Shown piece after piece: positions 1-64,000 of a stretch of DNA of 64,000 nucleotides. Below the pieces are notes generated by a model that made no database searches, was not told the origin of the DNA, and saw nothing but the letters and a program-made list of their open reading frames with translations. The stretch is from Actinomycetota bacterium (lineage in GTDB: Bacteria > Actinomycetota > Geothermincolia > Geothermincolales > RBG-13-55-18). The stretch spans positions 145,095 to 209,094 of the forward strand of contig JASEFK010000003.1 of NCBI GenBank assembly GCA_030019255.1. Reading direction: 5' to 3'. Position 1 is the first letter of the stretch, and the number at the start of each line of letters is the position of its first letter. A program made the position numbers and the translations under genes.

Positions 1-272
1 CCTCCCGCCGCAGGGTCTTCCAGCGGGAAAGGGAGGTGGAGCTGACCCCCCGGGAATTCGATCTCCTCTACACCCTGGCCCTCAACCGCGGCATCGTGCT
101 GAGCAGGGAGAAGCTCCTGGAAAGGGTCTGGGGATACGACTACTACGGGGACACGCGGACCGTGGACGTCCACATCCGTCACATAAGGGACAAGCTGGGA
201 GACAACCCGCAGGAGCCCCGCTACCTGGAGACGGTATGGGGAGTCGGGTACAAGTTTCGGGAAGGTAAGTGA
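1..272 (+). CDS. OmpR/PhoB-family response regulator, C-terminal part (5' truncated by window edge)
   Basis: The reading frame is open from the window edge, so the receiver domain lies outside. What remains is a winged-helix DNA-binding domain: VELTPREFDLL, then a recognition-helix region (TRTVDVHIRHIRDKLG) and the closing ETVWGVGYKFR hairpin typical of PhoB/OmpR regulators. The stop codon overlaps the start of the sensor kinase gene, so the two form a two-component operon. The internal GTG at 36 is not a real start because the upstream codons (RRRVFQRERE) continue the expected domain. The target genes cannot be told from this fragment. Confidence 0.93.
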   Translation, partial: SRRRVFQREREVELTPREFDLLYTLALNRGIVLSREKLLERVWGYDYYGDTRTVDVHIRHIRDKLGDNPQEPRYLETVWGVGYKFREGK

Positions 273-1756
273 TGGGGTTCCACCGCAGAAGCAAACCCCT
301 TTTCCGCTCCCTGCGCGCCCGCTTCCTCTTCCACTTCCTCCTCCTCACCGCCCTCAGCCTCCTGATATTCGGCTCCCTCTTCGCTTACTTCATCTGGAGG
401 GAGAACCGGCGCCTCCTTGAACGGGCCCGCTCGGAGCTGGTGGAGCAGGCCAGGGAGATGGCCAACGACCTGCAGTTGGCACTCTCTCTATCTCGTCGCT
501 ACCCGGAAGCGCCGCTGCTCAACCTGGAACGCCTGGCCCAGCTGCTGCGTCTGGAGGGCAAGCTCATAAACGCCTTGAGCCTGGTGGTCGACCGAGAAGG
601 ATCCGTCGTCGCGCCACGCCTCCTCGCCCCGCGCGTCCCTCGCCGCCTGGACACCAACCTGCTGGCCGAGGACGAGGTCAGGGCGCAGGAAACGGAACTC
701 CCCCAACTCGGTAAGGTGATGGTGGTTTCCCTGCCGCTGGCCCAGCCGGGCCTGGAGGGCAGGGAGGAATACTTCAACTTGGTGGTCATCAAGAGCACCG
801 GAGAGCTGGTTACCTCCCCCGCCTCCACCCTCACCCGCTACCTGGCCCTGGCCGGCGGCGTGGCCCTGGCGGTCAGCGTTCTCCTGGCCCTATACCTCAG
901 CAATTACGTGTCCCGTCCGCTGCACCGCCTCAGTCTGGCCGCCTGGGACCTGGCCCACGGCAACCTGGAGCGCAGGGTGGATGTCTCCGGCGGGGATGAG
1001 ATCGCCAGGCTCGCGGAGTACTTCAACTACATGGCGGAGAGGGTAGCCCTGAGCGCGCGCCTGCAGAAGGAATTCGTGGCCAACGTCTCCCACGAGATAC
1101 GCACCCCCCTGACCTCCATCGAGGGGTTCTCCCAGGCCCTCCTGGACGGGGTGGTGGAGAGCGAGGAGGACCGCAGGCGCTACCTGGAGATCATCGTCCG
1201 GGAGTCCAGCCGGCTGAAGAGAGTCCTCTCCCAGCTGCTGGCCCTCTCCCGCATCGACACGGGGGCCTGGGCCCTCCATCCCTCCCCCCTCTCCCCGCGC
1301 GCCTTCCTCGAGGGGCTGGCGGAGAAACTGCGCCCCCGGGCGGAGGAAAAGGGGCTGGAGTTCTCCCTGGAGCTCGCCGAGGGGCTCCCGGAGCTGGAGA
1401 CGGACGCCGATGCCCTGGAACAGGTCCTGACCAACCTGGTGGACAACGCGGTGAAGTTCACACCGCCGGGGGGAAAGGTCACCCTCTCCGCCGACCTCAT
1501 GCCCGCCGGCGACCTGCGCATCCAGGTTCGGGACACGGGGAATGGCATCCCGCCCGAGGATCTGGAGAGGGTTTTCGACCGCTTCTTCCGGGTGGATCGT
1601 TCGCGCTCCCAGGATCATGGGGGCTCCGGCCTGGGGCTGGCCCTCTGCCGGGAGCTGGTGACCCTCCTGGGAGGGGAGATCACCGCCTGGAGCGAGCCGG
1701 GCAGGGGGAGCGTCTTCACCGTGGACCTTCCGGAGCGTCCTCCCCGCGGGAGGTGA
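269..1756 (+). CDS. Membrane sensor histidine kinase
   Basis: This is an HPK1-type kinase of about 495 residues. Two membrane segments (about residues 20-42 and 190-212) flank an extracellular sensor region of about 145 residues. A HAMP linker (about 212-265) follows, then the HisKA phosphoacceptor (FVANVSHEIRTPLTS, His about 275). The ATPase domain has N box NLVDNAVKF, G1 DTGNGIPPE, the F box and G2 GGSGLGLALC. The order matches PhoR/ResE/WalK-like kinases, but the input signal is not evident. The GTG start overlaps the regulator's stop by 4 nt (GTGA); ATG at 272 is the alternative start. The 3' end lies 2 nt before the mutM start, so all three genes are probably co-transcribed. Confidence 0.95.
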   Translation: MMGFHRRSKPLFRSLRARFLFHFLLLTALSLLIFGSLFAYFIWRENRRLLERARSELVEQAREMANDLQLALSLSRRYPEAPLLNLERLAQLLRLEGKLINALSLVVDREGSVVAPRLLAPRVPRRLDTNLLAEDEVRAQETELPQLGKVMVVSLPLAQPGLEGREEYFNLVVIKSTGELVTSPASTLTRYLALAGGVALAVSVLLALYLSNYVSRPLHRLSLAAWDLAHGNLERRVDVSGGDEIARLAEYFNYMAERVALSARLQKEFVANVSHEIRTPLTSIEGFSQALLDGVVESEEDRRRYLEIIVRESSRLKRVLSQLLALSRIDTGAWALHPSPLSPRAFLEGLAEKLRPRAEEKGLEFSLELAEGLPELETDADALEQVLTNLVDNAVKFTPPGGKVTLSADLMPAGDLRIQVRDTGNGIPPEDLERVFDRFFRVDRSRSQDHGGSGLGLALCRELVTLLGGEITAWSEPGRGSVFTVDLPERPPRGR

Positions 1757-1758
1757 GC

Positions 1759-2580
1759 ATGCCCGAACTCCCGGAGGTGGAGATAGTCCGCCGTCAGCTG
1801 GACGAGGAACTCGGGGGGGCGTGCATCGCAGCGGTGGAGGTCCTCCTGCCTCGTTTGGTAAAATATCCCAATCCAACCTCTTACCGCCGGGGGCTGCGGG
1901 GAAGGACGGTCCGGGGGGTAGGACGCCGGGGAAAATACCTCCTCATCCACCTGGACGATGATCGTATCCTGGTCATCCACCTGGGAATGACCGGATCCCT
2001 GCGCTTCGCCTCCCCGGGCGTGGAGCGGCCTCGCCACACCCACCTGGTCTTCCGCCTGGAGGACGGAAGGGAGCTCCTTTTCGTGGACCCCCGGACCTTC
2101 GGGGAGACCGCCCTCCTCAGGGAAGGAGACTTCCGTCCCCTCCCCGGCCTCCACCGCCTGGGTCCCGAACCCCTGGACGAGAGGTTCACGCTGGGGGAGC
2201 TGCGGCGTGCCCTGCGGGGCAGGTGCCGGATCAAGGCGGCCCTCCTGGACCAGTCAAGGGTGGCCGGCATCGGGAACATCTACGCCGACGAGGCTTTGCA
2301 CCGCGCCGGCATCCATCCCCTGCGCCACCTGGACGAGCTCTCCCCGCGGGAGGTCACGCGGCTGCACCGGGCCATCCGCGAGGTACTGCGGGAGGCCATA
2401 GAGCGCGGGGGTTCCTCGGTGAGCGACTACGTGGACACCAGGGGCGAGAAGGGGAACTTCCAGGACCACCACCGTGTGTACCGGCGCGCCGGGAAGCCCT
2501 GTCCCCGGTGCGGGGAGATGATATGCCGAAAGCGGTTGGCAGGGCGCAGCACCTACTTCTGTCCCCGCTGCCAGAGGTGA
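1759..2580 (+). CDS. mutM: Formamidopyrimidine-DNA glycosylase (Fpg/MutM)
   Basis: This is a bifunctional DNA glycosylase/AP lyase that removes 8-oxoguanine and FaPy lesions. The start is fixed by chemistry: the mature enzyme must begin Pro-Glu after Met removal, and ATG at 1759 gives MPELPEVE, preceded by AGGTGA. An in-frame GTG at 1753 would bury the catalytic proline. Other signatures are the beta-hairpin lysine region (GRRGKYLLIHL), the H2TH segment (LDQSRVAGIGNIYADEAL) and a C-terminal zinc finger CPRC-x16-CPRC. The length (273 residues) is normal for the family. It is coupled to the upstream two-component genes, which is an unusual place for a repair gene. Confidence 0.97.
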   Translation: MPELPEVEIVRRQLDEELGGACIAAVEVLLPRLVKYPNPTSYRRGLRGRTVRGVGRRGKYLLIHLDDDRILVIHLGMTGSLRFASPGVERPRHTHLVFRLEDGRELLFVDPRTFGETALLREGDFRPLPGLHRLGPEPLDERFTLGELRRALRGRCRIKAALLDQSRVAGIGNIYADEALHRAGIHPLRHLDELSPREVTRLHRAIREVLREAIERGGSSVSDYVDTRGEKGNFQDHHRVYRRAGKPCPRCGEMICRKRLAGRSTYFCPRCQR

Positions 2581-2692
2581 GGGGGGCATGCCCCGGCTCG
2601 CGCTCGCCGTCACCTCCGGTTCCGGTCCCGCTGGAGCTCCTCTCCAGAGCGTGAAGGCGGGCAGGGGCGGCGGTCCGCCTGGACCACGGTCA

Positions 2693-5263
2693 TCACTTTC
2701 CGGTACCGGCGGTACGCACCGGGAGGAACGTTGGCTCTCTTCGCCCCGATCCCGGCGTACCCCATCCGGAATGGAAAAAGGTGAGGGTGGCCCCCCAGAA
2801 CATGGAGAGGACGCCCTTCAAGCCCAGGCTCGACCTCCCGTTGTGGCGCCGCCTCATCCTCACCGGAGCCTCCGCGATATCCAGGCCCCGGAGGGATGAG
2901 AGGCACAGCTCGGAGACCTCCGGGTAGCGGGCCGGTTTCCTCTCCACCAGGAGGGACATGGCACGGCGGGAATAGGACCGGAAACCCGAGGTGGGATCGG
3001 AGAAATCGCGCCGCACCCACAGCCGGAGGAGGAAACGGAAATAGGCCATTCCCACCCGGCGGGGAAGGGTTATCCTGCCCTCGTAACCGCCCCTCTCCAT
3101 AAAGCGCGAACCCACCACTACATCGGCATTTCCCTTGAGGACCGGCCATAGGAGGGAGGGAATGTATTCGGCCGCGTGCTGCCCGTCCCCGTCCACCCTG
3201 ACCGCGGCCCGGTAACCCCTCTGAAGGGCGTAGGCCATGCCCAGGCGCATCATCTCCCCAAGGCCGAGCTTCCTCTCCGACCTCAGGACCATGGCCCCCG
3301 CCCTCCGGGCCTCCACCGCCGTCCGGTCGGTGGACCCGTCGTCCAGCACCAAAACGTCCAGGCCGGGACATGTCTCCCGGACCTCGCTGACCACCTTACC
3401 CACGTTCCCTTCCTCGTCACGGGCCGGGACCATGACCAGGGCCCGGACTTCTCCCCGCCCGCCGCTTTCCCGCGGTTCGGCAGGGAGGTCATGGTGGTCC
3501 CCGCCACCCCCTTTCTCCCCCCGAAATGGCCTCCCTACCAGGACATCCACCAGGATCACCACCGCGGCCAGGGCCGCCAGCATATAGGCCATCCACATGG
3601 GTATGACCGTCCCCATGTCCTTCACCTCCTTGTCCTCCACACGCTTCGCATTCCTCTTTAAAACCAGGTGGGGCCCCGCTCCACCCACCGCCGACCATCC
3701 CCGGCGTGAGAACGGCGTTCCGGCCGAGGTCCACCCGAACAGCATCCCGGTCAGGACAGGCGCCGAGATGACCGCCAGGTCGGCCTGGTCCGGCGCGGCC
3801 TCCCCTACCTCCGGACGCACCTCGTGAAACATGCCCCGGGTCGCGTACCTGCCGGTCATGGCGTAGATGAAATCGCCCAGGATGCCGTTGGTTACGAAAA
3901 CCAGGTCGCCGGGTTCGCTCCACTCCTCTACCAGCCACACCAGTTCCATGTTCTCCGGCCCGAAGGTCCTGGTACCCCCCGCCGGCATGCGAAGCTCATC
4001 GAGCCCCGCAAGGGCCGTTAAAGAGGTGGGCTGGAGCTCAAGTTGCAGCGAAGAGGAAGCGCCGCCGGCCGAGAAGGCTTGCGTACGCGGTGAAAGGCTC
4101 CCGGCGGCGGGCGCGCCCCTTCCTCCCGGAACCGCCGGTGCCGCGGGAAACGTGGTGCCGCTCCCCGGAACCGGCGGCCGTGGTGCGGAGGCGGTGCGGG
4201 AACCCCAGGAGAGCACGGGATCCACCAGCAGCAGGGGAAGGAGCAGGGAACAGGAAACCGCGGTCCACAGTGCCGACGACCAGGCCGGCGAGTTCACCCC
4301 CCTCTCCAACCATCCGCGCCCAGCCTCGTGGAGTGCGTCCAGGGCCACTGCCCCAAGCATGGCCAGGGGCAGGAAGACGTGTCCCTGCCAGAAGCGGTGA
4401 GGGTAAAAGAAAGCTATGGGCACCATGGAGAGAAAGTAGGAGGGCAGTAGGTACCAGCTCCCCTTTCTCCGATAGCAGTACACCATCCCGGCCACCGCCA
4501 GCGCCCAGACGGTAAGGTGGATGGCGACGCCGCCTCCCCCTCCCGGCCCCGAAAAGCTGAGGGCGTGGAGGTTGCCCAGGATCACCAGCGCCCAGGGGAG
4601 GTAGAGGAGGTAGGCCACGCCCAGCACGGCGAGTATCCTCCTCCAGGCCTTCCGGCGGTGGAGGAGGTAGATGAGCAGGGCCAGGGCCAGGAGGTGGCCC
4701 AGGACCAGGTGGGAATAAAGGCTCATGGCCAGGAGGACCACGGCCGTCACCGTCCGTTCCCTCTCCATGGCCAACAGGACCAGGGGAGAGATGACCAGGA
4801 CCAGGGAAGCGGCGATGGTCACCCCCGTCTGCCAGAGGAACACGCCGGGAACGACCAGGAGGAGCAGGGAGAAAAAGGCCATGCGGGACCCGAAGAGCCC
4901 GCGCATGGCCCACCAGAGGGAGAGCATGATGAGGGGGAACATGGCCATGCAAACCAGGGTCACCGTGGCCTCCAGGGAAAGACCCAGGTCCTCGAGGAAG
5001 GACATCGCCACGTGCAGAAGGGGTGGATAGAGATGGGGCCTTCCCTCCGGGGCGTAGTCCCAGAAATCCCAGGTGGTCACCCCGCCCGCCTCCCGGAATC
5101 CCCGGGTCACGGCCATGTGGTAGGGAGCGTCCAGGAACACCGGGTACAGGGAGTGGTTGGCCAGGACCAGGACCAGGAAGAGGAGGACCAGGAGAGAGGA
5201 AAGCGCATCCCAGGCATCAAGCCTGCTCCCCAGCCTTTTTACGGTCCCCGCCATCCCCGTCAT
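2693..5263 (-). CDS. Fused membrane GT-C-like glycosyltransferase with C-terminal GT2 (DPM1-like) domain
   Basis: The 856-residue protein has two parts. Residues 1 to about 345 form a polytopic membrane region (roughly ten helices) with a luminal DAPYH motif and an EGRPHLYPPLLH segment, resembling STT3/AglB or PMT-type GT-C enzymes that use lipid-linked sugars. A soluble loop (about 350-540) and another helix (about 545-570) lead to a cytoplasmic GT2 domain: VMVPARDEEGNV, VLDDGSTD, VRVDGDGQH and DPTSGFRSYSR, typical of polyprenyl-phosphate hexose synthases. I infer that one polypeptide both makes and uses a polyprenyl-phosphate sugar. A GGGAG sequence precedes the ATG. Sugar and acceptor are unknown. 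Confidence 0.8.
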   Translation of the reverse strand: MTGMAGTVKRLGSRLDAWDALSSLLVLLFLVLVLANHSLYPVFLDAPYHMAVTRGFREAGGVTTWDFWDYAPEGRPHLYPPLLHVAMSFLEDLGLSLEATVTLVCMAMFPLIMLSLWWAMRGLFGSRMAFFSLLLLVVPGVFLWQTGVTIAASLVLVISPLVLLAMERERTVTAVVLLAMSLYSHLVLGHLLALALLIYLLHRRKAWRRILAVLGVAYLLYLPWALVILGNLHALSFSGPGGGGGVAIHLTVWALAVAGMVYCYRRKGSWYLLPSYFLSMVPIAFFYPHRFWQGHVFLPLAMLGAVALDALHEAGRGWLERGVNSPAWSSALWTAVSCSLLLPLLLVDPVLSWGSRTASAPRPPVPGSGTTFPAAPAVPGGRGAPAAGSLSPRTQAFSAGGASSSLQLELQPTSLTALAGLDELRMPAGGTRTFGPENMELVWLVEEWSEPGDLVFVTNGILGDFIYAMTGRYATRGMFHEVRPEVGEAAPDQADLAVISAPVLTGMLFGWTSAGTPFSRRGWSAVGGAGPHLVLKRNAKRVEDKEVKDMGTVIPMWMAYMLAALAAVVILVDVLVGRPFRGEKGGGGDHHDLPAEPRESGGRGEVRALVMVPARDEEGNVGKVVSEVRETCPGLDVLVLDDGSTDRTAVEARRAGAMVLRSERKLGLGEMMRLGMAYALQRGYRAAVRVDGDGQHAAEYIPSLLWPVLKGNADVVVGSRFMERGGYEGRITLPRRVGMAYFRFLLRLWVRRDFSDPTSGFRSYSRRAMSLLVERKPARYPEVSELCLSSLRGLDIAEAPVRMRRRHNGRSSLGLKGVLSMFWGATLTFFHSGWGTPGSGRREPTFLPVRTAGTGK

Positions 5264-5534
5264 CTCCCGCCTCCATTCATCCCGCCGTATTTTTCACCCC
5301 CCGAGTAAGTAATCAGCCCCAGGTTTTAAGGATCTCTTGGGGAGATGTAAAGATTCGGTTAACAAAACCGCCGGGAAGCGGCAGGGGTATCGGCATCATG
5401 GGACTTCCCGCGGGATGCGAGGATTTCTCGGGGCCGTTCTCCCCAGCAAGGCGGGAGGTGGACAGGAGATGAAAATCGGTTCGAACTCCATGACCGGCTC
5501 ATCCTCCATGGCAGGAAATGGGAAGAGTCGGCCG

Positions 5535-7337
5535 TTACCTGGGATACCGGAAGTACATGGGGCGCTCGGCCACGATGGGCAGGGAGGAGTGGACGCGCAA
5601 GGAATGGTCCCTTCCCGGCCCCAGGAGGTGGTTGACGTTCAGGGTGGTGCGGGAGTGGGGCGGGAGCTCCACCTCCAGGGGGATGACCTCCCCCTCCCCG
5701 GTGTGGAAGGCGAGGGTGCAGGGGGACTCCTCCTCCCCGGGGTTCTGGAGGCAGAGCCAAATCTCGAACCCCTCCCGGGTGGTTCCCTCGGCGAAGTACC
5801 AGTCCGTGGCCGGGGAGGGGGTGCCCAGGACGCAGTGGCCCCCGGACCACTCCAGCCCCCCGCCGAGGTCCCAGCGGTGCACGGTCATGCGGGCCGGGTC
5901 CATAGTCACGTCGTGCCCTCCGGCGGCCAGCACGGAAGTCGTTGACTGGAGCATGATGCGGAAGGCGTTGTAAGGGTAGCCGGTGTTGCGAGTTCCGTCG
6001 TGGTAGGGGTTGGTGTTCTCCGTGTAGGGCGTATCGGGGTCGTGCCTCCCGTAGCCGCTTACGGGATAGAGCACGTACTTAGCCGCGTACCAGTCCAGGG
6101 CCACCGGGTCGGTTCCCGCCAGCAGGATGTCGGCGCGCACCGCCTTGGAGTAGGGGTCGGCCGGACCGTCTGGGTGTGCCGGGCTGACCCAGATGGCGTC
6201 GATGATGTTCAGGTCCGGGTAGATGACCTGGTTCATTATCCGGCCCATGAAACCCCGGTAGAGGAGATCATAATGGACGTTGCTGGTCATGTGAATGCCG
6301 AGGACCCCCATGAAATTCTTGAGGGCGGCGGTCACCCCGGCCAGGTGGTGGGACTTGAGCACCGGCACGTTGATGAGCTTGACCCGGCCCTTGTCGTACC
6401 CGCTCCCCGTCCATATGCCCCGGCGCAGGGACATGCAGGTCCCCCTTCCGGTGATGAACTTGGGGTAAGAGACGTTTTCGCCCAGGATTACGTAGCCCTC
6501 CCGGTAGTCCCCGGAGTCGAACTCGTAGACCGCGTTGTCGGTGAAGGACCACCAGCTCAAGGCGGACACCCGGGAGGGGTCGCCGAAGGAATCCACCACC
6601 GCCTGGAAGGACTGGTAGATGTTCTCGGCGTTGTTGTAGCGCTGCGCGTAGTCCGGACCTCCCTTGCAGTTCTCCACCAGGACCACCTCCCCGGTGAAAC
6701 CGTCGGGGTGCTCGAGCACCGCGGTTATCAGCCCCTTCACCAGGTCGGTGTTGGTCATGCCTCTTTGGTCCCAGGCGGCGTTGACCTTGATGAGCACCAC
6801 GTCGTTCCGGCCGATGATCCCGTCAGGTCCCGCCCCGGGGTAATACTTATCGCTGCGGTAGAAGTTGAGCCCTCCTTCCCCCATAAGGCGGATGAGTCCC
6901 CTCACCCCGAGATGGTGGGGATCGGCCGTCGAGGGCACGGGCACGTGGTCCACCACGAAGATGTGGTGAGCGTCACCGGCGTCGGCGGCCTGCCAGGCCT
7001 CGGGGACCAGCACCGCGGCGCGAGAACGGGCCACCTCCAGGTCCGGCACTCCCTCCGGCACCCCGACGCCGGTAACCCTTCCCCAGTTTGCGAAGGGCAG
7101 GAGCAGGAAAAGAGTGGCGATTGGAAATATTATCCATCTCCTCCCCGTAAAGCGCGCTCCGAGGGTGCGGGCCAGCAAGGCACTACCCAGGGACACGATC
7201 CACCCGGAGTGGAACATGGCCGCCTGCTGGCAGGGATAACGCAGGCGGGAGGGCTTACTATCGCTCCTCAGGAGCAGCCACAGGAGGCAAAGCAGTGAAA
7301 ACAGCGGGCAAGCGGTACGGCGCAGCAGGGCCGCCAC
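5535..7337 (-). CDS. DUF362 domain protein with extracytoplasmic C-terminal beta domain
   Basis: Hydrophobic segments lie near residues 10-24 and 68-84, followed by a DUF362 region (about 110-440). Matching segments include DVVLIKVNAAWDQRG, INVPVLKSHHLAGVTAALKN and LLAGTDPVALDWYAAKYV. DUF362 proteins often accompany ferredoxin domains, but no Cys clusters are visible here. The last 90 residues begin TDWYFAEGTTREGFEIWLCL, a WYFAEGTT-type beta-sandwich module that I associate with secreted proteins of Chloroflexi and deep Actinobacteria; this family memory is unchecked. The start is uncertain: GTG at 7337 has no clear ribosome site and ATG at 7217 is the alternative. Function is unknown. Confidence 0.75.
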   Translation of the reverse strand: MAALLRRTACPLFSLLCLLWLLLRSDSKPSRLRYPCQQAAMFHSGWIVSLGSALLARTLGARFTGRRWIIFPIATLFLLLPFANWGRVTGVGVPEGVPDLEVARSRAAVLVPEAWQAADAGDAHHIFVVDHVPVPSTADPHHLGVRGLIRLMGEGGLNFYRSDKYYPGAGPDGIIGRNDVVLIKVNAAWDQRGMTNTDLVKGLITAVLEHPDGFTGEVVLVENCKGGPDYAQRYNNAENIYQSFQAVVDSFGDPSRVSALSWWSFTDNAVYEFDSGDYREGYVILGENVSYPKFITGRGTCMSLRRGIWTGSGYDKGRVKLINVPVLKSHHLAGVTAALKNFMGVLGIHMTSNVHYDLLYRGFMGRIMNQVIYPDLNIIDAIWVSPAHPDGPADPYSKAVRADILLAGTDPVALDWYAAKYVLYPVSGYGRHDPDTPYTENTNPYHDGTRNTGYPYNAFRIMLQSTTSVLAAGGHDVTMDPARMTVHRWDLGGGLEWSGGHCVLGTPSPATDWYFAEGTTREGFEIWLCLQNPGEEESPCTLAFHTGEGEVIPLEVELPPHSRTTLNVNHLLGPGRDHSLRVHSSLPIVAERPMYFRYPR

Positions 7338-7801
7338 CCGGCCGATTCGCGCCCTTGCCGGAGGAATCCTACGGATGCCCTCTTCACCCGTGCCACCCTC
7401 CGGCTTGGCCAGGTTAGAACACCGTTTTTTTGCCCGCGTCCCGTGTCCGCGATGGCGTGACCACTGCCGGAAACTTGAGGCAGAAAGGCATCACGGACCG
7501 CACCGGTTCCCCGGCGAGCTTGGAGTTCCGCGGTCTACTCTCGCTCCCTTTCCAGCTCCCTTTCAACCGGGCCTCCTCCAATTCACCACGGCCCGCGACG
7601 CCAGCCGTGGGGTCATAACCGCGGACGCTTCAGACCTCCCGCCTACCTCCTGCCCGCGACTTCCCGTTTCCGTTCCCCTTTCAAGCCGCCGCCTCCATGC
7701 CTTATTCTTCATGCCTTATCCACATTTCCCTCATGCCCCTTACCGGTACCATGCCCCGTACCGGTACCGCATCGCGACCCACCTCCCCAGGCCACCGGCC
7801 C
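7338..7801. other. 464-bp intergenic region with CATGCC-rich tandem repeats
   Basis: No convincing gene is present. The right part is pyrimidine-rich and contains short CATGCCTTATY repeats near 7696-7723. These run into an imperfect 18-bp tandem duplication at 7732-7767, each unit carrying a TACCGGTA-type palindrome. It lies upstream of the leftward DUF362 gene and downstream of the leftward HEAT gene, so it may hold the DUF362 promoter or an operator. Confidence 0.5.
7732..7767. repeat. Imperfect 18-bp tandem repeat with TACCGGTA palindromes
   Basis: Units 7732-7749 and 7750-7767 differ at one base. Each carries CATGCCCC followed by a palindrome centred on CCGG (TACCGGTA at 7741-7748 and GTACCGGTAC at 7758-7767). 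The 18-bp spacing puts the two dyads nearly two helical turns apart on the same DNA face, as for cooperative repressor sites. A regulatory role is inferred. Confidence 0.55.
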
Positions 7802-8278
7802 CTACTCCATCCTCTCCAGGGCCTGTCGGGCGGCTTCCCTGACCTCAAGGTCCTTGTCCCGCAGGAGGTCCCGAAGCCGGTGCACGGCCTCGGAGGCACC
7901 TACCCTTCCCAGCCTCCGGGCGGCTTCAGCCCTCCTGGCCGCGGAGCGGGAGCCGAGCTCCTTCATCCTCCGGGCCGTGAACCCGGCCAGTCCGTAAATC
8001 CGCTCCACCTTTTTTCTAAGGGGTCCATCGGCCTGCTCACCCATCCTCAGGAGCACCTCCTCCAGGGCCGCGGGATGGGGATCCCGCAGCAGGTCCCGCA
8101 GGGCCTCCTCGGGGGAGATGCGGGGAAGAGCGGCGTAGAGGATGGTCTCGTAATTACGCATGGTCTCCAGGGTCCTGGCCCGGCGGTATATCTTCACGAT
8201 GCGCGCCAGAAGGTAGAGGGAGAAGACGGCCAGGGCCAGAACCACGGCCGCCAGGAGGTAAAGAAGTATCCTGCCCAC
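7802..8278 (-). CDS. Membrane-anchored HEAT-repeat protein
   Basis: The 158-residue protein starts with GTG and has one N-terminal membrane helix (about residues 4-28, rich in Leu/Ala/Val). Helical repeats follow, ending in a clear HEAT-type unit (EAVHRLRDLLRDKDLEVREAARQALERME). HEAT repeats are protein-interaction scaffolds with no catalytic residues. The protein should be anchored with its scaffold in the cytoplasm. It stands alone between two intergenic regions and its partner is unknown. Confidence 0.75.
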   Translation of the reverse strand: MGRILLYLLAAVVLALAVFSLYLLARIVKIYRRARTLETMRNYETILYAALPRISPEEALRDLLRDPHPAALEEVLLRMGEQADGPLRKKVERIYGLAGFTARRMKELGSRSAARRAEAARRLGRVGASEAVHRLRDLLRDKDLEVREAARQALERME

Positions 8279-8366
8279 CAGTTTCCCGCTCCCCCGTTCC
8301 GTTCCCCGACCGCCTGACGGTGATCCGGCGCGCCATCATCTTCCGTCCCGGACCGGGACATCCTTA

Positions 8367-8402
8367 TTATAAGCCGGTTATATGTTATAAGCCGGTTATA
8401 TG
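8367..8402. repeat. Perfect 18-bp tandem duplication, candidate double operator
   Basis: The 18-bp unit TTATAAGCCGGTTATATG occurs twice with no spacer (8367-8384, 8385-8402). Each unit contains TATAA and TTATA arms around GCCGG, an imperfect dyad. It sits in the 225-bp gap between the leftward HEAT gene (start 8278) and the rightward amidohydrolase gene (start 8504), where divergent promoters are expected. Regulatory function is inferred from position and symmetry. Confidence 0.6.
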
Positions 8403-8503
8403 CCGGGAAACGACATGCGGGTTGCTACCTCCCTTCCGTACCCCCTATGATGACTCAAGGTCCGGGGCCCTCCCGGTCCCGGCAGGCAGGAGAGGAAACC
8501 GGG

Positions 8504-9376
8504 ATGCAACAGGCAAGGAGGGCGACCTTGATCATAGACGCCCACACGCATCTCTTCCCTCCCCGTGCCAGGGAGAGGCCGGCCTCGGTGAGCGAGGAGG
8601 AGCTGACCTTCCACCTCCTGTTCGCCTCCGGGAGCCAGCGCATGGTCTCCCCGGAGGAGATGCTTTCCGAGATGGACGAGGAAGGGGTAGACGCGGCCGT
8701 GCTCTGTCCTTTCCCCTGGACGACCCTGCGGGCCTGCGCCGAGAACAACGATTACATCCTGGAGGTCTCCTCCTCCTTCCCCGGACGCTTCATCCCCTTC
8801 GCCGTGACCAACCCCAAGTGGGGAAGGCAGGGCGTGGAGGAGGCCCGGCGCTGCCTGGAGGCGGGGGCCAGGGGCATCGGCGAGCTGCACGCCCAGCCCC
8901 AGGGGTTCGACCTCCTGGACGAAGGGCTCATGTCCCCCCTGCTGGAACTGGCCGTGGAATACGGGGTGCCGGTCATGGTGCACGTCAACGAACCGGTAGG
9001 CCACGTCTACCCCGGCAAGGGACCGGTGACCCCGGAGACCGTCTACCGCCTGGTCAGGGCCTACCCCGAGGCGGTTTTCATCCTTCCCCACTGGGGCGGC
9101 GGCCTTCTATTCTACGAGCTCATGCCCGAGGTGGCCGAGGAATGCCGGAACGTGCTCTACGATACCGCCGCCTCCCCCTTTCTCTATCGGCCCTCCATCT
9201 ACCGGCTGGCGGCGGAGGCCGCGGGCAGCGGGAAGATACTCTTTGCCACCGACTACCCGCTCCTGCCCTACCGGCGCACCCTCGCCGACGCCCGCGCCGG
9301 ATTGGAAAATACTTCTTTCCAGGACGCCATCCTGGGCGGGAACGCTGCCCGCCTCTTCGGCGTCGCAAGGAGTTGA
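8504..9376 (+). CDS. Amidohydrolase 2 family metal-dependent hydrolase
   Basis: TIM-barrel amidohydrolase-related protein (PF04909 type) of about 290 residues. It opens with the metal-binding IIDAHTHLFP motif. Other expected elements are VPVMVHVNEP, FILPHWGGG and LFATDYPLLP, the last carrying the conserved Asp. The family includes decarboxylases such as ACMSD/gamma-resorcylate enzymes and hydrolases; the substrate is not decidable here. I chose ATG 8504, near the conserved start of the fold; an in-frame ATG at 8447 would add a low-complexity leader. A tandem operator-like repeat lies about 100 bp upstream. Confidence 0.85.
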   Translation: MQQARRATLIIDAHTHLFPPRARERPASVSEEELTFHLLFASGSQRMVSPEEMLSEMDEEGVDAAVLCPFPWTTLRACAENNDYILEVSSSFPGRFIPFAVTNPKWGRQGVEEARRCLEAGARGIGELHAQPQGFDLLDEGLMSPLLELAVEYGVPVMVHVNEPVGHVYPGKGPVTPETVYRLVRAYPEAVFILPHWGGGLLFYELMPEVAEECRNVLYDTAASPFLYRPSIYRLAAEAAGSGKILFATDYPLLPYRRTLADARAGLENTSFQDAILGGNAARLFGVARS

Positions 9377-9753
9377 GATCGCAGTGCGGCGCGGCGAGGA
9401 GCAGGGGCGAAGAAACGAGGGTGAGCCTCGCGCCTGGGTCCCGCACTCCGGTGGCCGGTCAAGGTCTCCGCGGTAGGCGGCTCCGGAAGCGGCTCCGGAA
9501 AACGGGCGGAAGGATTCGGGTTCTTCACAAGTGAATAAGGATAAAGAGCGGATGGACGGCGCGGCTCCGGCGGGAAAAGGGGTCCAGGCATGGTGGCGGG
9601 CGCTATCGCCACGCCCCTCTGCAGGGCCGGTTGGGAGTCGACGGCATCGGTGCTCCACCACGGTGAATTTTGCGGACGACGACAAGACAGGAGAGGGAAG
9701 CGGATGAAGGTTCTCCTGTGAGGCGAAGGAGTGTGGGGTGAAGGAGTGACGAG
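9377..9753. other. 377-bp intergenic region with short tandem repeat and a small dyad
   Basis: No supported gene. A perfect 12-bp tandem duplication (GCGGCTCCGGAA) lies at 9477-9500, and a perfect dyad TTCACAAGTGAA at 9524-9535 is followed by an A-rich stretch. These precede the DUF3048 lipoprotein gene and could be part of its control region. No hairpin with a T-run follows the amidohydrolase gene. Confidence 0.4.
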
Positions 9754-10845
9754 ATGAGGACGCACAGCCTTGGAGGAAGGAAGGTCCTGATCGCCGGAGC
9801 GGCCCTGGGGCTGCTCCTGATCACCGTCATGGCGGGCTTATGCGGTTGTTCCCCGGCCAGGTCCTCGCGGAACGGGACGGGGCCGGTCCCCGCGCCGGAA
9901 AAGCCCCCCGTGAACCCCCTGACCGGCGAGGAGGTGTCCTCCTGGGACCTCCTCACCCGCCGCCCCCTGGCGGTCAAGGTGGAGAACGATCCCAAGGCCA
10001 GGCCCCAAAGCGGCATCGTGGACGCCGACCTGGTCTACGAGGAGCTGGTGGAGGGCGGGATGACCCGCTTCATCTGCGTCTACCTTTCCAGGGATTCCCA
10101 GGTCATCGGCCCTACCCGCAGTGCACGTCCCTCGGACATCGACATCACCTACTACCTCGACCCCCTGCTCATCTGCAGCGGCGGGGCCAGCCAGGTCATC
10201 TCCATGGTCAAGGCGGCGGGGTTGAAATACATCTCCGAGGACTCCGTGCATTTCTGGCGGGACCGCACCCGGAAGGTGCCCCATAACCTGTATACCAGCA
10301 CCACCCTCCTCCGCCAGTACCTGGCGGAGACCGGCGATACATGCAACAAGCTGCCCCAGAGCGGGCTGGTCTTCACCTCGAGCGGCGGCGCGCCGGGGGA
10401 GGAGAACGCGGAGGGGGACTCGCAGAGCGTGATGTACTCAACCGCCACCACCATCACCATCCCCTACAAGGCAACTATCTGCGCCGCCTCCTACCAGTAC
10501 GACGCGTCCACGGACACCTACCTGCGTTCCGTAAACGGCGTTCCCCACGCCGACCTTACCACGGGAAAGAGGGTGGCCCCGCGCAACATCATCGTGCAGT
10601 TCATCACCGTGACCGGGAGCGGCATCTACGACGTGACCGGCGCGGAGACCCCCAACCTGCAAGTCATCGGGAGCGGCAAGTGCCTGGTCTTCGTGGGCGG
10701 CAGGGTCTACCACGGCACCTGGAAGAAGCCCAATCGCAACTCCCCCACCCGTTTCCTGGACGAGAACGGGAGGGACATCCCCCTGCACCCGGGCCAGACC
10801 TGGATCCACCTGGTCACCGAGGACATCGGCGCCGTCTATAAATGA
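9754..10845 (+). CDS. DUF3048 (YerB-like) lipoprotein
   Basis: The 363-residue exported protein has a signal peptide with a hydrophobic core (about residues 10-28) and a lipobox ending in Cys (GLCGCS). The DUF3048 body is recognised by RRPLAVKVEND, ARPQSGIVDADLVYEELVEGG and MTRFICVYLS, followed by GPTRSARPSDI. The C-terminal DUF3048_C part includes the YHGTWKK and LHPGQTWIHLV segments. Members are lipid-anchored outside the membrane in Firmicutes and Actinobacteria. YerB has been associated with the cell envelope, but its biochemical role is unknown. A GAAGGAG ribosome site precedes the ATG. Confidence 0.9.
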   Translation: MRTHSLGGRKVLIAGAALGLLLITVMAGLCGCSPARSSRNGTGPVPAPEKPPVNPLTGEEVSSWDLLTRRPLAVKVENDPKARPQSGIVDADLVYEELVEGGMTRFICVYLSRDSQVIGPTRSARPSDIDITYYLDPLLICSGGASQVISMVKAAGLKYISEDSVHFWRDRTRKVPHNLYTSTTLLRQYLAETGDTCNKLPQSGLVFTSSGGAPGEENAEGDSQSVMYSTATTITIPYKATICAASYQYDASTDTYLRSVNGVPHADLTTGKRVAPRNIIVQFITVTGSGIYDVTGAETPNLQVIGSGKCLVFVGGRVYHGTWKKPNRNSPTRFLDENGRDIPLHPGQTWIHLVTEDIGAVYK

Positions 10846-10938
10846 ATGAAGGGCCTCCGCTCGGGGAAGGTGGAACCCGTGGCGCTTTCCGGCCATCTTC
10901 CAGCCGGATGCGTTCGCTCGTAAAGGAGTAACCAACGC

Positions 10939-11889
10939 TCAGGGGATGTGTAACTTCCCCGTCCGCTTCGCTCTCCGGTAATACCACCTGCCGTGCAGGT
11001 TCTGGTATCCCCAGGCCAGGCGGATGAGCCAGGGCAGGTCGGGGATCCAGAAGCCGTCCGGGGGCTCCTCGGAGGGCTTTACCCTCCCGGGCCGGATGTC
11101 GGCGATCACCATCCCCTCCCCCTCCTCGCGGGACCTGCGGGCCAGCACGCGGCCGGCCCCGTCCACGATCATGGTCTCCCCCAGGTAATACGAGCGGTAG
11201 GGGAGGCGGGGGAGGAGGGGCATACGGGCCTCGAAATCCTGGGCGTGGGCGGCGTGCACCACGGGCACCCCCAGCAGGCGGGCCATGCGCACCGGCGTCT
11301 CCCGCATTATCTCCAGGTTGCGCCGGTGGGCTTCCCCCTTCCCCGGCAGGGGGATGGCCCGGTCGGGGACCGTCCACCAGCATGAGCCCCCCACCAGGAG
11401 GTCCACCTTGCCACGCAGCCGGTGCACGGTGCGCGTGCGCACCAGCTCCCAGCACAAGGCCACCCCCACCGGTCCCAGCGGCGTCTGGAGTATCCCCTCG
11501 TCCTTCCCTCCCAGGTAGTAGCAGTTCTCCCACATGGTGGGCTGGTCCTTGTCGTGGACGGCGTACTCCCCGTCGGGGAAGGCCAGCACGAAGGTGTTGT
11601 AGTTGTCGCCTTCCCGCGAGGCGATGAAGGACCCTCCCACGTAGCCCCCGTGGCGGCGGGCCGCTCCCCGCAGCATCTCCAGGGCGGGCCCGTCGAAGGG
11701 AAGGGCCGCCCCCAGCATGTCCGGGTGAAAGGCCACCGCGGAGGTGAAGAACTCGGGGAGGATGACCATCTCGCAACCCCGGGAGAAGGCCTCCTCCACC
11801 AGTTTTTCGGCCCGCTCCAGGTTGTAGTCCACGTCCGCCAGCCTGGCGGTCATCTGCACGGCGGCCACCTTCATGACCGATGCCTTCAT
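10939..11889 (-). CDS. Carbon-nitrogen hydrolase (nitrilase superfamily)
   Basis: This is a C-N hydrolase of about 316 residues with the full Glu-Lys-Cys triad: Glu46 (VILPEFF), Lys114 (HDKDQP) and Cys146 (VALCWELVRTR). The fold starts with VAAVQMTARLADVDYNLE. Such enzymes hydrolyse amides, nitriles or carbamoyl groups; the replacement of the usual CYD by CWE after the nucleophile suggests a less common branch. I chose ATG 11889, with AAAGGA upstream; GTG 11907 and ATG 11874 also fit. The C-terminus is basic and tryptophan-rich (about residues 275-316), which may form a lid. Confidence 0.88.
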   Translation of the reverse strand: MKASVMKVAAVQMTARLADVDYNLERAEKLVEEAFSRGCEMVILPEFFTSAVAFHPDMLGAALPFDGPALEMLRGAARRHGGYVGGSFIASREGDNYNTFVLAFPDGEYAVHDKDQPTMWENCYYLGGKDEGILQTPLGPVGVALCWELVRTRTVHRLRGKVDLLVGGSCWWTVPDRAIPLPGKGEAHRRNLEIMRETPVRMARLLGVPVVHAAHAQDFEARMPLLPRLPYRSYYLGETMIVDGAGRVLARRSREEGEGMVIADIRPGRVKPSEEPPDGFWIPDLPWLIRLAWGYQNLHGRWYYRRAKRTGKLHIP

Positions 11890-11964
11890 GCTCTCTATCC
11901 TTTCCACCGTAGGCCTGAGTTCCTTCCCGTCACTTCGATCCGCAGAAAGGCCTTGACTACCACT

Positions 11965-12675
11965 TTACCCCTCCAACGCTCCCGTGAGCAGGAGCTCGGG
12001 AAGCTCGGAGAGGCTCCTTATCACCGGGCAGTCGGGGTTCTCCGCCCTCCCGGCGCGGTCCAGGAGGACGGGACGGATGCCCGCCGAACGCGCCCCCAGC
12101 ACGTCCGCGTAGTAATGGTCCCCCACGTGGACCGCCTCGCCCGGCTCCACCCCTACGCGGTCCAGGGCGGCGCGGAAGATGGAGGCCTCCGGCTTTATGC
12201 GCCCCAGGTTGGCCGAGCTGATGACGAACTCCAGGAAGCGGCTGAGACCCAGGTGGTGGCAGAGCCCCGGCAGGCGCACGTCCCAGTTGGAAACTATTCC
12301 CATACGCATACCCATCTCGTGCAATCTCATTACGGTGGGCATCACGTCGGGGTAAAGGGCCCACCGGTCCCCCTTCCCGAACTCCTCGTAGAGCTCCCTA
12401 CCCAGTTCCCGAGAGGGTTCCACCCCCGCCTCCCGCATGGCCAGGGCGTACATCTCGCTCCACATGGCCGCCGCTTCCTCCTCGGAGGCCCAGAAGGTAT
12501 CGTCCTCCCGGTAGCGCTCCTCGTAATAGCGGTCCGCCAGTTCCAGCCCCCTGCGGATGGCCTCCGGGTCCGCCCGCAGGCCGTGGGAGGCCAGGACCTC
12601 GGCGCACACCTCCTCCACGGAGGGGTGAGGCAGGAGCAGGGTGTTCCCGGCATCGAAAAAAACGGCTCTGATCAT
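11965..12675 (-). CDS. HAD-superfamily hydrolase (phosphatase-like)
   Basis: The 236-residue HAD protein has motif I FFDAGNTLLLP (nucleophile Asp), motif II IVSNWD, motif III Lys in LGRIKPEASIF, and motif IV VGDHYYADVLGARSAG. The cap is C1-type (helical, between motifs I and II). Note DAGNT in place of the common DxDGT, which is still compatible with activity in the REG2/YjjG branch. ATG 12675 is chosen because it begins directly before motif I and is preceded by AAGGAAGG. Substrate is unknown. Confidence 0.88.
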   Translation of the reverse strand: MIRAVFFDAGNTLLLPHPSVEEVCAEVLASHGLRADPEAIRRGLELADRYYEERYREDDTFWASEEEAAAMWSEMYALAMREAGVEPSRELGRELYEEFGKGDRWALYPDVMPTVMRLHEMGMRMGIVSNWDVRLPGLCHHLGLSRFLEFVISSANLGRIKPEASIFRAALDRVGVEPGEAVHVGDHYYADVLGARSAGIRPVLLDRAGRAENPDCPVIRSLSELPELLLTGALEG

Positions 12676-13050
12676 GTCCTTCCTTTCCCTGCGGGGATAA
12701 CGCTCTTCACAAGGCGATTGTACCAGCCGGGGCCGACCTGCGGGATCGAGTCCCGGTGCCCTTCTCGCCGTGACCCCATTCCCCGCATCCGAACGCACGT
12801 CAAAGGTCCATCCCCGCAATCCCCCTCTCCCGTGCTTTCCCCGGCAAGAGCCGTCGAGGTCGATTGCCTCGGACAATATTTCCTGGTTCCCCGGCTCCCG
12901 GTAAAAAATCGTTCCAGGACAGGCCGCTGTGGGCCGTTGCCCTGGGAGAATTCCCGCGGGTCCGCCTTTTCTCCTTCTCCGCGCGGACTGCGCCCCGCCT
13001 CCCGACATAGGTTTTTCGCCCTGGGTGAGGGCAGGTCTTACAATATACGC
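12676..13050. other. 375-bp divergent intergenic region between HAD and murT
   Basis: No gene is supported. The region separates divergently read genes. Its right end carries a TACAAT -10 box only 6 nt before the murT start. The middle is GC-rich with no strong hairpin. Confidence 0.5.
13015..13044 (+). promoter_or_regulatory. Putative leaderless promoter of murT
   Basis: TTCGCC (13015-13020, weak -35) and TACAAT (13039-13044) are separated by 18 bp. The -10 box ends 6 nt before ATG 13051, so transcription should start at or next to the start codon. There is no ribosome site. Inferred from spacing. Confidence 0.45.
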
Positions 13051-14448
13051 ATGGACGTGAGGCTCACCTTCGCCGTGGTCGCGGGGAAAGCGGCCACCAC
13101 CGTCTCCCGGCGCCTGGGGCTAGGGGCGGGTTCCAACTTCCCGGGCCGGGTGGTCCTGCGCCTGCACCCCCGGGCTCCGGAGAAGATGGCCTCCAGGCTG
13201 GAACGGGGTTGCGTACTGGTCACCGGGACCAACGGAAAGACCACCACCTCCAACCTGCTGGCGGCCATGCTCCGCGAGGCCGGGTTGCGACCGGTGCACA
13301 ATCGGGTGGGAGCCAACCTGATCTCCGGCATCACCGCCGCCCTGGCCCAGTCCTCCGACCGGCGCGGAAACCCCCAGGGCGACATCGGCCTCTTCGAGGT
13401 GGACGAGGCCACCCTGCCGGCGGCGGTGAAGCGCCTGCGTCCCCGCATGGTAATAGTTACCAACCTCTTCCGGGACCAACTGGACCGCTACGGGGAGCTG
13501 GAAACCCTGGCCCGGAAGATGGACGCGGCACTGCGGGAACTGGAGCCCGGGAGCCGTGTTCTCCTCAACGCCGACGACCCCCTGGTGGCCTCCCTGGCCA
13601 AGGACTCCCCGGCCGACCTGTACTACTACGGCATCGAGTCCGAGGAAGCCGCCGAGGAGGTGTTCCGCCACGCCGCCGATTCCAAGCACTGCCGAGCCTG
13701 CGGCGCGCCCCTCGCGTTTTCGGTGCACTTCTTCGGCCACATGGGAAAATATTCCTGCCCGGGCTGCGGCGCCTCCCGCCCCCGCCCTTCCTTCACCGCC
13801 GTCCGCGTGGAACTGCGGGGCGCGGCGGGCACCGAGGTGACCGTGTCCACGCCCGCCTGGGAGGCTCCCCTCCACCTGCCGGTGCCCGGACTGTACAACG
13901 TCTACAACCTGCTGGCCGCCCTGGCGGGGGCCCAGCTGCTGGGGATCTCCCGGGAGGAGGTAGAACGCGGGGTCCGGGGATACGTGACCGCCTTCGGGAG
14001 GGGGGAGCGCATCCCCGTGGAGGGGCGGGAGCTCTTCCTGGTCCTCTCCAAGAACCCCACCGGCTTCAACGAGGTCATCCGCACAGTGCGGGGGGAGGGA
14101 GAGGGACTGGTGGTCCTGGCCGCCCTCAACGACCGCATCGCCGACGGGCGGGACGTCTCCTGGATATGGGACGTGGACTTCGAGGAATTGGCCCCCCTTC
14201 CCCGCATACTGGTAGCCACGGGTACCCGGGCCCTGGACATGGCCCTGCGCATGAAGTACGCGGGCATGGAGGAAGGGCGCATCGAGGTCCACGGGAAGCT
14301 GAAGGAGGCCCTGCGGGCGGCCCTCTCCCATGCCCGGGAGGGGGAGACGGTGTACGCCCTCACCACCTATACCGCCACCCTGGAGCTCCGCCGCCTTCTC
14401 ATCCGCCTGGGCGCGGCTCCCGGGCTGTGGGAGGGGGGAGGACCATGA
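13051..14448 (+). CDS. murT: Lipid II isoglutaminyl synthase, MurT subunit
   Basis: Mur-ligase-like subunit of the MurT/GatD amidotransferase, which amidates D-Glu of lipid II on the cytoplasmic side. Signatures are the ATP loop VTGTNGKTTT (about residues 57-66), a zinc ribbon inserted in the central domain (CRAC and CPGC, about residues 214-237), and the C-terminal DUF1727 part (FLVLSKNPTGFNEVI, LAALNDRIADGRDVSWIWDVDF). The length of 465 residues is normal. The reading frame stays open far upstream across other genes, but ATG 13051 matches the family's N-terminus. Its stop overlaps a small ORF that leads into gatD. Confidence 0.96.
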   Translation: MDVRLTFAVVAGKAATTVSRRLGLGAGSNFPGRVVLRLHPRAPEKMASRLERGCVLVTGTNGKTTTSNLLAAMLREAGLRPVHNRVGANLISGITAALAQSSDRRGNPQGDIGLFEVDEATLPAAVKRLRPRMVIVTNLFRDQLDRYGELETLARKMDAALRELEPGSRVLLNADDPLVASLAKDSPADLYYYGIESEEAAEEVFRHAADSKHCRACGAPLAFSVHFFGHMGKYSCPGCGASRPRPSFTAVRVELRGAAGTEVTVSTPAWEAPLHLPVPGLYNVYNLLAALAGAQLLGISREEVERGVRGYVTAFGRGERIPVEGRELFLVLSKNPTGFNEVIRTVRGEGEGLVVLAALNDRIADGRDVSWIWDVDFEELAPLPRILVATGTRALDMALRMKYAGMEEGRIEVHGKLKEALRAALSHAREGETVYALTTYTATLELRRLLIRLGAAPGLWEGGGP

Positions 14449-14609
14449 AGGTTCGCGGACCCCGGGGAAAGCGCGTCGCCGGGAAAGCCATGACCACATC
14501 AGGAGGCCATGAGCCTCATGGCATGGGTATCCAAGATCAGGGGAAATCCAGCGCCCCGGGGCACGATCCCCTACACCGGGAGGCCGGTTTGGAGGTGAGA
14601 CACGCATGA
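14445..14609 (+). CDS. Possible 54-residue coupled ORF between murT and gatD
   Basis: An ATG at 14445 overlaps the murT stop (ATGA), and this frame stops at 14607-14609, overlapping the gatD start (again ATGA). It thus bridges the 157-nt gap exactly by two translational-coupling junctions. The predicted peptide is basic and Gly/His-rich, with no recognised domain. In GC-rich DNA a chance ORF of this length is common. It may only serve to carry ribosomes to gatD, which also has its own GAGGTGA ribosome site. Confidence 0.35.
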   Translation: MKVRGPRGKRVAGKAMTTSGGHEPHGMGIQDQGKSSAPGHDPLHREAGLEVRHA

Positions 14610-15388
14610 AGGGACTGACCTTGCGCCTCTGTCACCTCTACCCCGAGCTCATGAACATCTACGGGGACCGGGGAAACGTCATCGCCCTGGAACGCCGCTG
14701 CGCCTGGCGGGGCATCCGGGTGGAGGTGAGCCGCCTGAGCATCGGCGATTCCCTGGACTCGGAGGCCTTCGACCTTTTCTTCATCGGCGGAGGCCAGGAC
14801 CGGGAGCAGATGATGGTCTGCGAGGACCTTTCCGCGGAGAAGGGCGCCGCCCTGCGGGAAGCGGTAGAGAACGGTGCCGCCCTGCTTTCCATCTGCGGGG
14901 GCTACCAGCTCCTGGGGAAAAGCTTCCTCACCTGGACCGGGGAACATCTCCCCGGCATCGGGCTCTTCGACGCGGAGACGGTGGGAGGCGACACCCGTTT
15001 CATCGGCAACGTGGCCGTGTTCTGCGACCTGGAGGGCGCCGAGGGCACCCTGGTGGGCTTCGAGAACCACTCCGGGCGCACCCGGCTGGGCCCGGGCTGC
15101 CGCCCCCTGGCAAGGGTCCTTCATGGGTACGGCAACAATGGCGAAGACGGGACGGAGGGCTGCGTGTACCGCAACGCCGTGGGCACCTACCTCCACGGCT
15201 CCATCCTCCCCAAGAACCCCCGCCTTGCCGACTGGCTCATCCTGCGCGCCCTGCGCCGCCGCCACGACCTGGAGGCGCTGCCTCCCCTGGACGATTCCCT
15301 GGAGGAGGCCGCTCACCGCGCCGCCCTCTCCCTCATCCGCCGGGAGAGCTTCCGGCGCGGGAGGATTTTCAGACTTGGAAAACGGTAA
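14606..15388 (+). CDS. gatD: Lipid II isoglutaminyl synthase, glutaminase subunit GatD
   Basis: Class I glutamine amidotransferase (CobB/CobQ-like) of 260 residues that supplies ammonia to MurT. The nucleophile elbow is SICGGYQLLG (Cys97) and the catalytic His is in VGTYLHGSILPKNP (His197). The N-terminus LRLCHLYPELMNIYGDRGNV and the GFENHSGRT segment are typical of GatD. Together with murT it implies amidated peptidoglycan, a Gram-positive trait. A GAGGTGA ribosome site lies about 6 nt before the ATG. Confidence 0.96.
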   Translation: MKGLTLRLCHLYPELMNIYGDRGNVIALERRCAWRGIRVEVSRLSIGDSLDSEAFDLFFIGGGQDREQMMVCEDLSAEKGAALREAVENGAALLSICGGYQLLGKSFLTWTGEHLPGIGLFDAETVGGDTRFIGNVAVFCDLEGAEGTLVGFENHSGRTRLGPGCRPLARVLHGYGNNGEDGTEGCVYRNAVGTYLHGSILPKNPRLADWLILRALRRRHDLEALPPLDDSLEEAAHRAALSLIRRESFRRGRIFRLGKR

Positions 15389-15490
15389 GGTGCTTTCGCC
15401 CATGGCGCTGATCGGACGGGCACCGGCGAAGGATGTTCGTCAAGAGAAGGAATATACTGGTAAAGAAAGGCTGAAGGAAAGGAATGTGAC

Positions 15491-16720
15491 ATGCGCTACG
15501 TGATCGTAGGCAATGGAGGCGCGGGGCTGCGGGCGGCGCAGACCATCCGCAAGCGGGACCCCAAGGGGGAGATAACCATCTTGGACCGGGAGCCCCATCC
15601 CTGCTACTACCGCATGCGGCTGCCCGATTACATCAGCGGCTGGAGGGAAAGGGACTCGGTATTCGTGGTCAAGGAGGATTTCTACCGGGAGAACGGCATC
15701 CGCTTCCTGGCCGGGCAGGAGGTGACCGCGGTGAAACCCGGAGAAGGAGCGGTGGAACTTTCCTCCGGGGAATCCCTTCCCTACGACCGGCTGCTCCTGG
15801 CCTGCGGTGCGCGCCCCCGGGAGCTCCCCGTCCCCGGCGGCGACCTGGACGGGGTGGTCTACCTGCGCACCCTGGACCAGGCCGAGGATATCCTCCGCCG
15901 CGGGAAGGAAGCCCGGAACGCCGTGGCCCTGGGCGGGGGTCTCCTGGGAGTGGAGATGGCCCGGGCCTTCAACGAGATGGGGCTGCGCACCCGCTACCTG
16001 ATCCGCGAGGATCGCTTCTGGCCCCAGATGCTGGACGCCGCGGGTTCCCGCCTGGTGGAAAGGGTGCTGGAGGAGAAGGGCATCCAGCTGCTCAAGGAGG
16101 AGGGCATCGAGAAGGTCCTCGGAGAAGGCGGCAGGGTCAGGGCGGTTCACACTACCTCAGGACGGGAGCTGGAGACGGACCTCCTGGGAGTGGCCATCGG
16201 GGTGATCTCCAACCTGGAGTTCCTGGAGGGTAGCGGGCTGGCGACCGACCGGGGAATCCTGGTGGATGAGCGCCTCCTCTCCAACCTGCCCGACATCTAC
16301 GCCGCCGGGGACGCGGCCCAGGCCCTGGACCGGTCCTCGGGTGAACACCGGCTGGTCACCTCCTGGCTCAACGCGCAACGCCAGGGGGAGATCGCCGGCA
16401 CCAACATGAGCGGCGGCGAAGCGGTGCTGGAAGGAGTGGTGCCCTACAACGTCATCGTCATCTACGGGCTTCCGGTGGCCTGCGTAGGACTGGACCTCCC
16501 GCCGGAGGGCGAGGGATACGAGGTCCTCACCGGCGACTATCCCAGGGACGGGCGGTACCGCAAGCTGGTGCTCCGGGACGGGGTGCTGGTGGGGGCTACC
16601 TTCATCGGGGAGATCGGCGAGGCCCGCGCGGCGGAGACCCTCATCAAGCGGGGCATCGACCTCTCCGCCTGGCGCGGAAAGCTTTTCCAGCCCGGCTTCG
16701 ACCTGCGCCAATTGGTATAA
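15491..16720 (+). CDS. NAD(P)/FAD-dependent oxidoreductase (NirB/rubredoxin-reductase-like)
   Basis: This is a pyridine nucleotide-disulfide oxidoreductase fold of 409 residues. It has the FAD-binding VIVGNGGAGLRAAQTIR at the N-terminus, the NAD(P) Rossmann motif VALGGGLLGVEMARAF (about residue 140) and the second FAD motif LPDIYAAGDAAQ. No redox CxxC or CxxxxC pair is present, so it is not a thioredoxin/lipoamide type. It resembles the NirB N-terminal domain and NADH:rubredoxin reductases. The C-terminal 70 residues form the usual interface-like domain. The electron acceptor is unknown. A strong hairpin terminator follows at 16737. Confidence 0.87.
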   Translation: MRYVIVGNGGAGLRAAQTIRKRDPKGEITILDREPHPCYYRMRLPDYISGWRERDSVFVVKEDFYRENGIRFLAGQEVTAVKPGEGAVELSSGESLPYDRLLLACGARPRELPVPGGDLDGVVYLRTLDQAEDILRRGKEARNAVALGGGLLGVEMARAFNEMGLRTRYLIREDRFWPQMLDAAGSRLVERVLEEKGIQLLKEEGIEKVLGEGGRVRAVHTTSGRELETDLLGVAIGVISNLEFLEGSGLATDRGILVDERLLSNLPDIYAAGDAAQALDRSSGEHRLVTSWLNAQRQGEIAGTNMSGGEAVLEGVVPYNVIVIYGLPVACVGLDLPPEGEGYEVLTGDYPRDGRYRKLVLRDGVLVGATFIGEIGEARAAETLIKRGIDLSAWRGKLFQPGFDLRQLV

Positions 16721-16736
16721 TATACCAACCGGAAAC

Positions 16737-16761
16737 GGGATCGCCATTCGGCGATCCCTTT
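16737..16761 (+). terminator. Rho-independent terminator after the flavin oxidoreductase
   Basis: Perfect 9-bp stem GGGATCGCC/GGCGATCCC with loop ATTC (16737-16758), followed by a short TTT. It starts 16 nt after the stop codon. Confidence 0.75.
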
Positions 16762-17010
16762 CCCGGCAAGGGCAGGTACGGCACGGAAGCCGCCCCCTCA
16801 CGGGAACTTCCGCGACAATGCGCTCCGGGCAGAAGGGGGAAAGGACTATACTCTTCCCGGTTACCACCTCGACATGACATTCCTTTGGGAAGGAGGAATC
16901 GCCCCCCTCTCCCACTGCGCATGACTTGTGGTTCTTCCCCACCTTAAACGGATGAGAATAATGGCCGACCCCCTTCCCTTACCGGCCCCGGCAGAGAACG
17001 ATGGTTGATA

Positions 17011-17039
17011 TTGCCTGCCCCGGACTACTGTGCTATAGA
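17011..17039 (+). promoter_or_regulatory. Sigma70-type promoter upstream of the ferredoxin gene
   Basis: TTGCCT (17011-17016), a 17-bp spacer and TATAGA (17034-17039) form a good promoter in an AT-richer segment. Transcription would start near 17046, giving a leader of about 47 nt that includes the strong GGAGGAG ribosome site. The DNA between the terminator at 16737 and this promoter shows nothing else. Confidence 0.6.
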
Positions 17040-17092
17040 ATATGAGGGATTTGAGCCCCTGGGTCGAGAGTCGGGAAAAGGAGGAGTATTTC

Positions 17093-17290
17093 ATGGGAGA
17101 GCCAAGCGACAAGAGGCCGGTCATCGATCAGGACGAATGCACGGGTTGCGGGCTCTGCGTGGACGAGTGCCCCAACGACGTGCTGGAACTCAACGACGAC
17201 GACGTGGCCTTCGTGGCGCGGCCTGAGGACTGCGACGGCTGCGGGACCTGCGCCGAGGAGTGCCCCTCCGAAGCCATAACCATGGAATAG
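17093..17290 (+). CDS. 2[4Fe-4S] ferredoxin
   Basis: Small 65-residue clostridial-type ferredoxin with two cluster motifs, CTGCGLCVDECP and CDGCGTCAEECP. The intervening sequence is acidic (ELNDDDVAF), usual for soluble low-potential carriers. ATG 17093 is chosen because a strong GGAGGAG lies 7 nt upstream; an earlier in-frame ATG at 17042 lies at the promoter. Flanked by its own promoter and terminator, it is a monocistronic gene. It may serve the flavin oxidoreductase upstream or general anaerobic metabolism. Confidence 0.95.
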   Translation: MGEPSDKRPVIDQDECTGCGLCVDECPNDVLELNDDDVAFVARPEDCDGCGTCAEECPSEAITME

Positions 17291-17308
17291 GCGCGGATCG
17301 AGCAACGG

Positions 17309-17331
17309 GGGGAGCCCGGGCTCCCCTTTTT
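17309..17331 (+). terminator. Rho-independent terminator after the ferredoxin gene
   Basis: Palindrome GGGGAGCCCGGGCTCCCC (17309-17326) followed by TTTTT. It lies 19 nt after the ferredoxin stop and just before the Crp/Fnr gene, whose ribosome site begins immediately downstream. Confidence 0.88.
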
Positions 17332-17346
17332 CATCTGGGGGGACGC

Positions 17347-18066
17347 ATGACGGAGGGACAGGGGGGCGACCCGAAGGTCAACATCTTCTGGAAAATACCC
17401 ATGTTCGAGTTCCTGGAGGCGGAGGAACTCGACCGGCTCTACTCTTTGTGCGCCAGGGAGCGATTCTCCAAGGGGGACTACATCTTCCTCGAATGTGACC
17501 CGCCACGCAGCCTTTATGTGCTGGTCAAGGGGGAGGTTAAGCTCCTCAAGCAGACCGACGACGGGCGGGAGATGATCGTGGAGATGGTTTATCCCGGCGA
17601 GATCTTCGGCGAGGAGGCCATCTTCGACGGCCAGCCCTATCCCATGACCGCGCAGGCCCTGGAGGATGTGGAAGTTCTTTCCATCTCCCGCAGCGACTTC
17701 TTCTCCTTCCTCCGCGACAACCCGGACCTGGCCCTGGAGATCATCACCCAGCTGGGAGCCCGCCTGCGCGAGGCGCAGAACACCATCCGGGCCCTGGCCA
17801 TGGAGCGGGTGGAATGGCGCATCGCCCGCGTGCTGCTCATGCTGGCCCGAAAGGCCGGGGTCAAAGGGAAGGACGGGGTGAGCATCGACCTGCCCCTCAC
17901 CCGGCAGGACATCGCGGACATGGCCGCCACCACCGTAGAGACCACCATCCGCGTGCTCTCCAACCTCAAGAAGCTGGGCCTGGTGGACACGGAGAAGGGG
18001 AAGATAATCCTGCGCGACCGCGCCAAGCTGGAGGAGATGGTAAACGAGGGCTGCGCCCAGCGCTGA
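17347..18066 (+). CDS. Crp/Fnr-family transcriptional regulator
   Basis: The 239-residue protein has an N-terminal cyclic-nucleotide-binding-like beta barrel (about residues 15-130, with FSKGDYIFLECDPPRSLYVL and GEIFGEEAIFDGQPY), a dimerisation helix (about 130-160), and a C-terminal winged helix with LTRQDIADMAATTVETTIRVL. Cysteines are few (about residues 33 and 49), so an Fnr-type Fe-S cluster is not obvious. The barrel lacks a clear RxS cAMP signature, so the ligand is unknown. It follows a ferredoxin and precedes a glutaredoxin, so redox or energy regulation is plausible but inferred. Confidence 0.92.
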   Translation: MTEGQGGDPKVNIFWKIPMFEFLEAEELDRLYSLCARERFSKGDYIFLECDPPRSLYVLVKGEVKLLKQTDDGREMIVEMVYPGEIFGEEAIFDGQPYPMTAQALEDVEVLSISRSDFFSFLRDNPDLALEIITQLGARLREAQNTIRALAMERVEWRIARVLLMLARKAGVKGKDGVSIDLPLTRQDIADMAATTVETTIRVLSNLKKLGLVDTEKGKIILRDRAKLEEMVNEGCAQR

Positions 18067-18175
18067 ATCCCCAGGCCGCCGTCCACCTGACGGCGATCAT
18101 GGTGAGGGCGCCGGAGAACGTACTAGGATAGGCCCTGAAACGTGGATTGCCCGTGGGGCTCAAGGAGGAAGGAAC

Positions 18176-18427
18176 ATGGCGGAGGTGAAACTGTACTCCA
18201 CTCCCACCTGCCCCTACTGCCGCATGGCCAAGGACTTCCTGGAGAAGGAGGGGGTCGAATTCACCGTGGTGGACGTCTCCGAGGACGAGCGGGCGGCGCG
18301 GGAAATGGTGGAGAAGAGCGGCCAGATGGGGGTTCCGGTCATGGAGGTGGAAAATACCATCGTCGTGGGTTTCGACCGCGGGGCCTACCACAAGGCCCTG
18401 GTCGAAGCCGGCGTCCTGGCTGAATGA
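18176..18427 (+). CDS. Glutaredoxin-like protein (NrdH/Grx family)
   Basis: The 83-residue thioredoxin-fold protein has the dithiol motif CPYC in STPTCPYCRMAKDF. The cis-Pro loop is GVPVMEVEN, and GFDRGAYHKAL is near the end. It resembles stand-alone actinobacterial and clostridial glutaredoxins (Uxx-star/NrdH type). With a class II ribonucleotide reductase gene about 1.3 kb downstream, a role in reducing it is possible. The two are separated by a MetE-like gene, so this is inference. An AAGGAGGAAGG ribosome site precedes ATG 18176. Confidence 0.9.
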   Translation: MAEVKLYSTPTCPYCRMAKDFLEKEGVEFTVVDVSEDERAAREMVEKSGQMGVPVMEVENTIVVGFDRGAYHKALVEAGVLAE

Positions 18428-18542
18428 GGGCATCGCTACGGCCCCCAGCACCCCTTTCCCCGGACGGCGCTTGCATAACGCGACGAACGTCGGGGGTGTC
18501 CCGAAGGGGAAGACGTTTCCATCCACGTCCAGGCCTACGGAG

Positions 18543-19595
18543 ATGAACGAAGGGAAAGCACCGGACGGACGACTCCCGACCTTTGACATCCCCCTGCCCA
18601 CCACGGCCATGGGCATCCTCCCCCATCGCGACCCGGAGAGGGCCCTTGACCTGGCCTTCTCCCTGGACATCCCCTTCTGGCCCCAGCTGCCCAACGTCTC
18701 CTACTCCGAGGACACCTACGTGCAGACGGTGCGCGGTTTTCCGGGAGCGGTGGTGGACCACCAGGGGCTGCGCATCGTCTTCGACGAGGAACTCTTCCTG
18801 GCCGGGCTCGAGGAGTACCTGGAACTGGATCCCACGGACGACCTCTTCGCCGTCTCCCCCGAGGAATCGCTGACCTACGCGGGTTTCCTGGAACGCGCCT
18901 CCGAAAAGCACACGGCCCTGCGGGGGCAGTTCATGGGCCCCATATCCCTGGCCCTCATGATCAAGGACCGGGAGAACAAGCCGGTCATCTACCGGGACGA
19001 GGTCCGGGAACTCCTCGTCCGGCACGTGGCCAACCGGGTGAACCGCCACCTCCACGACCTACGGGAGATAAACCCGCGCTCCTTCGTGTGGGTGGACGAG
19101 CCCGGGTTGGAGTTCCTCTTCACGGGCATCACCGGATATGCCGCGGAGAGCGCACGCACCGACCTGGCCCTCTTCTTCTCCCTGCTGGAGGGCCCGCGGG
19201 GAGTGCACCTGTGCGGGAACCCGGACTGGGACTTCCTCCTGCGCTCCGACCTCGACCTCCTCTCCCTGGACGCTTACAACAACCGGGAGATCCTCACCGG
19301 TTACCGGTCCGGCCTGGCCGCCCTCTTCCGCCGCGGGGGATCCGTGGCCTGGGGCGCCGTTCCCACCCACACCTCCCTGCTGGAGGGCGAGAACCCGCGG
19401 AGCCTGGCGGACAGGCTGCTGTCCATATGGAAAAGCCTGGAAGAAGAGGACCTGGAGCCCGGGAGGCTCCTGTCCCGCTCCCTGCTCACCCCGGCCACCT
19501 GCTGCCTGGTCAACCCGGACCTCACCGCCACCATGGAGAAGGCCTTTTCCATGCTCCACGAGGTGCGCGATCTCCTCGCCGGACGGACGAATTGA
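18543..19595 (+). CDS. MetE/UROD-superfamily protein (core-MetE-like methyltransferase)
   Basis: TIM-barrel protein of about 350 residues resembling the C-terminal catalytic half of cobalamin-independent methionine synthase. It keeps the zinc-ligand pattern: His and Cys in VHLCGNPDW and a late Cys in LTPATCCLVNP. The conserved acidic motif VDEPGLEF is also present. It lacks the N-terminal half of MetE, as in archaeal core-MetE and corrinoid-linked methyltransferases, so the methyl donor may be a methyl-corrinoid. ATG 18543 begins shortly before the conserved FDIPLPTTAMG; a TTG at 18471 is less likely. Confidence 0.78.
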   Translation: MNEGKAPDGRLPTFDIPLPTTAMGILPHRDPERALDLAFSLDIPFWPQLPNVSYSEDTYVQTVRGFPGAVVDHQGLRIVFDEELFLAGLEEYLELDPTDDLFAVSPEESLTYAGFLERASEKHTALRGQFMGPISLALMIKDRENKPVIYRDEVRELLVRHVANRVNRHLHDLREINPRSFVWVDEPGLEFLFTGITGYAAESARTDLALFFSLLEGPRGVHLCGNPDWDFLLRSDLDLLSLDAYNNREILTGYRSGLAALFRRGGSVAWGAVPTHTSLLEGENPRSLADRLLSIWKSLEEEDLEPGRLLSRSLLTPATCCLVNPDLTATMEKAFSMLHEVRDLLAGRTN

Positions 19596-19703
19596 AAGAA
19601 CGTGACGGCCGTCTTGTGTCCTCACGCACGGGTAGAATAACTTAGTCGGTGAGGTGCGGATGCCTTCCTGCCCGCCGCAGGAAAGAAGGGGAAAGGAACG
19701 GCC

Positions 19704-21812
19704 ATGACCATGGAGAGGATTCGCAAGAGAGACGGGTCGGTGGTGCCCTTCGAGAAGGGGAAGATCGCCGCCGCCGTCCGCAAGGCCCTGGAGGCGGTAG
19801 GCGAGGGGGACCCCTCCCGGGCCGAATCCCTGGCCGACGAGGTGGTGGCCAGGCTGGAGGAGCGCTACGTCGGCGACATTCCCACCGTGGAGGAGGTACA
19901 GGACCTGGTGGAGGAGACCCTCATCGAGAGGGGACTCCCGCGCACCGCCAAGGCCTATATCCTCTACCGGGAGAAGCGGGCGGAGATTCGTCGCACCAAG
20001 GACTTTCTGGGGGTGCGCGATGAGCTCAAGCTAACCATCAACGCGGTCAACGTGCTCAAGAAGCGCTACCTGCTCAAGGACGAGAGAGGCCAGGTGGTGG
20101 AGACCCCGGACCAGATGTTCCGGCGCGTGGCCCGCGCCGTGGCCCAGGCGGAGAGGCTGTACGACCCCGGGGCCGACGTCTCCGCATGGGAGGAGGAATT
20201 CTACCGCCTCATGGTCTCCCTGGAATTTCTTCCCAACTCCCCCACCCTGATGAACGCGGGCACCGAGGTGGGACAGCTTTCCGCCTGCTTCGTCCTGCCC
20301 GTGGAAGACTCCATCCCCGGGATCTTCGACGCGGTGAAGAACATGGCCCTGGTGCACAAGTCCGGCGGGGGCACCGGCTTCTCCTTCTCCCGCCTGCGCC
20401 CCAAGGGTGACGTGGTGCAGACCACCATGGGCATCGCTTCGGGCCCAGTTTCCTTCATGCGCATCTTCGACGTGACCACGGAGATCATCCGCCAGGGGGG
20501 GCGCCGGCGGGGGGCCAACATGGGCATCCTGCGCTGCGACCACCCGGACATCCTGGACTTCATCACCGCCAAGGACCAGGAGGGTTTCCTCTCCAACTTC
20601 AACCTCTCCGTGGGCATCACCGACGAGTTCATGGAGGCCCTGGAGAAGGACGAGGTGTACCTACTGCGCAACCCCCGCAACGGGGCGGTCACCGGGAGCC
20701 TGCACGCGCGGGACGTCTTCAACCTCATCGTCACCCAGGCCTGGCGCACCGGGGACCCAGGGCTGATCTTCCTGGACACCATCAACCGCCACAACCCCAC
20801 TCCCCACCTGGGGGATATAGAATCTACCAATCCCTGCGGGGAGCAGCCCCTGCTCCCCTGGGAAAGCTGCAACCTGGGGTCCATCAACCTCAAGGCCATG
20901 GTCCGGGACGGGAAGCTGGACCGGGAAAAGTTCCGGTCGGTCATCCGCACCGCGGTGCGCTTCCTGGACGACGTCATCGACGTCAACCGGTGGCCGCTGG
21001 AGGAGACGGAGAGGGTGACCAAGGGGAACCGCAAGATCGGCCTGGGGGTCATGGGCTTCGCCGACGCCCTGCTCATGATGGGCATCCCCTACGATTCCGA
21101 GGAAGGCCTGGAGGCGGCGGAGGAGATCGCCTCCATCCTGGAGGAGGAATCCCACCGGGCCAGCTCCGAGCTGGCGGCGGAACGGGGCAACTTCCCCAAC
21201 TACCCGGGCTCGGTGTGGGAGAAGAGGGGTATCCCCATGCGCAACGCCACCACGGTAACCATCGCCCCCACGGGGACCATCAGCATCATCGCCGGCACCT
21301 CGTCCGGCATCGAGCCCCTCTTCGCCATTTCCTTCGTGCGCAACGTGATCGAGGGCACCCGGCTCATGGAGGTGAATCCCATCTTCGAGCAGGTAGCCAG
21401 GGAGAGGGGCTTTTACGGGAACGACCTGATGATGGACATCGCCCGCAGCGGCACCCTCCACTACGTGGAAGGCATACCGGAGGACATCAAGCGGGTCTTC
21501 GTCACCGCCTTCGACATCGCCCCCGAATGGCACGTGCGCATGCAGGCCGTGTTCCAGAAACACTGCGACAACGCGGTGTCCAAGACCATCAACTTCCCCT
21601 CCGACGCCTCCATCGACGACATCGAGGAAGCCTACCTACTGGCCTACCGCCTAGGATGCAAGGGGATCACCGTCTACCGCTACGGGAGCAAGCGGGAGCA
21701 AGTCCTCTACCTGGGAAGCGACTCCATGATGAGGCTCATGGAGAGGCCGGATTACACCATGGCAGAATCGGATTACGCCGGCGGCTGCCCCACTCCCCTG
21801 TGCTTCTTCTGA
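19704..21812 (+). CDS. nrdJ: Adenosylcobalamin-dependent (class II) ribonucleotide reductase
   Basis: The 702-residue NrdJ reduces ribonucleotides using a B12-derived thiyl radical. The N-terminal ATP cone (about residues 3-90, RIRKRDGSVVPFEKGKI) is the allosteric module. The catalytic barrel shows FLPNSPTLMNAG, SACFVLPVEDS, the active-site NPCGEQPLL (about residue 376) and APTGTISIIAGTSSGIEP. The C-terminal swinging dithiol is GGCPTPLCFF. No radical-generating small subunit or NrdG is nearby, consistent with class II and oxygen independence. GGGAAAGGAAC precedes the ATG. A cobalamin riboswitch is not evident upstream. Confidence 0.97.
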   Translation: MTMERIRKRDGSVVPFEKGKIAAAVRKALEAVGEGDPSRAESLADEVVARLEERYVGDIPTVEEVQDLVEETLIERGLPRTAKAYILYREKRAEIRRTKDFLGVRDELKLTINAVNVLKKRYLLKDERGQVVETPDQMFRRVARAVAQAERLYDPGADVSAWEEEFYRLMVSLEFLPNSPTLMNAGTEVGQLSACFVLPVEDSIPGIFDAVKNMALVHKSGGGTGFSFSRLRPKGDVVQTTMGIASGPVSFMRIFDVTTEIIRQGGRRRGANMGILRCDHPDILDFITAKDQEGFLSNFNLSVGITDEFMEALEKDEVYLLRNPRNGAVTGSLHARDVFNLIVTQAWRTGDPGLIFLDTINRHNPTPHLGDIESTNPCGEQPLLPWESCNLGSINLKAMVRDGKLDREKFRSVIRTAVRFLDDVIDVNRWPLEETERVTKGNRKIGLGVMGFADALLMMGIPYDSEEGLEAAEEIASILEEESHRASSELAAERGNFPNYPGSVWEKRGIPMRNATTVTIAPTGTISIIAGTSSGIEPLFAISFVRNVIEGTRLMEVNPIFEQVARERGFYGNDLMMDIARSGTLHYVEGIPEDIKRVFVTAFDIAPEWHVRMQAVFQKHCDNAVSKTINFPSDASIDDIEEAYLLAYRLGCKGITVYRYGSKREQVLYLGSDSMMRLMERPDYTMAESDYAGGCPTPLCFF

Positions 21813-22129
21813 GGCCGGGGCGGGTGAACGGGAGCCGGTTTCTCGCGGAAGCCGAAGCAAAACCGCGGAGAGGAATCCGGATCCGCGTGGAAGCCGGGCA
21901 GCGCCGCGGCGGAGCGGGGTCGCGCGAGAGGTTTCCCATAACGTGCCCGCAGGGCGGAGGGGGTTCGAGGTTCGCCCGGTCCGCTGACCGGCTACTCGTA
22001 GGATTCGACCCCATGCTTGCCCCGGCTGGAGGGGAGAGAGCATGTTCTCCGGAAAAACATGAGCTGCCACGCGCCCCCGCGGCTCCCGTTCCAGGAAGGC
22101 CAGACGTGGACGCATGAGAGCCTGGGATC
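21813..22129. other. 317-bp intergenic region
   Basis: Nothing supported here. The region is GC-rich, shows no strong terminator after nrdJ and no clear promoter before the DUF166 gene. A very short ORF (24 codons) overlaps the DUF166 start, but has no supporting feature. Confidence 0.4.
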
Positions 22130-22978
22130 ATGAAACTGTTGCTGATCTACTGTGGGGGTTCCATCCCTCCCCGCCCGGACCCTTTCTCGGTGACCTTCGA
22201 TGACACCTTCGCGGAACGTTTCCTCCGCCACCTGGTCAACGAGGAGGGATACTGCAACGGGTGCGGGGCCCTTTGCGACCACTGCCGGGACACCTACGGG
22301 ATCGATTTCACCGCGGATATCGCGGACGTAATCCAGCTTCCCCCCGTCCTCCCCTACTACCTGGACGACCCGGTGGAGCTCCTGGGAGGCGAACTCCCTC
22401 CCCACGAGGCCACGGTGGCCGTAAACGTGCACCAGGAGATCCTCCTGGCCCTGCCCGACCTTGCCTCCCGGGCCGGCTCCCGCGTCCTCGTAGCTCCCGC
22501 GGAGGGCCCGGAATGGGTGAGCCGGTGGGTGCGGGGAGAAGTGCGCAAGGCCTGCCGGCGGCTGGACATGGGGTGTGCCTTCCCCAAGCCCTTCTGTTCC
22601 CTGCAGCCCGGCATCCACCCCGCGGTGGACGAGTTCATGGAGCACTTCCGCATCGGGTATCCCCGCCTGAGCCTGGAGCTGGGGGAAGGTTACATAAAGG
22701 AGGCGCGGGTGCTGCGCAGCGCACCCTGCGGGAACACTTATTACGTGGCCTTCAACCTGAAGGGCGCTCCCCTGGACCCCTCGGTTGCCGAGGTGGTGGC
22801 CAAGTACTGGCACAGTTTCCCCTGCGTGGCCTCCATGGAGCTGGACCGCGAGTTGGGGGAGACCATCCTGCACGTGGGCGGTTTCATGCATTACCGCGCC
22901 GTCCAGGAGGCCCTGGCCGAGGTGGGGGTGGAGGTGGAGCTTCCCTCCTCCCCCGCCCTGGCCCGGATATCGGCCTGA
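22130..22978 (+). CDS. DUF166 family protein
   Basis: The 282-residue protein matches the DUF166 pattern as I remember it from methanogens and some anaerobic bacteria: FPKPFCSLQPG, LRSAPCGNTYYVAFNL and FPCVASMELDRELGETILHVG. It is cysteine-rich, with CNGCGALCDHC near residues 42-52, a probable metal or Fe-S site. Older databases label such proteins thymidylate-synthase-like, without biochemical support known to me. The position after nrdJ is suggestive of nucleotide metabolism, but a gap of over 300 nt separates them. Confidence 0.8.
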   Translation: MKLLLIYCGGSIPPRPDPFSVTFDDTFAERFLRHLVNEEGYCNGCGALCDHCRDTYGIDFTADIADVIQLPPVLPYYLDDPVELLGGELPPHEATVAVNVHQEILLALPDLASRAGSRVLVAPAEGPEWVSRWVRGEVRKACRRLDMGCAFPKPFCSLQPGIHPAVDEFMEHFRIGYPRLSLELGEGYIKEARVLRSAPCGNTYYVAFNLKGAPLDPSVAEVVAKYWHSFPCVASMELDRELGETILHVGGFMHYRAVQEALAEVGVEVELPSSPALARISA

Positions 22979-23536
22979 TCGGAGGCCAGGCCGGAGGGAT
23001 ATCACGGCAATCGATGAGTCTCGGTTAAACCTGGCGGTCAATCTCTGCTCCTCCGCTATCCCCGCAGCTCAAGAAACAAGGGAAGCCTTCTTCGTGACGG
23101 TTTCCGCTCCTCAACGCCTCATGAGTGGGACTCGGACAACAGGCGGACAAGCAGCGGACGGGTAGGAGAGAGTTCACGGTTTACGGGCGGGCACCGATCT
23201 GGAGGGCAGGATCTGGAGGAGAAAAACAAGGGGAAGCGAAAAATCATCAATTACCTCACGCGCGACAGCGTGTATCAAACGGCGACGCTGGGAGGAGAAA
23301 AGACAACCGGAACCATTCCAGTTATCCCGCGCTCGCCAGTATACGAGCGCATTAACCCCGGAAGGAGGAGAGCAAGGGAACCGGAACCTTAGTACCGTTC
23401 CCGGCTTAATAGAGGATGTCCCTTTTCCGATTATATTCATGGTGTACGGTAAGAAACCCGGGGAAAACAAGCGGACCCCCTCCGGGGGGCGAGTGCCATA
23501 GACGTCAAAGTGGCGATGGCCGGGGGAGGAAAGGCC
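22979..23536. other. 558-bp intergenic region before an orphan response regulator
   Basis: No gene is supported. GC content is lower than average, with a short repeated GATCTGGAGG near 23198-23222, an imperfect GGGAAC/GTTCCC inverted repeat near 23374-23402, and an AT-rich TTATATTC segment about 100 nt before the regulator gene that could hold its promoter. Nothing more definite can be said. Confidence 0.4.
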
Positions 23537-24226
23537 ATGGCGGGCAAGAGGATTCTCATCGCCGACGACGATCCCCATATCCGCCGGCTCATCTTCGAGC
23601 TGCTGACGGCGGAGGGCTACCAGCCGCTGACCGCCGAGGACGGCGAGGAAGCCCTGCGCGTGTGCCGCGAAGAAAATCCGGACCTCATCATCCTGGACAT
23701 CATCATGCCCAAGGTGGACGGCATGGAGGTGTGTCGGCGCCTGCGCGATGAAACGGCGGCGCCTATCCTGTTCCTCACCGCCAAGGACGACATCACCGAC
23801 CTGGTCAGCGGGCTGGCCATCGGCGGCGACGACTACATCACCAAGCCTTTCAAGGGAGCGGAGCTCATCGCCCGGGTGAAGGCCGCCCTGCGCCGCGCGG
23901 ACATGGTGCGGGACTCCACGGAAAAGGAGGAATACATATCCGTGGCCGGCCTGGAGATCGACAGGCGGCGTCGGGAGGTGTCCGTGGACGACCGCCCCGT
24001 GGAGCTGACCCAGACGGAGTTCGACCTCCTGTGGCTCCTGGCCAGCCATCGGGGCACCGTTTTCTCCCGCAAGGAGATCGTCAAGGCCCTCTGGGGTTAC
24101 GACGACCCGGGCATCTCCCGGACCATCGACACCCACATCGCCCGGCTGCGCAAGAAGATCGAGCGCGATTCCTCCAACCCGGAGTTCATCAAGACGGTCA
24201 CCGGGGTGGGCTACAAGTTCTTTTGA
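23537..24226 (+). CDS. Orphan OmpR/PhoB-family response regulator
   Basis: The 229-residue regulator has a receiver domain with the acidic pocket (LIADDDPH), phosphoacceptor Asp54 in IILDIIMPKVDG, and conserved Thr/Lys (FLTAKD, ITKPF Lys103). A winged-helix effector follows (VELTQTEFDLLWLLASH; ending TVTGVGYKFF). No sensor kinase is adjacent, so it is an orphan. ATG 23537 has GGGGGAGGAAAGG just upstream and starts right before the receiver. Earlier in-frame starts would add a short Met/Gly-rich tail. Confidence 0.93.
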   Translation: MAGKRILIADDDPHIRRLIFELLTAEGYQPLTAEDGEEALRVCREENPDLIILDIIMPKVDGMEVCRRLRDETAAPILFLTAKDDITDLVSGLAIGGDDYITKPFKGAELIARVKAALRRADMVRDSTEKEEYISVAGLEIDRRRREVSVDDRPVELTQTEFDLLWLLASHRGTVFSRKEIVKALWGYDDPGISRTIDTHIARLRKKIERDSSNPEFIKTVTGVGYKFF

Positions 24227-24489
24227 ACCGCTTCTGGATCGCCCAATCTGCTCGCGGAGGGAATGAACGCCCCCACCAGGAGCCTTCGTGGTGGGCCGTA
24301 AATCCTTCCAATCCGCCTCAATTCTAAAATACCACCCTGGTTGCGATCGCTCGAGAGGATGCGAACAGGAAGGAGACATGAACTTCGGATGGAGGGGCGA
24401 AAGGATAGGGGCGATGTGTTCACTATGTAGTGGACCAGGACAACACCTTCTAATCCGGAGGCGATTCTGGTAACATAAGGGGTTGCAAC

Positions 24490-24564
24490 GGGCGCTTAGC
24501 TCAGCGGGAGAGCGCTGCCTTCACACGGCAGAGGTCGAGGGTTCAAATCCCCCAGCGCCCACCA
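24490..24564 (+). tRNA. tRNA-Val (anticodon CAC)
   Basis: A 75-nt cloverleaf with encoded CCA. The acceptor stem is GGGCGCT (24490-24496) with AGCGCCC (24554-24560), discriminator A and CCA at 24562-24564. The D loop has TAGCTCAGC-GGGAGAG. The anticodon arm is CTGCC-TTCACAC-GGCAG with anticodon CAC at 24522-24524, reading GUG. The T arm has GGTTCAAATCC. A TAACAT box at 24471-24476 may be its -10, and a strong terminator follows 7 nt after CCA. Confidence 0.97.
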
Positions 24565-24763
24565 GGAAACGGGCTTCCAGCCACGGGGCTGGGAGCCTTT
24601 TAAAAACGAAGGGTACCGCATGGGCGTACCGGGTGTGTTCGTCCTCCGCCGTCCAGTGATCCATGATCACCTCTGAGTTTCCCCAGATGAGGTATTCTCC
24701 TTTCCGCCAGTAGAAGCCGTTCTTGAGCTCCGGTACGATCCGGATTATCTTATAACGCCGCAT
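24521..24763 (-). CDS. Small hypothetical protein running antisense into the tRNA gene
   Basis: The first 55 or so residues look like real protein, with mixed aromatic and charged residues (YKIIRIVPELKNGFYWRKGE). A GGGGGAGC sequence precedes ATG 24763. The remainder runs antisense across the tRNA terminator and the tRNA 3' half, which is a common source of spurious protein ends. It could be a gene truncated at the tRNA, a remnant of an integrated element, or chance. Similarity to anything known is not recognised. Confidence 0.33.
   Translation of the reverse strand: MRRYKIIRIVPELKNGFYWRKGEYLIWGNSEVIMDHWTAEDEHTRYAHAVPFVFKRLPAPWLEARFLVGAGGFEPSTSAV
24572..24601 (+). terminator. Rho-independent terminator of tRNA-Val
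   Basis: Stem GGCTTCCAGCC / GGCTGGGAGCC (one G-T pair) with loop ACGG, followed by TTTT. It begins 8 nt after the tRNA CCA end. Confidence 0.88.
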
Positions 24764-25034
24764 TTCGCCGCTCCCCCCCGGGGATGTCTCTAATAAACTC
24801 ATTGCCGCACCGGGCGTCGGGAGCCCAGGCCGTATCCTCGCTAAATACGTTCCATTTCCCTTTCGCCACTTTCCTTCCATGCTCTCGTTTTCGGGAAAGC
24901 CCATGGTCCGTTTAGTGGTGAACAGCCGGGCCCGCGCTCGAGCCTTTCCGGTGCACCCCGGTCAGCTCTTAAGAATATGCCGCCGCGGAACGATAAAAGA
25001 TACGTTACCGGGCGGTTATCAACCTGGACGAGGG

Positions 25035-26120
25035 ATGATCATGGCTGCAAAATGTCCTTCCTGCGGAGTTCCCCGCATCATCTCCCGAACGCACAGGTGG
25101 GAAAACGGATGCATTGTGAACAGGGCCGACGGCAGTGCCAACTTCAGCATCTACGAGGCCTCCTTCCACAATGGCGTCTTCGAGGAGCTGGAACGCCGCC
25201 TGGGTTCCACCATAAACCGCATGGTGTACATCGCCGGAAGAATTGCCGCCGCGGAGATCGCCAGGAATCTCTTCACCGCCAAACCGGCCGCCCAGAGGCT
25301 CATCTTCAGGACTCCCCTCTATCGCCTGACCCAGAAATGTCTCCTACTCTTCACTCGCTCCATCGGCATGGGCCGCATCGAGCTGCTGACCCACCGGCGG
25401 GGAAAGGAGGGGGCGGTAAGGGTGACCGATCCCTTCCATCTGGCCCACTGCACTGCGGTCATCCTGGGAGGACTGGACGTGATGTACGGATTCCCGGTAT
25501 CCTTTACCGCCCGGGTGGAAGGTGAAAGTTACATAGGTGAGCTCATTCCCGGAAAGAGGGATTCCCTGGGCAGTGACGAAGCGTACCGCCGGTTGACCTC
25601 GGAGAAACTCCTTCCCTCACCATTGCGGGAGAAGATGTCGTTCTCCCCCTGCCGGCGTTGTGGGGCCCCCTCCGAACTGGGGCAATCCTTTTGTTTCGAT
25701 CTCGAAAGCGGTGTCATCACAGAGAGGGAAACCGGCGACCGCCACATCTTCTATGGTCACCAGTCACTCCATGCCATATTGCGGGAATTCGAGCTCGAGC
25801 TGGGCCCTGAGGTAAGGGACCTCTTCGTGAAGGCGGAAAAGGACAGCTTTTCCGCCAAGCTGGCAGGAAATACGGATTACGATCTAGCTTGGAGAATAGA
25901 AACCCTCCGCCCCTACCTGGCCCTGCGGGGGATGGGTTTCCTGTCCCATCTCGAGGATGGCAGGGACGGAGCAAGCCTTGAGGTCTTAAACGCCTTCGTG
26001 CCCACGGTGGTGGTGGGGCGGGTGGCGGCCCTTTGGGAAAAACACAGGGGGAAGCCAGCAAGGTACGCATACAGGACGAAAGGGAGCACCCTATTGCTGC
26101 GCATCACCCCCACGACTTGA
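25035..26120 (+). CDS. Zinc-knuckle protein with internal duplication, unknown function
   Basis: A protein of about 361 residues built of two related halves. Half one opens CPSCGVPRIISRTHRWENGC; half two (about residue 205 on) opens CRRCGAPSELGQSFCFDLES. In each, a CxxCGxP knuckle is followed by GxIxxR-type strands, an aromatic residue, a helix with ELE..LG and then a long helix with alanines. The two knuckles should bind zinc or another metal. No enzyme motif is visible. The start is taken as ATG 25035 (or 25041), since the upstream extension is Arg-rich and unrelated. It stands alone beside tRNA-Val in DNA of lower GC. Confidence 0.7.
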   Translation: MIMAAKCPSCGVPRIISRTHRWENGCIVNRADGSANFSIYEASFHNGVFEELERRLGSTINRMVYIAGRIAAAEIARNLFTAKPAAQRLIFRTPLYRLTQKCLLLFTRSIGMGRIELLTHRRGKEGAVRVTDPFHLAHCTAVILGGLDVMYGFPVSFTARVEGESYIGELIPGKRDSLGSDEAYRRLTSEKLLPSPLREKMSFSPCRRCGAPSELGQSFCFDLESGVITERETGDRHIFYGHQSLHAILREFELELGPEVRDLFVKAEKDSFSAKLAGNTDYDLAWRIETLRPYLALRGMGFLSHLEDGRDGASLEVLNAFVPTVVVGRVAALWEKHRGKPARYAYRTKGSTLLLRITPTT

Positions 26121-26211
26121 TGCTCGCGTCGCCTGATGTACGACCCTCCCCCGGCGGGCGATGGAAGACGGCCGGCGTACAATTTTTCAAACCGCACGTA
26201 TTCCCTTCATC

Positions 26212-26320
26212 CATAAAGATTCGAAAGTTCCGCGGTACGCTTGATGCTGAAGGCTGCGGCCCGGGCGGCGATCGCCAAGATGGTCATAAAGATTCGAAAG
26301 TTCCGCGGTACGCTTGATGC
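26212..26320. repeat. Two identical 36-bp direct repeats separated by 37 bp
   Basis: Copies at 26212-26247 and 26285-26320 are identical over 36 bp and diverge at both flanking bases. Each contains a near-palindrome GTTCCGCGGTAC. They lie between two convergent genes, the second copy 5 nt beyond the stop of the leftward complex I-like gene. Repeat and spacer lengths resemble a one-spacer CRISPR unit, but only two copies exist and no cas gene is near. Confidence 0.85.
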
Positions 26321-26325
26321 CCCGC

Positions 26326-27771
26326 TTAGTCGGGATGGAGGAGGGGGAGGAGTTCCGCGGCCTCGTCCAGCCAGGCGCCCTCCAAGCAGGAAGCTGCGTT
26401 GCGGTTCAGCTCCCGGGGAGAGGAAAAGGCCGCGTGGACGACGCGACCCCTCTCCAGGACCAGATGACAACAGGTCTCTCCCTCCGGTCCCTCGCAGCGC
26501 CCGAACCCCCGGCCGCTCCCATGCCGTCCCCGAGGTGCCTCCCAGGGGCCCTCAAGGGGATGCTGAAGCAGCGCTTCGATGATGGCCAGGGAATCCCCCA
26601 CCTCCCCCGCTCTTACCTCCACCATTCGCCGCAGCGTTCCCTTCTTCCCCGCCGTCACGCGAGGAGACCAGCCGGGAGGCATGGAGAACGCCGGATCCTC
26701 CGCCCGTGCGTCCCATCCGCTTCCCAGGGCCCTGGCCAGGGGACCCACCCAGGCCTCCCATCCTTTCCAGGGTCCGCCGCACGCCGCCGTACCCGTCCCG
26801 CGTTCCCCGCTCCTCCCCTCCCGCGGAAGCCGGGCCAGGCGTCTCTCCGCCCAGCGGGGAGGGGAAAGAGCCGCCAGGCGCCGGTATAACCCCGCCCATT
26901 GCCGGCCCATATCTTCCATATCCTTCCATAATTCGCGGACTACCCTTTCCGCCACCCCGTTCCGCACCCCTCCGGGAACCAGCGCCTCCGCTATTCCCCT
27001 CCCGCCGGTCACCGTCCTTTCCAGCTCCGCGATCCCTTCACCCCAGCGCTTTAACCTTCGGGAGAGTCGAAACCGCCCGGAGAGCGCCGCCGCCGCGAAG
27101 AGCCAGGAACAGTGATATCGCATCCGCAGTAGCTCCAGCAGGACCGCGCGCACCGCCCGTGCGGAAGGAGGGACTGCGCATCCACGACCCTCCTCCAAGG
27201 CCAGAAGGAAAGAAAGAAGGAGGGGCAAATCCCCGCCCAGCGCTTCCCGTGCCCGTTCCGTCTCGCTCCCCGCCTTTCCTCCCCGGAGGCGCAGTGAGGG
27301 AGCCATGCGCAGGCACTCGATCACCCGAAGCACGCGCCCTCCCGCCGTCTCCACCAGCAGCTCCCCTCCCGCGTAGGGGAGGCAGCTCCTGGCGGGCTCC
27401 TCCCTTTCGCCGCGGCTTTTCCCCACACCCGGTACGCCTTCGCGGCTCGCCCGCCGAATGCTCCCCTCGCAGCCGACCGCCCCGTAGAGCAGCTCCAACC
27501 ACCGGGCAGCGGAGGGGAAAAAGGAGGACGCCTTCTCCACCAGCCCTCCCCCTTCCCGTGAGAGCAGGTGAAGGGTCTTCCCCTCCCGGGGATCGAAGAA
27601 ATGCAGGGATTCCCGTCCCACGGGGTCCACGTCCGCCATGAGCAATCGGAGACCCCGCTCGGCCAGGAAACGCAGCCTGGCCTCCCTCTCGCCGCCCGCT
27701 TCCGTCAGCCATACCCCGCGGGAAATGCCCTCTTTCAAGATTACCTCCGGGAAAAACCCGCTCCCAACCAT
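26326..27771 (-). CDS. Divergent NuoD/EchE-like large-subunit homologue lacking Ni ligands
   Basis: The 481-residue soluble protein has its strongest hints in the second half: RMRYHCSWLFAAAAL, then GRGIAEALVPGGVRNGV (compare the GxR...PGGV loop of NuoD and hydrogenase large subunits). Later come VRAGEVGDSLAIIEAL and EGPEGETCCHLVLERGRV, ending near LNRNAASCLEGAWLDEAAELL (like the C-terminal segment where the family places substrate and metal sites). The paired CxxC motifs that hold NiFe are absent, so it cannot be a hydrogenase. It is last in a leftward run after NuoH-like and antiporter-like genes. Divergence is high, so the call rests on motif order and context. Confidence 0.55.
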   Translation of the reverse strand: MVGSGFFPEVILKEGISRGVWLTEAGGEREARLRFLAERGLRLLMADVDPVGRESLHFFDPREGKTLHLLSREGGGLVEKASSFFPSAARWLELLYGAVGCEGSIRRASREGVPGVGKSRGEREEPARSCLPYAGGELLVETAGGRVLRVIECLRMAPSLRLRGGKAGSETERAREALGGDLPLLLSFLLALEEGRGCAVPPSARAVRAVLLELLRMRYHCSWLFAAAALSGRFRLSRRLKRWGEGIAELERTVTGGRGIAEALVPGGVRNGVAERVVRELWKDMEDMGRQWAGLYRRLAALSPPRWAERRLARLPREGRSGERGTGTAACGGPWKGWEAWVGPLARALGSGWDARAEDPAFSMPPGWSPRVTAGKKGTLRRMVEVRAGEVGDSLAIIEALLQHPLEGPWEAPRGRHGSGRGFGRCEGPEGETCCHLVLERGRVVHAAFSSPRELNRNAASCLEGAWLDEAAELLPLLHPD

Positions 27772-27879
27772 TTCCGCTCCCGCTCCAGCAACCGCAAAGC
27801 ACGGGACGGATTCCCGCCGGGGGAAGGGCCCTCCGCAGGATCGCCGAAGGCCGTTACCGCGTTGCGAGCGTTCCCGCCT

Positions 27880-29505
27880 TCAGCGCAAAAGGACAAGGGT
27901 CATCGCCCCCCACCAGCCCAGGAACATCGCCACTTCCGCTGTCACCGCCGCCAGCACCCAAACCCTCCCCCGACACCGGAAAGGATAAGGATAAGGCATG
28001 AAGCCCACCGGCGTCGCGGTGAGGGCCTTAGATCCTCGCTCCCCGTCGGGCATCCCGGTCGTTCCCCGCACCCGCGTCCCCCAGAGGAGTCCCAGCCCCG
28101 CCAGCACCAGTATGGAAGCCCAGGCAAGCGAACCCCAGGAGGAAAAGGGCACCTCCATGGGCAGGCCGTACTCCCGCATGAAGAGGTCCACCACCCGCCC
28201 CGGGTAGACCCCCACCAGGACAAGAACGGCAAGGAGCGGCAAAGAAACCGCCGCGGCAACCCAGGCCGGCGCGCCGTCCGCTTCACCGCCGGGCGCGAGG
28301 AGGGTCACCGTACCGCCCACCAGAAAAGCCAGGACCACGACCGGCCAGCCCAGGAAGAACACCGCCCCACTTCCGCCCGCATGACCCTCCACCAGGGAGC
28401 TCCCCGCCATCCACAGGGAACCGAAGCCGGCCAAGGGGGGAATCCCCAGGAGCGCGGCGCCGCCGGCCACCCCCGCCCACCGCCGCCACCCTCCTCCCTC
28501 CGAGGCCTCCAGCAGCAGGAGGGCGGGAATCCCCGAAAGTAACACCAGCCTGGCCGCCGCCGCGCCGCCCTGCCCTCCGCCGGAGAGGGAGAGGGCGAAG
28601 GCGCCCCCCAGGCAGGCCGCCACCCATCCCCGCACTCCTCCCCGGTTCGCGGAACGCAAAAGGGACAGGGCCGAGGAGGCCAGTACGGCGGAACCCACGC
28701 CCAGCATCACCCACTGCCATTCCCTGCCCGGGGAGAAGACCACCCGGACGGCCAGGAAGAGAAGGTACCCCCCGAGGACGGGGTTTACCACCTGGAGGTA
28801 GGGCAGCCGGTATGCCCTCCCCCGCCCGGAGAGAAAGGCAGCGCAGGCGTTGAGGGGAAAGACCCCCAGGCGCAGCAGGGCGGCGGCCAGCATGAGGACG
28901 AAGGCGGGAAGACAATCAACCTCCGCGGCGGGAAAGGAGGAGAGAAGTAGTCCCCGGGAGAGGCCCTTGAGGGCCATGAGCAGGACGGACAGGGCCAGGC
29001 AGAGGTCCGAGGCCAGGAAGGGGAAGAGCGCGGCCCAGCTTCGCGACCGTTCCCTCCCCGCCCGTTCGACCAGGAGGGCGGTGGCCGCCGCACACCAGGT
29101 AGCCAGGGCGCACCCGGCGGATAGGAGGATGAGATGACCGGAGAGCGCGGCGGTCATGGCCCCGGCTAGGGAGAGGTGGCCGAGGGCGCTGAGAACCCGC
29201 CGCTTCCGGCCCTCCGCCCCCTCCCTTCCGGCGAGAAGGAGCAGGGAAAGGGGCCCGGCCACCGCCAAAAGGACCAGGAAGACAAGGTTTACGGCCGTAA
29301 GGGTCCACCACCCCCAGCGGAAAGGTCCGGGGCCGACGTGCCTCTCCCACCCCCGGTAAGCCAACACGAGGAGCGTGGAGGCGGACAGGAACGACCATAT
29401 GGATGGAACATATTTCCATCTGCTCTCCCCGGCGGGCACCACGCTCATCAGGGCCGCCACCAGAGCAGCCGCAGGCATGAAGGGAAGGAGGTAAACGGCC
29501 TTCAT
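27880..29505 (-). CDS. Antiporter-like membrane subunit (NuoL/M/N, HyfB/MrpD type)
   Basis: A hydrophobic protein of 541 residues with about 14 membrane helices, ending in a membrane helix. The arrangement resembles proton-conducting subunits of complex I, Mrp and formate hydrogenlyases. The central helices include LMLAAALLRLGVFPLNACAA, matching the conserved KxAxxPLHxWLP-type region, but the key Lys/His residues appear replaced, and GIPPLAGFGSLWM matches the GIPPxxGFxxK motif without the Lys. Proton pumping may therefore be altered or lost. It lies between the NuoH-like and NuoD-like genes. Confidence 0.7.
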   Translation of the reverse strand: MKAVYLLPFMPAAALVAALMSVVPAGESRWKYVPSIWSFLSASTLLVLAYRGWERHVGPGPFRWGWWTLTAVNLVFLVLLAVAGPLSLLLLAGREGAEGRKRRVLSALGHLSLAGAMTAALSGHLILLSAGCALATWCAAATALLVERAGRERSRSWAALFPFLASDLCLALSVLLMALKGLSRGLLLSSFPAAEVDCLPAFVLMLAAALLRLGVFPLNACAAFLSGRGRAYRLPYLQVVNPVLGGYLLFLAVRVVFSPGREWQWVMLGVGSAVLASSALSLLRSANRGGVRGWVAACLGGAFALSLSGGGQGGAAAARLVLLSGIPALLLLEASEGGGWRRWAGVAGGAALLGIPPLAGFGSLWMAGSSLVEGHAGGSGAVFFLGWPVVVLAFLVGGTVTLLAPGGEADGAPAWVAAAVSLPLLAVLVLVGVYPGRVVDLFMREYGLPMEVPFSSWGSLAWASILVLAGLGLLWGTRVRGTTGMPDGERGSKALTATPVGFMPYPYPFRCRGRVWVLAAVTAEVAMFLGWWGAMTLVLLR

Positions 29506-29784
29506 CTTCCCGAGACCACCCCCTTTCCCCCAACTGGTGGGTTACCCCCCAGTCGTGTCAGGACGTTCTTCTTCGCCATCCCCGCCACCCCATTCCGCGC
29601 CGTGATGCCCTCCGAGGGCCGATCTTAGAACCGCGACCACCATCCTCCGCGACGACGCCCTGGTCACGGCCCGAAGGCGGCCATGGACCCCCGGACCCGC
29701 GTTTCCGTCCCCGGGTCGTGCCGCGGCGCGTAAGCCGGCCCCGGACGCGTTCCCGGAACCCGGAAACCCCCTTCGGCCCTTTTC

Positions 29785-30693
29785 TCAACCCAGGGCGGAG
29801 GCGCCCACCATGAGGGCCAGGGAAAGGAGGGCGGGGACCGCCGCCCACCATTGCGACTTTCTCCTCCCCACCCGGCCCCAGCGGGAGAAACCGGCGCGCA
29901 GAAGGATGCTCAGCAGGAGCCATCCCAGCGTGGCCGGCAGCCAGAACGTGTATCCGCCGTTTCCCTCCCCAGGGTACCCCAGGAAGAGGACCGGGAAAAC
30001 GGCCACCAGAAAGCCCCGTTCCGCGGCCCGCAGGCAGCGGGCCGTCAAGCCCTCGTGTCCTCCGCCCGGAAGGATAAGCCCGTTCTCCCATCCGGGATCA
30101 CCCAGGACCAGTAGAACGGCGGAGAAGGCACCGGCGCCCAGGGCCGCGGCCACGGCGAGGCGGCCCGGTCCTTCCCAGAGGGCCAGGGAGGCGAAGAGGT
30201 GCTCGCCCTGGAAGGAGCGCAGGGAGATGTCCGGCCCTCCAGGGTAACGGAGGGAGGCAGCGGCGAGCAGGAACAGGAAGGTGGTGGCGCGCAGAAACGC
30301 GGTGCGGAAGGCAAGGGGTAGAAAGGCCTCCCCCCTCCAGGTTCCGGCTTCGCGCAGCGCGGCCAGGGGCAGCGCCTCGGCGGAGGCGAAAAGGAGGGCC
30401 AGGACCAGGAGGTTCCCCCTCGCCCCGATCAGCGACAACACGCCCAGGCCGAGGGCCACCAGGGAGGTGGAGAGGAAGAAGCCGGCCTGGGGAGACCACG
30501 TCCACCCGCCTTCCTGTCCCTCCAAGCCTACTCCGCCCCCGTCAGCGGGTCCTCCGAGGATGAGCTCCGCGGCCTTCCGGTCCAGGAAGAGGAGCAGGCT
30601 CCCTCCGGCCAGAAGGGTGCCCAGGCCCGGAAAGAACAGCAACCTCAGGACGTCCAGGACCGTCCGCATGACCACCATCCGCTCTATCCGCAT
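29785..30693 (-). CDS. NuoH/EchB-like membrane subunit
   Basis: A hydrophobic protein of about 302 residues with about eight helices. The N-terminus FFPGLGTLLAGGSLLLFLDR-K resembles the NuoH/HyfC opening in which a hydrophobic helix ends in (E/D)RK. Later come an acidic loop near GDPGWENGLILPGGGHEG and a helix with AAERGFLVAVFPVLFLG, comparable to the E-containing loop and following helix of NuoH. Similarity is weak and partly by context. ATG 30693 is chosen; 30678, 30669 and an upstream 30774 are alternatives. A 279-bp gap without a gene separates it from the next subunit. Confidence 0.5.
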   Translation of the reverse strand: MRIERMVVMRTVLDVLRLLFFPGLGTLLAGGSLLLFLDRKAAELILGGPADGGGVGLEGQEGGWTWSPQAGFFLSTSLVALGLGVLSLIGARGNLLVLALLFASAEALPLAALREAGTWRGEAFLPLAFRTAFLRATTFLFLLAAASLRYPGGPDISLRSFQGEHLFASLALWEGPGRLAVAAALGAGAFSAVLLVLGDPGWENGLILPGGGHEGLTARCLRAAERGFLVAVFPVLFLGYPGEGNGGYTFWLPATLGWLLLSILLRAGFSRWGRVGRRKSQWWAAVPALLSLALMVGASALG

Positions 30694-30830
30694 TGAGGCT
30701 CGGCTACGCCCTCGTCTACCCCCGCAAAAACGGGGCGCGATTCCGGCGCGGCCAGGGTTTTCCCGGAGCCTCATCCCGGCCTCACCCGCGTCGCGCCCCG
30801 GTGCGGCCTAATTACGACCTCGCCTCCCGG

Positions 30831-31045
30831 CAGCCGGACGGGGCTGGACCACGCCCAGTGGCCGTCATCCTGCTCCAACCGCAGACGCGGGGAGGCCTAG
30901 CGCATACCCGAACTCCGGGTCCTGCCTCGATACAACCCACGCCCCTCCCACCTGACGCCTCAGCTCAAGCCGTGGCGCCGCCATTCCCCAGCAGCCAGAT
31001 GGGGCTGGACCACGCCCAGTGGCCGTCATCTTGCTCCACCCGCAG
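30831..31045. repeat. 54-bp duplication of the 3' end of the PHP gene
   Basis: Segment 30992-31045, inside the 3' end of the leftward PHP gene, recurs at 30831-30884 beyond its stop with 4 mismatches in 54. Read leftwards, the copy still encodes LRLEQDDGHWAWSSPVRL against LRVEQDDGHWAWSSPIWL in the gene. The DNA between the copies is unrelated. It looks like the remnant of a second gene copy or a partial duplication. Confidence 0.85.
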
Positions 31046-33148
31046 GTAATAGAGCCTATCCCCTTCATACCCGTCGGTCAGCCGGAATCGGGCCTCCATC
31101 CCGCCCGAGGAGGACCAGGCCACGCGGAAATCCCCCCTCACCCCGCGCACCAGCTCCACGCGGCGCAGGGGCGCCGTTCCCAGCACCCTTCCCTCCAGTG
31201 TGACCGAGCCCGAGGGATAGTACTCCGTGCCCATGGGAAGCCCGTCGGCGTAAAGCTCCAGAACGATGCGGGCTCCCGTGGTGCCGTAGACGCGCCGGTT
31301 CCAGAGTGCCTTCCAGATCTCCTCGTCGGTCAGCTCCTCCGCCCACACGGCCGTCAGCCCCCGGGGGTACACGTCCACAGGATGCACCCTCTCGTTCACC
31401 GCGTAATCGTGGCGGTCGCTCCCCGCCACCACCCCCAGCCGGAGGCCAGTGGCCAGGGCTTCCTGGTAATAGTTACCATATCCGGGCGGGACCCGGTCGT
31501 CGCGCAGGGAGCGGGGGAACCAGCCCCGCGGGTTACCGTGGGTGACCGGGTAGGGACCGTCATATTTCTCGGATGCCCCGTGCATGCTGTAGATCTCCAC
31601 CAGGCGCTGCTGCTCCGCATCCGCATCCCACCAGGTATAGGCTGGAGGAATCCTCATCCTCACCATCTTGGCCCAGTTGAAGGGGAGCACGAACACCCGT
31701 CGCCAGGAGGTGTGGTGGGGGACCACCAGGGCATGATGGCCGCGCAGGCAATCCCTCAGCTTCGAGGGGTCGTCGCTCTCCGGGCTCAGCCAGCCGTAGA
31801 CGCGGGGATCCCTCTCCCAGGGCGCGAAGTAGACGCCCCGGTGACCGTAGCGGTGGTCGGACCACTCGTAACCCAAGAGGACCACGAACTCGCCGGGCCG
31901 GTTGAACTCGTCCCGCAGCTCGCGGATAAGCCTCCATTCCTCCTCCCTCCCCGAGGGCTCGAAGACCTCCATGGTGTCGTGCATGGTCACGGCCGCGAAG
32001 TCCAGGCCCTCCTCGTCCCGTGCCGCGCGGTAGAACTCCCGCGGCTCGAGGTTCCCATCGCAGAGGCAAGTATGCACGTGGAGGTCCCCCCAGAAGAGGC
32101 GCATCCCGCCGCCGAAGGTCACCGGGTTGCTCTCCCCCCGCAGGGAATCAGAAGATGCCCGCAGCCGGTAAACGCCCGGGTTGGCCAAGCGGTAGGGAAC
32201 GGTGACCACCCCCCGGTTCCGGGGAGTGAAGACCACCTCGCGGGCGACCTCCATGCCCGGCGGAGGCTCGATCCGCGCCGCTCCCGCGAAGGTAGGGTCC
32301 ACGTCGCCCCTGTGGTCCACGGCCCGGAGGTAAATCCTGCCAACACCCTCCCGGTCCGGGGAGGAGAGGACGGGCTGGAGAGCCGCCGCCTCCCCGCCCA
32401 CCGCCTCCAGGACCGGGCTGCGCCCGATGTAGCGGTAGAGGCCCGAGGCCCTCTCGTCCACCTCCACCGCCAGGTCCACCCGGGAGGGATGGGCGGGAAC
32501 CTTCCACCCCCGGCTCCCGCGGCTGCGGTCCCCCAGGAGGACCAGGATCTCGTCCCCCTCATCCAGGCGACCTCCCCGCACCCGGAGGCGGATCTTCCTC
32601 TGTTCCAGGTAGAGGTATCCCACGTCCAGGGGGTCCAGCCTCACGCCGCAGCGCCGCAGGAACTCCCGGCCCAGGAAGCGCAGGGCGCCCCGCAGGGGGA
32701 AATAACCCTGGGAAGCCACCTCCAGCCGGGCCCTGCCCGAGGTGCGCAGCTCGCAGCGGTAATAATTGGGAAGGCGGGGGTAGCGGTTCTGTATGAGGCC
32801 CCAGCCGTGGGCGTAAAGAAAGGCGGGCCTTTTCCCTTTATTACCAAAATCTACCAAACGGCATATGCCGATCTTCAAGCCCCCGTCCTCGGAGATGCCG
32901 CCCGGACCGCAGCGGAACCTCAGGGTGACCTCTGCGTATCCCGAACCTGCCCGTAACATAGCAGGCTCCAGCTCCGCCTCCCCCGGCGCGGTGTCCTTTG
33001 AGGGGGCGGGCTTGCGGCCGGACCGGAAGAACTCGGGATCGTAGAGGTAATCCATGATCCCGAGGAACAGGATGCCGGTGGCCGCTCCTGCCAACCCGGC
33101 CACGGCCTTCAACAACCTGCGCCACGCCTTCCTCATCCCGGCCCCCAT
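30965..33148 (-). CDS. Membrane-anchored PHP/DUF3604-type metal-dependent hydrolase
   Basis: A protein of about 727 residues. It has an N-terminal signal anchor (LLKAVAGLAGAATGILFLG), an exported beta-rich region of about 350 residues, then a PHP domain: FWGDLHVHTCLCDG (metal ligands), AAVTMHDTMEV, LVVPHHTSWR and VVAGSDRHDYAVNE. This order matches DUF3604/CehA-like proteins, predicted phosphoesterases or hydrolases outside the membrane. The start is uncertain: ATG 33148 follows GGGAGGGAAAGAG, ATG 33136 is close, and ATG 33244 would add a segment that looks like a copy of the real N-terminus. Partial copies of both ends lie beside the gene. Confidence 0.85.
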   Translation of the reverse strand: MGAGMRKAWRRLLKAVAGLAGAATGILFLGIMDYLYDPEFFRSGRKPAPSKDTAPGEAELEPAMLRAGSGYAEVTLRFRCGPGGISEDGGLKIGICRLVDFGNKGKRPAFLYAHGWGLIQNRYPRLPNYYRCELRTSGRARLEVASQGYFPLRGALRFLGREFLRRCGVRLDPLDVGYLYLEQRKIRLRVRGGRLDEGDEILVLLGDRSRGSRGWKVPAHPSRVDLAVEVDERASGLYRYIGRSPVLEAVGGEAAALQPVLSSPDREGVGRIYLRAVDHRGDVDPTFAGAARIEPPPGMEVAREVVFTPRNRGVVTVPYRLANPGVYRLRASSDSLRGESNPVTFGGGMRLFWGDLHVHTCLCDGNLEPREFYRAARDEEGLDFAAVTMHDTMEVFEPSGREEEWRLIRELRDEFNRPGEFVVLLGYEWSDHRYGHRGVYFAPWERDPRVYGWLSPESDDPSKLRDCLRGHHALVVPHHTSWRRVFVLPFNWAKMVRMRIPPAYTWWDADAEQQRLVEIYSMHGASEKYDGPYPVTHGNPRGWFPRSLRDDRVPPGYGNYYQEALATGLRLGVVAGSDRHDYAVNERVHPVDVYPRGLTAVWAEELTDEEIWKALWNRRVYGTTGARIVLELYADGLPMGTEYYPSGSVTLEGRVLGTAPLRRVELVRGVRGDFRVAWSSSGGMEARFRLTDGYEGDRLYYLRVEQDDGHWAWSSPIWLLGNGGATA

Positions 33149-33785
33149 TCCTTTCTCTTTCCCTCCCGCCCCCACGGACAAGGTTCCACGGGGTACGGCC
33201 AGCCCGGCCACGGCCTCCAACGCCCCTGTCAACAACTTCCCCATCCGTCGCTTCCTTGCCCTTCCCCACCCCTCCCGCTCCGCCGCACACGGGTTTACCG
33301 GGGATATTCTACCAGCATGGGAAAAGCCGAGTCCTTTCCAACCAGCCCGTCCGAGGGAAACCCTACCGGGAGGGCAGGGGCGAGCGAACCGGCCACCGCT
33401 CCAGGGGGGAAGTAAACCCGGTCCTTTCCATCCGGAAAGACAAGGTGCAAGGTTTAATCGGGACGGAGGCTCGGCATGACGACCCGCCCAGCCTTCCGGT
33501 TCTCCATCCAGAAAGAGAAAGTGCAAGGTTTAAAGTTCTTGCTCCCGGGGAGCGGGAATCGGGAACTTTCTGGCGGCCGGGAGCCACCTTCTTCATACCC
33601 CGGTCTCGACGGGCAAGGACCTCCACGGGCAACGTGAAATCGCGCATCCTGGCCTAAACGTGGATGCCCAGGAAATCCTCTCCCGGACGGGCTTTCTCCG
33701 GGTTGGCGCATTCCCGGCGGGCCGGCTTTTTCCCAAAAAGGACAAGTGGGCCGCGTCGTACCGTGCACGGCCGCGCGCGACCGGA
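33149..33785. other. 637-bp intergenic region with repeats upstream of the PHP gene
   Basis: No independent gene is supported. It holds a partial copy of the PHP gene's 5' end (33198-33225, 24 of 28 bases like 33090-33117) and a pair of 31-bp direct repeats at 33427 and 33503. The rest, up to the dinB stop at 33786, shows nothing. Coding potential upstream of 33244 is Trp/Gly-rich and looks spurious. Confidence 0.5.
33427..33533. repeat. Two 31-bp direct repeats, 76 bp apart
   Basis: Copies at 33427-33457 and 33503-33533 match at 28 of 31 bases, both ending GTGCAAGGTTTAA. They lie between the PHP gene start and the dinB stop. Repeat length and period resemble the 36-bp pair at 26212, but the sequences are unrelated. 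Confidence 0.75.
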
Positions 33786-35087
33786 TCAACGGGCCAGGTT
33801 CATGCCCGAGAGGGCGAAATCGCCCAGCAGGGAGGCGCGGGTGACCACGTCCTCCCCGTAGCGGTCGCGGATAGCGTCCAGAACGGCGGTGAGCCTCTCC
33901 TCCCGGGAGTCCAGGCACTCCCAGATGGTGACCTGCCTCCCCTCCTCCTTGCGGCGCAGCTGGGACACGGAAACCCCCACCGTGGTCACCGGCTCCGTCC
34001 ACAGCCCCGAGGAGGCCTCCCGGCGCAGAAGGTCCCGCGCCGCCGCGTAGATCGGCGAGGTGAGGTCGGTGTACTCGGCCAGGCTGCGGGCGCGGGCGTA
34101 CCCCAGGGCGTAGCCCACGCGGAGGCGGAGATTCACCGTCCTCCCCAGGTACCCCTCCCGGCGCATGCGGCGGGTGACGGCGTCGCACAGTCCCAGCAGG
34201 GTGTTCTCCAGGTATTCAAGGTCCCGGGTCCCGCCCCGCAGGGAGAGGCTGTGGCCGAAGGACTTTATCCCCTGGTCCTCCCCGCCCGCCCTCACCGGGC
34301 TCCCGTCGCGACCGTGGGCCGCCTCCCAGAGCAGGCGCCCCACCACGCCGAACTTCCACTCCAGCACCTCCCGCGGCGCCCGCGCCAGGTCCCCCACCGT
34401 CTCCACGCCCATGGCCCGCAGGTGGCGGCGCATGCGCTCCCCCACCCCCACCAGCCGGTCCACGGGCAGGGGGGCCAGGATGTCCGGGAGCTGCTCGGGG
34501 GTGATCAGGGTCAGGCCGTCCGGCTTCCGGAACTCGGAGGCCATCTTGGCCACCAGCTTGTTGGGCCCGATGCCCACCGAGGCGGTCAGCCCCAGCCGGC
34601 GGCGTATCTCCCCCTTGAGCTCCCTCCCCAGCCGGAGGGCCTCCTGCCAGTGCCCTTTTCCCGGCGGCCGGGATCGCAGAAGGGGGGTGAGGTCCACGAA
34701 GACCTCGTCTATGGAAAAGACTTCCACGCGGTGGGAAAGCCGCTCGCAGAGGCGCCGGATGCGCCGGGCGTTGTCCAGGTACTTGGGGATGTCGGCATGC
34801 ACGAAGCAGGCGTGGGGACAGCGGCTCCGCGCCTCCCACACCGACATGCCCGCCTTTATCCCCCAATGCCGCGCCTCGTAGGAGGCGGTGGCCACCACCC
34901 CGTGGGTGCAGAAATCGCTGGAGGTGTGGCAAACCACCAGGGGCCGGCCCCGGTACAGGGGCACGTCCCTCTGCTCCACGGAGGCGAAGTAGGCGTCCAT
35001 GTCCAGGTGAAGGACGCACCGCCCCTCCACCGCGGCCCGCCCCTGGTCCGCGGCGCGCAGAAGCCCGTGCGCCACGTACTGGGTCAT
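33786..35087 (-). CDS. dinB: Y-family DNA polymerase (DinB/Pol IV type)
   Basis: Translesion polymerase of 433 residues. Catalytic acids lie in HLDMDAYFASVEQ (Asp29, Asp31) and FSIDEVFVDLT (Asp128, Glu129). The palm/finger motifs VVCHTSSDFCTHGVVATASYEAR, thumb helix-hairpin-helix (DRLVGVGERMRRHL) and the little-finger domain are present. The N-terminus is about 20 residues longer than in E. coli Pol IV. SIDEVF instead of SIDEAF is seen in some lineages. It is the last gene of a leftward SOS-type unit lexA-DUF6504-dinB, with 13 nt between DUF6504 and dinB. Confidence 0.95.
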   Translation of the reverse strand: MTQYVAHGLLRAADQGRAAVEGRCVLHLDMDAYFASVEQRDVPLYRGRPLVVCHTSSDFCTHGVVATASYEARHWGIKAGMSVWEARSRCPHACFVHADIPKYLDNARRIRRLCERLSHRVEVFSIDEVFVDLTPLLRSRPPGKGHWQEALRLGRELKGEIRRRLGLTASVGIGPNKLVAKMASEFRKPDGLTLITPEQLPDILAPLPVDRLVGVGERMRRHLRAMGVETVGDLARAPREVLEWKFGVVGRLLWEAAHGRDGSPVRAGGEDQGIKSFGHSLSLRGGTRDLEYLENTLLGLCDAVTRRMRREGYLGRTVNLRLRVGYALGYARARSLAEYTDLTSPIYAAARDLLRREASSGLWTEPVTTVGVSVSQLRRKEEGRQVTIWECLDSREERLTAVLDAIRDRYGEDVVTRASLLGDFALSGMNLAR

Positions 35088-35100
35088 CTCCCGCCTCCAC

Positions 35101-35352
35101 CTATCCCTCGCCGTGCACCCGCACCAGGCTCCACCTCATGCCGTCGGTGGAGAAGCGGAGCTCGTAGACCTCCGGGGTGTCGCTCATCACCGAGTAATAG
35201 AGCTCCAGGTAGCGCCCCCTGAGATCCCGGTAGGTTCCCAGCACCCGGCGGACGCGGTACCGGCGTCCGCGCCAGAGGAAAGCGGTGGGCCGCAGCCTTC
35301 CCCCGCGGAAGACCGCCGCCACGTCCACCGGTTCCTCCACCAGGGTGACCAT
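35101..35352 (-). CDS. DUF6504-like small protein of the SOS/translesion unit
   Basis: The 83-residue protein has PTAFLWRGRRYRVRRVLGTY followed by an acidic/aromatic beta segment (YLELYYSVMS, VYELRFSTDG). This matches the small proteins (DUF6504) often found beside dinB or imuA-like genes in actinobacteria. It is probably a small beta-barrel-like fold, of unknown function; I infer a link to translesion synthesis from the 13-nt spacing to dinB. ATG 35352 begins MVTLVEEPVDVAAVFRGGR. Confidence 0.72.
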   Translation of the reverse strand: MVTLVEEPVDVAAVFRGGRLRPTAFLWRGRRYRVRRVLGTYRDLRGRYLELYYSVMSDTPEVYELRFSTDGMRWSLVRVHGEG

Positions 35353-35655
35353 GGCATCCCTCCCCGTCTCCAGCCGCTTTCACGCGGCGCCTGGCCTTTC
35401 CTTCCACATAACGTCCGGGCCGCGGAACCCCATCCCTCCGGAGGGTCTCCATCGTCCCGCGAAAGCCTCTGGCCGGGCCTGCCCGCGGCTAGTCCCTCGG
35501 CATCACGCCGGGCTGGGGCGGCCCTCTCCCGCCCCGCGGTCTCCGGAAGGCCCCCCGCCGCTCCGCGAAGGCCCCCTCAGGGACGCGAGGAGGGCTTGCG
35601 CCCTCCTTGGAAACGTTTTCCTGTTTCGCCCGCGCTCCGTCGCGCGGGCCCCCCT
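35353..35655. other. 303-bp gap between lexA and the DUF6504-dinB pair
   Basis: Holds a hairpin GGAGGGC-TTGC-GCCCTCC at 35589-35606, about 50 nt beyond the lexA stop. There is no T-run on the lexA side, so it may be a weak attenuator or mRNA-stability element. No TAAAC-N4-GTTTA operator was found in this gap, so dinB may depend on read-through from the lexA promoter. Confidence 0.45.
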
Positions 35656-36321
35656 TCACACCCTCTCCCGCAGCAGGGAGACCACCTTTCCCACCACCCT
35701 CAGGTCCGCCTCCCCCTTCCTCACCCGGATGGGCTCGTAGCGGGGGTTGGAGGCGTGGAGCTCCACCACCTCCCCCCGGCGCCGCAGGCGCTTCACGGTG
35801 GCCTCCCCCTCCACCAGGGCCACCACTATCTCCCCGTCCTCCGCGCCCGGGTGGGGGTCCACCACCACCAGGTCCCCGGGGTGGATACCGTCGCCGATCA
35901 TGCTGTCCCCCCTCACCCGGAGGAGGAATCGCCCCCTCCCTCCCCAGCGGCCGGGGACCGGGACCCATTCCTCCACCTCCTCGGAGGCGTAGCGGAGGGG
36001 GCCCGCCGGGACCTCGCCCACCAGGGGCAGGTAGGCCACCCCGCCCCGGAGGTCCTCCCGCACCTGTATGGCGCGCGCGCCGGGCGCCCGGGTTATGAAA
36101 CCCTTCCTCTCCAGGGCCTCGAGGTGGCGCAGGGCTCCCCGGGTGGAGGAAAGGCCCAGGGCCTCGCAGAGCTCCCGCACGCTGGGCGGATAGCCCCTCC
36201 TTTCCAGGGTGGAGAGGACGAACTCCAGGGCCTCCTCCTGGCGGGGCGTGAGGCCCCTCCTGCCGCCTCCCTCCCCGCGGGCGAGGCGGGACCCTCTCCG
36301 CCGGGATGCCGGTCCGGCCAT
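35656..36321 (-). CDS. lexA: SOS repressor LexA
   Basis: The 221-residue repressor has an N-terminal winged helix (LTPRQEEALEFVLSTLERRG, PSVRELCEALGLSS) and a C-terminal S24 peptidase domain. The self-cleavage Ala-Gly bond lies in VGEVPAGPL (residues 106-107), the catalytic Ser140 in RGDSMIGDGI and Lys177 in GEATVKRL. All residues needed for RecA-stimulated autocleavage are present. An Arg/Gly-rich tail of about 22 residues precedes the DNA-binding domain. Two operator-like dyads overlap its promoter, so it is probably autoregulated. Confidence 0.96.
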   Translation of the reverse strand: MAGPASRRRGSRLARGEGGGRRGLTPRQEEALEFVLSTLERRGYPPSVRELCEALGLSSTRGALRHLEALERKGFITRAPGARAIQVREDLRGGVAYLPLVGEVPAGPLRYASEEVEEWVPVPGRWGGRGRFLLRVRGDSMIGDGIHPGDLVVVDPHPGAEDGEIVVALVEGEATVKRLRRRGEVVELHASNPRYEPIRVRKGEADLRVVGKVVSLLRERV

Positions 36322-36340
36322 CTTCCTTCACCCCCCTCCC

Positions 36341-36379
36341 ATTATAGTAAACATTTGTTTATCCGTAAACACCCGTTTA
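36341..36379 (-). promoter_or_regulatory. lexA promoter with two tandem LexA-type operators
   Basis: On the leftward strand a consensus TATAAT lies at 36346-36341, 19 nt before the lexA ATG. Overlapping the promoter are two 14-bp dyads: TAAACATTTGTTTA (36348-36361, perfect arms) and TAAACACCCGTTTA (36366-36379, one mismatched pair), with starts 18 bp apart. They resemble Gram-positive SOS boxes but use TAAAC/GTTTA rather than GAAC/GTTC. Autoregulation is inferred. Confidence 0.75.
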
Positions 36380-36613
36380 GGGATGAATTTCCGCAGCGGG
36401 TTTCCGGTCCGCGCTCTCCGGCATCTCTCCCCGTGGGGCGCAACCCCCCTCGCAAGGGGCGACATCCGTGATAGAGTAGGAAGAAAGGATACTTTTCTCC
36501 CCTTGCCGTACGAGAAACAGGTTTTAAACCTCCGGCGGGGGGGTAAATATTTGGTGGACCTCGCCGAAGCGGGACCAAGGTGGCGTTTCCGAAGAAACAA
36601 CGGAGGTGAAAAA

Positions 36614-36772
36614 ATGGTGCGGGGGCCTCACGGTCATGAGAAGACAGGCGTCGAAGTGCTGCGGGTTCTCTGCCCGAAGTGCAACAATCGGGTATCCATA
36701 GACCCCGGGGAGGACAAGGCCAAGTGCGCCAAGTGCGGTACCGTGGTCAAGCGTCCCTCCCGTCCCCGCTGA
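36614..36772 (+). CDS. Small zinc-ribbon protein
   Basis: A 52-residue protein with a single zinc ribbon: [28 protein letters not shown], two CxxC pairs about 16 residues apart, followed by a basic tail. GGAGGTGA lies 4 nt before ATG 36614, the strongest ribosome site in this area. Such ribbons bind RNA, DNA or protein partners; the function here is unknown. It precedes the RsbV/RsbW-like pair by 52 nt and may be co-transcribed. It is shorter than typical annotated genes and easy to miss. Confidence 0.75.
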
Positions 36773-36824
36773 GGGACCCCCGCTTCTTCGACCCCCGGGC
36801 CGTCATCCCGTACGTGAAGAAGCC

Positions 36825-37199
36825 ATGGCGAACGACGAGGTAAGGGAAGGAAACGAGCTGGACATCGTCCTTGAGGACGTGGGCGACCATTCCGTCATCG
36901 TCCTTTCTGGAGAGGTGGACGTCTACAGCGCCCCCAAGCTGCGCGACACCATAAGGAACCTGGTGGAGGAGGGCCGCTATCATATCGTGGTGGACCTGGA
37001 GAACGTGGCTTTCCTGGACAGCACCGGCTTGGGAGTCCTGGTGGGGGGACTGAAAAGGGTGAAGCACCACCAGGGCGACCTGGGGATAATCTGCAACCAG
37101 GAACGCATACTGCGCATCTTCCGCATCACCGGTCTCACCAAGGTCTTCACCATCTATCCCTCCCGGGAGGACCTCCTGGCGAACATCAAGGGGGCGTGA
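36825..37199 (+). CDS. Anti-anti-sigma factor (STAS domain, RsbV/SpoIIAA type)
   Basis: The 124-residue single STAS domain has [19 protein letters not shown] and the phosphorylation site [11 protein letters not shown] (Ser66). In the partner-switching scheme the unphosphorylated form binds the anti-sigma kinase and frees a sigma factor. The next gene encodes that kinase and overlaps by 4 nt (GTGA), so the pair is translationally coupled. No sigma factor gene lies in the window, so the target is elsewhere. Confidence 0.93.
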
Positions 37200-37639
37200 G
37201 CTTGTCCGGAGACAAGAAGGTGGCCTTCGAGCTGGAGATCCCGGCGAAAGCCAAGTACATCAGCTTGGCGCGCCTCTTCGCCGGTTCCATCGCCCGCCGC
37301 ATGAACTTCAGCGAGGACAGTGTGGACGACCTCAAGATAGCCGTCTCCGAGATGTGCACCAACGCCGTGGTCCATACCGGGAACGGCACCGCGGATAAAC
37401 CCCCCATAAACATCCGCTTCATCGTGGGGGAGGAATCCCTGACCATCGAGGTCCAGGACCAGGGCCCGGGTTTCGACCCCCGGTGCGTGCTGGAAAGCCA
37501 GCCCTCCGAGCTGCTGGAAAAGGGGTTCGGCATCCCCCTGATCCGCAGCCTGGTGGACGTGTTCGAATGCCATTCCAGCCCGGGGGGAGGGACCAAGGTC
37601 AGCATAACCAAGTTCCTGCCCGGCAGGGAGAGGCGTTAA
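37196..37639 (+). CDS. Anti-sigma factor serine kinase (RsbW/SpoIIAB type, GHKL fold)
   Basis: The 147-residue GHKL ATPase has N box [14 protein letters not shown]1 box [11 protein letters not shown] and a G2-like [14 protein letters not shown] with [10 protein letters not shown] at the end. Residues needed for ATP binding are present, so it should phosphorylate the upstream STAS protein. It starts at GTG 37196, overlapping the STAS stop. No sigma gene follows; instead pcm begins 92 nt later. Confidence 0.92.
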
Positions 37640-37731
37640 TCCCCCGCCGGGGCCCGGACGGTGCGTCCGGAAGGGGAAACCCCCACAGGAACCGTTTTCC
37701 CGGCCCGGACACCGATCGAGGCAGTTCACCC

Positions 37732-38391
37732 ATGGATGAGGAAACGTACTTCCGCCGGCTCCGGCAGGAAATGGTTCGTACCCAGATAGCCGAGCGGGGC
37801 GTCCGGGACCCCCGGGTCCTGGAGGCCATGCTCCGTGTCCCCCGCCACCTCTTCGTTCCCGAGGACCTGCGCCACCGCGCCTACGAGGATACCCCCCTGC
37901 CCATCGGGGAAGGCCAGACCATAAGCCAGCCTTACATGGTGGCCTGGATGACCGAGCTCCTCGAGGCCGAGGAGGGGGACCGGGTGCTGGAGATAGGCAC
38001 CGGGTCGGGATACCAGGCGGCCGTCCTCTGCGAGCTGGTGAAGGAGGTCTTCAGCATAGAGAAGAACCCCCTTCTGGCCCGGGAGGCGGAGGAAAGACTG
38101 CTCTCCCTCGGGTACACCAACGTGCGCGTCAGGGTGGGGGACGGCACCCTGGGATGGCCGGAGGAAGCCCCCTTCGACGGGATAATGGTAACCGCCGGCG
38201 CACCCTCCGTGCCCCAGCCCCTGCTGGAGCAGCTGGCGGAGGGAGGGCGGTTGGTTATCCCCGTGGGCTCGGCCACCATGCAGATGCTCACCGTGGTCAG
38301 GAAGGAGGACGGTGCCCTCCGCACCACGGAGGAGGGCTCCTGCATCTTCGTGCCCCTGGTAGGGAAGTACGGGTGGCGGCGGTTTAGGTGA
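37732..38391 (+). CDS. pcm: Protein-L-isoaspartate O-methyltransferase
   Basis: The 219-residue SAM-dependent enzyme starts repair of isomerised Asp/Asn residues. Family motifs are [12 protein letters not shown], the substrate loop [13 protein letters not shown] (the Ser-Gln-Pro signature), SAM motif [15 protein letters not shown] and motif [16 protein letters not shown]. The C-terminus [11 protein letters not shown] fits. The enzyme is cytoplasmic and common in slow-growing or thermophilic bacteria. ATG 37732 starts shortly before the first helix; there is no strong ribosome site. Confidence 0.95.
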
Positions 38392-38530
38392 CCTCGACCC
38401 TCCGCCCTCACGGCGGCGGGCGGCTTTCCCCGCGAGGTGAAGGGGGGCGCCGGTCGGGGCGGCGACCCCTTTCCCCGCAGCGCGAGGTGACGATCTCGAC
38501 TTCGAAGGCGGGAAAAAACCAGCCGGGTGG

Positions 38531-38536
38531 TATAAT
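38531..38536 (+). promoter_or_regulatory. -10 box directly upstream of the polyprenol-sugar synthase gene
   Basis: TATAAT ends 6 nt before ATG 38543, with no ribosome site between. This places the transcription start at or next to the start codon, a leaderless arrangement, as also seen for murT and tsaC. Confidence 0.55.
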
Positions 38537-38542
38537 CTTCGC

Positions 38543-39262
38543 ATGCGCGAGATCGTGGTGGTCATACCCACCTACAACGAGAGGGAAAACCTGGAAAGGA
38601 TAGTGGAGGCCGTCCTGGCCCAGCCGCTGGACCTTTCCGTCCTGGTGGTGGACGACAACTCCCCGGACGGCACGGGGGAGATCGCCGACCGCCTGGCAGC
38701 CGAGGACGAGCGGGTGGAGGTCCTGCACCGCGAGGGAAAGGGAGGACTGGGCACCGCCTACCGGGCGGGCTTCCGCTACGCCCTGGAAAGAGGCGCCCAA
38801 TACCTTTTCGAGATCGACGCCGACTTCTCCCACAACCCCGACGACATCCCCCGCCTCTACGAGGCGGCCAGGGGGGCGGATGCCGCCGTGGGTTCCCGGT
38901 ACATCAAGGGCGGAGGCTGCAAGAACTGGAGCCTCTTCCGCTGGATGATCAGCCGGGGAGGCAACCTGTATACCAAGCTGGTGGCCCGCACCAGGACGGT
39001 GGACACCACCTCCGGTTTCCGCTGCTACACCCGCCGGGTACTGGAGGCCATCCCCCTGGACCGGGTGACCTCGCAGGGTTACGCCTTCCAGATCGAGATG
39101 ACCTTCGTGGCCGAGGCCCTCGGATTCCGCATCGTGGAAGTGCCCATCATCTTCACCGACCGCAGGGGCGGGGAGTCCAAGATGGATTTCGACATCTTCT
39201 GGGAGGGCCTCAAGGTGGTCTGGGGACTGCGCCGCAAGTACGCGGACCTCCTCAAGGGCTGA
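38543..39262 (+). CDS. Polyprenol-phosphate mannose synthase-like GT2 glycosyltransferase
   Basis: The 239-residue soluble GT-A enzyme of the DPM1 family has VVVIPTYNERENL, nucleotide-sugar motif VVDDNSPDGTG, metal motif EIDADFSHNP and acceptor segment TSGFRCYTRRVLE. Lacking C-terminal membrane helices, it resembles bacterial Ppm1-type synthases that charge polyprenyl phosphate with mannose or another hexose. It could feed lipid-linked sugar to GT-C enzymes. No such enzyme is adjacent; the window's fused GT-C/GT2 protein has its own related domain. Confidence 0.9.
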   Translation: MREIVVVIPTYNERENLERIVEAVLAQPLDLSVLVVDDNSPDGTGEIADRLAAEDERVEVLHREGKGGLGTAYRAGFRYALERGAQYLFEIDADFSHNPDDIPRLYEAARGADAAVGSRYIKGGGCKNWSLFRWMISRGGNLYTKLVARTRTVDTTSGFRCYTRRVLEAIPLDRVTSQGYAFQIEMTFVAEALGFRIVEVPIIFTDRRGGESKMDFDIFWEGLKVVWGLRRKYADLLKG

Positions 39263-39345
39263 CCTTCGCCGCCCGGGCTGTCCTCTCCATATCCTCCGCG
39301 CGGGGGCCGGCCTTCCCGTATCCTTGCCGGCCGCAGCAGCGACTC

Positions 39346-40710
39346 CTACATCCCCTCCGCGTAGAGGCGCACCCGGTTGGGCCCCTCCGCCCGGGCGGCG
39401 GCCAGGGCGGCCAGCGCCCTCTCCAGAAGCGTCTCCTCGCTGTCGGCGCAGGCCGGGTAGGAGGCCACGCCGGCGCTCATGGTCAGGGTCTCCACTTCCT
39501 TCTTCTCCCGTGACGGGAAGGGGTACTCCTCCACCACCTTGCGGATGCGCTCCGCCAGGCGCATGGCCCCCAGCCTCCTGGTCTCCGGGAGGAGGACGGC
39601 GAAGGTGTGGCCCTGGTAACGGGCCGCCGTGTCCACCTCGCGCGTGTTGCGCTTGATGATGCTGCCCACGTCGGAGATTACCAGGTCCCCCAGGAAACGG
39701 CCGTTCCTCTCCACGTAATCCTCGAAGCCGTCTATCTCCAGGAAGACCAGGCACACATTGAGGCTGTAGCGCCGGGCGCGGCTTATCTCCTCGTGCAGCC
39801 GCTGCAGGAAGAAATTGCGGTTGTAGAGGCCGGAGGCGGAATCGGTCACCACGTTGGTCTCCAGCTCGGAGTACAGGCGGGCGATGAGCACCGCCAGGCC
39901 TCCCTGGTCGGCCACCAGGGCCAGGAGGGGCAGTTGCCTGGCTTCCGGGACCCCCCGGAAGACCAAGGCCAGTATCCCCGCCACCTTCCCCTCCGCACGC
40001 ATGGGCAGGGCCAGGAGGGTCTCCACCTCCTCCGCCCCGAGGAAGGCCGCTTCCCCCGTCTCCGCCTCCACCGCGTGGTGCACCATGGCCCCGGTGTCGA
40101 AGGCCCGGCCACATATGGAATTCCCCACCTCGAGGGATCTGCCCACCGCCGACTCCAGCCTCTCCCCCCGGGCCAGGACCACCCGCATGGAATCCACCGC
40201 CTCACCCGGGAAAAGGATCATGCCCTCCCGGGCCCCGGAAAGGGCCATGGCTTTGTCCAGCAGCTGGGAGAGCTTGGGAAGGGGATCGGAGTAGGCCTCC
40301 ACCACCCCGGCGCCGGCGCACACCGCAGCGATCTCCTGCAGCTCACCGCCCAGGCGGCGGCTGTCCGCGGCCAGCATGGAAAGCCTTTCCAGAAAAAGCG
40401 CGAGCGGCGAATCCTTCCCTACTTCCAGTACCTGGTAGTCACCGGCCGGGAGGCTCGAGCCCTCCACGTCGTCCGCCACCAGGAGGAGGTCAGGTGAGGC
40501 TTCCTTGAGGAACCTGCCGCGGGCGGTGAAGAGGGGCGGGGGATCCACCTCGGAGGGCCACTCCGGCGGCAGCTTCCCGGCCAGGATTCCCGTGATCCGC
40601 ACCCCCTCGCACTGCGCCAGGACCCTGGCCAGCCTCCCGCAAAAGGAGTTGAAGCCCGCGAAGGCCAGGCGGATCTCCGTTTTCTCCGACCCTCGAGGTA
40701 GATCTTCCAT
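39346..40710 (-). CDS. GAF plus degenerate GGDEF domain protein
   Basis: The 454-residue protein has an N-terminal region (1-115) resembling a receiver-like fold without a clear Asp pocket, a GAF-like domain (about 135-275, EGMILFPGEAVDSMRVVLARG to LLALPMRAEGKVAGILAL), and a C-terminal GGDEF-family domain (about 285-450). The fold is clear (DSASGLYNRNFFLQRL, VDTAARYQGHTFAVLLPE, LTMSAGVASYP), but the signature GGDEF reads QGHTF. The metal and guanine-binding residues are thus lost and diguanylate cyclase activity is not expected. It may act as a GTP or c-di-GMP sensor. It stands alone. Confidence 0.85.
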   Translation of the reverse strand: MEDLPRGSEKTEIRLAFAGFNSFCGRLARVLAQCEGVRITGILAGKLPPEWPSEVDPPPLFTARGRFLKEASPDLLLVADDVEGSSLPAGDYQVLEVGKDSPLALFLERLSMLAADSRRLGGELQEIAAVCAGAGVVEAYSDPLPKLSQLLDKAMALSGAREGMILFPGEAVDSMRVVLARGERLESAVGRSLEVGNSICGRAFDTGAMVHHAVEAETGEAAFLGAEEVETLLALPMRAEGKVAGILALVFRGVPEARQLPLLALVADQGGLAVLIARLYSELETNVVTDSASGLYNRNFFLQRLHEEISRARRYSLNVCLVFLEIDGFEDYVERNGRFLGDLVISDVGSIIKRNTREVDTAARYQGHTFAVLLPETRRLGAMRLAERIRKVVEEYPFPSREKKEVETLTMSAGVASYPACADSEETLLERALAALAAARAEGPNRVRLYAEGM

Positions 40711-40887
40711 TTCTTGCCAGCCGATTCAACGGGGCGAGCTGGAGCCTCGCCGCGCGGACTCGCCGCCAACATTGTAATCCATTCCTGCTCGGCTTGGGAA
40801 GAAAACCCATCTCTCCCGGGGACTTCGGGCAAACCGCGCTTTAAGGCCCGCGGAGGAAGCCCGGGCCGGGGCGCGGAAACGGGCGCC

Positions 40888-42129
40888 TCAGGGGAAGGCG
40901 CAGCGGGCCTTCCGGTGCTCCTCGTCCACCTCGTAGATGGGGAAGGGGAGCTCCGCGCCCTCGGGTATCTTGTGGACGTACTTGCGGCGGAACTCGGGGT
41001 CCTGCATGCGGCAGGTCATGGCCTTACGGTCGTACTCCGGGTGCACCTTCATGCGGTGCCAGATGTCCCAGAGAGGCTCCTCCTTGACGTTTCCGAAATG
41101 CAGGGGGGTGAAATCGCAAGGGGTGACGAACCCGTTGTGGGTGATGTGTATCTGCCACTTCACGCCGAAGCATCCCATGATGTGGGGGTCGTTCACGTGG
41201 CACATCATGCACACGCGGGGGCCTCGGAGATCCTTCCACTGTTCCTCGTGGAGGACCCGGAAGACCTCTCTCTCGGCATCGGTGAGGATGAGCTCGTCCT
41301 GCTTGAGGCATTTCCCGGTGGGGACAAGGTCGAAGACGGTGAGCTCCCGCACTCCCAGTTTTTTGCAGAGGGCCAGGAAATCGTGGTGATAGCCCCTGCG
41401 CACCCACTCCCGGCTCATGTAGGTGGAAAGGCCCACGTACATCCCGCGCGCCACCGCCCTCTCGATCCCCTCCATCACCCGGTCGTAGAGGCCGGGCACG
41501 CCGCGCAAGCGGTTGTGCTCCTCGGGGATGGGGCTGTCCAGGCTGACGAATATGGTGTCGCATCCCGCCTCGCTCAGGCGGTTCAGGTTCTCCTCGGTGA
41601 GGAGGGAACCGTTGGTGAAGAGGTCGGCCACGCAGTCGTTCTCCACGATGCGCCGGATGAGGATGTCCAGGTCGGGCCGGAGGAGGGGTTCGCCGCCGGT
41701 GATGATGATATCCGTGATGCCCAGTTCCGCGCACTGGTCGATGACCCGGCACCATTCGTCGGTGGTCAGGGTCCCCTCGCGGGAACGCCGGAAGGCGCTG
41801 CAGTGCACGCACCGGGCGTTGCAGTCGTGGGTGACGGCGATGGTCACGGCATGGGGCCCCCATTCCCTTCCCAGGCCCCGGTTTACGATATTGCGGTAAA
41901 ACCTCTCGTAGGCCCGGGACTTCACCGGGGGCAGGTGATAGGAAAAGCGGTCCGGCCTGGCGAAGCGGATGAAGGGGATGTGAGGCCCGAGGCTCTTCAG
42001 CAGCCACCCTCCGGCGGCCATGAAGAGGGGGAAGGTGGGAGGCCCGAAGGCGCGGTAGAACTTGCGCCGCAGCCGGCGGGTGAGCGTCGGTCTTTTCTTG
42101 CTGCCGTCGTTCGAAGGCCTACCGTTCAT
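40888..42129 (-). CDS. Radical SAM protein with C-terminal SPASM-like region
   Basis: The 413-residue protein has an N-terminal extension of about 90 residues (basic, then FPLFMAAGGWLLKSLG, possibly membrane-associated). The radical SAM core has CNARCVHC (Cys103, Cys107, Cys110) and the GGEPLL SAM motif. The C-terminus has many cysteines (CMMCHVNDPHIMGC, then TPCDFTPLHFGNV), typical of an auxiliary Fe-S (SPASM/twitch) region. Such proteins modify peptides, cofactors or lipids; none is identifiable here. ATG 42129 is chosen for its GAGGAAG upstream; earlier starts give non-conserved sequence. Confidence 0.88.
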   Translation of the reverse strand: MNGRPSNDGSKKRPTLTRRLRRKFYRAFGPPTFPLFMAAGGWLLKSLGPHIPFIRFARPDRFSYHLPPVKSRAYERFYRNIVNRGLGREWGPHAVTIAVTHDCNARCVHCSAFRRSREGTLTTDEWCRVIDQCAELGITDIIITGGEPLLRPDLDILIRRIVENDCVADLFTNGSLLTEENLNRLSEAGCDTIFVSLDSPIPEEHNRLRGVPGLYDRVMEGIERAVARGMYVGLSTYMSREWVRRGYHHDFLALCKKLGVRELTVFDLVPTGKCLKQDELILTDAEREVFRVLHEEQWKDLRGPRVCMMCHVNDPHIMGCFGVKWQIHITHNGFVTPCDFTPLHFGNVKEEPLWDIWHRMKVHPEYDRKAMTCRMQDPEFRRKYVHKIPEGAELPFPIYEVDEEHRKARCAFP

Positions 42130-42466
42130 GTTGTTCTCTTCCTCGCTCTCCTCCCTCCCCGGACGACGACCAGGGTGAATTATACAACAATCCCCCACCC
42201 GCGCCATGATCCGCTCCCATGCGGACCCATGCTCATACTCGACCATGGATCGACATGACATGAATGGTTATTATTAAAATACTTTCAAGTCATTATTGCT
42301 ACCTGTTTTGAAATGCGTTCATCTTCCGCCTTCGAAATCCGCCAGGATCTGTCCTCGTGAAGGCCCGAGACCCCCGGTCGGAAACGGGATAACCATCATC
42401 AAGGACCCTCCAGGGCCACCGGCAGGCGCGTCGTCTCGGGAGGTAGCTCGGGGGTATGGGACCCTC
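42130..42466. other. 337-bp AT-rich upstream region of the radical SAM gene
   Basis: No gene. It contains a leftward TATAAT at 42184-42179 about 50 nt upstream of the radical SAM start, and one of the most AT-rich stretches of the window at 42261-42313, with repeated RTTATT/TCATTATT. It also lies downstream of the WecA-type gene; no hairpin with T-run was seen for that gene. Confidence 0.45.
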
Positions 42467-43636
42467 TCAGCCGGGGCCGCCCCCACCTTCCACTGGGCCC
42501 TCTCCGGTCCCATCCACTCCACCGAGGGCCTCCTCTTCCTCCCTCTCCAGCTCGCGGCCGCCCACCACGATGCGCGGGAGGGTGGTGGCCAAAAGGCTTA
42601 CCACCCCCATCCCCAGGAGCGCGAAGATGAGCGTGCGGGAGGCCACGAACTCGAGGGAGAGGGCGATCCCGGTGAGCAGCGCGGTCCACAGGTAGATGAT
42701 GAACACCGCCTGCCTCTGGGAGTGGCCGATGTAAAGCAGGCGATGATGGATGTGCTCCTTGTCCGCGTAGTGGAAGGGTTTTCCCTTGCGCGCCCGCCGC
42801 AGGATGGCCAGGCCGGTATCCGCGATGGGCACGGCCAGGATGATGAGGGGGGTAAACAGGGTTGCCACCGCGGTCCTCTTGAGGATGCCCTGGATGCTCA
42901 CCGCCCCCAGGATGAAGCCCAGGAACATGGCACCGGAATCGCCCATGAAGATGCTCGCCGGGTGGAAGTTGTGGCGCAGGAACCCCAGGCAGGCGCCGGC
43001 CACGGCGGCGGATACCACCGTGGCCTGGAGGGTGTTGGGGTCGCCCCCGATGCGCGTCCCGTAGAAGAAGAAGGCGGCGGCGGAAATGGTGCAAACCCCC
43101 GCGGCCAGCCCGTCCAGCCCGTCTATGAGGTTGATGATGTTGGTAAAGGCCACCATCCATACGAGGGTGAGGAGTATGGAGAGCAGGGGGCTGGCGCTCA
43201 GGTCGAGGACGTTGCCCCGAGGCAAGGCCACGGTGCTTATCTCCACCCCGAAGGAGATCAGCACCAGGGAGGCGGCCACCTGGCCAGCCAGCTTCATCCA
43301 GGGCGAGAGGCGCCGCATGTCGTCCACCGCTCCCAGGACGGCGACCAGGGAGGAGGCGATGATGATTCCCAGAAGCTGGTAGGAGGAGAGGGCGTCGGAC
43401 ATGCCCACCGGCCGGGCCAGGGAGGGGACGATGCGCACCAGCACCTTTCCGGCCAGGATGGAAAAGACCACGGCGACGAGGATGGCCAGTCCGCCCAAGG
43501 TAGGGGTGGGGTTCTCGTGCACCTTGCGGTCGTGGGGCATGTCCACCGCTCCCAGCCTTTCCGCCCACCTCCGGGCCACCGGGGTGAGGAACAGCGCCAG
43601 GAGCAGGGAAGCGGCGAAGATCAGGAGGTAGAGCAA
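42467..43636 (-). CDS. WecA/TagO-type polyprenyl-phosphate HexNAc-1-phosphate transferase
   Basis: Polytopic membrane protein of 389 residues with about 11 helices, in the MraY/WecA family. It has the cytoplasmic [11 protein letters not shown] motif, [17 protein letters not shown], the metal-binding [11 protein letters not shown] and the [17 protein letters not shown] segment, all diagnostic of WecA/TagO rather than MraY. It starts envelope polymer synthesis by loading GlcNAc-1-P on undecaprenyl phosphate. The hydrophilic Glu/Gly tail (about 35 residues) is extra. It overlaps the deaminase gene by 16 nt and ends the six-gene operon. Confidence 0.95.
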
Positions 43637-44091
43637 CCGGGTCCCTCCTCCAGCATGGGTATCAGCTGCAGTCCCGCCTCATCCGCCAGGTCATCGGCCA
43701 GGGTGTCCCGGTATCCCTCCCGGTAGTAGATCCTGGTGATTCCTGCGTTGATGAGCATCTTGGTGCACAGGACGCAGGGCTTGTGGGTGCAGTAGAGGAC
43801 TCCCCCCCTTACCGCCGTGCCGTGCATGGCCGCCTGGATGATGGCGTTCTGCTCGGCATGCAGGCCGCGGCACAGCTCGTGCCTCTCGCCCGAGGACACC
43901 CCCTGCCGTTCCCGCAGGCATCCCACCTCCTCGCAGTGGGGAAGACCCACCGGGGCCCCGTTGTACCCGGTGGCCACGATGCGCTTCTCCACCACGATTA
44001 TGCAGCCCACCCGGCGCCGCAGGCAGGTGGAGCGGGTGGCCACCTGTCCGGCGATGGACATGAAGTACTCTTCCCAGCTGGGTCTGCTCAC
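43621..44091 (-). CDS. comEB: Deoxycytidylate deaminase (ComEB-like)
   Basis: The 156-residue zinc deaminase converts dCMP to dUMP for thymidylate synthesis. The zinc site is [10 protein letters not shown] (His78, Glu80 as proton shuttle) and HKPCVLC (Cys106, Cys109). The N-terminus [21 protein letters not shown] and [17 protein letters not shown] with the second zinc-binding residues match the family. It lies between glyA and wecA in the operon, usual in many Firmicutes and Actinobacteria. It overlaps the next gene. Confidence 0.95.
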
Positions 44092-44116
44092 TGCATCCTC
44101 CCGGTTTCCGGCGGCG

Positions 44117-45367
44117 TCAGAGGCCGGGATAGAGGGGGAAACCGGCCAGGAGCTCGTCCACCCGGCGGCGCACTTCCCGCATGACCTCCTCCGAGCCCAG
44201 GTTGTGGACCACGGTGGCGATGAGATCGGCGATTTCCACCATCTCCGCCTCCCCCATCCCCCGGGTGGTCACCGCCGGGGTCCCCAACCGGATCCCGCTG
44301 GTGACCGCGGGAGGCTTGTCGTCGAAGGGAACGTTGTTCTTGTTCACCGTGATGCGCACCGCGTCCAGGGCCTCCTCAACCTCCCGGCCGGTAAGACCCA
44401 GGGGGCGCAGGTCCACCAGCAGGAGGTGGGTGTCCGTGCCCCCGGAGACGATGCGCAGTCCCCTCTCCGCCAGGGCCTCCGCCAATTTCTTGGCATTTTT
44501 TACCACCTGGCGCTGGTAGGCGGCGAATTCCGGTTGGGCCGCTTCCTTCAAGGCCACCGCCTTGGCGGCGATGACGTGCATGAGGGGACCTCCCTGCAGG
44601 CCGGGGAAAACGGCGTGGTCCAGGTCCCGGGCATAGCGCTCCCGGCAGAGGATCATCCCTCCCCGCGGCCCCCGCAGGGTCTTGTGGGTGGTGGTGGTGA
44701 CGAACTCGGCGTAGGGCACCGGGTCGGAGTGGATCCTGGCCGCCACCAGTCCGGCGAAGTGGGCCATGTCCACCATGAGCAGGGCTCCCACCTCGTCAGC
44801 GATCTCCCGGAAGGCCCGGAAGTCGATGTCCCGGGGATAGGCGCTGGCCCCGGCGATGATCAGGCGAGGCCGGCAGCGCCGGGCTATCTCCGCGATCTCC
44901 TCGTAATCCAGCCTCTCCGTCTCCCGGTTGACGCCGTAGAAGCGGGCACGGTAGAGGACCCCGCTGATGTTGGCGTGGGTGCCGTGGGTGAGGTGTCCGC
45001 CCGCCGCCTTGTCCATGCCCAGGATGGTGTCGCCGGGCTTGAGCACGCAGAAATAAACGGCCAGGTTGGCCTGGGCCCCGGCGTGAGGCTGCACGTTGGC
45101 GTGTTCCGCCCCGAAGAGCTCCTTGGCCCGCTGGATGGCCAGCCTCTCGGCCACGTCCACGAACTCGCATCCCCCGTACCAGCGGCGCCCGGGGTACCCC
45201 TCTGCGTACTTGTTGGTGAGGACGGAGCCCGCCGCGGCCAGCACGGCGCGCGAGGCGAAGTTCTCCGAGGCTATGAGCTCGATCTTGCGCCTCTCCCGCT
45301 CCAGCTCCCCGCGGATGGCCTCCGCGATTTCGGGATCCACGCGGGCGATCTCCTCCCAGTCGTTCAT
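44117..45367 (-). CDS. glyA: Serine hydroxymethyltransferase
   Basis: PLP enzyme of 416 residues that interconverts serine and glycine with tetrahydrofolate, central to one-carbon supply. It has [15 protein letters not shown], the PLP Lys229 in [15 protein letters not shown], and the tail segment [17 protein letters not shown]. Length is normal. ATG 45367 has AAGGGGAAG upstream, and its start overlaps the rpiB stop by 4 nt, so translation is coupled. Confidence 0.97.
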
Positions 45368-45819
45368 GCTTCCCCTTTTCCGGAGGCCTCCATCTCCGCC
45401 ATCTTCCCGAGGCGCCGGGAATGCCTGCCTCCCTCGAAGGGAGTTTCCATCCAGGCGCGGACGATCTCCTCCGCCAGCCCGGGGCCGATGACCCGGGCCC
45501 CCAGGGCCAGGACGTTGGCGTCGTTGTGCAGGCGGCTGTAACGCGCGGTGTAGAGGTCGTTGCACACCGCCGCCCGCACCCCGGGGACCTTGTTGGCAGC
45601 CATGGCCATTCCGATGCCGGTGGCGCAGACGGCGATGCCCCGCTCCGCTTCCCCTTCTGCCACGCGCCGGGCCACCTTGAGGGCGAAATCCGGGTAATCG
45701 CAGGATTCCTCGGAGAAGGTACCCTCGTCCAGGACCTGGTGACCGTCACGGATCAACCACTCGGCTATCATCCGCTTGAGGGCGTAACCGGCGTGATCGC
45801 AACCCAGGGCCACCTTCAT
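45364..45819 (-). CDS. rpiB: Ribose 5-phosphate isomerase B
   Basis: The 151-residue RpiB/LacA family isomerase interconverts ribose-5-P and ribulose-5-P. It has [15 protein letters not shown] (active-site His9), the catalytic Cys65 in [21 protein letters not shown], and [22 protein letters not shown]. The start ATG 45819 lies after GGGAGGCGGGT. It sits between the tyrosine-phosphatase-like gene and glyA, an arrangement common in Gram-positive bacteria. Confidence 0.96.
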
Positions 45820-45844
45820 ACCCGCCTCCCTAACGTGTCCACCT

Positions 45845-46477
45845 TCATCCTTCTCCGGCAGGCCTTCCCCTTCCGCCGGGAGCGGGAAGTCCGAAGAGGG
45901 CGTGCATGGCTTTCTCCAGGGCCATGTCCAGGTCCTCGGCCACGCCGATATAGACCTGTAGCGAGCTCCCGATGGGGTCAATTATATCAGAGGAGGATGA
46001 CTGCATATCCGCCAGGTAGAGCGGCCCGGAGGGCGAACGGCGCAGTATGCTTAGGACCTTCTCCAGCCTCTCCGCCGCCTCGTCCTCGTCCCTGACCGTC
46101 GCCTCCCCCAGGCGCTCGAGGATCTCCCTTTCCCGGTGAGCCAGGTATCTTAAGGTGGTAGTTTTTTCCAGCGCGCAGGGGTTCATCCTCTCCACGGAGA
46201 GAAGGTGTTCCCGGGCCATGGCCAGTACCAGGTCCGCCTCCCGCAGCAGGCGGTCGGTGAGGGGGGATGCGCGGTGGCCCTCCAGGTCCACCCCCCAGAG
46301 GTCCACGGCCTGGACGGCGGCGGTGGTGGGCGGGTTCCCCTCCACGGCCGAAGTCCCCGCCGAGGCCGCGCGGATGAAGCGAAGGTGGGGATAATCCCTC
46401 TCCAGGCGTCGCTGGAAGAGGGCCTCCGCCATGGGGCTCCGGCATATGTTCCCGGTGCATAGAAAAAGGATCTTCAC
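45845..46477 (-). CDS. Low-molecular-weight protein tyrosine phosphatase family protein (YwlE-like)
   Basis: A 210-residue LMW-PTP fold protein with the phosphate loop CTGNICRS (Cys7, Arg13), and a late Asp in SSSDIIDPIG that would be the general acid. YwlE-like members dephosphorylate protein arginine in Bacillus; specificity here is not decidable. It is longer than usual (150 residues) by a Gly/Pro/Arg-rich tail. It starts at GTG 46477 with GGAGG 6 nt upstream, and lies 13 nt after tsaC. Confidence 0.9.
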   Translation of the reverse strand: MKILFLCTGNICRSPMAEALFQRRLERDYPHLRFIRAASAGTSAVEGNPPTTAAVQAVDLWGVDLEGHRASPLTDRLLREADLVLAMAREHLLSVERMNPCALEKTTTLRYLAHREREILERLGEATVRDEDEAAERLEKVLSILRRSPSGPLYLADMQSSSSDIIDPIGSSLQVYIGVAEDLDMALEKAMHALFGLPAPGGRGRPAGEG

Positions 46478-46490
46478 GCCTTACCTCCGG

Positions 46491-47126
46491 TTACCGGCGC
46501 CTGAGCGCCTCCTCCAGCTCTTCCCGGGTAAGGCTTCCGGGGCGGAGTATCTCCACCCCATCCTCCACCACCCGGACGACCGTGGAGGGCCTTCCCGTGC
46601 CCGCCCGACCCTGGTCCAGGACCAGATCCACCCTCTCCACCAGCAAGGGGTCGAGGTCCCCGGAATCCGCGGGGGGTTCTCTCCCGGAGAGATTGGCGCT
46701 GGTGACCGCCAGGGGCCCGGTCTCCCGCAGGAGTCGCAGGAGGAAGGGGTGGTCGGGGACGCGGATGCCCACGTTATCCGAGCACGGGGCCACCCACTCC
46801 AGCCATTCGAGGGAGGCCGCCCTGACCACCAGGGTGAGCGGACCGGGCCAGAAGACGGCCAAGCGGAGGAGGGGTTGCCTCCATTCCGTTGCCGCCAGTT
46901 CAGCGGCGCGCGCGGCGTCCTCCACCATCACCGGGAGAGCCCTGGCCGCATCCCTCCCCTTGACCTCGAAGATGCGCTCCACGGCCTCCCGCCGGTCCAC
47001 CCGGGCGGCCAGTCCGTAGACCGTCTCCGTGGGGAGGATAACCAGGCCCCCGCCCGCCAGGGTCTCCGCGCAACGGGACAGCAGTTCCTCCTCGGCATGC
47101 TCCTCGAAACGCAGGATCTCGGGCAT
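46491..47126 (-). CDS. tsaC: Threonylcarbamoyl-AMP synthase (TsaC/Sua5/YrdC family)
   Basis: The 211-residue enzyme makes threonylcarbamoyl-AMP for tRNA t6A modification. Conserved elements are LVILPTETVYGLAARVDR, the FEVKGRDAARALPVMV substrate loop (KGR motif), FWPGPLTLVV and LAVTSANLSGREPP. It lacks the C-terminal Sua5 domain, so it is the short TsaC form. First gene of the six-gene leftward operon; a TAGAAT box lies exactly 6 nt before its ATG. Confidence 0.96.
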   Translation of the reverse strand: MPEILRFEEHAEEELLSRCAETLAGGGLVILPTETVYGLAARVDRREAVERIFEVKGRDAARALPVMVEDAARAAELAATEWRQPLLRLAVFWPGPLTLVVRAASLEWLEWVAPCSDNVGIRVPDHPFLLRLLRETGPLAVTSANLSGREPPADSGDLDPLLVERVDLVLDQGRAGTGRPSTVVRVVEDGVEILRPGSLTREELEEALRRR

Positions 47127-47132
47127 AAGGAC

Positions 47133-47138
47133 ATTCTA
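47133..47138 (-). promoter_or_regulatory. -10 box directly upstream of tsaC (leaderless geometry)
   Basis: On the leftward strand TAGAAT (47138-47133) ends 6 nt before the tsaC ATG at 47126, without a ribosome site. Any -35 is weak. The spacing is the same as at murT and the gene at 38543. Confidence 0.5.
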
Positions 47139-47384
47139 CCCCAAGGGAGGAGGCGGGGTCCGATCGACCCATCGCAGGAAACCTGGGCCGGTGTGCGGCC
47201 GTGGGATCCCATGCGGCACCGACGGAGGAGGTCAGGCAGAAAGACTTGACCCATGGGAGAGGACAGGGCGGGAGAGGATGGGGACCGCCGGACCCCAAGG
47301 CCGGGAATACGGTCTTCGGACGCACCCGCTCCTAATGCCCGCCGTCCCTGTTGACGATAAATAAATGCTGAAAGGAGACCGGGG

Positions 47385-47534
47385 ATGGTGAAGAAGACCC
47401 GGAGGCCACGTTCGGCCCCCCGGAGGCGGATTCCCTCCCGCGGCCCGGAGATACGCAGGAGGCGGCGGGGGAGAAGGATACGTGGAGAGGGAGATCGGTC
47501 TCCAGGCGGACACCGGCATCGGAGCTTCAGTTGA
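47385..47534 (+). CDS. Possible 49-residue arginine-rich peptide
   Basis: ATG 47385 is preceded by AAAGGAG at optimal spacing (8 nt). The peptide is strongly basic (MVKKTRRPRSAPRRRIPSRG at the start, then an RRRRRGRR run), with no acidic domain or hydrophobic segment. It could be a nucleic-acid-binding peptide or a leader ORF for the downstream HEAT gene, which begins 28 nt later. Purine-rich GC-rich DNA easily yields such Arg runs by chance, so support is limited. Confidence 0.3.
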   Translation: MVKKTRRPRSAPRRRIPSRGPEIRRRRRGRRIRGEGDRSPGGHRHRSFS

Positions 47535-47562
47535 AGAATGAAATGGTACTGCCCGGAAGGGG

Positions 47563-50133
47563 ATGAGGTCCCCGGGAAAGGAATGGCAGGATATGGCAGG
47601 TGACCTCCCGCGCGGAGAGGAGGCCGCCGGGGCGCTGGAAGCCGGCGAGGAACTGGCCCGGAGGGCGGTGGAGTTGCTCATCGCCCTCAACGCGGCCATG
47701 ATCAACATCCACATGTATCCGCCCACCAGCGACATGATCAGCGCCTCGGTGGAGACCGCCTACGCCAGGTTGGAGCCGCTGCTGGCGGCCACGGGAACCC
47801 TCACCCTGGGAGAGGCAGACAACCTTCTCCTGGTCAACGGGGAGAGGCTCCACGACCGGGACCAGGCCCGCCCGCCCGTGCTCTCCTTCCTGGAGGGGCT
47901 GCGGCGCCGCGACGTGTACAGCATCTCCTTCGAGCGGGGCATGGACCAGCAGGAGTTCCTCACCTTCCTCTACATCATGGCCCGCGAACCCGAGGAGCTG
48001 CGCCGCAGCGGGGGCCTGGCGGAAGAGGTCTCCCGCCAGGGATGCGCTCACATCCAGGTCAACGAGAGGCGCTTCGTCTCGGTGACCGACGAGGATATGG
48101 TCACCACCGAGGCCCGGGAAAGGGCGGAGGAGATAAAGGCCGAGGAGGAGGAACTCCGCCGCCTGGAGGAAAAGCTGAAGGACGAGCGCTTCGTGGCCTA
48201 CGTCACCGGGGCCCGGAGCCGACGTGAAGTGGGCGAGGAGGCCATCCGAGACGTCATCTCCAACCCGCCCCGCCTGGGGATGCTCCTGCGGCAGGCGGTC
48301 CGGGAAATCGTGGTGGTGAAGGAGAACCCGGAGGAAGCCCTGGAGGAAGTAGTGGGAGGGCTGGAAAGGATTGCCGTCCTCCTCGAGGAGGTCCCGGACC
48401 CGGAGCTCCGCCGCATGGACGGGGAGGAGGTGGCCCGCGCGGCGGCTTTCCTCGAATCCTCGGAGCTCAAGGACTTCCTCCTCCTGGAGAAACCCCCCGT
48501 CCTGGAGGCCCTCACCCCGCGCAAGAAGATCCTGGAGAGCCTGCGCGAGAACAAGACCCTGGACCTCCTGGAGAGCGTCATCCGCGAGCACGAGTACCTG
48601 CACCGGCTGTCCGAGGACCAGGGGGTGCCCTACAGCGAGGAGCAGGAGCAGAGGCGCCGGGAGCTCTCCACCCTCATCGACGAGATCTACCAGGCCTCGG
48701 TGGGCAAGCCCTGGGAGGGGAAGGTCAGCGACCGCATCTTCCAGGCAGACATGTGGAAGAAGATCGCCGAGGGCAAGGGGGAGAGGGGTAACGCCGGGGC
48801 CAGTACCCTCGTCTACCAGATAAGCAACCTGCTGGTCAACGAGGGACTCACCCTGGACATCGACGAGCTTTCCCGCACCCTGAGCATCGACGAGAACATT
48901 CCCCGTCTTCTCCAGAAGCTCTACCGGGCCCGAAGGCCCGAGACGGTGATCAGATTGGTGGAAAGCCTCCTGGACAACCTGGAGGACATGAGCCCGGAGA
49001 TCCGCCTCAAGACGGCGGAGACCCTGCGCAACATCCCCGACGCCCTGGAGTTGAGCCGCCACCTCCAGGAGTTCCCGGTGGCCTACGAGATGAAGGATCG
49101 CCTTCTGGACCGGCTGGAGAGGGAACGGGAGCTCACGGAGATCTACACCACCCTGGCCGGTTGTCTGGCCGCACTGGCCCAGACCTTCATCCTGTCCAAG
49201 GATTACGACGCCGCCCTGGAGATCATCGACACCTTCTGGCGCCACCACGGGGAGGACGGGGGGCGCAAGCCGGAGCAGCGCAAGGTGGCCCTGGACGCCG
49301 TGGTCACCGTGGCCAGCCCGGAGGTCCTGGACAACCTGGCCGAGGTGCTCAAGGAGGGGGACATCCAGACCATCACCGAGGTGGCCGAGCTGCTCATCAA
49401 GTTCGAGGACCGCTCCGTGCAGCCCCTCATCCAGGTACTCAAGGACAGCGAAGACCTGCTGGTGCGGAGGGTGACCTTCGAGGCTCTGGAAAATATAGGT
49501 AAAGACGCCATCCTCAGCCTCATCAACGACCTGGAGAAGTACAATCCCTGGCACATGTACCGGAACATCATCTCCATCCTGGCGGAGATCAGCAACCGTT
49601 CCATCATCCAGTCCCTGGCCCGCTTCATCAAGCACCAGAACCCGGAGGTGCGCCGGGAGACGGTGAAGGCCATTTCCCGCATCCGCACCCCGGAGACCAC
49701 CTCCCTGCTGGTGGAAGCCGTGGACGACCGGGATGAACAGGTGCAGAGGGAGGCCTGCCTGGGCCTGGGCCGGATGAGGGACGTGAGCACCGTCCCCGTG
49801 CTGGTGGAGGTGGTGCGCCCGCCGCGCAGCTTCCGTAAGGAGAAACGCCGCACCGGTTCGGTGAAGGCGGCCGCCCTGTGGGCCCTGGGGGAGATCGGCG
49901 ACCACTCCGCCATCCCCTACTGCCGGCAGATCCTGCGGCGGGGGTCCTGGCTGCCCTTTCGACTGGGACGCCACGACCAGGTGAGGGCGGCGGCCGCCCT
50001 GGCCCTGGGCGCCATCGGCAGCGAGGAATGCCGCTCCATCCTGCAGGCCTACGCCGCCGACCGCAGCGAGGAGGTGCGCCGGGCGGTGGCGGAGGCCCTG
50101 CGCCGCATGCAGCGCCGCAAGGCCGCCTCCTGA
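47563..50133 (+). CDS. Large cytoplasmic HEAT-repeat protein
   Basis: An 856-residue protein without signal or membrane segments. The N-terminal 150 residues are mixed (LALNAAMINIHMYPPTS...); then comes a long charged coiled-coil-like stretch (about 185-350, e.g. ERAEEIKAEEEELRRLEEKL). From about 590 on, HEAT/PBS-lyase-type repeats appear (SLARFIKHQNPEVRRETVKA, EAVDDRDEQVQREACLGL, AAALALGAIGSEECRSIL). It is a scaffold with no catalytic motif. ATG 47563 and ATG 47593 are both possible starts. Homologues occur in organisms with diguanylate or two-component networks, but the partner is unknown. Confidence 0.82.
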   Translation: MRSPGKEWQDMAGDLPRGEEAAGALEAGEELARRAVELLIALNAAMINIHMYPPTSDMISASVETAYARLEPLLAATGTLTLGEADNLLLVNGERLHDRDQARPPVLSFLEGLRRRDVYSISFERGMDQQEFLTFLYIMAREPEELRRSGGLAEEVSRQGCAHIQVNERRFVSVTDEDMVTTEARERAEEIKAEEEELRRLEEKLKDERFVAYVTGARSRREVGEEAIRDVISNPPRLGMLLRQAVREIVVVKENPEEALEEVVGGLERIAVLLEEVPDPELRRMDGEEVARAAAFLESSELKDFLLLEKPPVLEALTPRKKILESLRENKTLDLLESVIREHEYLHRLSEDQGVPYSEEQEQRRRELSTLIDEIYQASVGKPWEGKVSDRIFQADMWKKIAEGKGERGNAGASTLVYQISNLLVNEGLTLDIDELSRTLSIDENIPRLLQKLYRARRPETVIRLVESLLDNLEDMSPEIRLKTAETLRNIPDALELSRHLQEFPVAYEMKDRLLDRLERERELTEIYTTLAGCLAALAQTFILSKDYDAALEIIDTFWRHHGEDGGRKPEQRKVALDAVVTVASPEVLDNLAEVLKEGDIQTITEVAELLIKFEDRSVQPLIQVLKDSEDLLVRRVTFEALENIGKDAILSLINDLEKYNPWHMYRNIISILAEISNRSIIQSLARFIKHQNPEVRRETVKAISRIRTPETTSLLVEAVDDRDEQVQREACLGLGRMRDVSTVPVLVEVVRPPRSFRKEKRRTGSVKAAALWALGEIGDHSAIPYCRQILRRGSWLPFRLGRHDQVRAAAALALGAIGSEECRSILQAYAADRSEEVRRAVAEALRRMQRRKAAS

Positions 50134-50306
50134 ACCTCATCACCCGGCTCTATCGCCGTTCTCCCCACAATGGTGGCCTACGCCGCAACCCAAGAAAGGG
50201 TTCCGCGTCCATGGCGTGGAGAGGTCCCGGGCGATGCCCGTATACAGGTTCGCGCCCTTGTTTCTTCCGACCCTCGACCGGCGCGGGAGGTCGGCGATGG
50301 CTTTCC

Positions 50307-51839
50307 TTAAGCTTCCCCTGTACCGCCCGCCTCCACGGCGAAGATGGGCGGGATGGAAAAATGGATGAGAGAAAAATCCCTGCCCAGTATCCTCTCCGTT
50401 TCCTTCCAGGCGTCCTCCAGGGAATCGGCCCACTGGAATCCCAGCCTCTCCACCACCTCCCGGCGCCGCGCCCCCACCACGATGACCCTTTCCAGGTGTT
50501 TCAGGGCCAGCCCGCACCAGTACCACACGTAGAAGGGGTGCACCCCGTGGTAGGAATATTCGTGCCGGTAGGCGTGGATATATTCCTTGCGGGCGGCGAA
50601 GTCTTCCTCGAAGCGTGCCTCCATCTCTGCCGGGTCGCGGGTGTGGGAGAGGACGCGTTCAAAGAACTCCACGTAGGGCAGGTGGTGCCGGCGGTGGAAA
50701 CCGGGCCGGAAGGGCTGCAGGAGTACCATCACCCCTCCCTCGCGCACCGCCGGCCGGCCCAGGTGGAGGTTGAAGACGTAGCCCAGGGCGGAGTTGGCGG
50801 CCAGGAGGGGATTGATGCGCGAGAAGACCGCGTAGGGGCTGATGTCCGGCAGGGCCAGGAAGAGGGCGTCGCCCTGCTCCTCCAGGCGCACGTTCTGCTG
50901 GCGGAAGAGCTCCTCCAGGGTGAGGCGGTGCACCTCCCCCGGGTTCCCGGCATGCACGGCCACCGGGGCATAGGCGCTGCGCAGCCGGGAGGAGACCGCC
51001 GCCTTCGCCGCCGCGGGAAGGGGCCGGGAGAGGCGGAAGGGCAGGGGTACCCAGTCCCGGGAGAGGGAAAGGAGCCTCCCCAAGGGTCCCGGCCAAACCC
51101 GGTTGTTGAGCACCGTCTCCACGCTGAGCAGGCGGGCGTGCCGGGCCAGGTACTCGCCCTGGGCCCGCAGGACGGCGTGAAAGCGGCTGGCGGGGTCCAT
51201 GACCGAGCCCCCCTCCACCAGCACCTTGACGTTGTGATGCTCCCGGATGGTACGGTAGGTCCCCAGCCCCACCAGGTAGGACTTCCAGCCCCCGTTCATG
51301 CTGGTCCAGTTGACGTTGACGTAGATGGTGAGGTCGGATTCCATTAATTTCCTATTGACCTCCACCCGGTAACCCTCCGGGGTGGTCCCCAGGTCCACCA
51401 CGCCGGCGGGGTCCTCCGCGTCGTGGTTGGTTATCCGGGCTGGCCCCATCACCGCCCAGACCCTCTTTCCCAGGAGATGACGCAGCTCCCTCTCCGTCCA
51501 CTTGCGGTGGAGCCCGACGGCGCACACCAGCTCCACGTCCTCCCGCCGCACCCCGAGGGAGAAGAGCTCCTCCAGGACGGCTTCCACGGCCAGGCCCCGC
51601 ACGTCCCTCCACGCGGGAGGGAGGGGAAGGCAGGGGTCATCAAAGGCGATGGTCACCCGGGAGCCCGGGCCCACCAGCTCGGGGAGGGGCGGCGAGCCCA
51701 CCGGTTGCCTGAGGGCCTCCCTTACCCTCACCTGGTAATCGGGGAGGGACGGGAGCGGGGGCGGGGCCTCCAGGACCCGGGTGCGCTCCGGAAGGTCCAC
51801 CATCACCAGGTCGTCCCCGTAGAAGACAAGCCTCCTCAT
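50307..51839 (-). CDS. LarA-like (DUF2088) nickel-pincer racemase family protein
   Basis: The 510-residue protein's N-terminal half matches the lactate racemase LarA fold: SRVTIAFDDPCLPLP, EDVELVCAVGLHRKWTEREL and IYVNVNWTSMNGGWKSYLVGLG. LarA binds a nickel-pincer nucleotide made by LarB/C/E, none of which is in the window. LarA homologues racemise or epimerise various 2-hydroxyacids. The C-terminal half (RHHLPYVEFFERVL, HAYRHEYSYHGVHPFYVWYW) is unusually rich in His and aromatic residues, so the substrate is likely not simple lactate. Adjacent leftward genes encode hydroxyacid-oxidase-like flavoproteins. Confidence 0.8.
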   Translation of the reverse strand: MRRLVFYGDDLVMVDLPERTRVLEAPPPLPSLPDYQVRVREALRQPVGSPPLPELVGPGSRVTIAFDDPCLPLPPAWRDVRGLAVEAVLEELFSLGVRREDVELVCAVGLHRKWTERELRHLLGKRVWAVMGPARITNHDAEDPAGVVDLGTTPEGYRVEVNRKLMESDLTIYVNVNWTSMNGGWKSYLVGLGTYRTIREHHNVKVLVEGGSVMDPASRFHAVLRAQGEYLARHARLLSVETVLNNRVWPGPLGRLLSLSRDWVPLPFRLSRPLPAAAKAAVSSRLRSAYAPVAVHAGNPGEVHRLTLEELFRQQNVRLEEQGDALFLALPDISPYAVFSRINPLLAANSALGYVFNLHLGRPAVREGGVMVLLQPFRPGFHRRHHLPYVEFFERVLSHTRDPAEMEARFEEDFAARKEYIHAYRHEYSYHGVHPFYVWYWCGLALKHLERVIVVGARRREVVERLGFQWADSLEDAWKETERILGRDFSLIHFSIPPIFAVEAGGTGEA

Positions 51840-51884
51840 CCTTCACCCCCTCTGTCCTTCCTCGCGGCTTCCCCCGGCCCCCGT

Positions 51885-52042
51885 CCCCGGAGGCCAGTAT
51901 CCTCTCCACCTCCGCGGGGTCCTTTCCCTGAAGCTCCTCCAGGGAGACGCGATGTCCCGGTTGGCCGGGGCGGACCGCCCGCCGGTTTTTCCTATCCCAT
52001 GGCCCCGGAGGCCAGTATCCTCTCCACCTCCGCGGGGTCCTT
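51885..52042. repeat. Duplicated 3' end of the CoA-transferase gene (40-bp identity)
   Basis: Bases 52003-52042, just before the stop of the leftward CoA-transferase, are repeated exactly at 51885-51924, beyond its stop. Homology fades over a further 20 bases. Read leftwards the copy encodes SLEELQGKDPAEVERILASG, against FLEELLGKDPAEVERILASG in the gene. It looks like the decayed end of a second CoA-transferase gene or a partial duplication. Confidence 0.85.
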
Positions 52043-53182
52043 CCCCAGCAACTCCTCCAGGAACCAGCGGTTGTGCTCCCCGAGAGCGGGCGCTGGGCCC
52101 CGGGGGCGGATGTCGCTCTCCGCCGCCTTCAGGGCCGGCCCGAAGATGGTGATGGTCCCCGCCCCCGGCTGCTCCAGGTCCACCAGCATGCCCCGGGCCC
52201 GGGTATGGGGCTCTTCCACCACCTGCCTCACGTCCCGGATGGGAGCTCCCGGCACCTCGTATTCCTGCATGAGCTCCCAGACTTCATCCGTGGTCAGCCG
52301 GGAGGACCATTCCTCGACGATCTCCTTGAGGGCCGGCTCGTTCGCGTTTCGGGCCATCAAATCCCGGAAGCGCTCGTCCTCCGCCAGCTCCGGGCGGCCC
52401 ATGGCCCGGCAGAGGTTGTGGAACGGCTGGTCGCCCACGCAGATGATGAGCACGAAGCCGTCCCGGGTGCGGTAGGTATCGAATGGCGTCACGTAGGGAT
52501 AGCGGTTTCCGGTTCGCCGGGGGACGTTACCGGTCACCGTGTAGTCCACGAACTTGGCCTCCAGGAGGTTGATGCCCACGTCGTACATGGAGATGTCCAG
52601 GTATTCCCCCTTCCCGGTCCTCTCCCGGGCGAAGAGGGCGGCGCACACCCCGAAGGCGGCGTAAAAGGCGGTGGAGATGTCCACGATGAGGGTGCCGGAA
52701 CGGAGGGGCGGGCCGTCCGGAAACCCGGTGGTGCTCATCAGCCCGCTCATGGCCTGGATGACCGCGTCGTAGGCGGGCAGGTGGGAGAGCGGCCCGTACT
52801 GCCCGTATCCGGAGATGGAGCACATCACCAGCCGGGGATTGACCTCCTTCAGGGTCTCGTAGTCCAGCCCCAGCTTCTTCATCACCCCGGGGCGGAAGTT
52901 CTCCACCAGCACGTCGGAAACGGAGACCAGCTCCTTGAAAAGGTTTACCCCCTCGGGGTTCTTGAGGTCCAGGGTGATGCCCTTCTTCCCCCGGTTGAGG
53001 ACGGCGAAGGAGGCCGAGAAGCCATCCTTATAAGGAGGGAAGAGGCGCGCCTCGTCGCCCAGCCCCGGCCTCTCTACCTTGATGACCTCCGCGCCCATGT
53101 CGGCCAGGAAGAAGGTGCAGCCCGGTCCGGCCACGGTGGTGGTGAAATCTATGACCCTGATGCCCTCGAGCATGGAACGCAT
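51992..53182 (-). CDS. Class III CoA-transferase (CaiB/BaiF family)
   Basis: The 396-residue enzyme has MLEGIRVIDFTTTVAGPGCT, LADMGAEVIKVERPGLGDEARL, LNRGKKGITLDLKNPEG and VLVENFRPGVMKKLGLDY. These are diagnostic of the family that moves CoA between carboxylic acids, with an Asp nucleophile (probably in SGTLIVDISTAFYAAFG). Typical substrates are 2-hydroxyacids, carnitine, aromatic acids or oxalate/formate; the exact one is unknown. ATG 53182 has GGAGG 8 nt upstream. The next gene leftward is LarA-like, hinting at hydroxyacid metabolism. Confidence 0.94.
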   Translation of the reverse strand: MRSMLEGIRVIDFTTTVAGPGCTFFLADMGAEVIKVERPGLGDEARLFPPYKDGFSASFAVLNRGKKGITLDLKNPEGVNLFKELVSVSDVLVENFRPGVMKKLGLDYETLKEVNPRLVMCSISGYGQYGPLSHLPAYDAVIQAMSGLMSTTGFPDGPPLRSGTLIVDISTAFYAAFGVCAALFARERTGKGEYLDISMYDVGINLLEAKFVDYTVTGNVPRRTGNRYPYVTPFDTYRTRDGFVLIICVGDQPFHNLCRAMGRPELAEDERFRDLMARNANEPALKEIVEEWSSRLTTDEVWELMQEYEVPGAPIRDVRQVVEEPHTRARGMLVDLEQPGAGTITIFGPALKAAESDIRPRGPAPALGEHNRWFLEELLGKDPAEVERILASGAMG

Positions 53183-53367
53183 GGTAAAACCTCCCTCCTC
53201 AAGCTTCTCCACGCATGGTTCGCCGTCCAACCGGCACCCATATAGATTTTTCCCGGTCATCCGCAGTTAAAACGCGTGGTCCCCGCGCGGCTCGGGCAAC
53301 CGGTCGGTCGGTGTGGATAAACTTGTCCCTTCCCTGGAAAACATCGCCTGCCTTTTCTGCGGGCCGA

Positions 53368-53397
53368 ATGACATGATCGCGGGCGCGGAATTATAAT
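53368..53397 (+). promoter_or_regulatory. Strong promoter for the AMP-binding-like gene
   Basis: ATGACA (53368-53373), an 18-bp spacer and TATAAT (53392-53397) form a near-consensus sigma70 promoter. Transcription would start near 53404, about 35 nt before ATG 53438. Confidence 0.65.
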
Positions 53398-53437
53398 AGC
53401 CCGGGCCTATGATTGCGGATAAGGAAAGGGAATCGCC

Positions 53438-54742
53438 ATGCGGGAAACGATGCGCGGTTATTCCCGAAGGGCGCGCCTTGCCGCCAGCCGGCGCCTGAGC
53501 ATGTCCAATCTTTTCGAGATGCTGGCGATGGCTTACGACCAGGCGACGGCGCTGGAGCTTACCCATCCCTTCCTGCCCACCCTCTTGCCGCGGAGGGAAT
53601 TATCCTTCGCCCAGGCCCTCCAACTAACCAACCTGGCGGCCGAGGCGCTCATCCGCGGCCTGGACCTGCGCAAGGGGCAACGGGTGCTGCTCCTGGCCCC
53701 GGAGGCGGGGGAGACACTCCTTTTGACGGCGGCGATGATCAAGGCCGGTGGGATCGCCGTTCCCCTTACCGGGTTCCCTGAGGGAGAAGTCCTGGACCTT
53801 CTCTTAAGGGAAGGCGGGATCCAAAAGGCCCTGCTGGGCAGCGGGTTTTTCCGGCAGGCGGCCCCGGGGAAGGCGGATCTCCTGCGTGGCCGGGAAGGCC
53901 TGCGGACCATGCCCGTGAACCGCGCGGACACGGGTCCCGGAGAGCTCTCGCTGGAGGAAGCCTGTGGGGAGTCCTCCGGGTTCTTCCTGCCCTACACCCT
54001 GAAACCCGCCAGCGTAGTCCTCCTCTCGCTGCGGGAAAAAACCAACGGGAATCCCCTCCTGGTAATGGCTACCAGCCGGGCGCTGCTGTTCCCGGCGCGA
54101 TTCTGGGGACCACTCCTCCCGGTCAAAGCGGGGGAACGCTGCCTTTTCCTCCTGCCTCCGGACACTCCCTCCTCCCATGCCGCCGCGGTCCTGGCCCTTT
54201 GCGCCGGCCTGCGCCTGGAAACCTTACGGTACGACGACCCCGGTGTAATCCTTTCGCAAGTTAAGGCAAAAAGTCCAGGCGTGCTCATGGCCACGGCGCG
54301 CCAACTCCTGCTTCTGGCAAAGGAAGCTTCGGCATCTTCCTCGCTGGCCCCCGTGAGGTTGTGGATATCCGTGGGAAAGCTGGAAGAGGCATCTTTCGAT
54401 CTGGTCAGGGAATGCGCCGTAAGGCGGAGCCGGAACGGGGAACAAGTCCTTTTATTGGAATTTCTTTCCATAAATGAAGCGGCTCCCCTGGCGCTCTTTC
54501 GACTTTCCCTCTTCGGGAGGAAACCACTTCTCCGTACGCCCTTCCTGCCCGTCCCGCCCCACCGGGTGAAGAGGTGCCCCAGAGGCCTTGAGGGTGGACG
54601 GGAAGTGGCGGCCATCAGGGGTCCCGCGGTGACCCCGGGCTGGTGGAACGACCTGGAGGCCTCCCTGCGGGCCTGGAGGGAGGGATGGTTCTATCCGGAC
54701 GCGCCCTCCGGCCAGGTGAGCCTCCCGGGAATGGAGACCTAA
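53438..54742 (+). CDS. Truncated, degenerate AMP-binding (ANL superfamily) protein
   Basis: A 434-residue protein resembling only the N-terminal domain of acyl-CoA synthetases. Recognisable parts are LSFAQALQLTNLAAEALIRG, KGQRVLLLAPEAGETLLLTA, MIKAGGIAVPLTG and VKAKSPGVLMATARQLLLLA. The ATP-binding P-loop, normally SGTTGxPKG, is replaced by REKTNGNPLL. The later YxxTE and TGD motifs and the C-terminal lid domain are missing. Adenylation is therefore unlikely; it may bind an acyl substrate, nucleotide or partner. The gene has its own strong promoter, so it seems expressed rather than decayed. Codon use looks like its neighbours. Confidence 0.7.
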   Translation: MRETMRGYSRRARLAASRRLSMSNLFEMLAMAYDQATALELTHPFLPTLLPRRELSFAQALQLTNLAAEALIRGLDLRKGQRVLLLAPEAGETLLLTAAMIKAGGIAVPLTGFPEGEVLDLLLREGGIQKALLGSGFFRQAAPGKADLLRGREGLRTMPVNRADTGPGELSLEEACGESSGFFLPYTLKPASVVLLSLREKTNGNPLLVMATSRALLFPARFWGPLLPVKAGERCLFLLPPDTPSSHAAAVLALCAGLRLETLRYDDPGVILSQVKAKSPGVLMATARQLLLLAKEASASSSLAPVRLWISVGKLEEASFDLVRECAVRRSRNGEQVLLLEFLSINEAAPLALFRLSLFGRKPLLRTPFLPVPPHRVKRCPRGLEGGREVAAIRGPAVTPGWWNDLEASLRAWREGWFYPDAPSGQVSLPGMET

Positions 54743-55164
54743 AACCTTGGGGAAAAAACTCCAGGAACCTTTAAGAAGAGCCACTTGCACCGCCGAACCC
54801 TTTCCTAACATGCCGTCGCGGTAAGGGTATTCCGGCAAAGAGTTCAGCTATGTTTTCAACAAGCGAGTCCGGGCGTCTCGAGTACCCTAAGTATGAGATA
54901 GCTGAGCCCTGGTGCCTATCGAGAAGCCCGCCCACCACCTTTCAGAACATAGGACATGCTCGGGTTCAAAAACGTGGTGGATGCTCTCAATCCTGCCCTG
55001 GAGAAGAAAAATAAATAGGTCAGGGCGTGTCCATCCAAGCCAAAATTGTGTCGGGAAGGGCCGCGTGCTATCATCGATACCGGGTGATGGCTGTCGTTCT
55101 CACCACCTTGAGCGCCCTGGGAGGGAGTGGAACGCCGTTCCACGCTGTCCGGAAAGGAGGAAAG
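54743..55164. other. 422-bp intergenic region of lower GC
   Basis: AT-richer than its surroundings, with no complete gene. It holds a possible remnant coding end at 54956-55018 and a stretch GGTCAGGGCGTGTCC just after it. The right end provides the strong AAAGGAGG ribosome site of the Fe-S gene. Confidence 0.45.
54956..55018 (+). pseudogene. Possible C-terminal gene remnant (20 codons)
   Basis: A short open segment encodes MLGFKNVVDALNPALEKKNK and stops at TAG. The lysine- and asparagine-containing sequence with AT-rich codons differs from this GC-rich genome and reads like the end of an imported, possibly mobile-element, gene. Too short to assign. Confidence 0.25.
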
Positions 55165-56142
55165 GTGTCCGCTTCCCGAGGCAGGAACAGGAAGAGCTTC
55201 GACCGCTTTCTTAGGCTTTACCGCTACAAGGACCTGGCCTTCCGCATGACCAACTGGCCGATCATCCGGCAGCTGGGAGGGCTGGTGGTCGATCCCCGCA
55301 ACACCAACCTGACCTACGTTCCCATTTACCAGTATATGGAAATACCTCCGGGCGTCGCCGCCCCCATCTCGGTCATCGAGCACTTCATCCGCGAGGCCTC
55401 CCACCACGTCATCCTGTACCGCTGCCCCTGCCGGAGCGAGAACGGCTGCCGGGACTTCGACCCCTACTTCGGCTGCACCTTCCTGGGCCCGGCGGCGCGG
55501 GACGTGGACCCCGAGGTGGGACGCCACGTGACCGCTGGGGAGGCCCTGGGGCACCTACATCAGGCCACGGAGATGGGCTTGGTCTCCTGCCTGGGCAAGT
55601 TCAAGGGAGACGCTGTCATGCTGGGGGTGAGGGACCATCACCGTTTGATGACCATCTGCCACTGCTGTCCCTGCTGCTGCATCTCCACCGCCATCCCCCT
55701 GGCCTCCCGCGATGCCCGGGACCTCCTGGTGAGGATGGAGGGGCTGGTGGTGGAAGTGGACGGGGAAAGGTGCCGGGGCTGCGGCAAGTGCGTGCAGGCC
55801 TGCATCTTCCGCCAGGTGAGCCTGGAGGACAGGCAATCCATAACCGCTTCACTCACCGCGGGGGAATCGACCCTACCCGCCGGGCACCGGGCGACCGTCC
55901 CGGAAGACGCCGGCGCATCCCCCGGGATAGAGGAGGCCGGCGGTACATCGGAAGTTTACGGGGTCACCGCAAGCGGGGGCGCTAGGCGGTCCCGCAAGGT
56001 GGCGGTGATCGGCGAGGAGTGCAAGGGCTGCGGCCGCTGCGCTATGGTCTGCCCGGAGAAGGCCGTGCGTATCCGCATCGAGGATCCCTCCTACATGGAG
56101 GCCTGCGTGCGGCGCATCGCCTCCACCGTGGAGGTGCGGTGA
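55165..56142 (+). CDS. Cysteine-rich Fe-S protein with two ferredoxin clusters
   Basis: A protein of about 325 residues. The N-terminal 200 residues contain clustered cysteines (YRCPCRSENGCRDFDPYFGC and MTICHCCPCCC), suggesting additional metal or Fe-S sites. Two [4Fe-4S] motifs follow: CRGCGKCVQACIF and CKGCGRCAMVCPEKA, separated by about 70 residues of low-complexity linker, longer than in ordinary ferredoxins. I have seen similar proteins in anaerobes beside methyltransferase and dehalogenase genes, but cannot assign a role. GTG 55165 is chosen because AAGGAGG lies 5 nt upstream; an earlier ATG at 55087 lacks one. Confidence 0.8.
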   Translation: MSASRGRNRKSFDRFLRLYRYKDLAFRMTNWPIIRQLGGLVVDPRNTNLTYVPIYQYMEIPPGVAAPISVIEHFIREASHHVILYRCPCRSENGCRDFDPYFGCTFLGPAARDVDPEVGRHVTAGEALGHLHQATEMGLVSCLGKFKGDAVMLGVRDHHRLMTICHCCPCCCISTAIPLASRDARDLLVRMEGLVVEVDGERCRGCGKCVQACIFRQVSLEDRQSITASLTAGESTLPAGHRATVPEDAGASPGIEEAGGTSEVYGVTASGGARRSRKVAVIGEECKGCGRCAMVCPEKAVRIRIEDPSYMEACVRRIASTVEVR

Positions 56143-56150
56143 ACCCGTTC

Positions 56151-56180
56151 CCTTAACCCTCGTTTACCTTAACCCTCGTA
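56151..56180. repeat. 13-bp direct repeat covering the stop codon of the CrtI-like gene
   Basis: CCTTAACCCTCGT occurs at 56151-56163 and 56168-56180. The second copy contains the leftward gene's last codons (TAC GAG GGT TAA), so the first copy is an echo of its end, stop included, 17 bp further on. Confidence 0.7.
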
Positions 56181-57668
56181 CCTCTCGATGAGCTTGGAGG
56201 CGATGAGGCCGGAGGCCACCGTGGAGGGCACCCCGCCCCCCGGGTGGGTGGAGGCCCCGACCAGGTAGAGGCCCTTGATGCTCTTGGACCTGGCCGCCGG
56301 GCGAAACACCGCCTGGGCCGGGAGGTCCATCTGCAGACCGTAGATGGCCCCTCCCGGGGAGAGCAGCCGCCGCTCGAAGTCCAGGGGCGTGGATACCTCC
56401 AGCACGGTGACGTGGTCCTTCAGCCCCGGGATGGCCTTCTCGGAGAGTCCGTCGATCATGCGCTCCGCCACCCTCTGCCTCTCCCGGTCCCAGTCGGTCC
56501 CCTCCAGCTTGTAGGGACCCATGCCCATGATGTTCAGGACGTGATGTCCCTCCGGGGCCAGGGAGGGATCGGATTCCGTGGGCCAGCAGATGAGGCCGTG
56601 CACCTTTTCCGGTATCTTCCCCCGCCGGAACTCGTTCCACCAGAAGTCGTTCATCATCTGCAGGGGGCCTATGGTCAGGCTGTGATGGGCCTCCAGGGGA
56701 GGGCGGTAATCCACTCCCACGTAGAGCATGACGCAGGACATGGAAACTTCGTAGCTCTTGATGCCGTAACGGGCCAGCCAGGGCAGGTGTTCCTCCCCGA
56801 TCATCTCCAGGTAGAGCTTCTTGGCGTTGACATTGGAGACCACCAGGTCGGAGGTGATCTCCGTCCCGTCGGCCAGCCGCACCCCCTCCACGCGGCGGTC
56901 CCTCACCATCACCTTGTCCACCCGCGTGTTCAGGCGCACCTCCATGCCCAGCTTCTCCCCGAGGCGCCGGAAGGCCTGGGGGATCTGGATCATCCCCCCC
57001 TTGGGGTACCAGATGCCCTCGTGCTCGGAGTAAGGGATGAGGGCGATGAAACCGGGGGCCAGCTCCGGCGGCAGCCCGCAGTAGAAGGACTGGAAGGACA
57101 TGGTCTGCTGCACCACGTCGTTCTTGAAGTACTTGAGGATGACGTCCTGGTAGCTTTGGAAGAAGAGGGGGAGGAACCTGAGCATGCGCGGATTGCGCAG
57201 GCCCATCTTCACCATGTCCAGCATGCCGTTGCAGGGATTGGTGAAGAAGGTCTCGATGGTCTGGCGCATCATGTCCGCGAAGTAGTCGGCCAAGCGATAC
57301 CACTGCCTGGCGTCCTCCGGGGAGATGCGGGAGATGACCTCCGCCGTCCCCTCCAGGGAAAGGGGGTAGTTGATGCGCGAGCCGTCCTCGAAGATGTAAC
57401 TGTAGATGGGGTCGCAGAGGACCAGGTCCACCTCCTTCTCGAAGCTGGTGCCCAGCTCCTCGAAGGCCTTACGGATGGGGTAGATCACCTCCACTATGGA
57501 GGCACCTACGTCGAAACGGTATCCTTCCCGCTCGAAGGTGGAGCAGCAACTTCCCACCCGGTCCGACTGTTCCAGGACCAGGACCTTCCTCCCCTGCCTG
57601 GCCAGGAGGGCGCCGGCGGATATCCCACCGCAACCCGCCCCGATGACGATGACGTCGTAATCGGCCAT
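56169..57668 (-). CDS. CrtI-like FAD-dependent oxidoreductase (phytoene desaturase family)
   Basis: The 499-residue flavoprotein starts with DYDVIVIGAGCGGISAGALLARQGRKVLVLEQ (dinucleotide fold) and carries GSCCSTFEREGYRFDVG at the FAD loop. The C-terminal motif KGLYLVGASTHPGGGVPSTVASG is diagnostic of carotenoid desaturase/isomerase-like enzymes. No phytoene synthase or other carotenoid gene is nearby. Members outside carotenoid pathways act on other polyprenoids or lipids, so the substrate is open. ATG 57668 lies after GAGGAGG. It follows the FAD-oxidase gene by 19 nt and belongs to the same transcription unit. Confidence 0.88.
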   Translation of the reverse strand: MADYDVIVIGAGCGGISAGALLARQGRKVLVLEQSDRVGSCCSTFEREGYRFDVGASIVEVIYPIRKAFEELGTSFEKEVDLVLCDPIYSYIFEDGSRINYPLSLEGTAEVISRISPEDARQWYRLADYFADMMRQTIETFFTNPCNGMLDMVKMGLRNPRMLRFLPLFFQSYQDVILKYFKNDVVQQTMSFQSFYCGLPPELAPGFIALIPYSEHEGIWYPKGGMIQIPQAFRRLGEKLGMEVRLNTRVDKVMVRDRRVEGVRLADGTEITSDLVVSNVNAKKLYLEMIGEEHLPWLARYGIKSYEVSMSCVMLYVGVDYRPPLEAHHSLTIGPLQMMNDFWWNEFRRGKIPEKVHGLICWPTESDPSLAPEGHHVLNIMGMGPYKLEGTDWDRERQRVAERMIDGLSEKAIPGLKDHVTVLEVSTPLDFERRLLSPGGAIYGLQMDLPAQAVFRPAARSKSIKGLYLVGASTHPGGGVPSTVASGLIASKLIERYEG

Positions 57669-57687
57669 CTCTCCCAACCTCCTCGGA

Positions 57688-59301
57688 TCACAAAGCGGCC
57701 TTCTTCATGCGCAGGGTGTCGTACTCGAAGCGCCGCAGGCAGACGTTGTTGGGGTCGTAGATCATCTTCATGGTCCGGTAGGTGTCCACGTAGGTGGCCG
57801 CCTGGGGGAAGACCAGGCCGATGAGATCGTGCAGGGGGCCCGCCCCCTCCAACAGGGGCCAGATGCCGAAGCACACCCCGGAGCCCTTGCGGAAGGAGGC
57901 GGCCATGGCCGCCAGGGTTCCGCTGATGGTGCGCAGGCTGTCCTCGGGGTTGGACTGGTCGATGAAGATGTCGAACTCGATGAAGCCCAGCCTCCCCATG
58001 TCGTAGGGCTGGAAGTAGGTGGCGATGAGGTCCGCGGAGATGACGTTGTCATCCGTCCCCACCTGGGAGGTCATGGCCCGCATCATCTCCCGGTTGATCT
58101 CCGGTAGATACTCCAGGTGGTCCAGCCCGAAGCCCACGAAGAAGGAGCCCTTGACCCGCTGCACGCGCACCGATTCCCGGAAAAACTTGGTAAATTTATC
58201 CACCCCCAGGATGCGCCCCTCGGAGATGTCCTCCACCACCTCCCAGTCCATGAACTCGAATTCCGGCGCCACGGCCAGGATGTCCTCCTCGCAGACCCGG
58301 CACTTGATCTCCGTTTCCTCCTGGGAATATCCCCCGGTTACCGGGACCACGTAGTGGCGGGGGAACATGGGGATGAGCTTGGCGGACTCGGCGTTGGTCT
58401 CCGCCAGGAAGATGCCCATGTAGGTGTTCTGGAAGTAGGCGTTCTCCACCACGATGTTGCGCTGGCTGACGGCCTTCAGGGCGGGAGCGATGTGCTCCCA
58501 CTTCTCGCTGTCGCTTACGGGCACGGTGAGCTTCAGGTGGTTGGGCTCGGGGTAGAGGCGGATGGTCATCTCGGTGATGATGCCCATGGTTCCCAGGGAG
58601 CCCCGGATGAAGGCCCGCACGTCGGGCCCCGGCCCGGGCAGGTGGGCGTTGTCCGCCCCGTAGGCCTGCGGCCCGCAGACCATGACCTTGCCCTCCGGGA
58701 GGACGATCCTGTAGCCGATGATGTGGTCCAGTCCCACCCCGTACTTGTTGGCCAGGGTGGAAATATTTCCCATCATGATGTTGGAGACCACCGAGGCGTT
58801 GGCGGAGGTGGAGGGGTTGATGAGGCGCAGCCCCCTCTTGAGGGTCTCCGTCTGCAGCTGGGCGAAGGTCACCCCGGGGCCTATGGTGCAGTACATGTTC
58901 TCCTCGTCGATCTCCAGGATGCGGTCCATGCGCCTCAGGTCGCAGAGGATGCCCCCATAGGGCGTGATGGTCATGCCCAGGGTGTTCAGTCCCGTCCCGT
59001 AGGGGGTGACGTCCACCAGGTAGCGGTTGGCTATTTTCATGATGGCCACCACGTCCTCGGTGGAGCCCGGAAGGGCCACGATGTGGGGGTGGTTCATGGG
59101 CACCACCGACTGGTCCCTGGCATAGGCCACGGTGATGTTGATGTCGTTGGACACCCACTCCTCCCCCAGGGCTTCCTGGAGCTCCCGGTAGGCCTTCTCC
59201 AGGTTCTCCGGCCGGTTGTGGGTACCGTCTATCTCGTGCTTAACCGGCACCTTGATGATTTTCCTCTCCCGCAGGTCCTTCCACAGATCCTTCCCTTTCA
59301 T
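57688..59301 (-). CDS. FAD-linked oxidase (VAO/PCMH family, GlcD-like)
   Basis: The 537-residue flavoprotein has a PCMH-type FAD domain (HIVALPGSTEDVVAIMKIANR, TPYGTGLNTLGM, YGGILCDLRRMDRILEIDEENMYCTIGPGVT) and GSLGTMGIITEMTIRLYPEP. The C-terminal half is the substrate cap. The family oxidises 2-hydroxyacids, phenols or alkylglycerols; the closing sequence YDPNNVCLRRFEYD replaces the usual FDPxGxxNPGK. It is preceded by an HdrD-like Fe-S gene and a second FAD oxidase, as in two-component D-lactate or glycolate dehydrogenases. ATG 59301 is preceded by GGAGGGAGAG. Confidence 0.88.
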   Translation of the reverse strand: MKGKDLWKDLRERKIIKVPVKHEIDGTHNRPENLEKAYRELQEALGEEWVSNDINITVAYARDQSVVPMNHPHIVALPGSTEDVVAIMKIANRYLVDVTPYGTGLNTLGMTITPYGGILCDLRRMDRILEIDEENMYCTIGPGVTFAQLQTETLKRGLRLINPSTSANASVVSNIMMGNISTLANKYGVGLDHIIGYRIVLPEGKVMVCGPQAYGADNAHLPGPGPDVRAFIRGSLGTMGIITEMTIRLYPEPNHLKLTVPVSDSEKWEHIAPALKAVSQRNIVVENAYFQNTYMGIFLAETNAESAKLIPMFPRHYVVPVTGGYSQEETEIKCRVCEEDILAVAPEFEFMDWEVVEDISEGRILGVDKFTKFFRESVRVQRVKGSFFVGFGLDHLEYLPEINREMMRAMTSQVGTDDNVISADLIATYFQPYDMGRLGFIEFDIFIDQSNPEDSLRTISGTLAAMAASFRKGSGVCFGIWPLLEGAGPLHDLIGLVFPQAATYVDTYRTMKMIYDPNNVCLRRFEYDTLRMKKAAL

Positions 59302-59311
59302 CTCTCCCTCC

Positions 59312-59444
59312 TATGGGGTCAGGTCTTGAATTTTGATACCCCAGGGGGTATTTGTGTGATTATCCTGCACCTCCCGAAACCGCGCGGGTCCGCTCCACGG
59401 CGGCGGGCGGCCGGGGGCGTTCCCCCGTCGCACGCCGTTTTTTT
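59312..59444. other. Gap with REP/RAYT-like motif and a rightward terminator-like hairpin
   Basis: Within a 187-bp gap between leftward genes. At 59314-59351, GGGGTCAGGTCTTGAATTTT is followed by a perfect hairpin ATACCCC-AG-GGGGTAT; this resembles repeats linked to Y1 (REP-associated) transposases, from memory. At 59401-59444, nested stems CGGCG/CGCCG and GGGGG/CCCCC end in seven T residues on the + strand, a terminator opposing the gene direction. Confidence 0.45.
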
Positions 59445-59488
59445 AGGCTTCCCCCGGAGAAACAACCATCCATGATCCCCTCTCCCTT

Positions 59489-60661
59489 TCACAGCAGCTC
59501 GTAGATCTCGTAAACCGGCATGCCATTCCGGGAGAGGAGCTGGTCCGCGCAGTGGGGGCAGGCGGTGATCACCGCCTCGGCGCCCACGGCGCGCGCCTCC
59601 TCCAGCCTCTCGTCCGCCGTCCAGGCGGAAAGCTCGGGCCGCCCCGCCTTCACCCCCCCGCCCGCGCCGCAGCACCAGGAGTTCTCCAGGTTGCGCTCGA
59701 ACTCCAGGAGCTCCAGGCCGGGAACGGCGGAAAGCAGCCGGCGCGGCGCCTCGTATATCTCGCACCACCGGCCCAGGAAGCAGGGGTCGTGGTAAACACC
59801 CTTGAGCTTCCTCTTCCCCTCCGGGGAGAAGGCCCCTTTCTTCAGGGCGCGCGCCAGCACCTCCGTGGCGTGAACCACCTCCAGGTCCATGGCCCGCGCG
59901 TACTCGTCGCGGAGCACCTGCAGGCAGTGGGGGCAGGCGGTGACGATGCAGGTGGCGCCGGTGGAGCGGAACAGCTCAATGTTCTCCAGGGCGCGCTCCT
60001 CGAACCCGTCGTGGTCTCCCAGGGCCAGGTTGAGGCTCCGGCAGCAGGGCTCGGCCTCACCCAGCACCCCGAAGTCAAGGCCGGCCGCCCGCAGTGCCCG
60101 GACAAGGGAGGAAAGCCTTTCCTCCCGTCCAGGGGCGGCGTAGGCGCAGCCCACGAAGAGAAGGTACTCCGCCTTCTCCCTGGTGAGGTCCCGCACTTCC
60201 AGGTCGCGGACAGCCTTGCCCTTGAACCCCTTCTCCAGCCCGAAGGGGTTGTCCCGCTCCCGCGTGGACCGGAGCAAGGGGGCATGGGCGGGCAGCGGAC
60301 CCCATCCCTCCTCCACCGCCTTTTCCCGCATCAACTGGATGATACGGGTGGTGTGCAGCCCCTTGAGGGGGAAGCACATCTCCTGGCACAGGCCGCACAG
60401 GTTGCAGGAGTAGATGATCTCCGCCGTCTTCTCCGTGGGCTCGAATTCCAGGTTGGTGATGGCCCGGGCGATCTCCATCATCCCCGCCGCGTAGTAGGAC
60501 TCGAAGCGGTACCGCGTGCCGCAGGGGCAGTTGGCGGAGAAGCGGGCGCTCACGAACTTCTGCACGTTGATGGACTGGCACATCTTGCACTTGCCGCACA
60601 CCCAGTAGTCGTCCCGGTAATCGGTGAGCTTCTCCCTCTTCCTAGTAAGTCCCCGCTCCAT
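59489..60661 (-). CDS. HdrD/GlpC-like Fe-S oxidoreductase with two CCG domains
   Basis: The 390-residue electron-transfer subunit has an N-terminal ferredoxin-like region with CGKCKMCQ...NCPCG and CNLCGLCQEMCFP, so one or two [4Fe-4S] clusters. Two cysteine-rich CCG domains follow. The first reads EPCCRSL where CCG is usual; the second is intact with NSWCCGAGGGV, and each has a TACPHC pair. HdrD/GlpC-type proteins pass electrons from a flavin dehydrogenase to quinone or thiols. The gene lies between two FAD oxidase genes, 3 nt after the upstream one, so one complex is likely. Confidence 0.9.
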   Translation of the reverse strand: MERGLTRKREKLTDYRDDYWVCGKCKMCQSINVQKFVSARFSANCPCGTRYRFESYYAAGMMEIARAITNLEFEPTEKTAEIIYSCNLCGLCQEMCFPLKGLHTTRIIQLMREKAVEEGWGPLPAHAPLLRSTRERDNPFGLEKGFKGKAVRDLEVRDLTREKAEYLLFVGCAYAAPGREERLSSLVRALRAAGLDFGVLGEAEPCCRSLNLALGDHDGFEERALENIELFRSTGATCIVTACPHCLQVLRDEYARAMDLEVVHATEVLARALKKGAFSPEGKRKLKGVYHDPCFLGRWCEIYEAPRRLLSAVPGLELLEFERNLENSWCCGAGGGVKAGRPELSAWTADERLEEARAVGAEAVITACPHCADQLLSRNGMPVYEIYELL

Positions 60662-60664
60662 GGG

Positions 60665-62032
60665 CTACACCCCCTCCATCAGCTGGCCGGGATTGAGGAG
60701 GCCCTTGGGATCCAGGACCTGCTTGAGCTGGCGTATCATACGGATGTTTTCCGGGTCCAGGCGCGAATAGACCAGGCGGGCCACCTCGCCCCGCGGCCGC
60801 CCCACGTGGGCCCCCCGGTCCAGGACTTCCCGGTAAGCCCGGAACCACGGCTCGGAAAGGCCCCGGTCGTCGGGACGGTGGTAGATGTCCGTCTCGCAGT
60901 AGAAGGCGGCCCCGTAGTAGCTGGGGATGGCCACCCGGCCCAGCTCGTATCCCTCCGCCGCCTCCGCCACCACCTCGAAGAGAGGAGCGACCTTCCTGGC
61001 GAAGGTGAAGCACTCCACGGTCTCCACCGCTCCCCGGTAGTGCGCCCGGTCCCTCACGTACCACGGCCACTCGAACTTCTCCCGCATGAGGGAGGCCAGC
61101 TCGCCTTCCTGCCGTTCGCCGCCCAGCCCCTCGGCCATTTCCCGCGTCTGCCGGTCCCATATCTCCACCAGTTCGGGGTGGTTGTCGAAGCCGAAGACCA
61201 CGCTCCAGGGCGGGAGCTCCGCCGCCAGGGCGTCCGCCTCCGAGGGACTCCGGGTGAGGAGCACGGAGAGGTACCTCCGGTCGGCGACCACGCACTCGAA
61301 GACCTGGTCGTGCCGGGAGGCCAGGCGGGCGGCCTCCACCGCCGGCACCGCCTCCCGGAAGGCGTAGGCCGTCACCCTCCTCTCCTCCCACCTCCGGTAA
61401 ATCCAGGCCTTCATGGCGTAGGGCATGCCGAAGACGTCCTCGCTGGCATGGAAGAAATTGGAATACATGGGCCCCAGGTCCTCGCGGAACTCCGAGTGGC
61501 CGTCCGGGGTATACTGGTCGGTGCCGCTCATCCACAGGCGGCCGTCAGCCAGGATGGCATGGAAGGTGGTGAACTGGTAGGGCCGGGTGGCCCCGTTGGC
61601 CAGGATGACGTCCCGGTCCAGGTAGGTCCGGACAATGGAGGAGGAGGTGGCCGCCGCGGGCATGAGGATGCGCAGTCCCCGCCGATCCAGCTCCTCCTTG
61701 AGACGCTCGAAGGTGACCCCGTATTCCACGAAGGCCAGGAGGTTCTCCTCGTCGATGCGGACGATACGATCGATGCCCGAAAGGTCGACGAGGACGCCCC
61801 CGGAGGAGGCGATCTCCGGGGAGAGGTATCCCCTGCGGTGGGTGTAGATGGGCACCCCCCGGGAATAGCACCAGGAGGCGACGTCCGAGAGCTGGAAGGA
61901 ATCCCGGGGCTTCACCAGGGTGAGATCCAGCCGGGTCGGCGGGTCATGGAAATAGGCCGCCAGCTCCCGGGGATCGTCGGAGGCGATTCCCGGTCCCAGC
62001 GCTTCCCTCAGGTCCTCCGCCACCTTGGCCAT
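60665..62032 (-). CDS. FAD-binding oxidase (GlcD-like), second paralogue
   Basis: A 455-residue PCMH-fold flavoprotein. It has the FAD-domain features LTLVKPRDSFQLSDVASWCY, THRRGYLSPEIASSGGVLVD and LSGIDRIVRIDEENLLAFVE-YG, and a C-terminal QVLDPKGLLNPGQL. The FAD-domain motifs are more divergent than in the paralogue at 57688, so it may favour another substrate or be a structural partner. The Fe-S gene starts 3 nt after its stop. ATG 62032 is chosen over GTG 62041 because GGGAGGTG lies 7 nt upstream. Confidence 0.85.
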   Translation of the reverse strand: MAKVAEDLREALGPGIASDDPRELAAYFHDPPTRLDLTLVKPRDSFQLSDVASWCYSRGVPIYTHRRGYLSPEIASSGGVLVDLSGIDRIVRIDEENLLAFVEYGVTFERLKEELDRRGLRILMPAAATSSSIVRTYLDRDVILANGATRPYQFTTFHAILADGRLWMSGTDQYTPDGHSEFREDLGPMYSNFFHASEDVFGMPYAMKAWIYRRWEERRVTAYAFREAVPAVEAARLASRHDQVFECVVADRRYLSVLLTRSPSEADALAAELPPWSVVFGFDNHPELVEIWDRQTREMAEGLGGERQEGELASLMREKFEWPWYVRDRAHYRGAVETVECFTFARKVAPLFEVVAEAAEGYELGRVAIPSYYGAAFYCETDIYHRPDDRGLSEPWFRAYREVLDRGAHVGRPRGEVARLVYSRLDPENIRMIRQLKQVLDPKGLLNPGQLMEGV

Positions 62033-62439
62033 TCGACCCACCTCCCTTCAGGTCTTCCACCAGGACCACCCACGCGATGCTTGCCATCCCGCCGGAAGCC
62101 GTCTTCACCTGCGTTCCCGTAACCCGGGCACCGAACGAAGGACCACGGGCCGCCGGTATCCTCCTCGGTCTTGCGCCATATGCGGGAATCGTTCCCTTTC
62201 CCCTTTCCACGGGTCCCCCTCCCACGACCCGATGCGGAAGGGCCAACGGGTCCGAAGCCTGTCCACCGGTCACGCCGGCGAGGTGGGAGCGGCTTACCGA
62301 CCTCCCCCGCCGGATTCCGGCGCCCGGGAGGGGAGCTGTCTTGCTCCCGTGACCGGGAGCCGTTCCCGAGCGCCGCGACCCCCCACGCATTCCACTTAAC
62401 CCCCATCCGTGCTCCACTCCCGGGGTTCCTCGCCTCGCC
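62033..62439. other. 407-bp intergenic region
   Basis: No gene is supported. It contains a perfect hairpin GCTCCCG-TGAC-CGGGAGC at 62343-62360, about 80 nt beyond the stop of the leftward acyl-CoA synthetase gene, without a T-run. No clear promoter was identified for the downstream FAD-oxidase operon. Confidence 0.4.
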
Positions 62440-63849
62440 TCACCGGTCGTCGTACCTGCGCTCCGCGCTGCGCGCCAGGGCCCAGGCAGCCTCCACGCTC
62501 CTCTCGATGGAAAAATATACTGGTATGCCAATATCTTCCAACTCAGCAAACCAGCGCTCACCGTCCTCCCGGGAGGCGCCCAGGAAACAGGCCAGCACCG
62601 GCTTCTCCGGGTGTTCTTCCCTCGCCTCCCCCAGGAGGGCGGCGGCGTCGAACTCCGACTCCGGTACCAGGGTGAAGAGTACAACCAGCAGGTGCACGTC
62701 CTCCTGGTCCGCCATGGCCCGCAGGACTTCCCGGTAGCCTCCCTCCACCCCGGAGGAGAGGGTCGCCGACCAGATGTCGGCGGGGTTCCCCAGGGGAGCC
62801 CAGGCGGGAACATTCTTCCTTATCCGGTGCAGGGTCTCCTCCCGCAGGGGCGGAAGGCCGAGTCCCCTCCTGCGGCAGGCATCCGCCGCCAGCACCGTCC
62901 CCGCGCCGGTTATGGACACCACGCCCACGTTGGACCCCCGGGGTGGAGGGCAGTAGGAAAGGGCCTTGGCGCAACCGAAGAGGCCTTCCAGGTCCTCCAC
63001 CTGGACCACGCCCGCCTGGGCCAGGGCTCCCCGGTAAACGGCGTCCTCTCCGGCCAGGGAGCCAGTGTGCCCGGCGGCCATTCGAGCCCCGAGGTCGGTC
63101 CTTCCCCCCTTGAGGAGCACCACCGGCTTGCGCGCCGTGACCTGCCTGGTCAGCTCCCAGAAGCGGCGGCCGCGCCCCAGGCCCTCCGTGTACACCGCCA
63201 CCACCCCGGTCTGCGGGTCATCTCCCAGGTAGGAGAGGACGTCAACCTCGTCCACGTCGGCCTTGTTCCCCAGGCAGGCCACCTTGGCCAGGCCGAAGCG
63301 TTGGGTGGAGCTTATCCAGCGCGCGAAGCCGCCGGCGAAGAGACCGGTCTGGGCCACGATGGAGATGTTTCCGGGCCTCACCGGCTCGAGGGTCATGAGG
63401 GAAGTCGCCAGGCCCGATTCCGTGGACAGGGTACCCACGCTGTTGGGCCCCATGAGGCGCATGCCGGAGCGCCGCGCCGTCTCCACCAGCTCCTCCTGCA
63501 TCCTTCGCCCCTCCTCGCCGTCGTCGGCGAAGCCCGCCGCGGAGACGATGACCCTCTTCACGCCCGCCGTGGCGCACTCCTCGACGAATTCACGGGTTCC
63601 CTCGCGGGGAAGGACGGATACGGCAAGGTCCACCTCTTCCCCCACCGCCCGCAGGTCGGGATAGGCGGAAAGCCCCATCACCTCGCCTCCATCGGGGTGA
63701 AGGGGATGGACGCGGCCCCGGTAGCCGAGGCGGATGAGGTTGGAGAGGACCACGTTCCCCAGCTTCATGGCCGTCTTGGAGGCGCCGGCCACCGCCACGC
63801 TGCGGGGGTTGAAGAAGCCCTCCATCTCCGAGATCACGTCGCCGGTCAT
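62440..63849 (-). CDS. ADP-forming acyl-CoA synthetase, alpha-subunit type
   Basis: The 469-residue protein is of the ACD/SucD-like family. It has an N-terminal CoA-binding domain (SVAVAGASKTAMKLGNVVLSN) and two flavodoxin-like ligase domains, with the phosphohistidine motif AGHTGSLAGEDAVY. It lacks the ATP-grasp beta part, which should be encoded elsewhere. Such enzymes turn acyl-CoA plus ADP and phosphate into acid and ATP, an energy-conserving step in fermenters. The neighbouring CoA-transferase and FAD oxidases suggest it ends a hydroxyacid or aromatic-acid pathway. Confidence 0.88.
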   Translation of the reverse strand: MTGDVISEMEGFFNPRSVAVAGASKTAMKLGNVVLSNLIRLGYRGRVHPLHPDGGEVMGLSAYPDLRAVGEEVDLAVSVLPREGTREFVEECATAGVKRVIVSAAGFADDGEEGRRMQEELVETARRSGMRLMGPNSVGTLSTESGLATSLMTLEPVRPGNISIVAQTGLFAGGFARWISSTQRFGLAKVACLGNKADVDEVDVLSYLGDDPQTGVVAVYTEGLGRGRRFWELTRQVTARKPVVLLKGGRTDLGARMAAGHTGSLAGEDAVYRGALAQAGVVQVEDLEGLFGCAKALSYCPPPRGSNVGVVSITGAGTVLAADACRRRGLGLPPLREETLHRIRKNVPAWAPLGNPADIWSATLSSGVEGGYREVLRAMADQEDVHLLVVLFTLVPESEFDAAALLGEAREEHPEKPVLACFLGASREDGERWFAELEDIGIPVYFSIERSVEAAWALARSAERRYDDR

Positions 63850-63933
63850 GCCTCCCTCCCGTGCGCGTTATCGAGGATGCGGCGAGTTCGCGGCGCTCCT
63901 ACTTGTATGGTGATGAACGATCCCGCGCGAACC

Positions 63934-64000
63934 TCACACGAAGTAGCGGAAGGGCATCTTGGGAAGCTGGGTGATGAGGAGCTTGGGATACCTCCAGTCG
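63934..64000 (-). CDS. C-terminal end of an unidentified protein (truncated by window edge)
   Basis: On the leftward strand the edge reads in frame DWRYPKLLITQLPKMPFRYF-V and then stops (TGA at 63936-63934). The mix of Trp, Tyr and Phe is typical of real coding sequence. The stop is 85 nt upstream of the acyl-CoA synthetase start, so the two may share an operon. Identity cannot be assigned. Confidence 0.5.
   Translation of the reverse strand, partial: DWRYPKLLITQLPKMPFRYFV

Follow-up and report, generated by a model that had tools for sequence, protein, structure and literature searches.

A three-gene relative of formate hydrogenlyase in uncultured Actinomycetota that may form a membrane complex without redox chemistry

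We describe three adjacent genes, H, L and D, encoding relatives of the HycD, HycC and HycE subunits of formate hydrogenlyase, and we see about an even chance that their products form a complex-I-superfamily assembly in the membrane which is without redox chemistry and which is selected for a non-redox use. The trio lies intact on the minus strand at 30693-26326 of the window (the whole 64,000-nucleotide stretch of DNA that was analysed), and the three intact, leftward-read genes that a sequence-only reading of this DNA had placed at 26326-30693 were located correctly. The features of the trio, and the location of a related four-gene module (H-B-L-D) carried by f4, another family of this class, are listed in Table 1.

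Table 1. Features of the H-L-D trio in the window and location of the cousin module
Feature	Coordinates	Strand	Basis or remark
H, NuoH/HycD-like membrane subunit, 302 aa	29785..30693	-	AlphaFold model
L, antiporter-like subunit (NuoL/M/N, HycC type), 541 aa	27880..29505	-	profile link, tree
D, large subunit of HycE type, 481 aa, fusion of NuoC-like and NuoD-like domains	26326..27771	-	PF00346, profile, model
H-L spacer, position of NuoB in cousin module; no NuoB remnant found	29506..29784	-	
Codon of L Arg212, invariant, replaces TM7 Lys	28870..28872	-	
TM12-type motif GIPPLAGFGSLW, L residues 354-365; antiporter Lys/Glu replaced by Leu	28411..28446	-	
Putative N-terminal NuoC-like domain, roughly D residues 20-100	27472..27714	-	full-length fold alignment to HycE, NuoCD; boundaries set by eye, region poorly aligned by MAFFT
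NuoD-like core, roughly D residues 166-412	26536..27276	-	Pfam, profile
Invariant Cys434-Cys435-His436 of D, within GFGRxEGPxGExCCH	26464..26472	-	
H-B-L-D module of family f4	L050 9200-13341; L074 8952-13102		also L106-L110

Results

Identity of the three proteins

D scored 28.3 bits against the Pfam 49-kDa family PF00346 (gathering score 24), and the profile of its family retrieved HycE (2.8e-21), MbhL (8.7e-21) and MbsL (1.1e-20) from the PDB. The AlphaFold model of D is of moderate quality (pLDDT 74.6, pTM 0.79) and, when used in a fold search of the PDB, found HycE first and NuoCD fusions next; because these alignments span the whole length of the model, they indicate that the N-terminal part of D is NuoC-like. 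H and L by themselves matched no Pfam family, and PDB sequence searches with their profiles directly returned nothing useful. The model of H (pLDDT 81.3, pTM 0.79) found HycD at the top of a PDB fold search, with NuoH-type proteins making up all of the best 50 matches at modest TM-scores of about 0.6, and the assignment of H thus leans on its predicted structure. For L, the only match in NCBIfam was a weak one to the NuoM model (E 0.002); by profile it is linked to relatives for which PF00361 (Proton_antipo_M) does give a match, and a tree places the L proteins of the trio and of the f4 module in one clade (100/100), both branches being long. It is this profile link and the tree that point to L as an antiporter-type subunit. 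The NuoD-like, NuoH-like and NuoL/M/N-like identities proposed from the sequence alone are thereby borne out, and the structure prediction suggested with them yielded a fold match for both D and H.

Distribution and selection

The trio was found in nine genomes from four genera of one family of uncultured Actinomycetota near 'Candidatus Solincola', all family genomes being draft MAGs. Among 59 related genomes searched, D homologues were found in this same family, at 37-69% identity. The H profile matched in nine family genomes and, when 297 genomes from the phylum were covered, gave nothing convincing outside the family. Scanning 84,980 species genomes for two short patterns, an approach that reaches only relatives sharing both, returned only the trio family and Rubrobacter, and the latter matches were rejected because they are ordinary complex I operons. 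Wherever the locus was assembled, the order and place of the trio were constant, with no further Nuo gene; in one of the nine genomes (G012) the locus is split across two contigs. The neighbours are genes for a DUF3604 protein, Pol IV, a DUF166 protein, a response regulator and an NrdD-like protein, not every one of which is kept in each genome. Conservation in relatives, one of the checks that the sequence-only reading had put forward, therefore holds across four genera.

Further genes near the locus were recorded. At 24879-26120 of the window lies a gene whose product has a Cys-rich, zinc-ribbon-like N terminus together with an apparent internal repeat. This gene adjoins the trio site in several genera, and its product matches no Pfam family above cut-off. 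The interval at 30694-30964 does not hold the divergent HhH-GPD DNA glycosylase gene that other genera have between H and the DUF3604 gene. Genus g4 has a flavodoxin-domain gene downstream of D on the same strand (L040 7470-7970, L041 8388-8873, L044 6198-6683), which is absent beside the trio of the window. Promoter and terminator scans at the locus were uninformative, and a literature search of partial coverage found no paper on the complex of this lineage or on NuoB-less members.

In genera g3 and g5, the neighbours of the trio are present and the trio is absent without remnants, which implies that it is dispensable. An apparent loss in G001 was rejected, as an assembly gap falls exactly at the site, and the absence from G003 is equally uninformative because both tested flanking genes are missing there.

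Between congeners, dN/dS of the trio was 0.25-0.40 in genus g1, 0.22-0.27 in g6 and 0.26-0.28 in g4, and no upper 95% bound exceeded 0.54. The trio is thus not freely decaying, and this second proposed check, too, came out in favour of intact genes. Neighbouring genes gave 0.03-0.21, and the trio lies above most of them, chiefly in the genus to which the window belongs. Constraint is tightest in the C-terminal part of D (0.12-0.15), a value made less certain by high dS in that part. The invariant residues of D cluster at 31-60 and 421-450, with a looser NuoD core between them; they do not cluster in the NuoD helical core, the region that holds the active site in hydrogenases, and constraint on D may have moved away from what was the active site and onto other surfaces.

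We asked how these data sit with the view that the trio is a slowly decaying relic of a hydrogenase or of an energy-converting-hydrogenase-related (Ehr) complex, with constraint weakening and the genes being lost genus by genus. Absence from g3 and g5, evolution faster than that of most neighbours and the long branch on which the window's genus sits in both trees, that of D and that of L, are what such a relic would show, but every complete copy seen in the four genera has long open frames, dN/dS is clearly below 1 and one motif is conserved above the rest, and we consider the relic unlikely.

Residues lost and kept

HycE served as the numbering ruler for D, with residue roles taken from PMC9474812. 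No CxxC is present in D in any of the eight full-length members, which extends to the family what had been seen for the large subunit of the window. At the equivalent of HycE Cys241 there are varied residues, and at that of Cys244, the second L1 cysteine, Asp or Glu in all eight. Canopy Arg478 is lost in all members, mostly to Glu or Asp. The Asp529-Pro-Cys-x-x-Cys end, which comprises canopy Asp529 and the second nickel-ligand pair (the L2 CxxC), is absent in all members because the D proteins end before that point. The equivalents of His284 and Arg395 are invariant and that of Glu437 is Glu in seven of eight members and Asp in the remaining one, indicating that the fold interior continues to be maintained. 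In its C-terminal region, D carries an invariant GFGR-EGP-GE-CCH motif, and the Cys-Cys-His, judged from sequence, could bind metal. The description of the module as being without metal-binding residues consequently holds for the known ligands only.

In H, no HycD E-channel acid is retained family-wide, the E-channel loop (PFDxxEAExE) is lost, and not one acidic residue is invariant across the family. In L, the TM5 Glu is lost and the TM12 Lys/Glu is Leu in all members, and the TM7 Lys is replaced by Arg in every L protein of trio and cousin alike (register set by eye around a PLH motif), so that the antiporter-like protein was rightly said to lack the usual Lys. Because HycC itself is without the TM7 Lys (PMC9474812), the Lys-to-Arg change in L alone is not decisive. 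With the residues of the proton path lost as well, the trio appears to reuse the scaffold rather than the known proton channel.

A less stripped cousin module

Seven genomes of family f4 carry the H-B-L-D module, flanked by transpeptidase-like and adenine-deaminase-like genes (named by eye). In two members tested, all four proteins scored above the Pfam cut-offs (PF00146, PF01058, PF00361 and PF00346). The f4 NuoB retains its Fe-S cysteines (CxxC, GDC and GCP). The f4 D has CAxS at L1, with Cys kept in the first position and Ser in the second, and it has a CxxC that lies at its C terminus or close to it; it thus keeps three of the four nickel cysteines. The f4 L mostly keeps the TM5 Glu (five of seven) and has the TM12 Lys in six of seven. 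Common descent of the trio and the f4 module is supported by L and by gene order; in the D tree, a joint clade was neither shown nor rejected (p-AU 0.20). The f4 module, a minimal NuoB-containing complex of hydrogenase-like type for which we found no published description, is probably a less stripped cousin of the trio.

Absence of NuoB and other redox subunits

No NuoB, ferredoxin subunit or other Nuo gene is present at the trio loci of related genomes, in agreement with what had been said of the window. The NuoB profile found no match in any family member searched (ten-odd genomes, several more than 95% complete), and no NuoB remnant was found in the spacers, including the H-L spacer. Complex I was rejected as a candidate in the window's own genome, where there is no PF00146 match, D is the sole PF00346 match and the PF00361 matches belong to an Mrp operon.

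The same genome encodes two PF01058 proteins, which raises the question of whether the trio is still a redox enzyme that receives electrons from a small subunit encoded elsewhere or through a new cofactor at the Cys-Cys-His of D. The invariance of that motif, the presence in every member of an acidic residue at one of the nickel-ligand positions, and the retained His284 and Arg395 equivalents would accord with such an enzyme. The only two PF01058 proteins are, however, hydrogenase small subunits, each beside its own hydrogenase large subunit, the NuoB-type profile is unmatched in the family, and D has lost the canopy residues and ends before the second nickel-ligand pair; we regard a redox role as improbable. 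That a NuoB-like partner has diverged beyond detection or fallen into assembly gaps, as high divergence of the trio subunits and the draft state of the MAGs would allow, is very unlikely given the ten-odd genomes without a match, several of them nearly complete, and the empty H-L spacer, where the cousin has NuoB.

Two other loci of this genome were noted. One (L048 8859-10169, contig C1) encodes a NiFe-hydrogenase-type large subunit with RICGPD as its first motif, in which the second L1 cysteine is Asp and CIPC is kept at the end. The other (L047 7206-12913, contig C4) carries genes for the small and the large subunit of a Group-1-type hydrogenase and, after them, RnfC/RnfD-like genes (by eye).

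Discussion

Among the closest known systems is E. coli formate hydrogenlyase (HycC/HycD/HycE; 7z0s/7z0t; PMC9474812), which like the trio has one HycD-type and one antiporter-type membrane subunit and a NuoC-NuoD fusion as large subunit, and which supplies the best fold match of D and H. Unlike it, the trio is without HycG, HycF, HycB and formate dehydrogenase and without the NiFe ligands, canopy or E-channel residues. Measured against group 4 [NiFe] hydrogenases (Ech/Hyc/Mbh), the trio has the HycD/NuoH-type anchor and lacks the two CxxC pairs and the [4Fe-4S] small subunit (HycG/EchC/NuoB). MBS and MBH of Pyrococcus furiosus (6u8y, 6cfw) are related in that the D profile retrieves MbsL and MbhL (about 1e-20) and the H model matches the NuoH-type chain 6u8y_M of MBS, but they are built from many subunits, among them one of NuoB type (6u8y_J, 6cfw_J). 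The trio lacks the NuoA-N set, the electron input module and the NuoB N2 cluster of respiratory complex I. Ehr complexes, for which a coupling between redox reactions and charge transport has been proposed, resemble the trio in having a group-4-like large subunit without Ni/Fe ligands plus antiporter-like subunits (PMC6349859). The trio differs from them in being without an Fe-S small subunit and in its degenerate proton path. Ehr complexes include a NuoB-type Fe-S subunit as the electron path.

The sequence-only reading had offered two options, a decayed hydrogenase or a new complex reusing the proton-channel scaffold without redox chemistry, and had held the intact ORFs against simple decay. 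Conservation over four genera, gene order, dN/dS and the new invariant motif uphold that argument and favour the non-redox complex over simple decay, with the amendment that the known proton path has lost its residues as well. The NuoB-bearing cousin module supports descent from a hydrogenase-like complex, and the trio would most likely have arisen from an Ehr/group-4-type complex that lost NuoB. In the non-redox complex, the HycE-like D would still dock on the H-L pair from the cytoplasm, a docking predicted to proceed without NuoB, and would serve as the cytoplasmic control or docking part, with its N-terminal domain and its C-terminal GFGR-EGP-GE-CCH region as the presumed working surfaces. 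The assembly would act without electron transfer, and its most likely role is predicted to be that of a scaffold or of a regulated path through the membrane, gated by a ligand or by a protein. Our more specific and tentative proposal is that the HycE-like subunit gates or controls a two-subunit HycC/HycD-type path for an ion or solute with zero electron transfer.

It has long been asked how complex I uses electron transfer to drive the movement of ions. The trio keeps a peripheral subunit and a membrane arm, and a natural version that is under selection yet has no NuoB, active site or E-channel would reveal what such a scaffold is capable of when redox chemistry is absent. The class also has a partly stripped four-subunit version, so that the order of loss can be compared.
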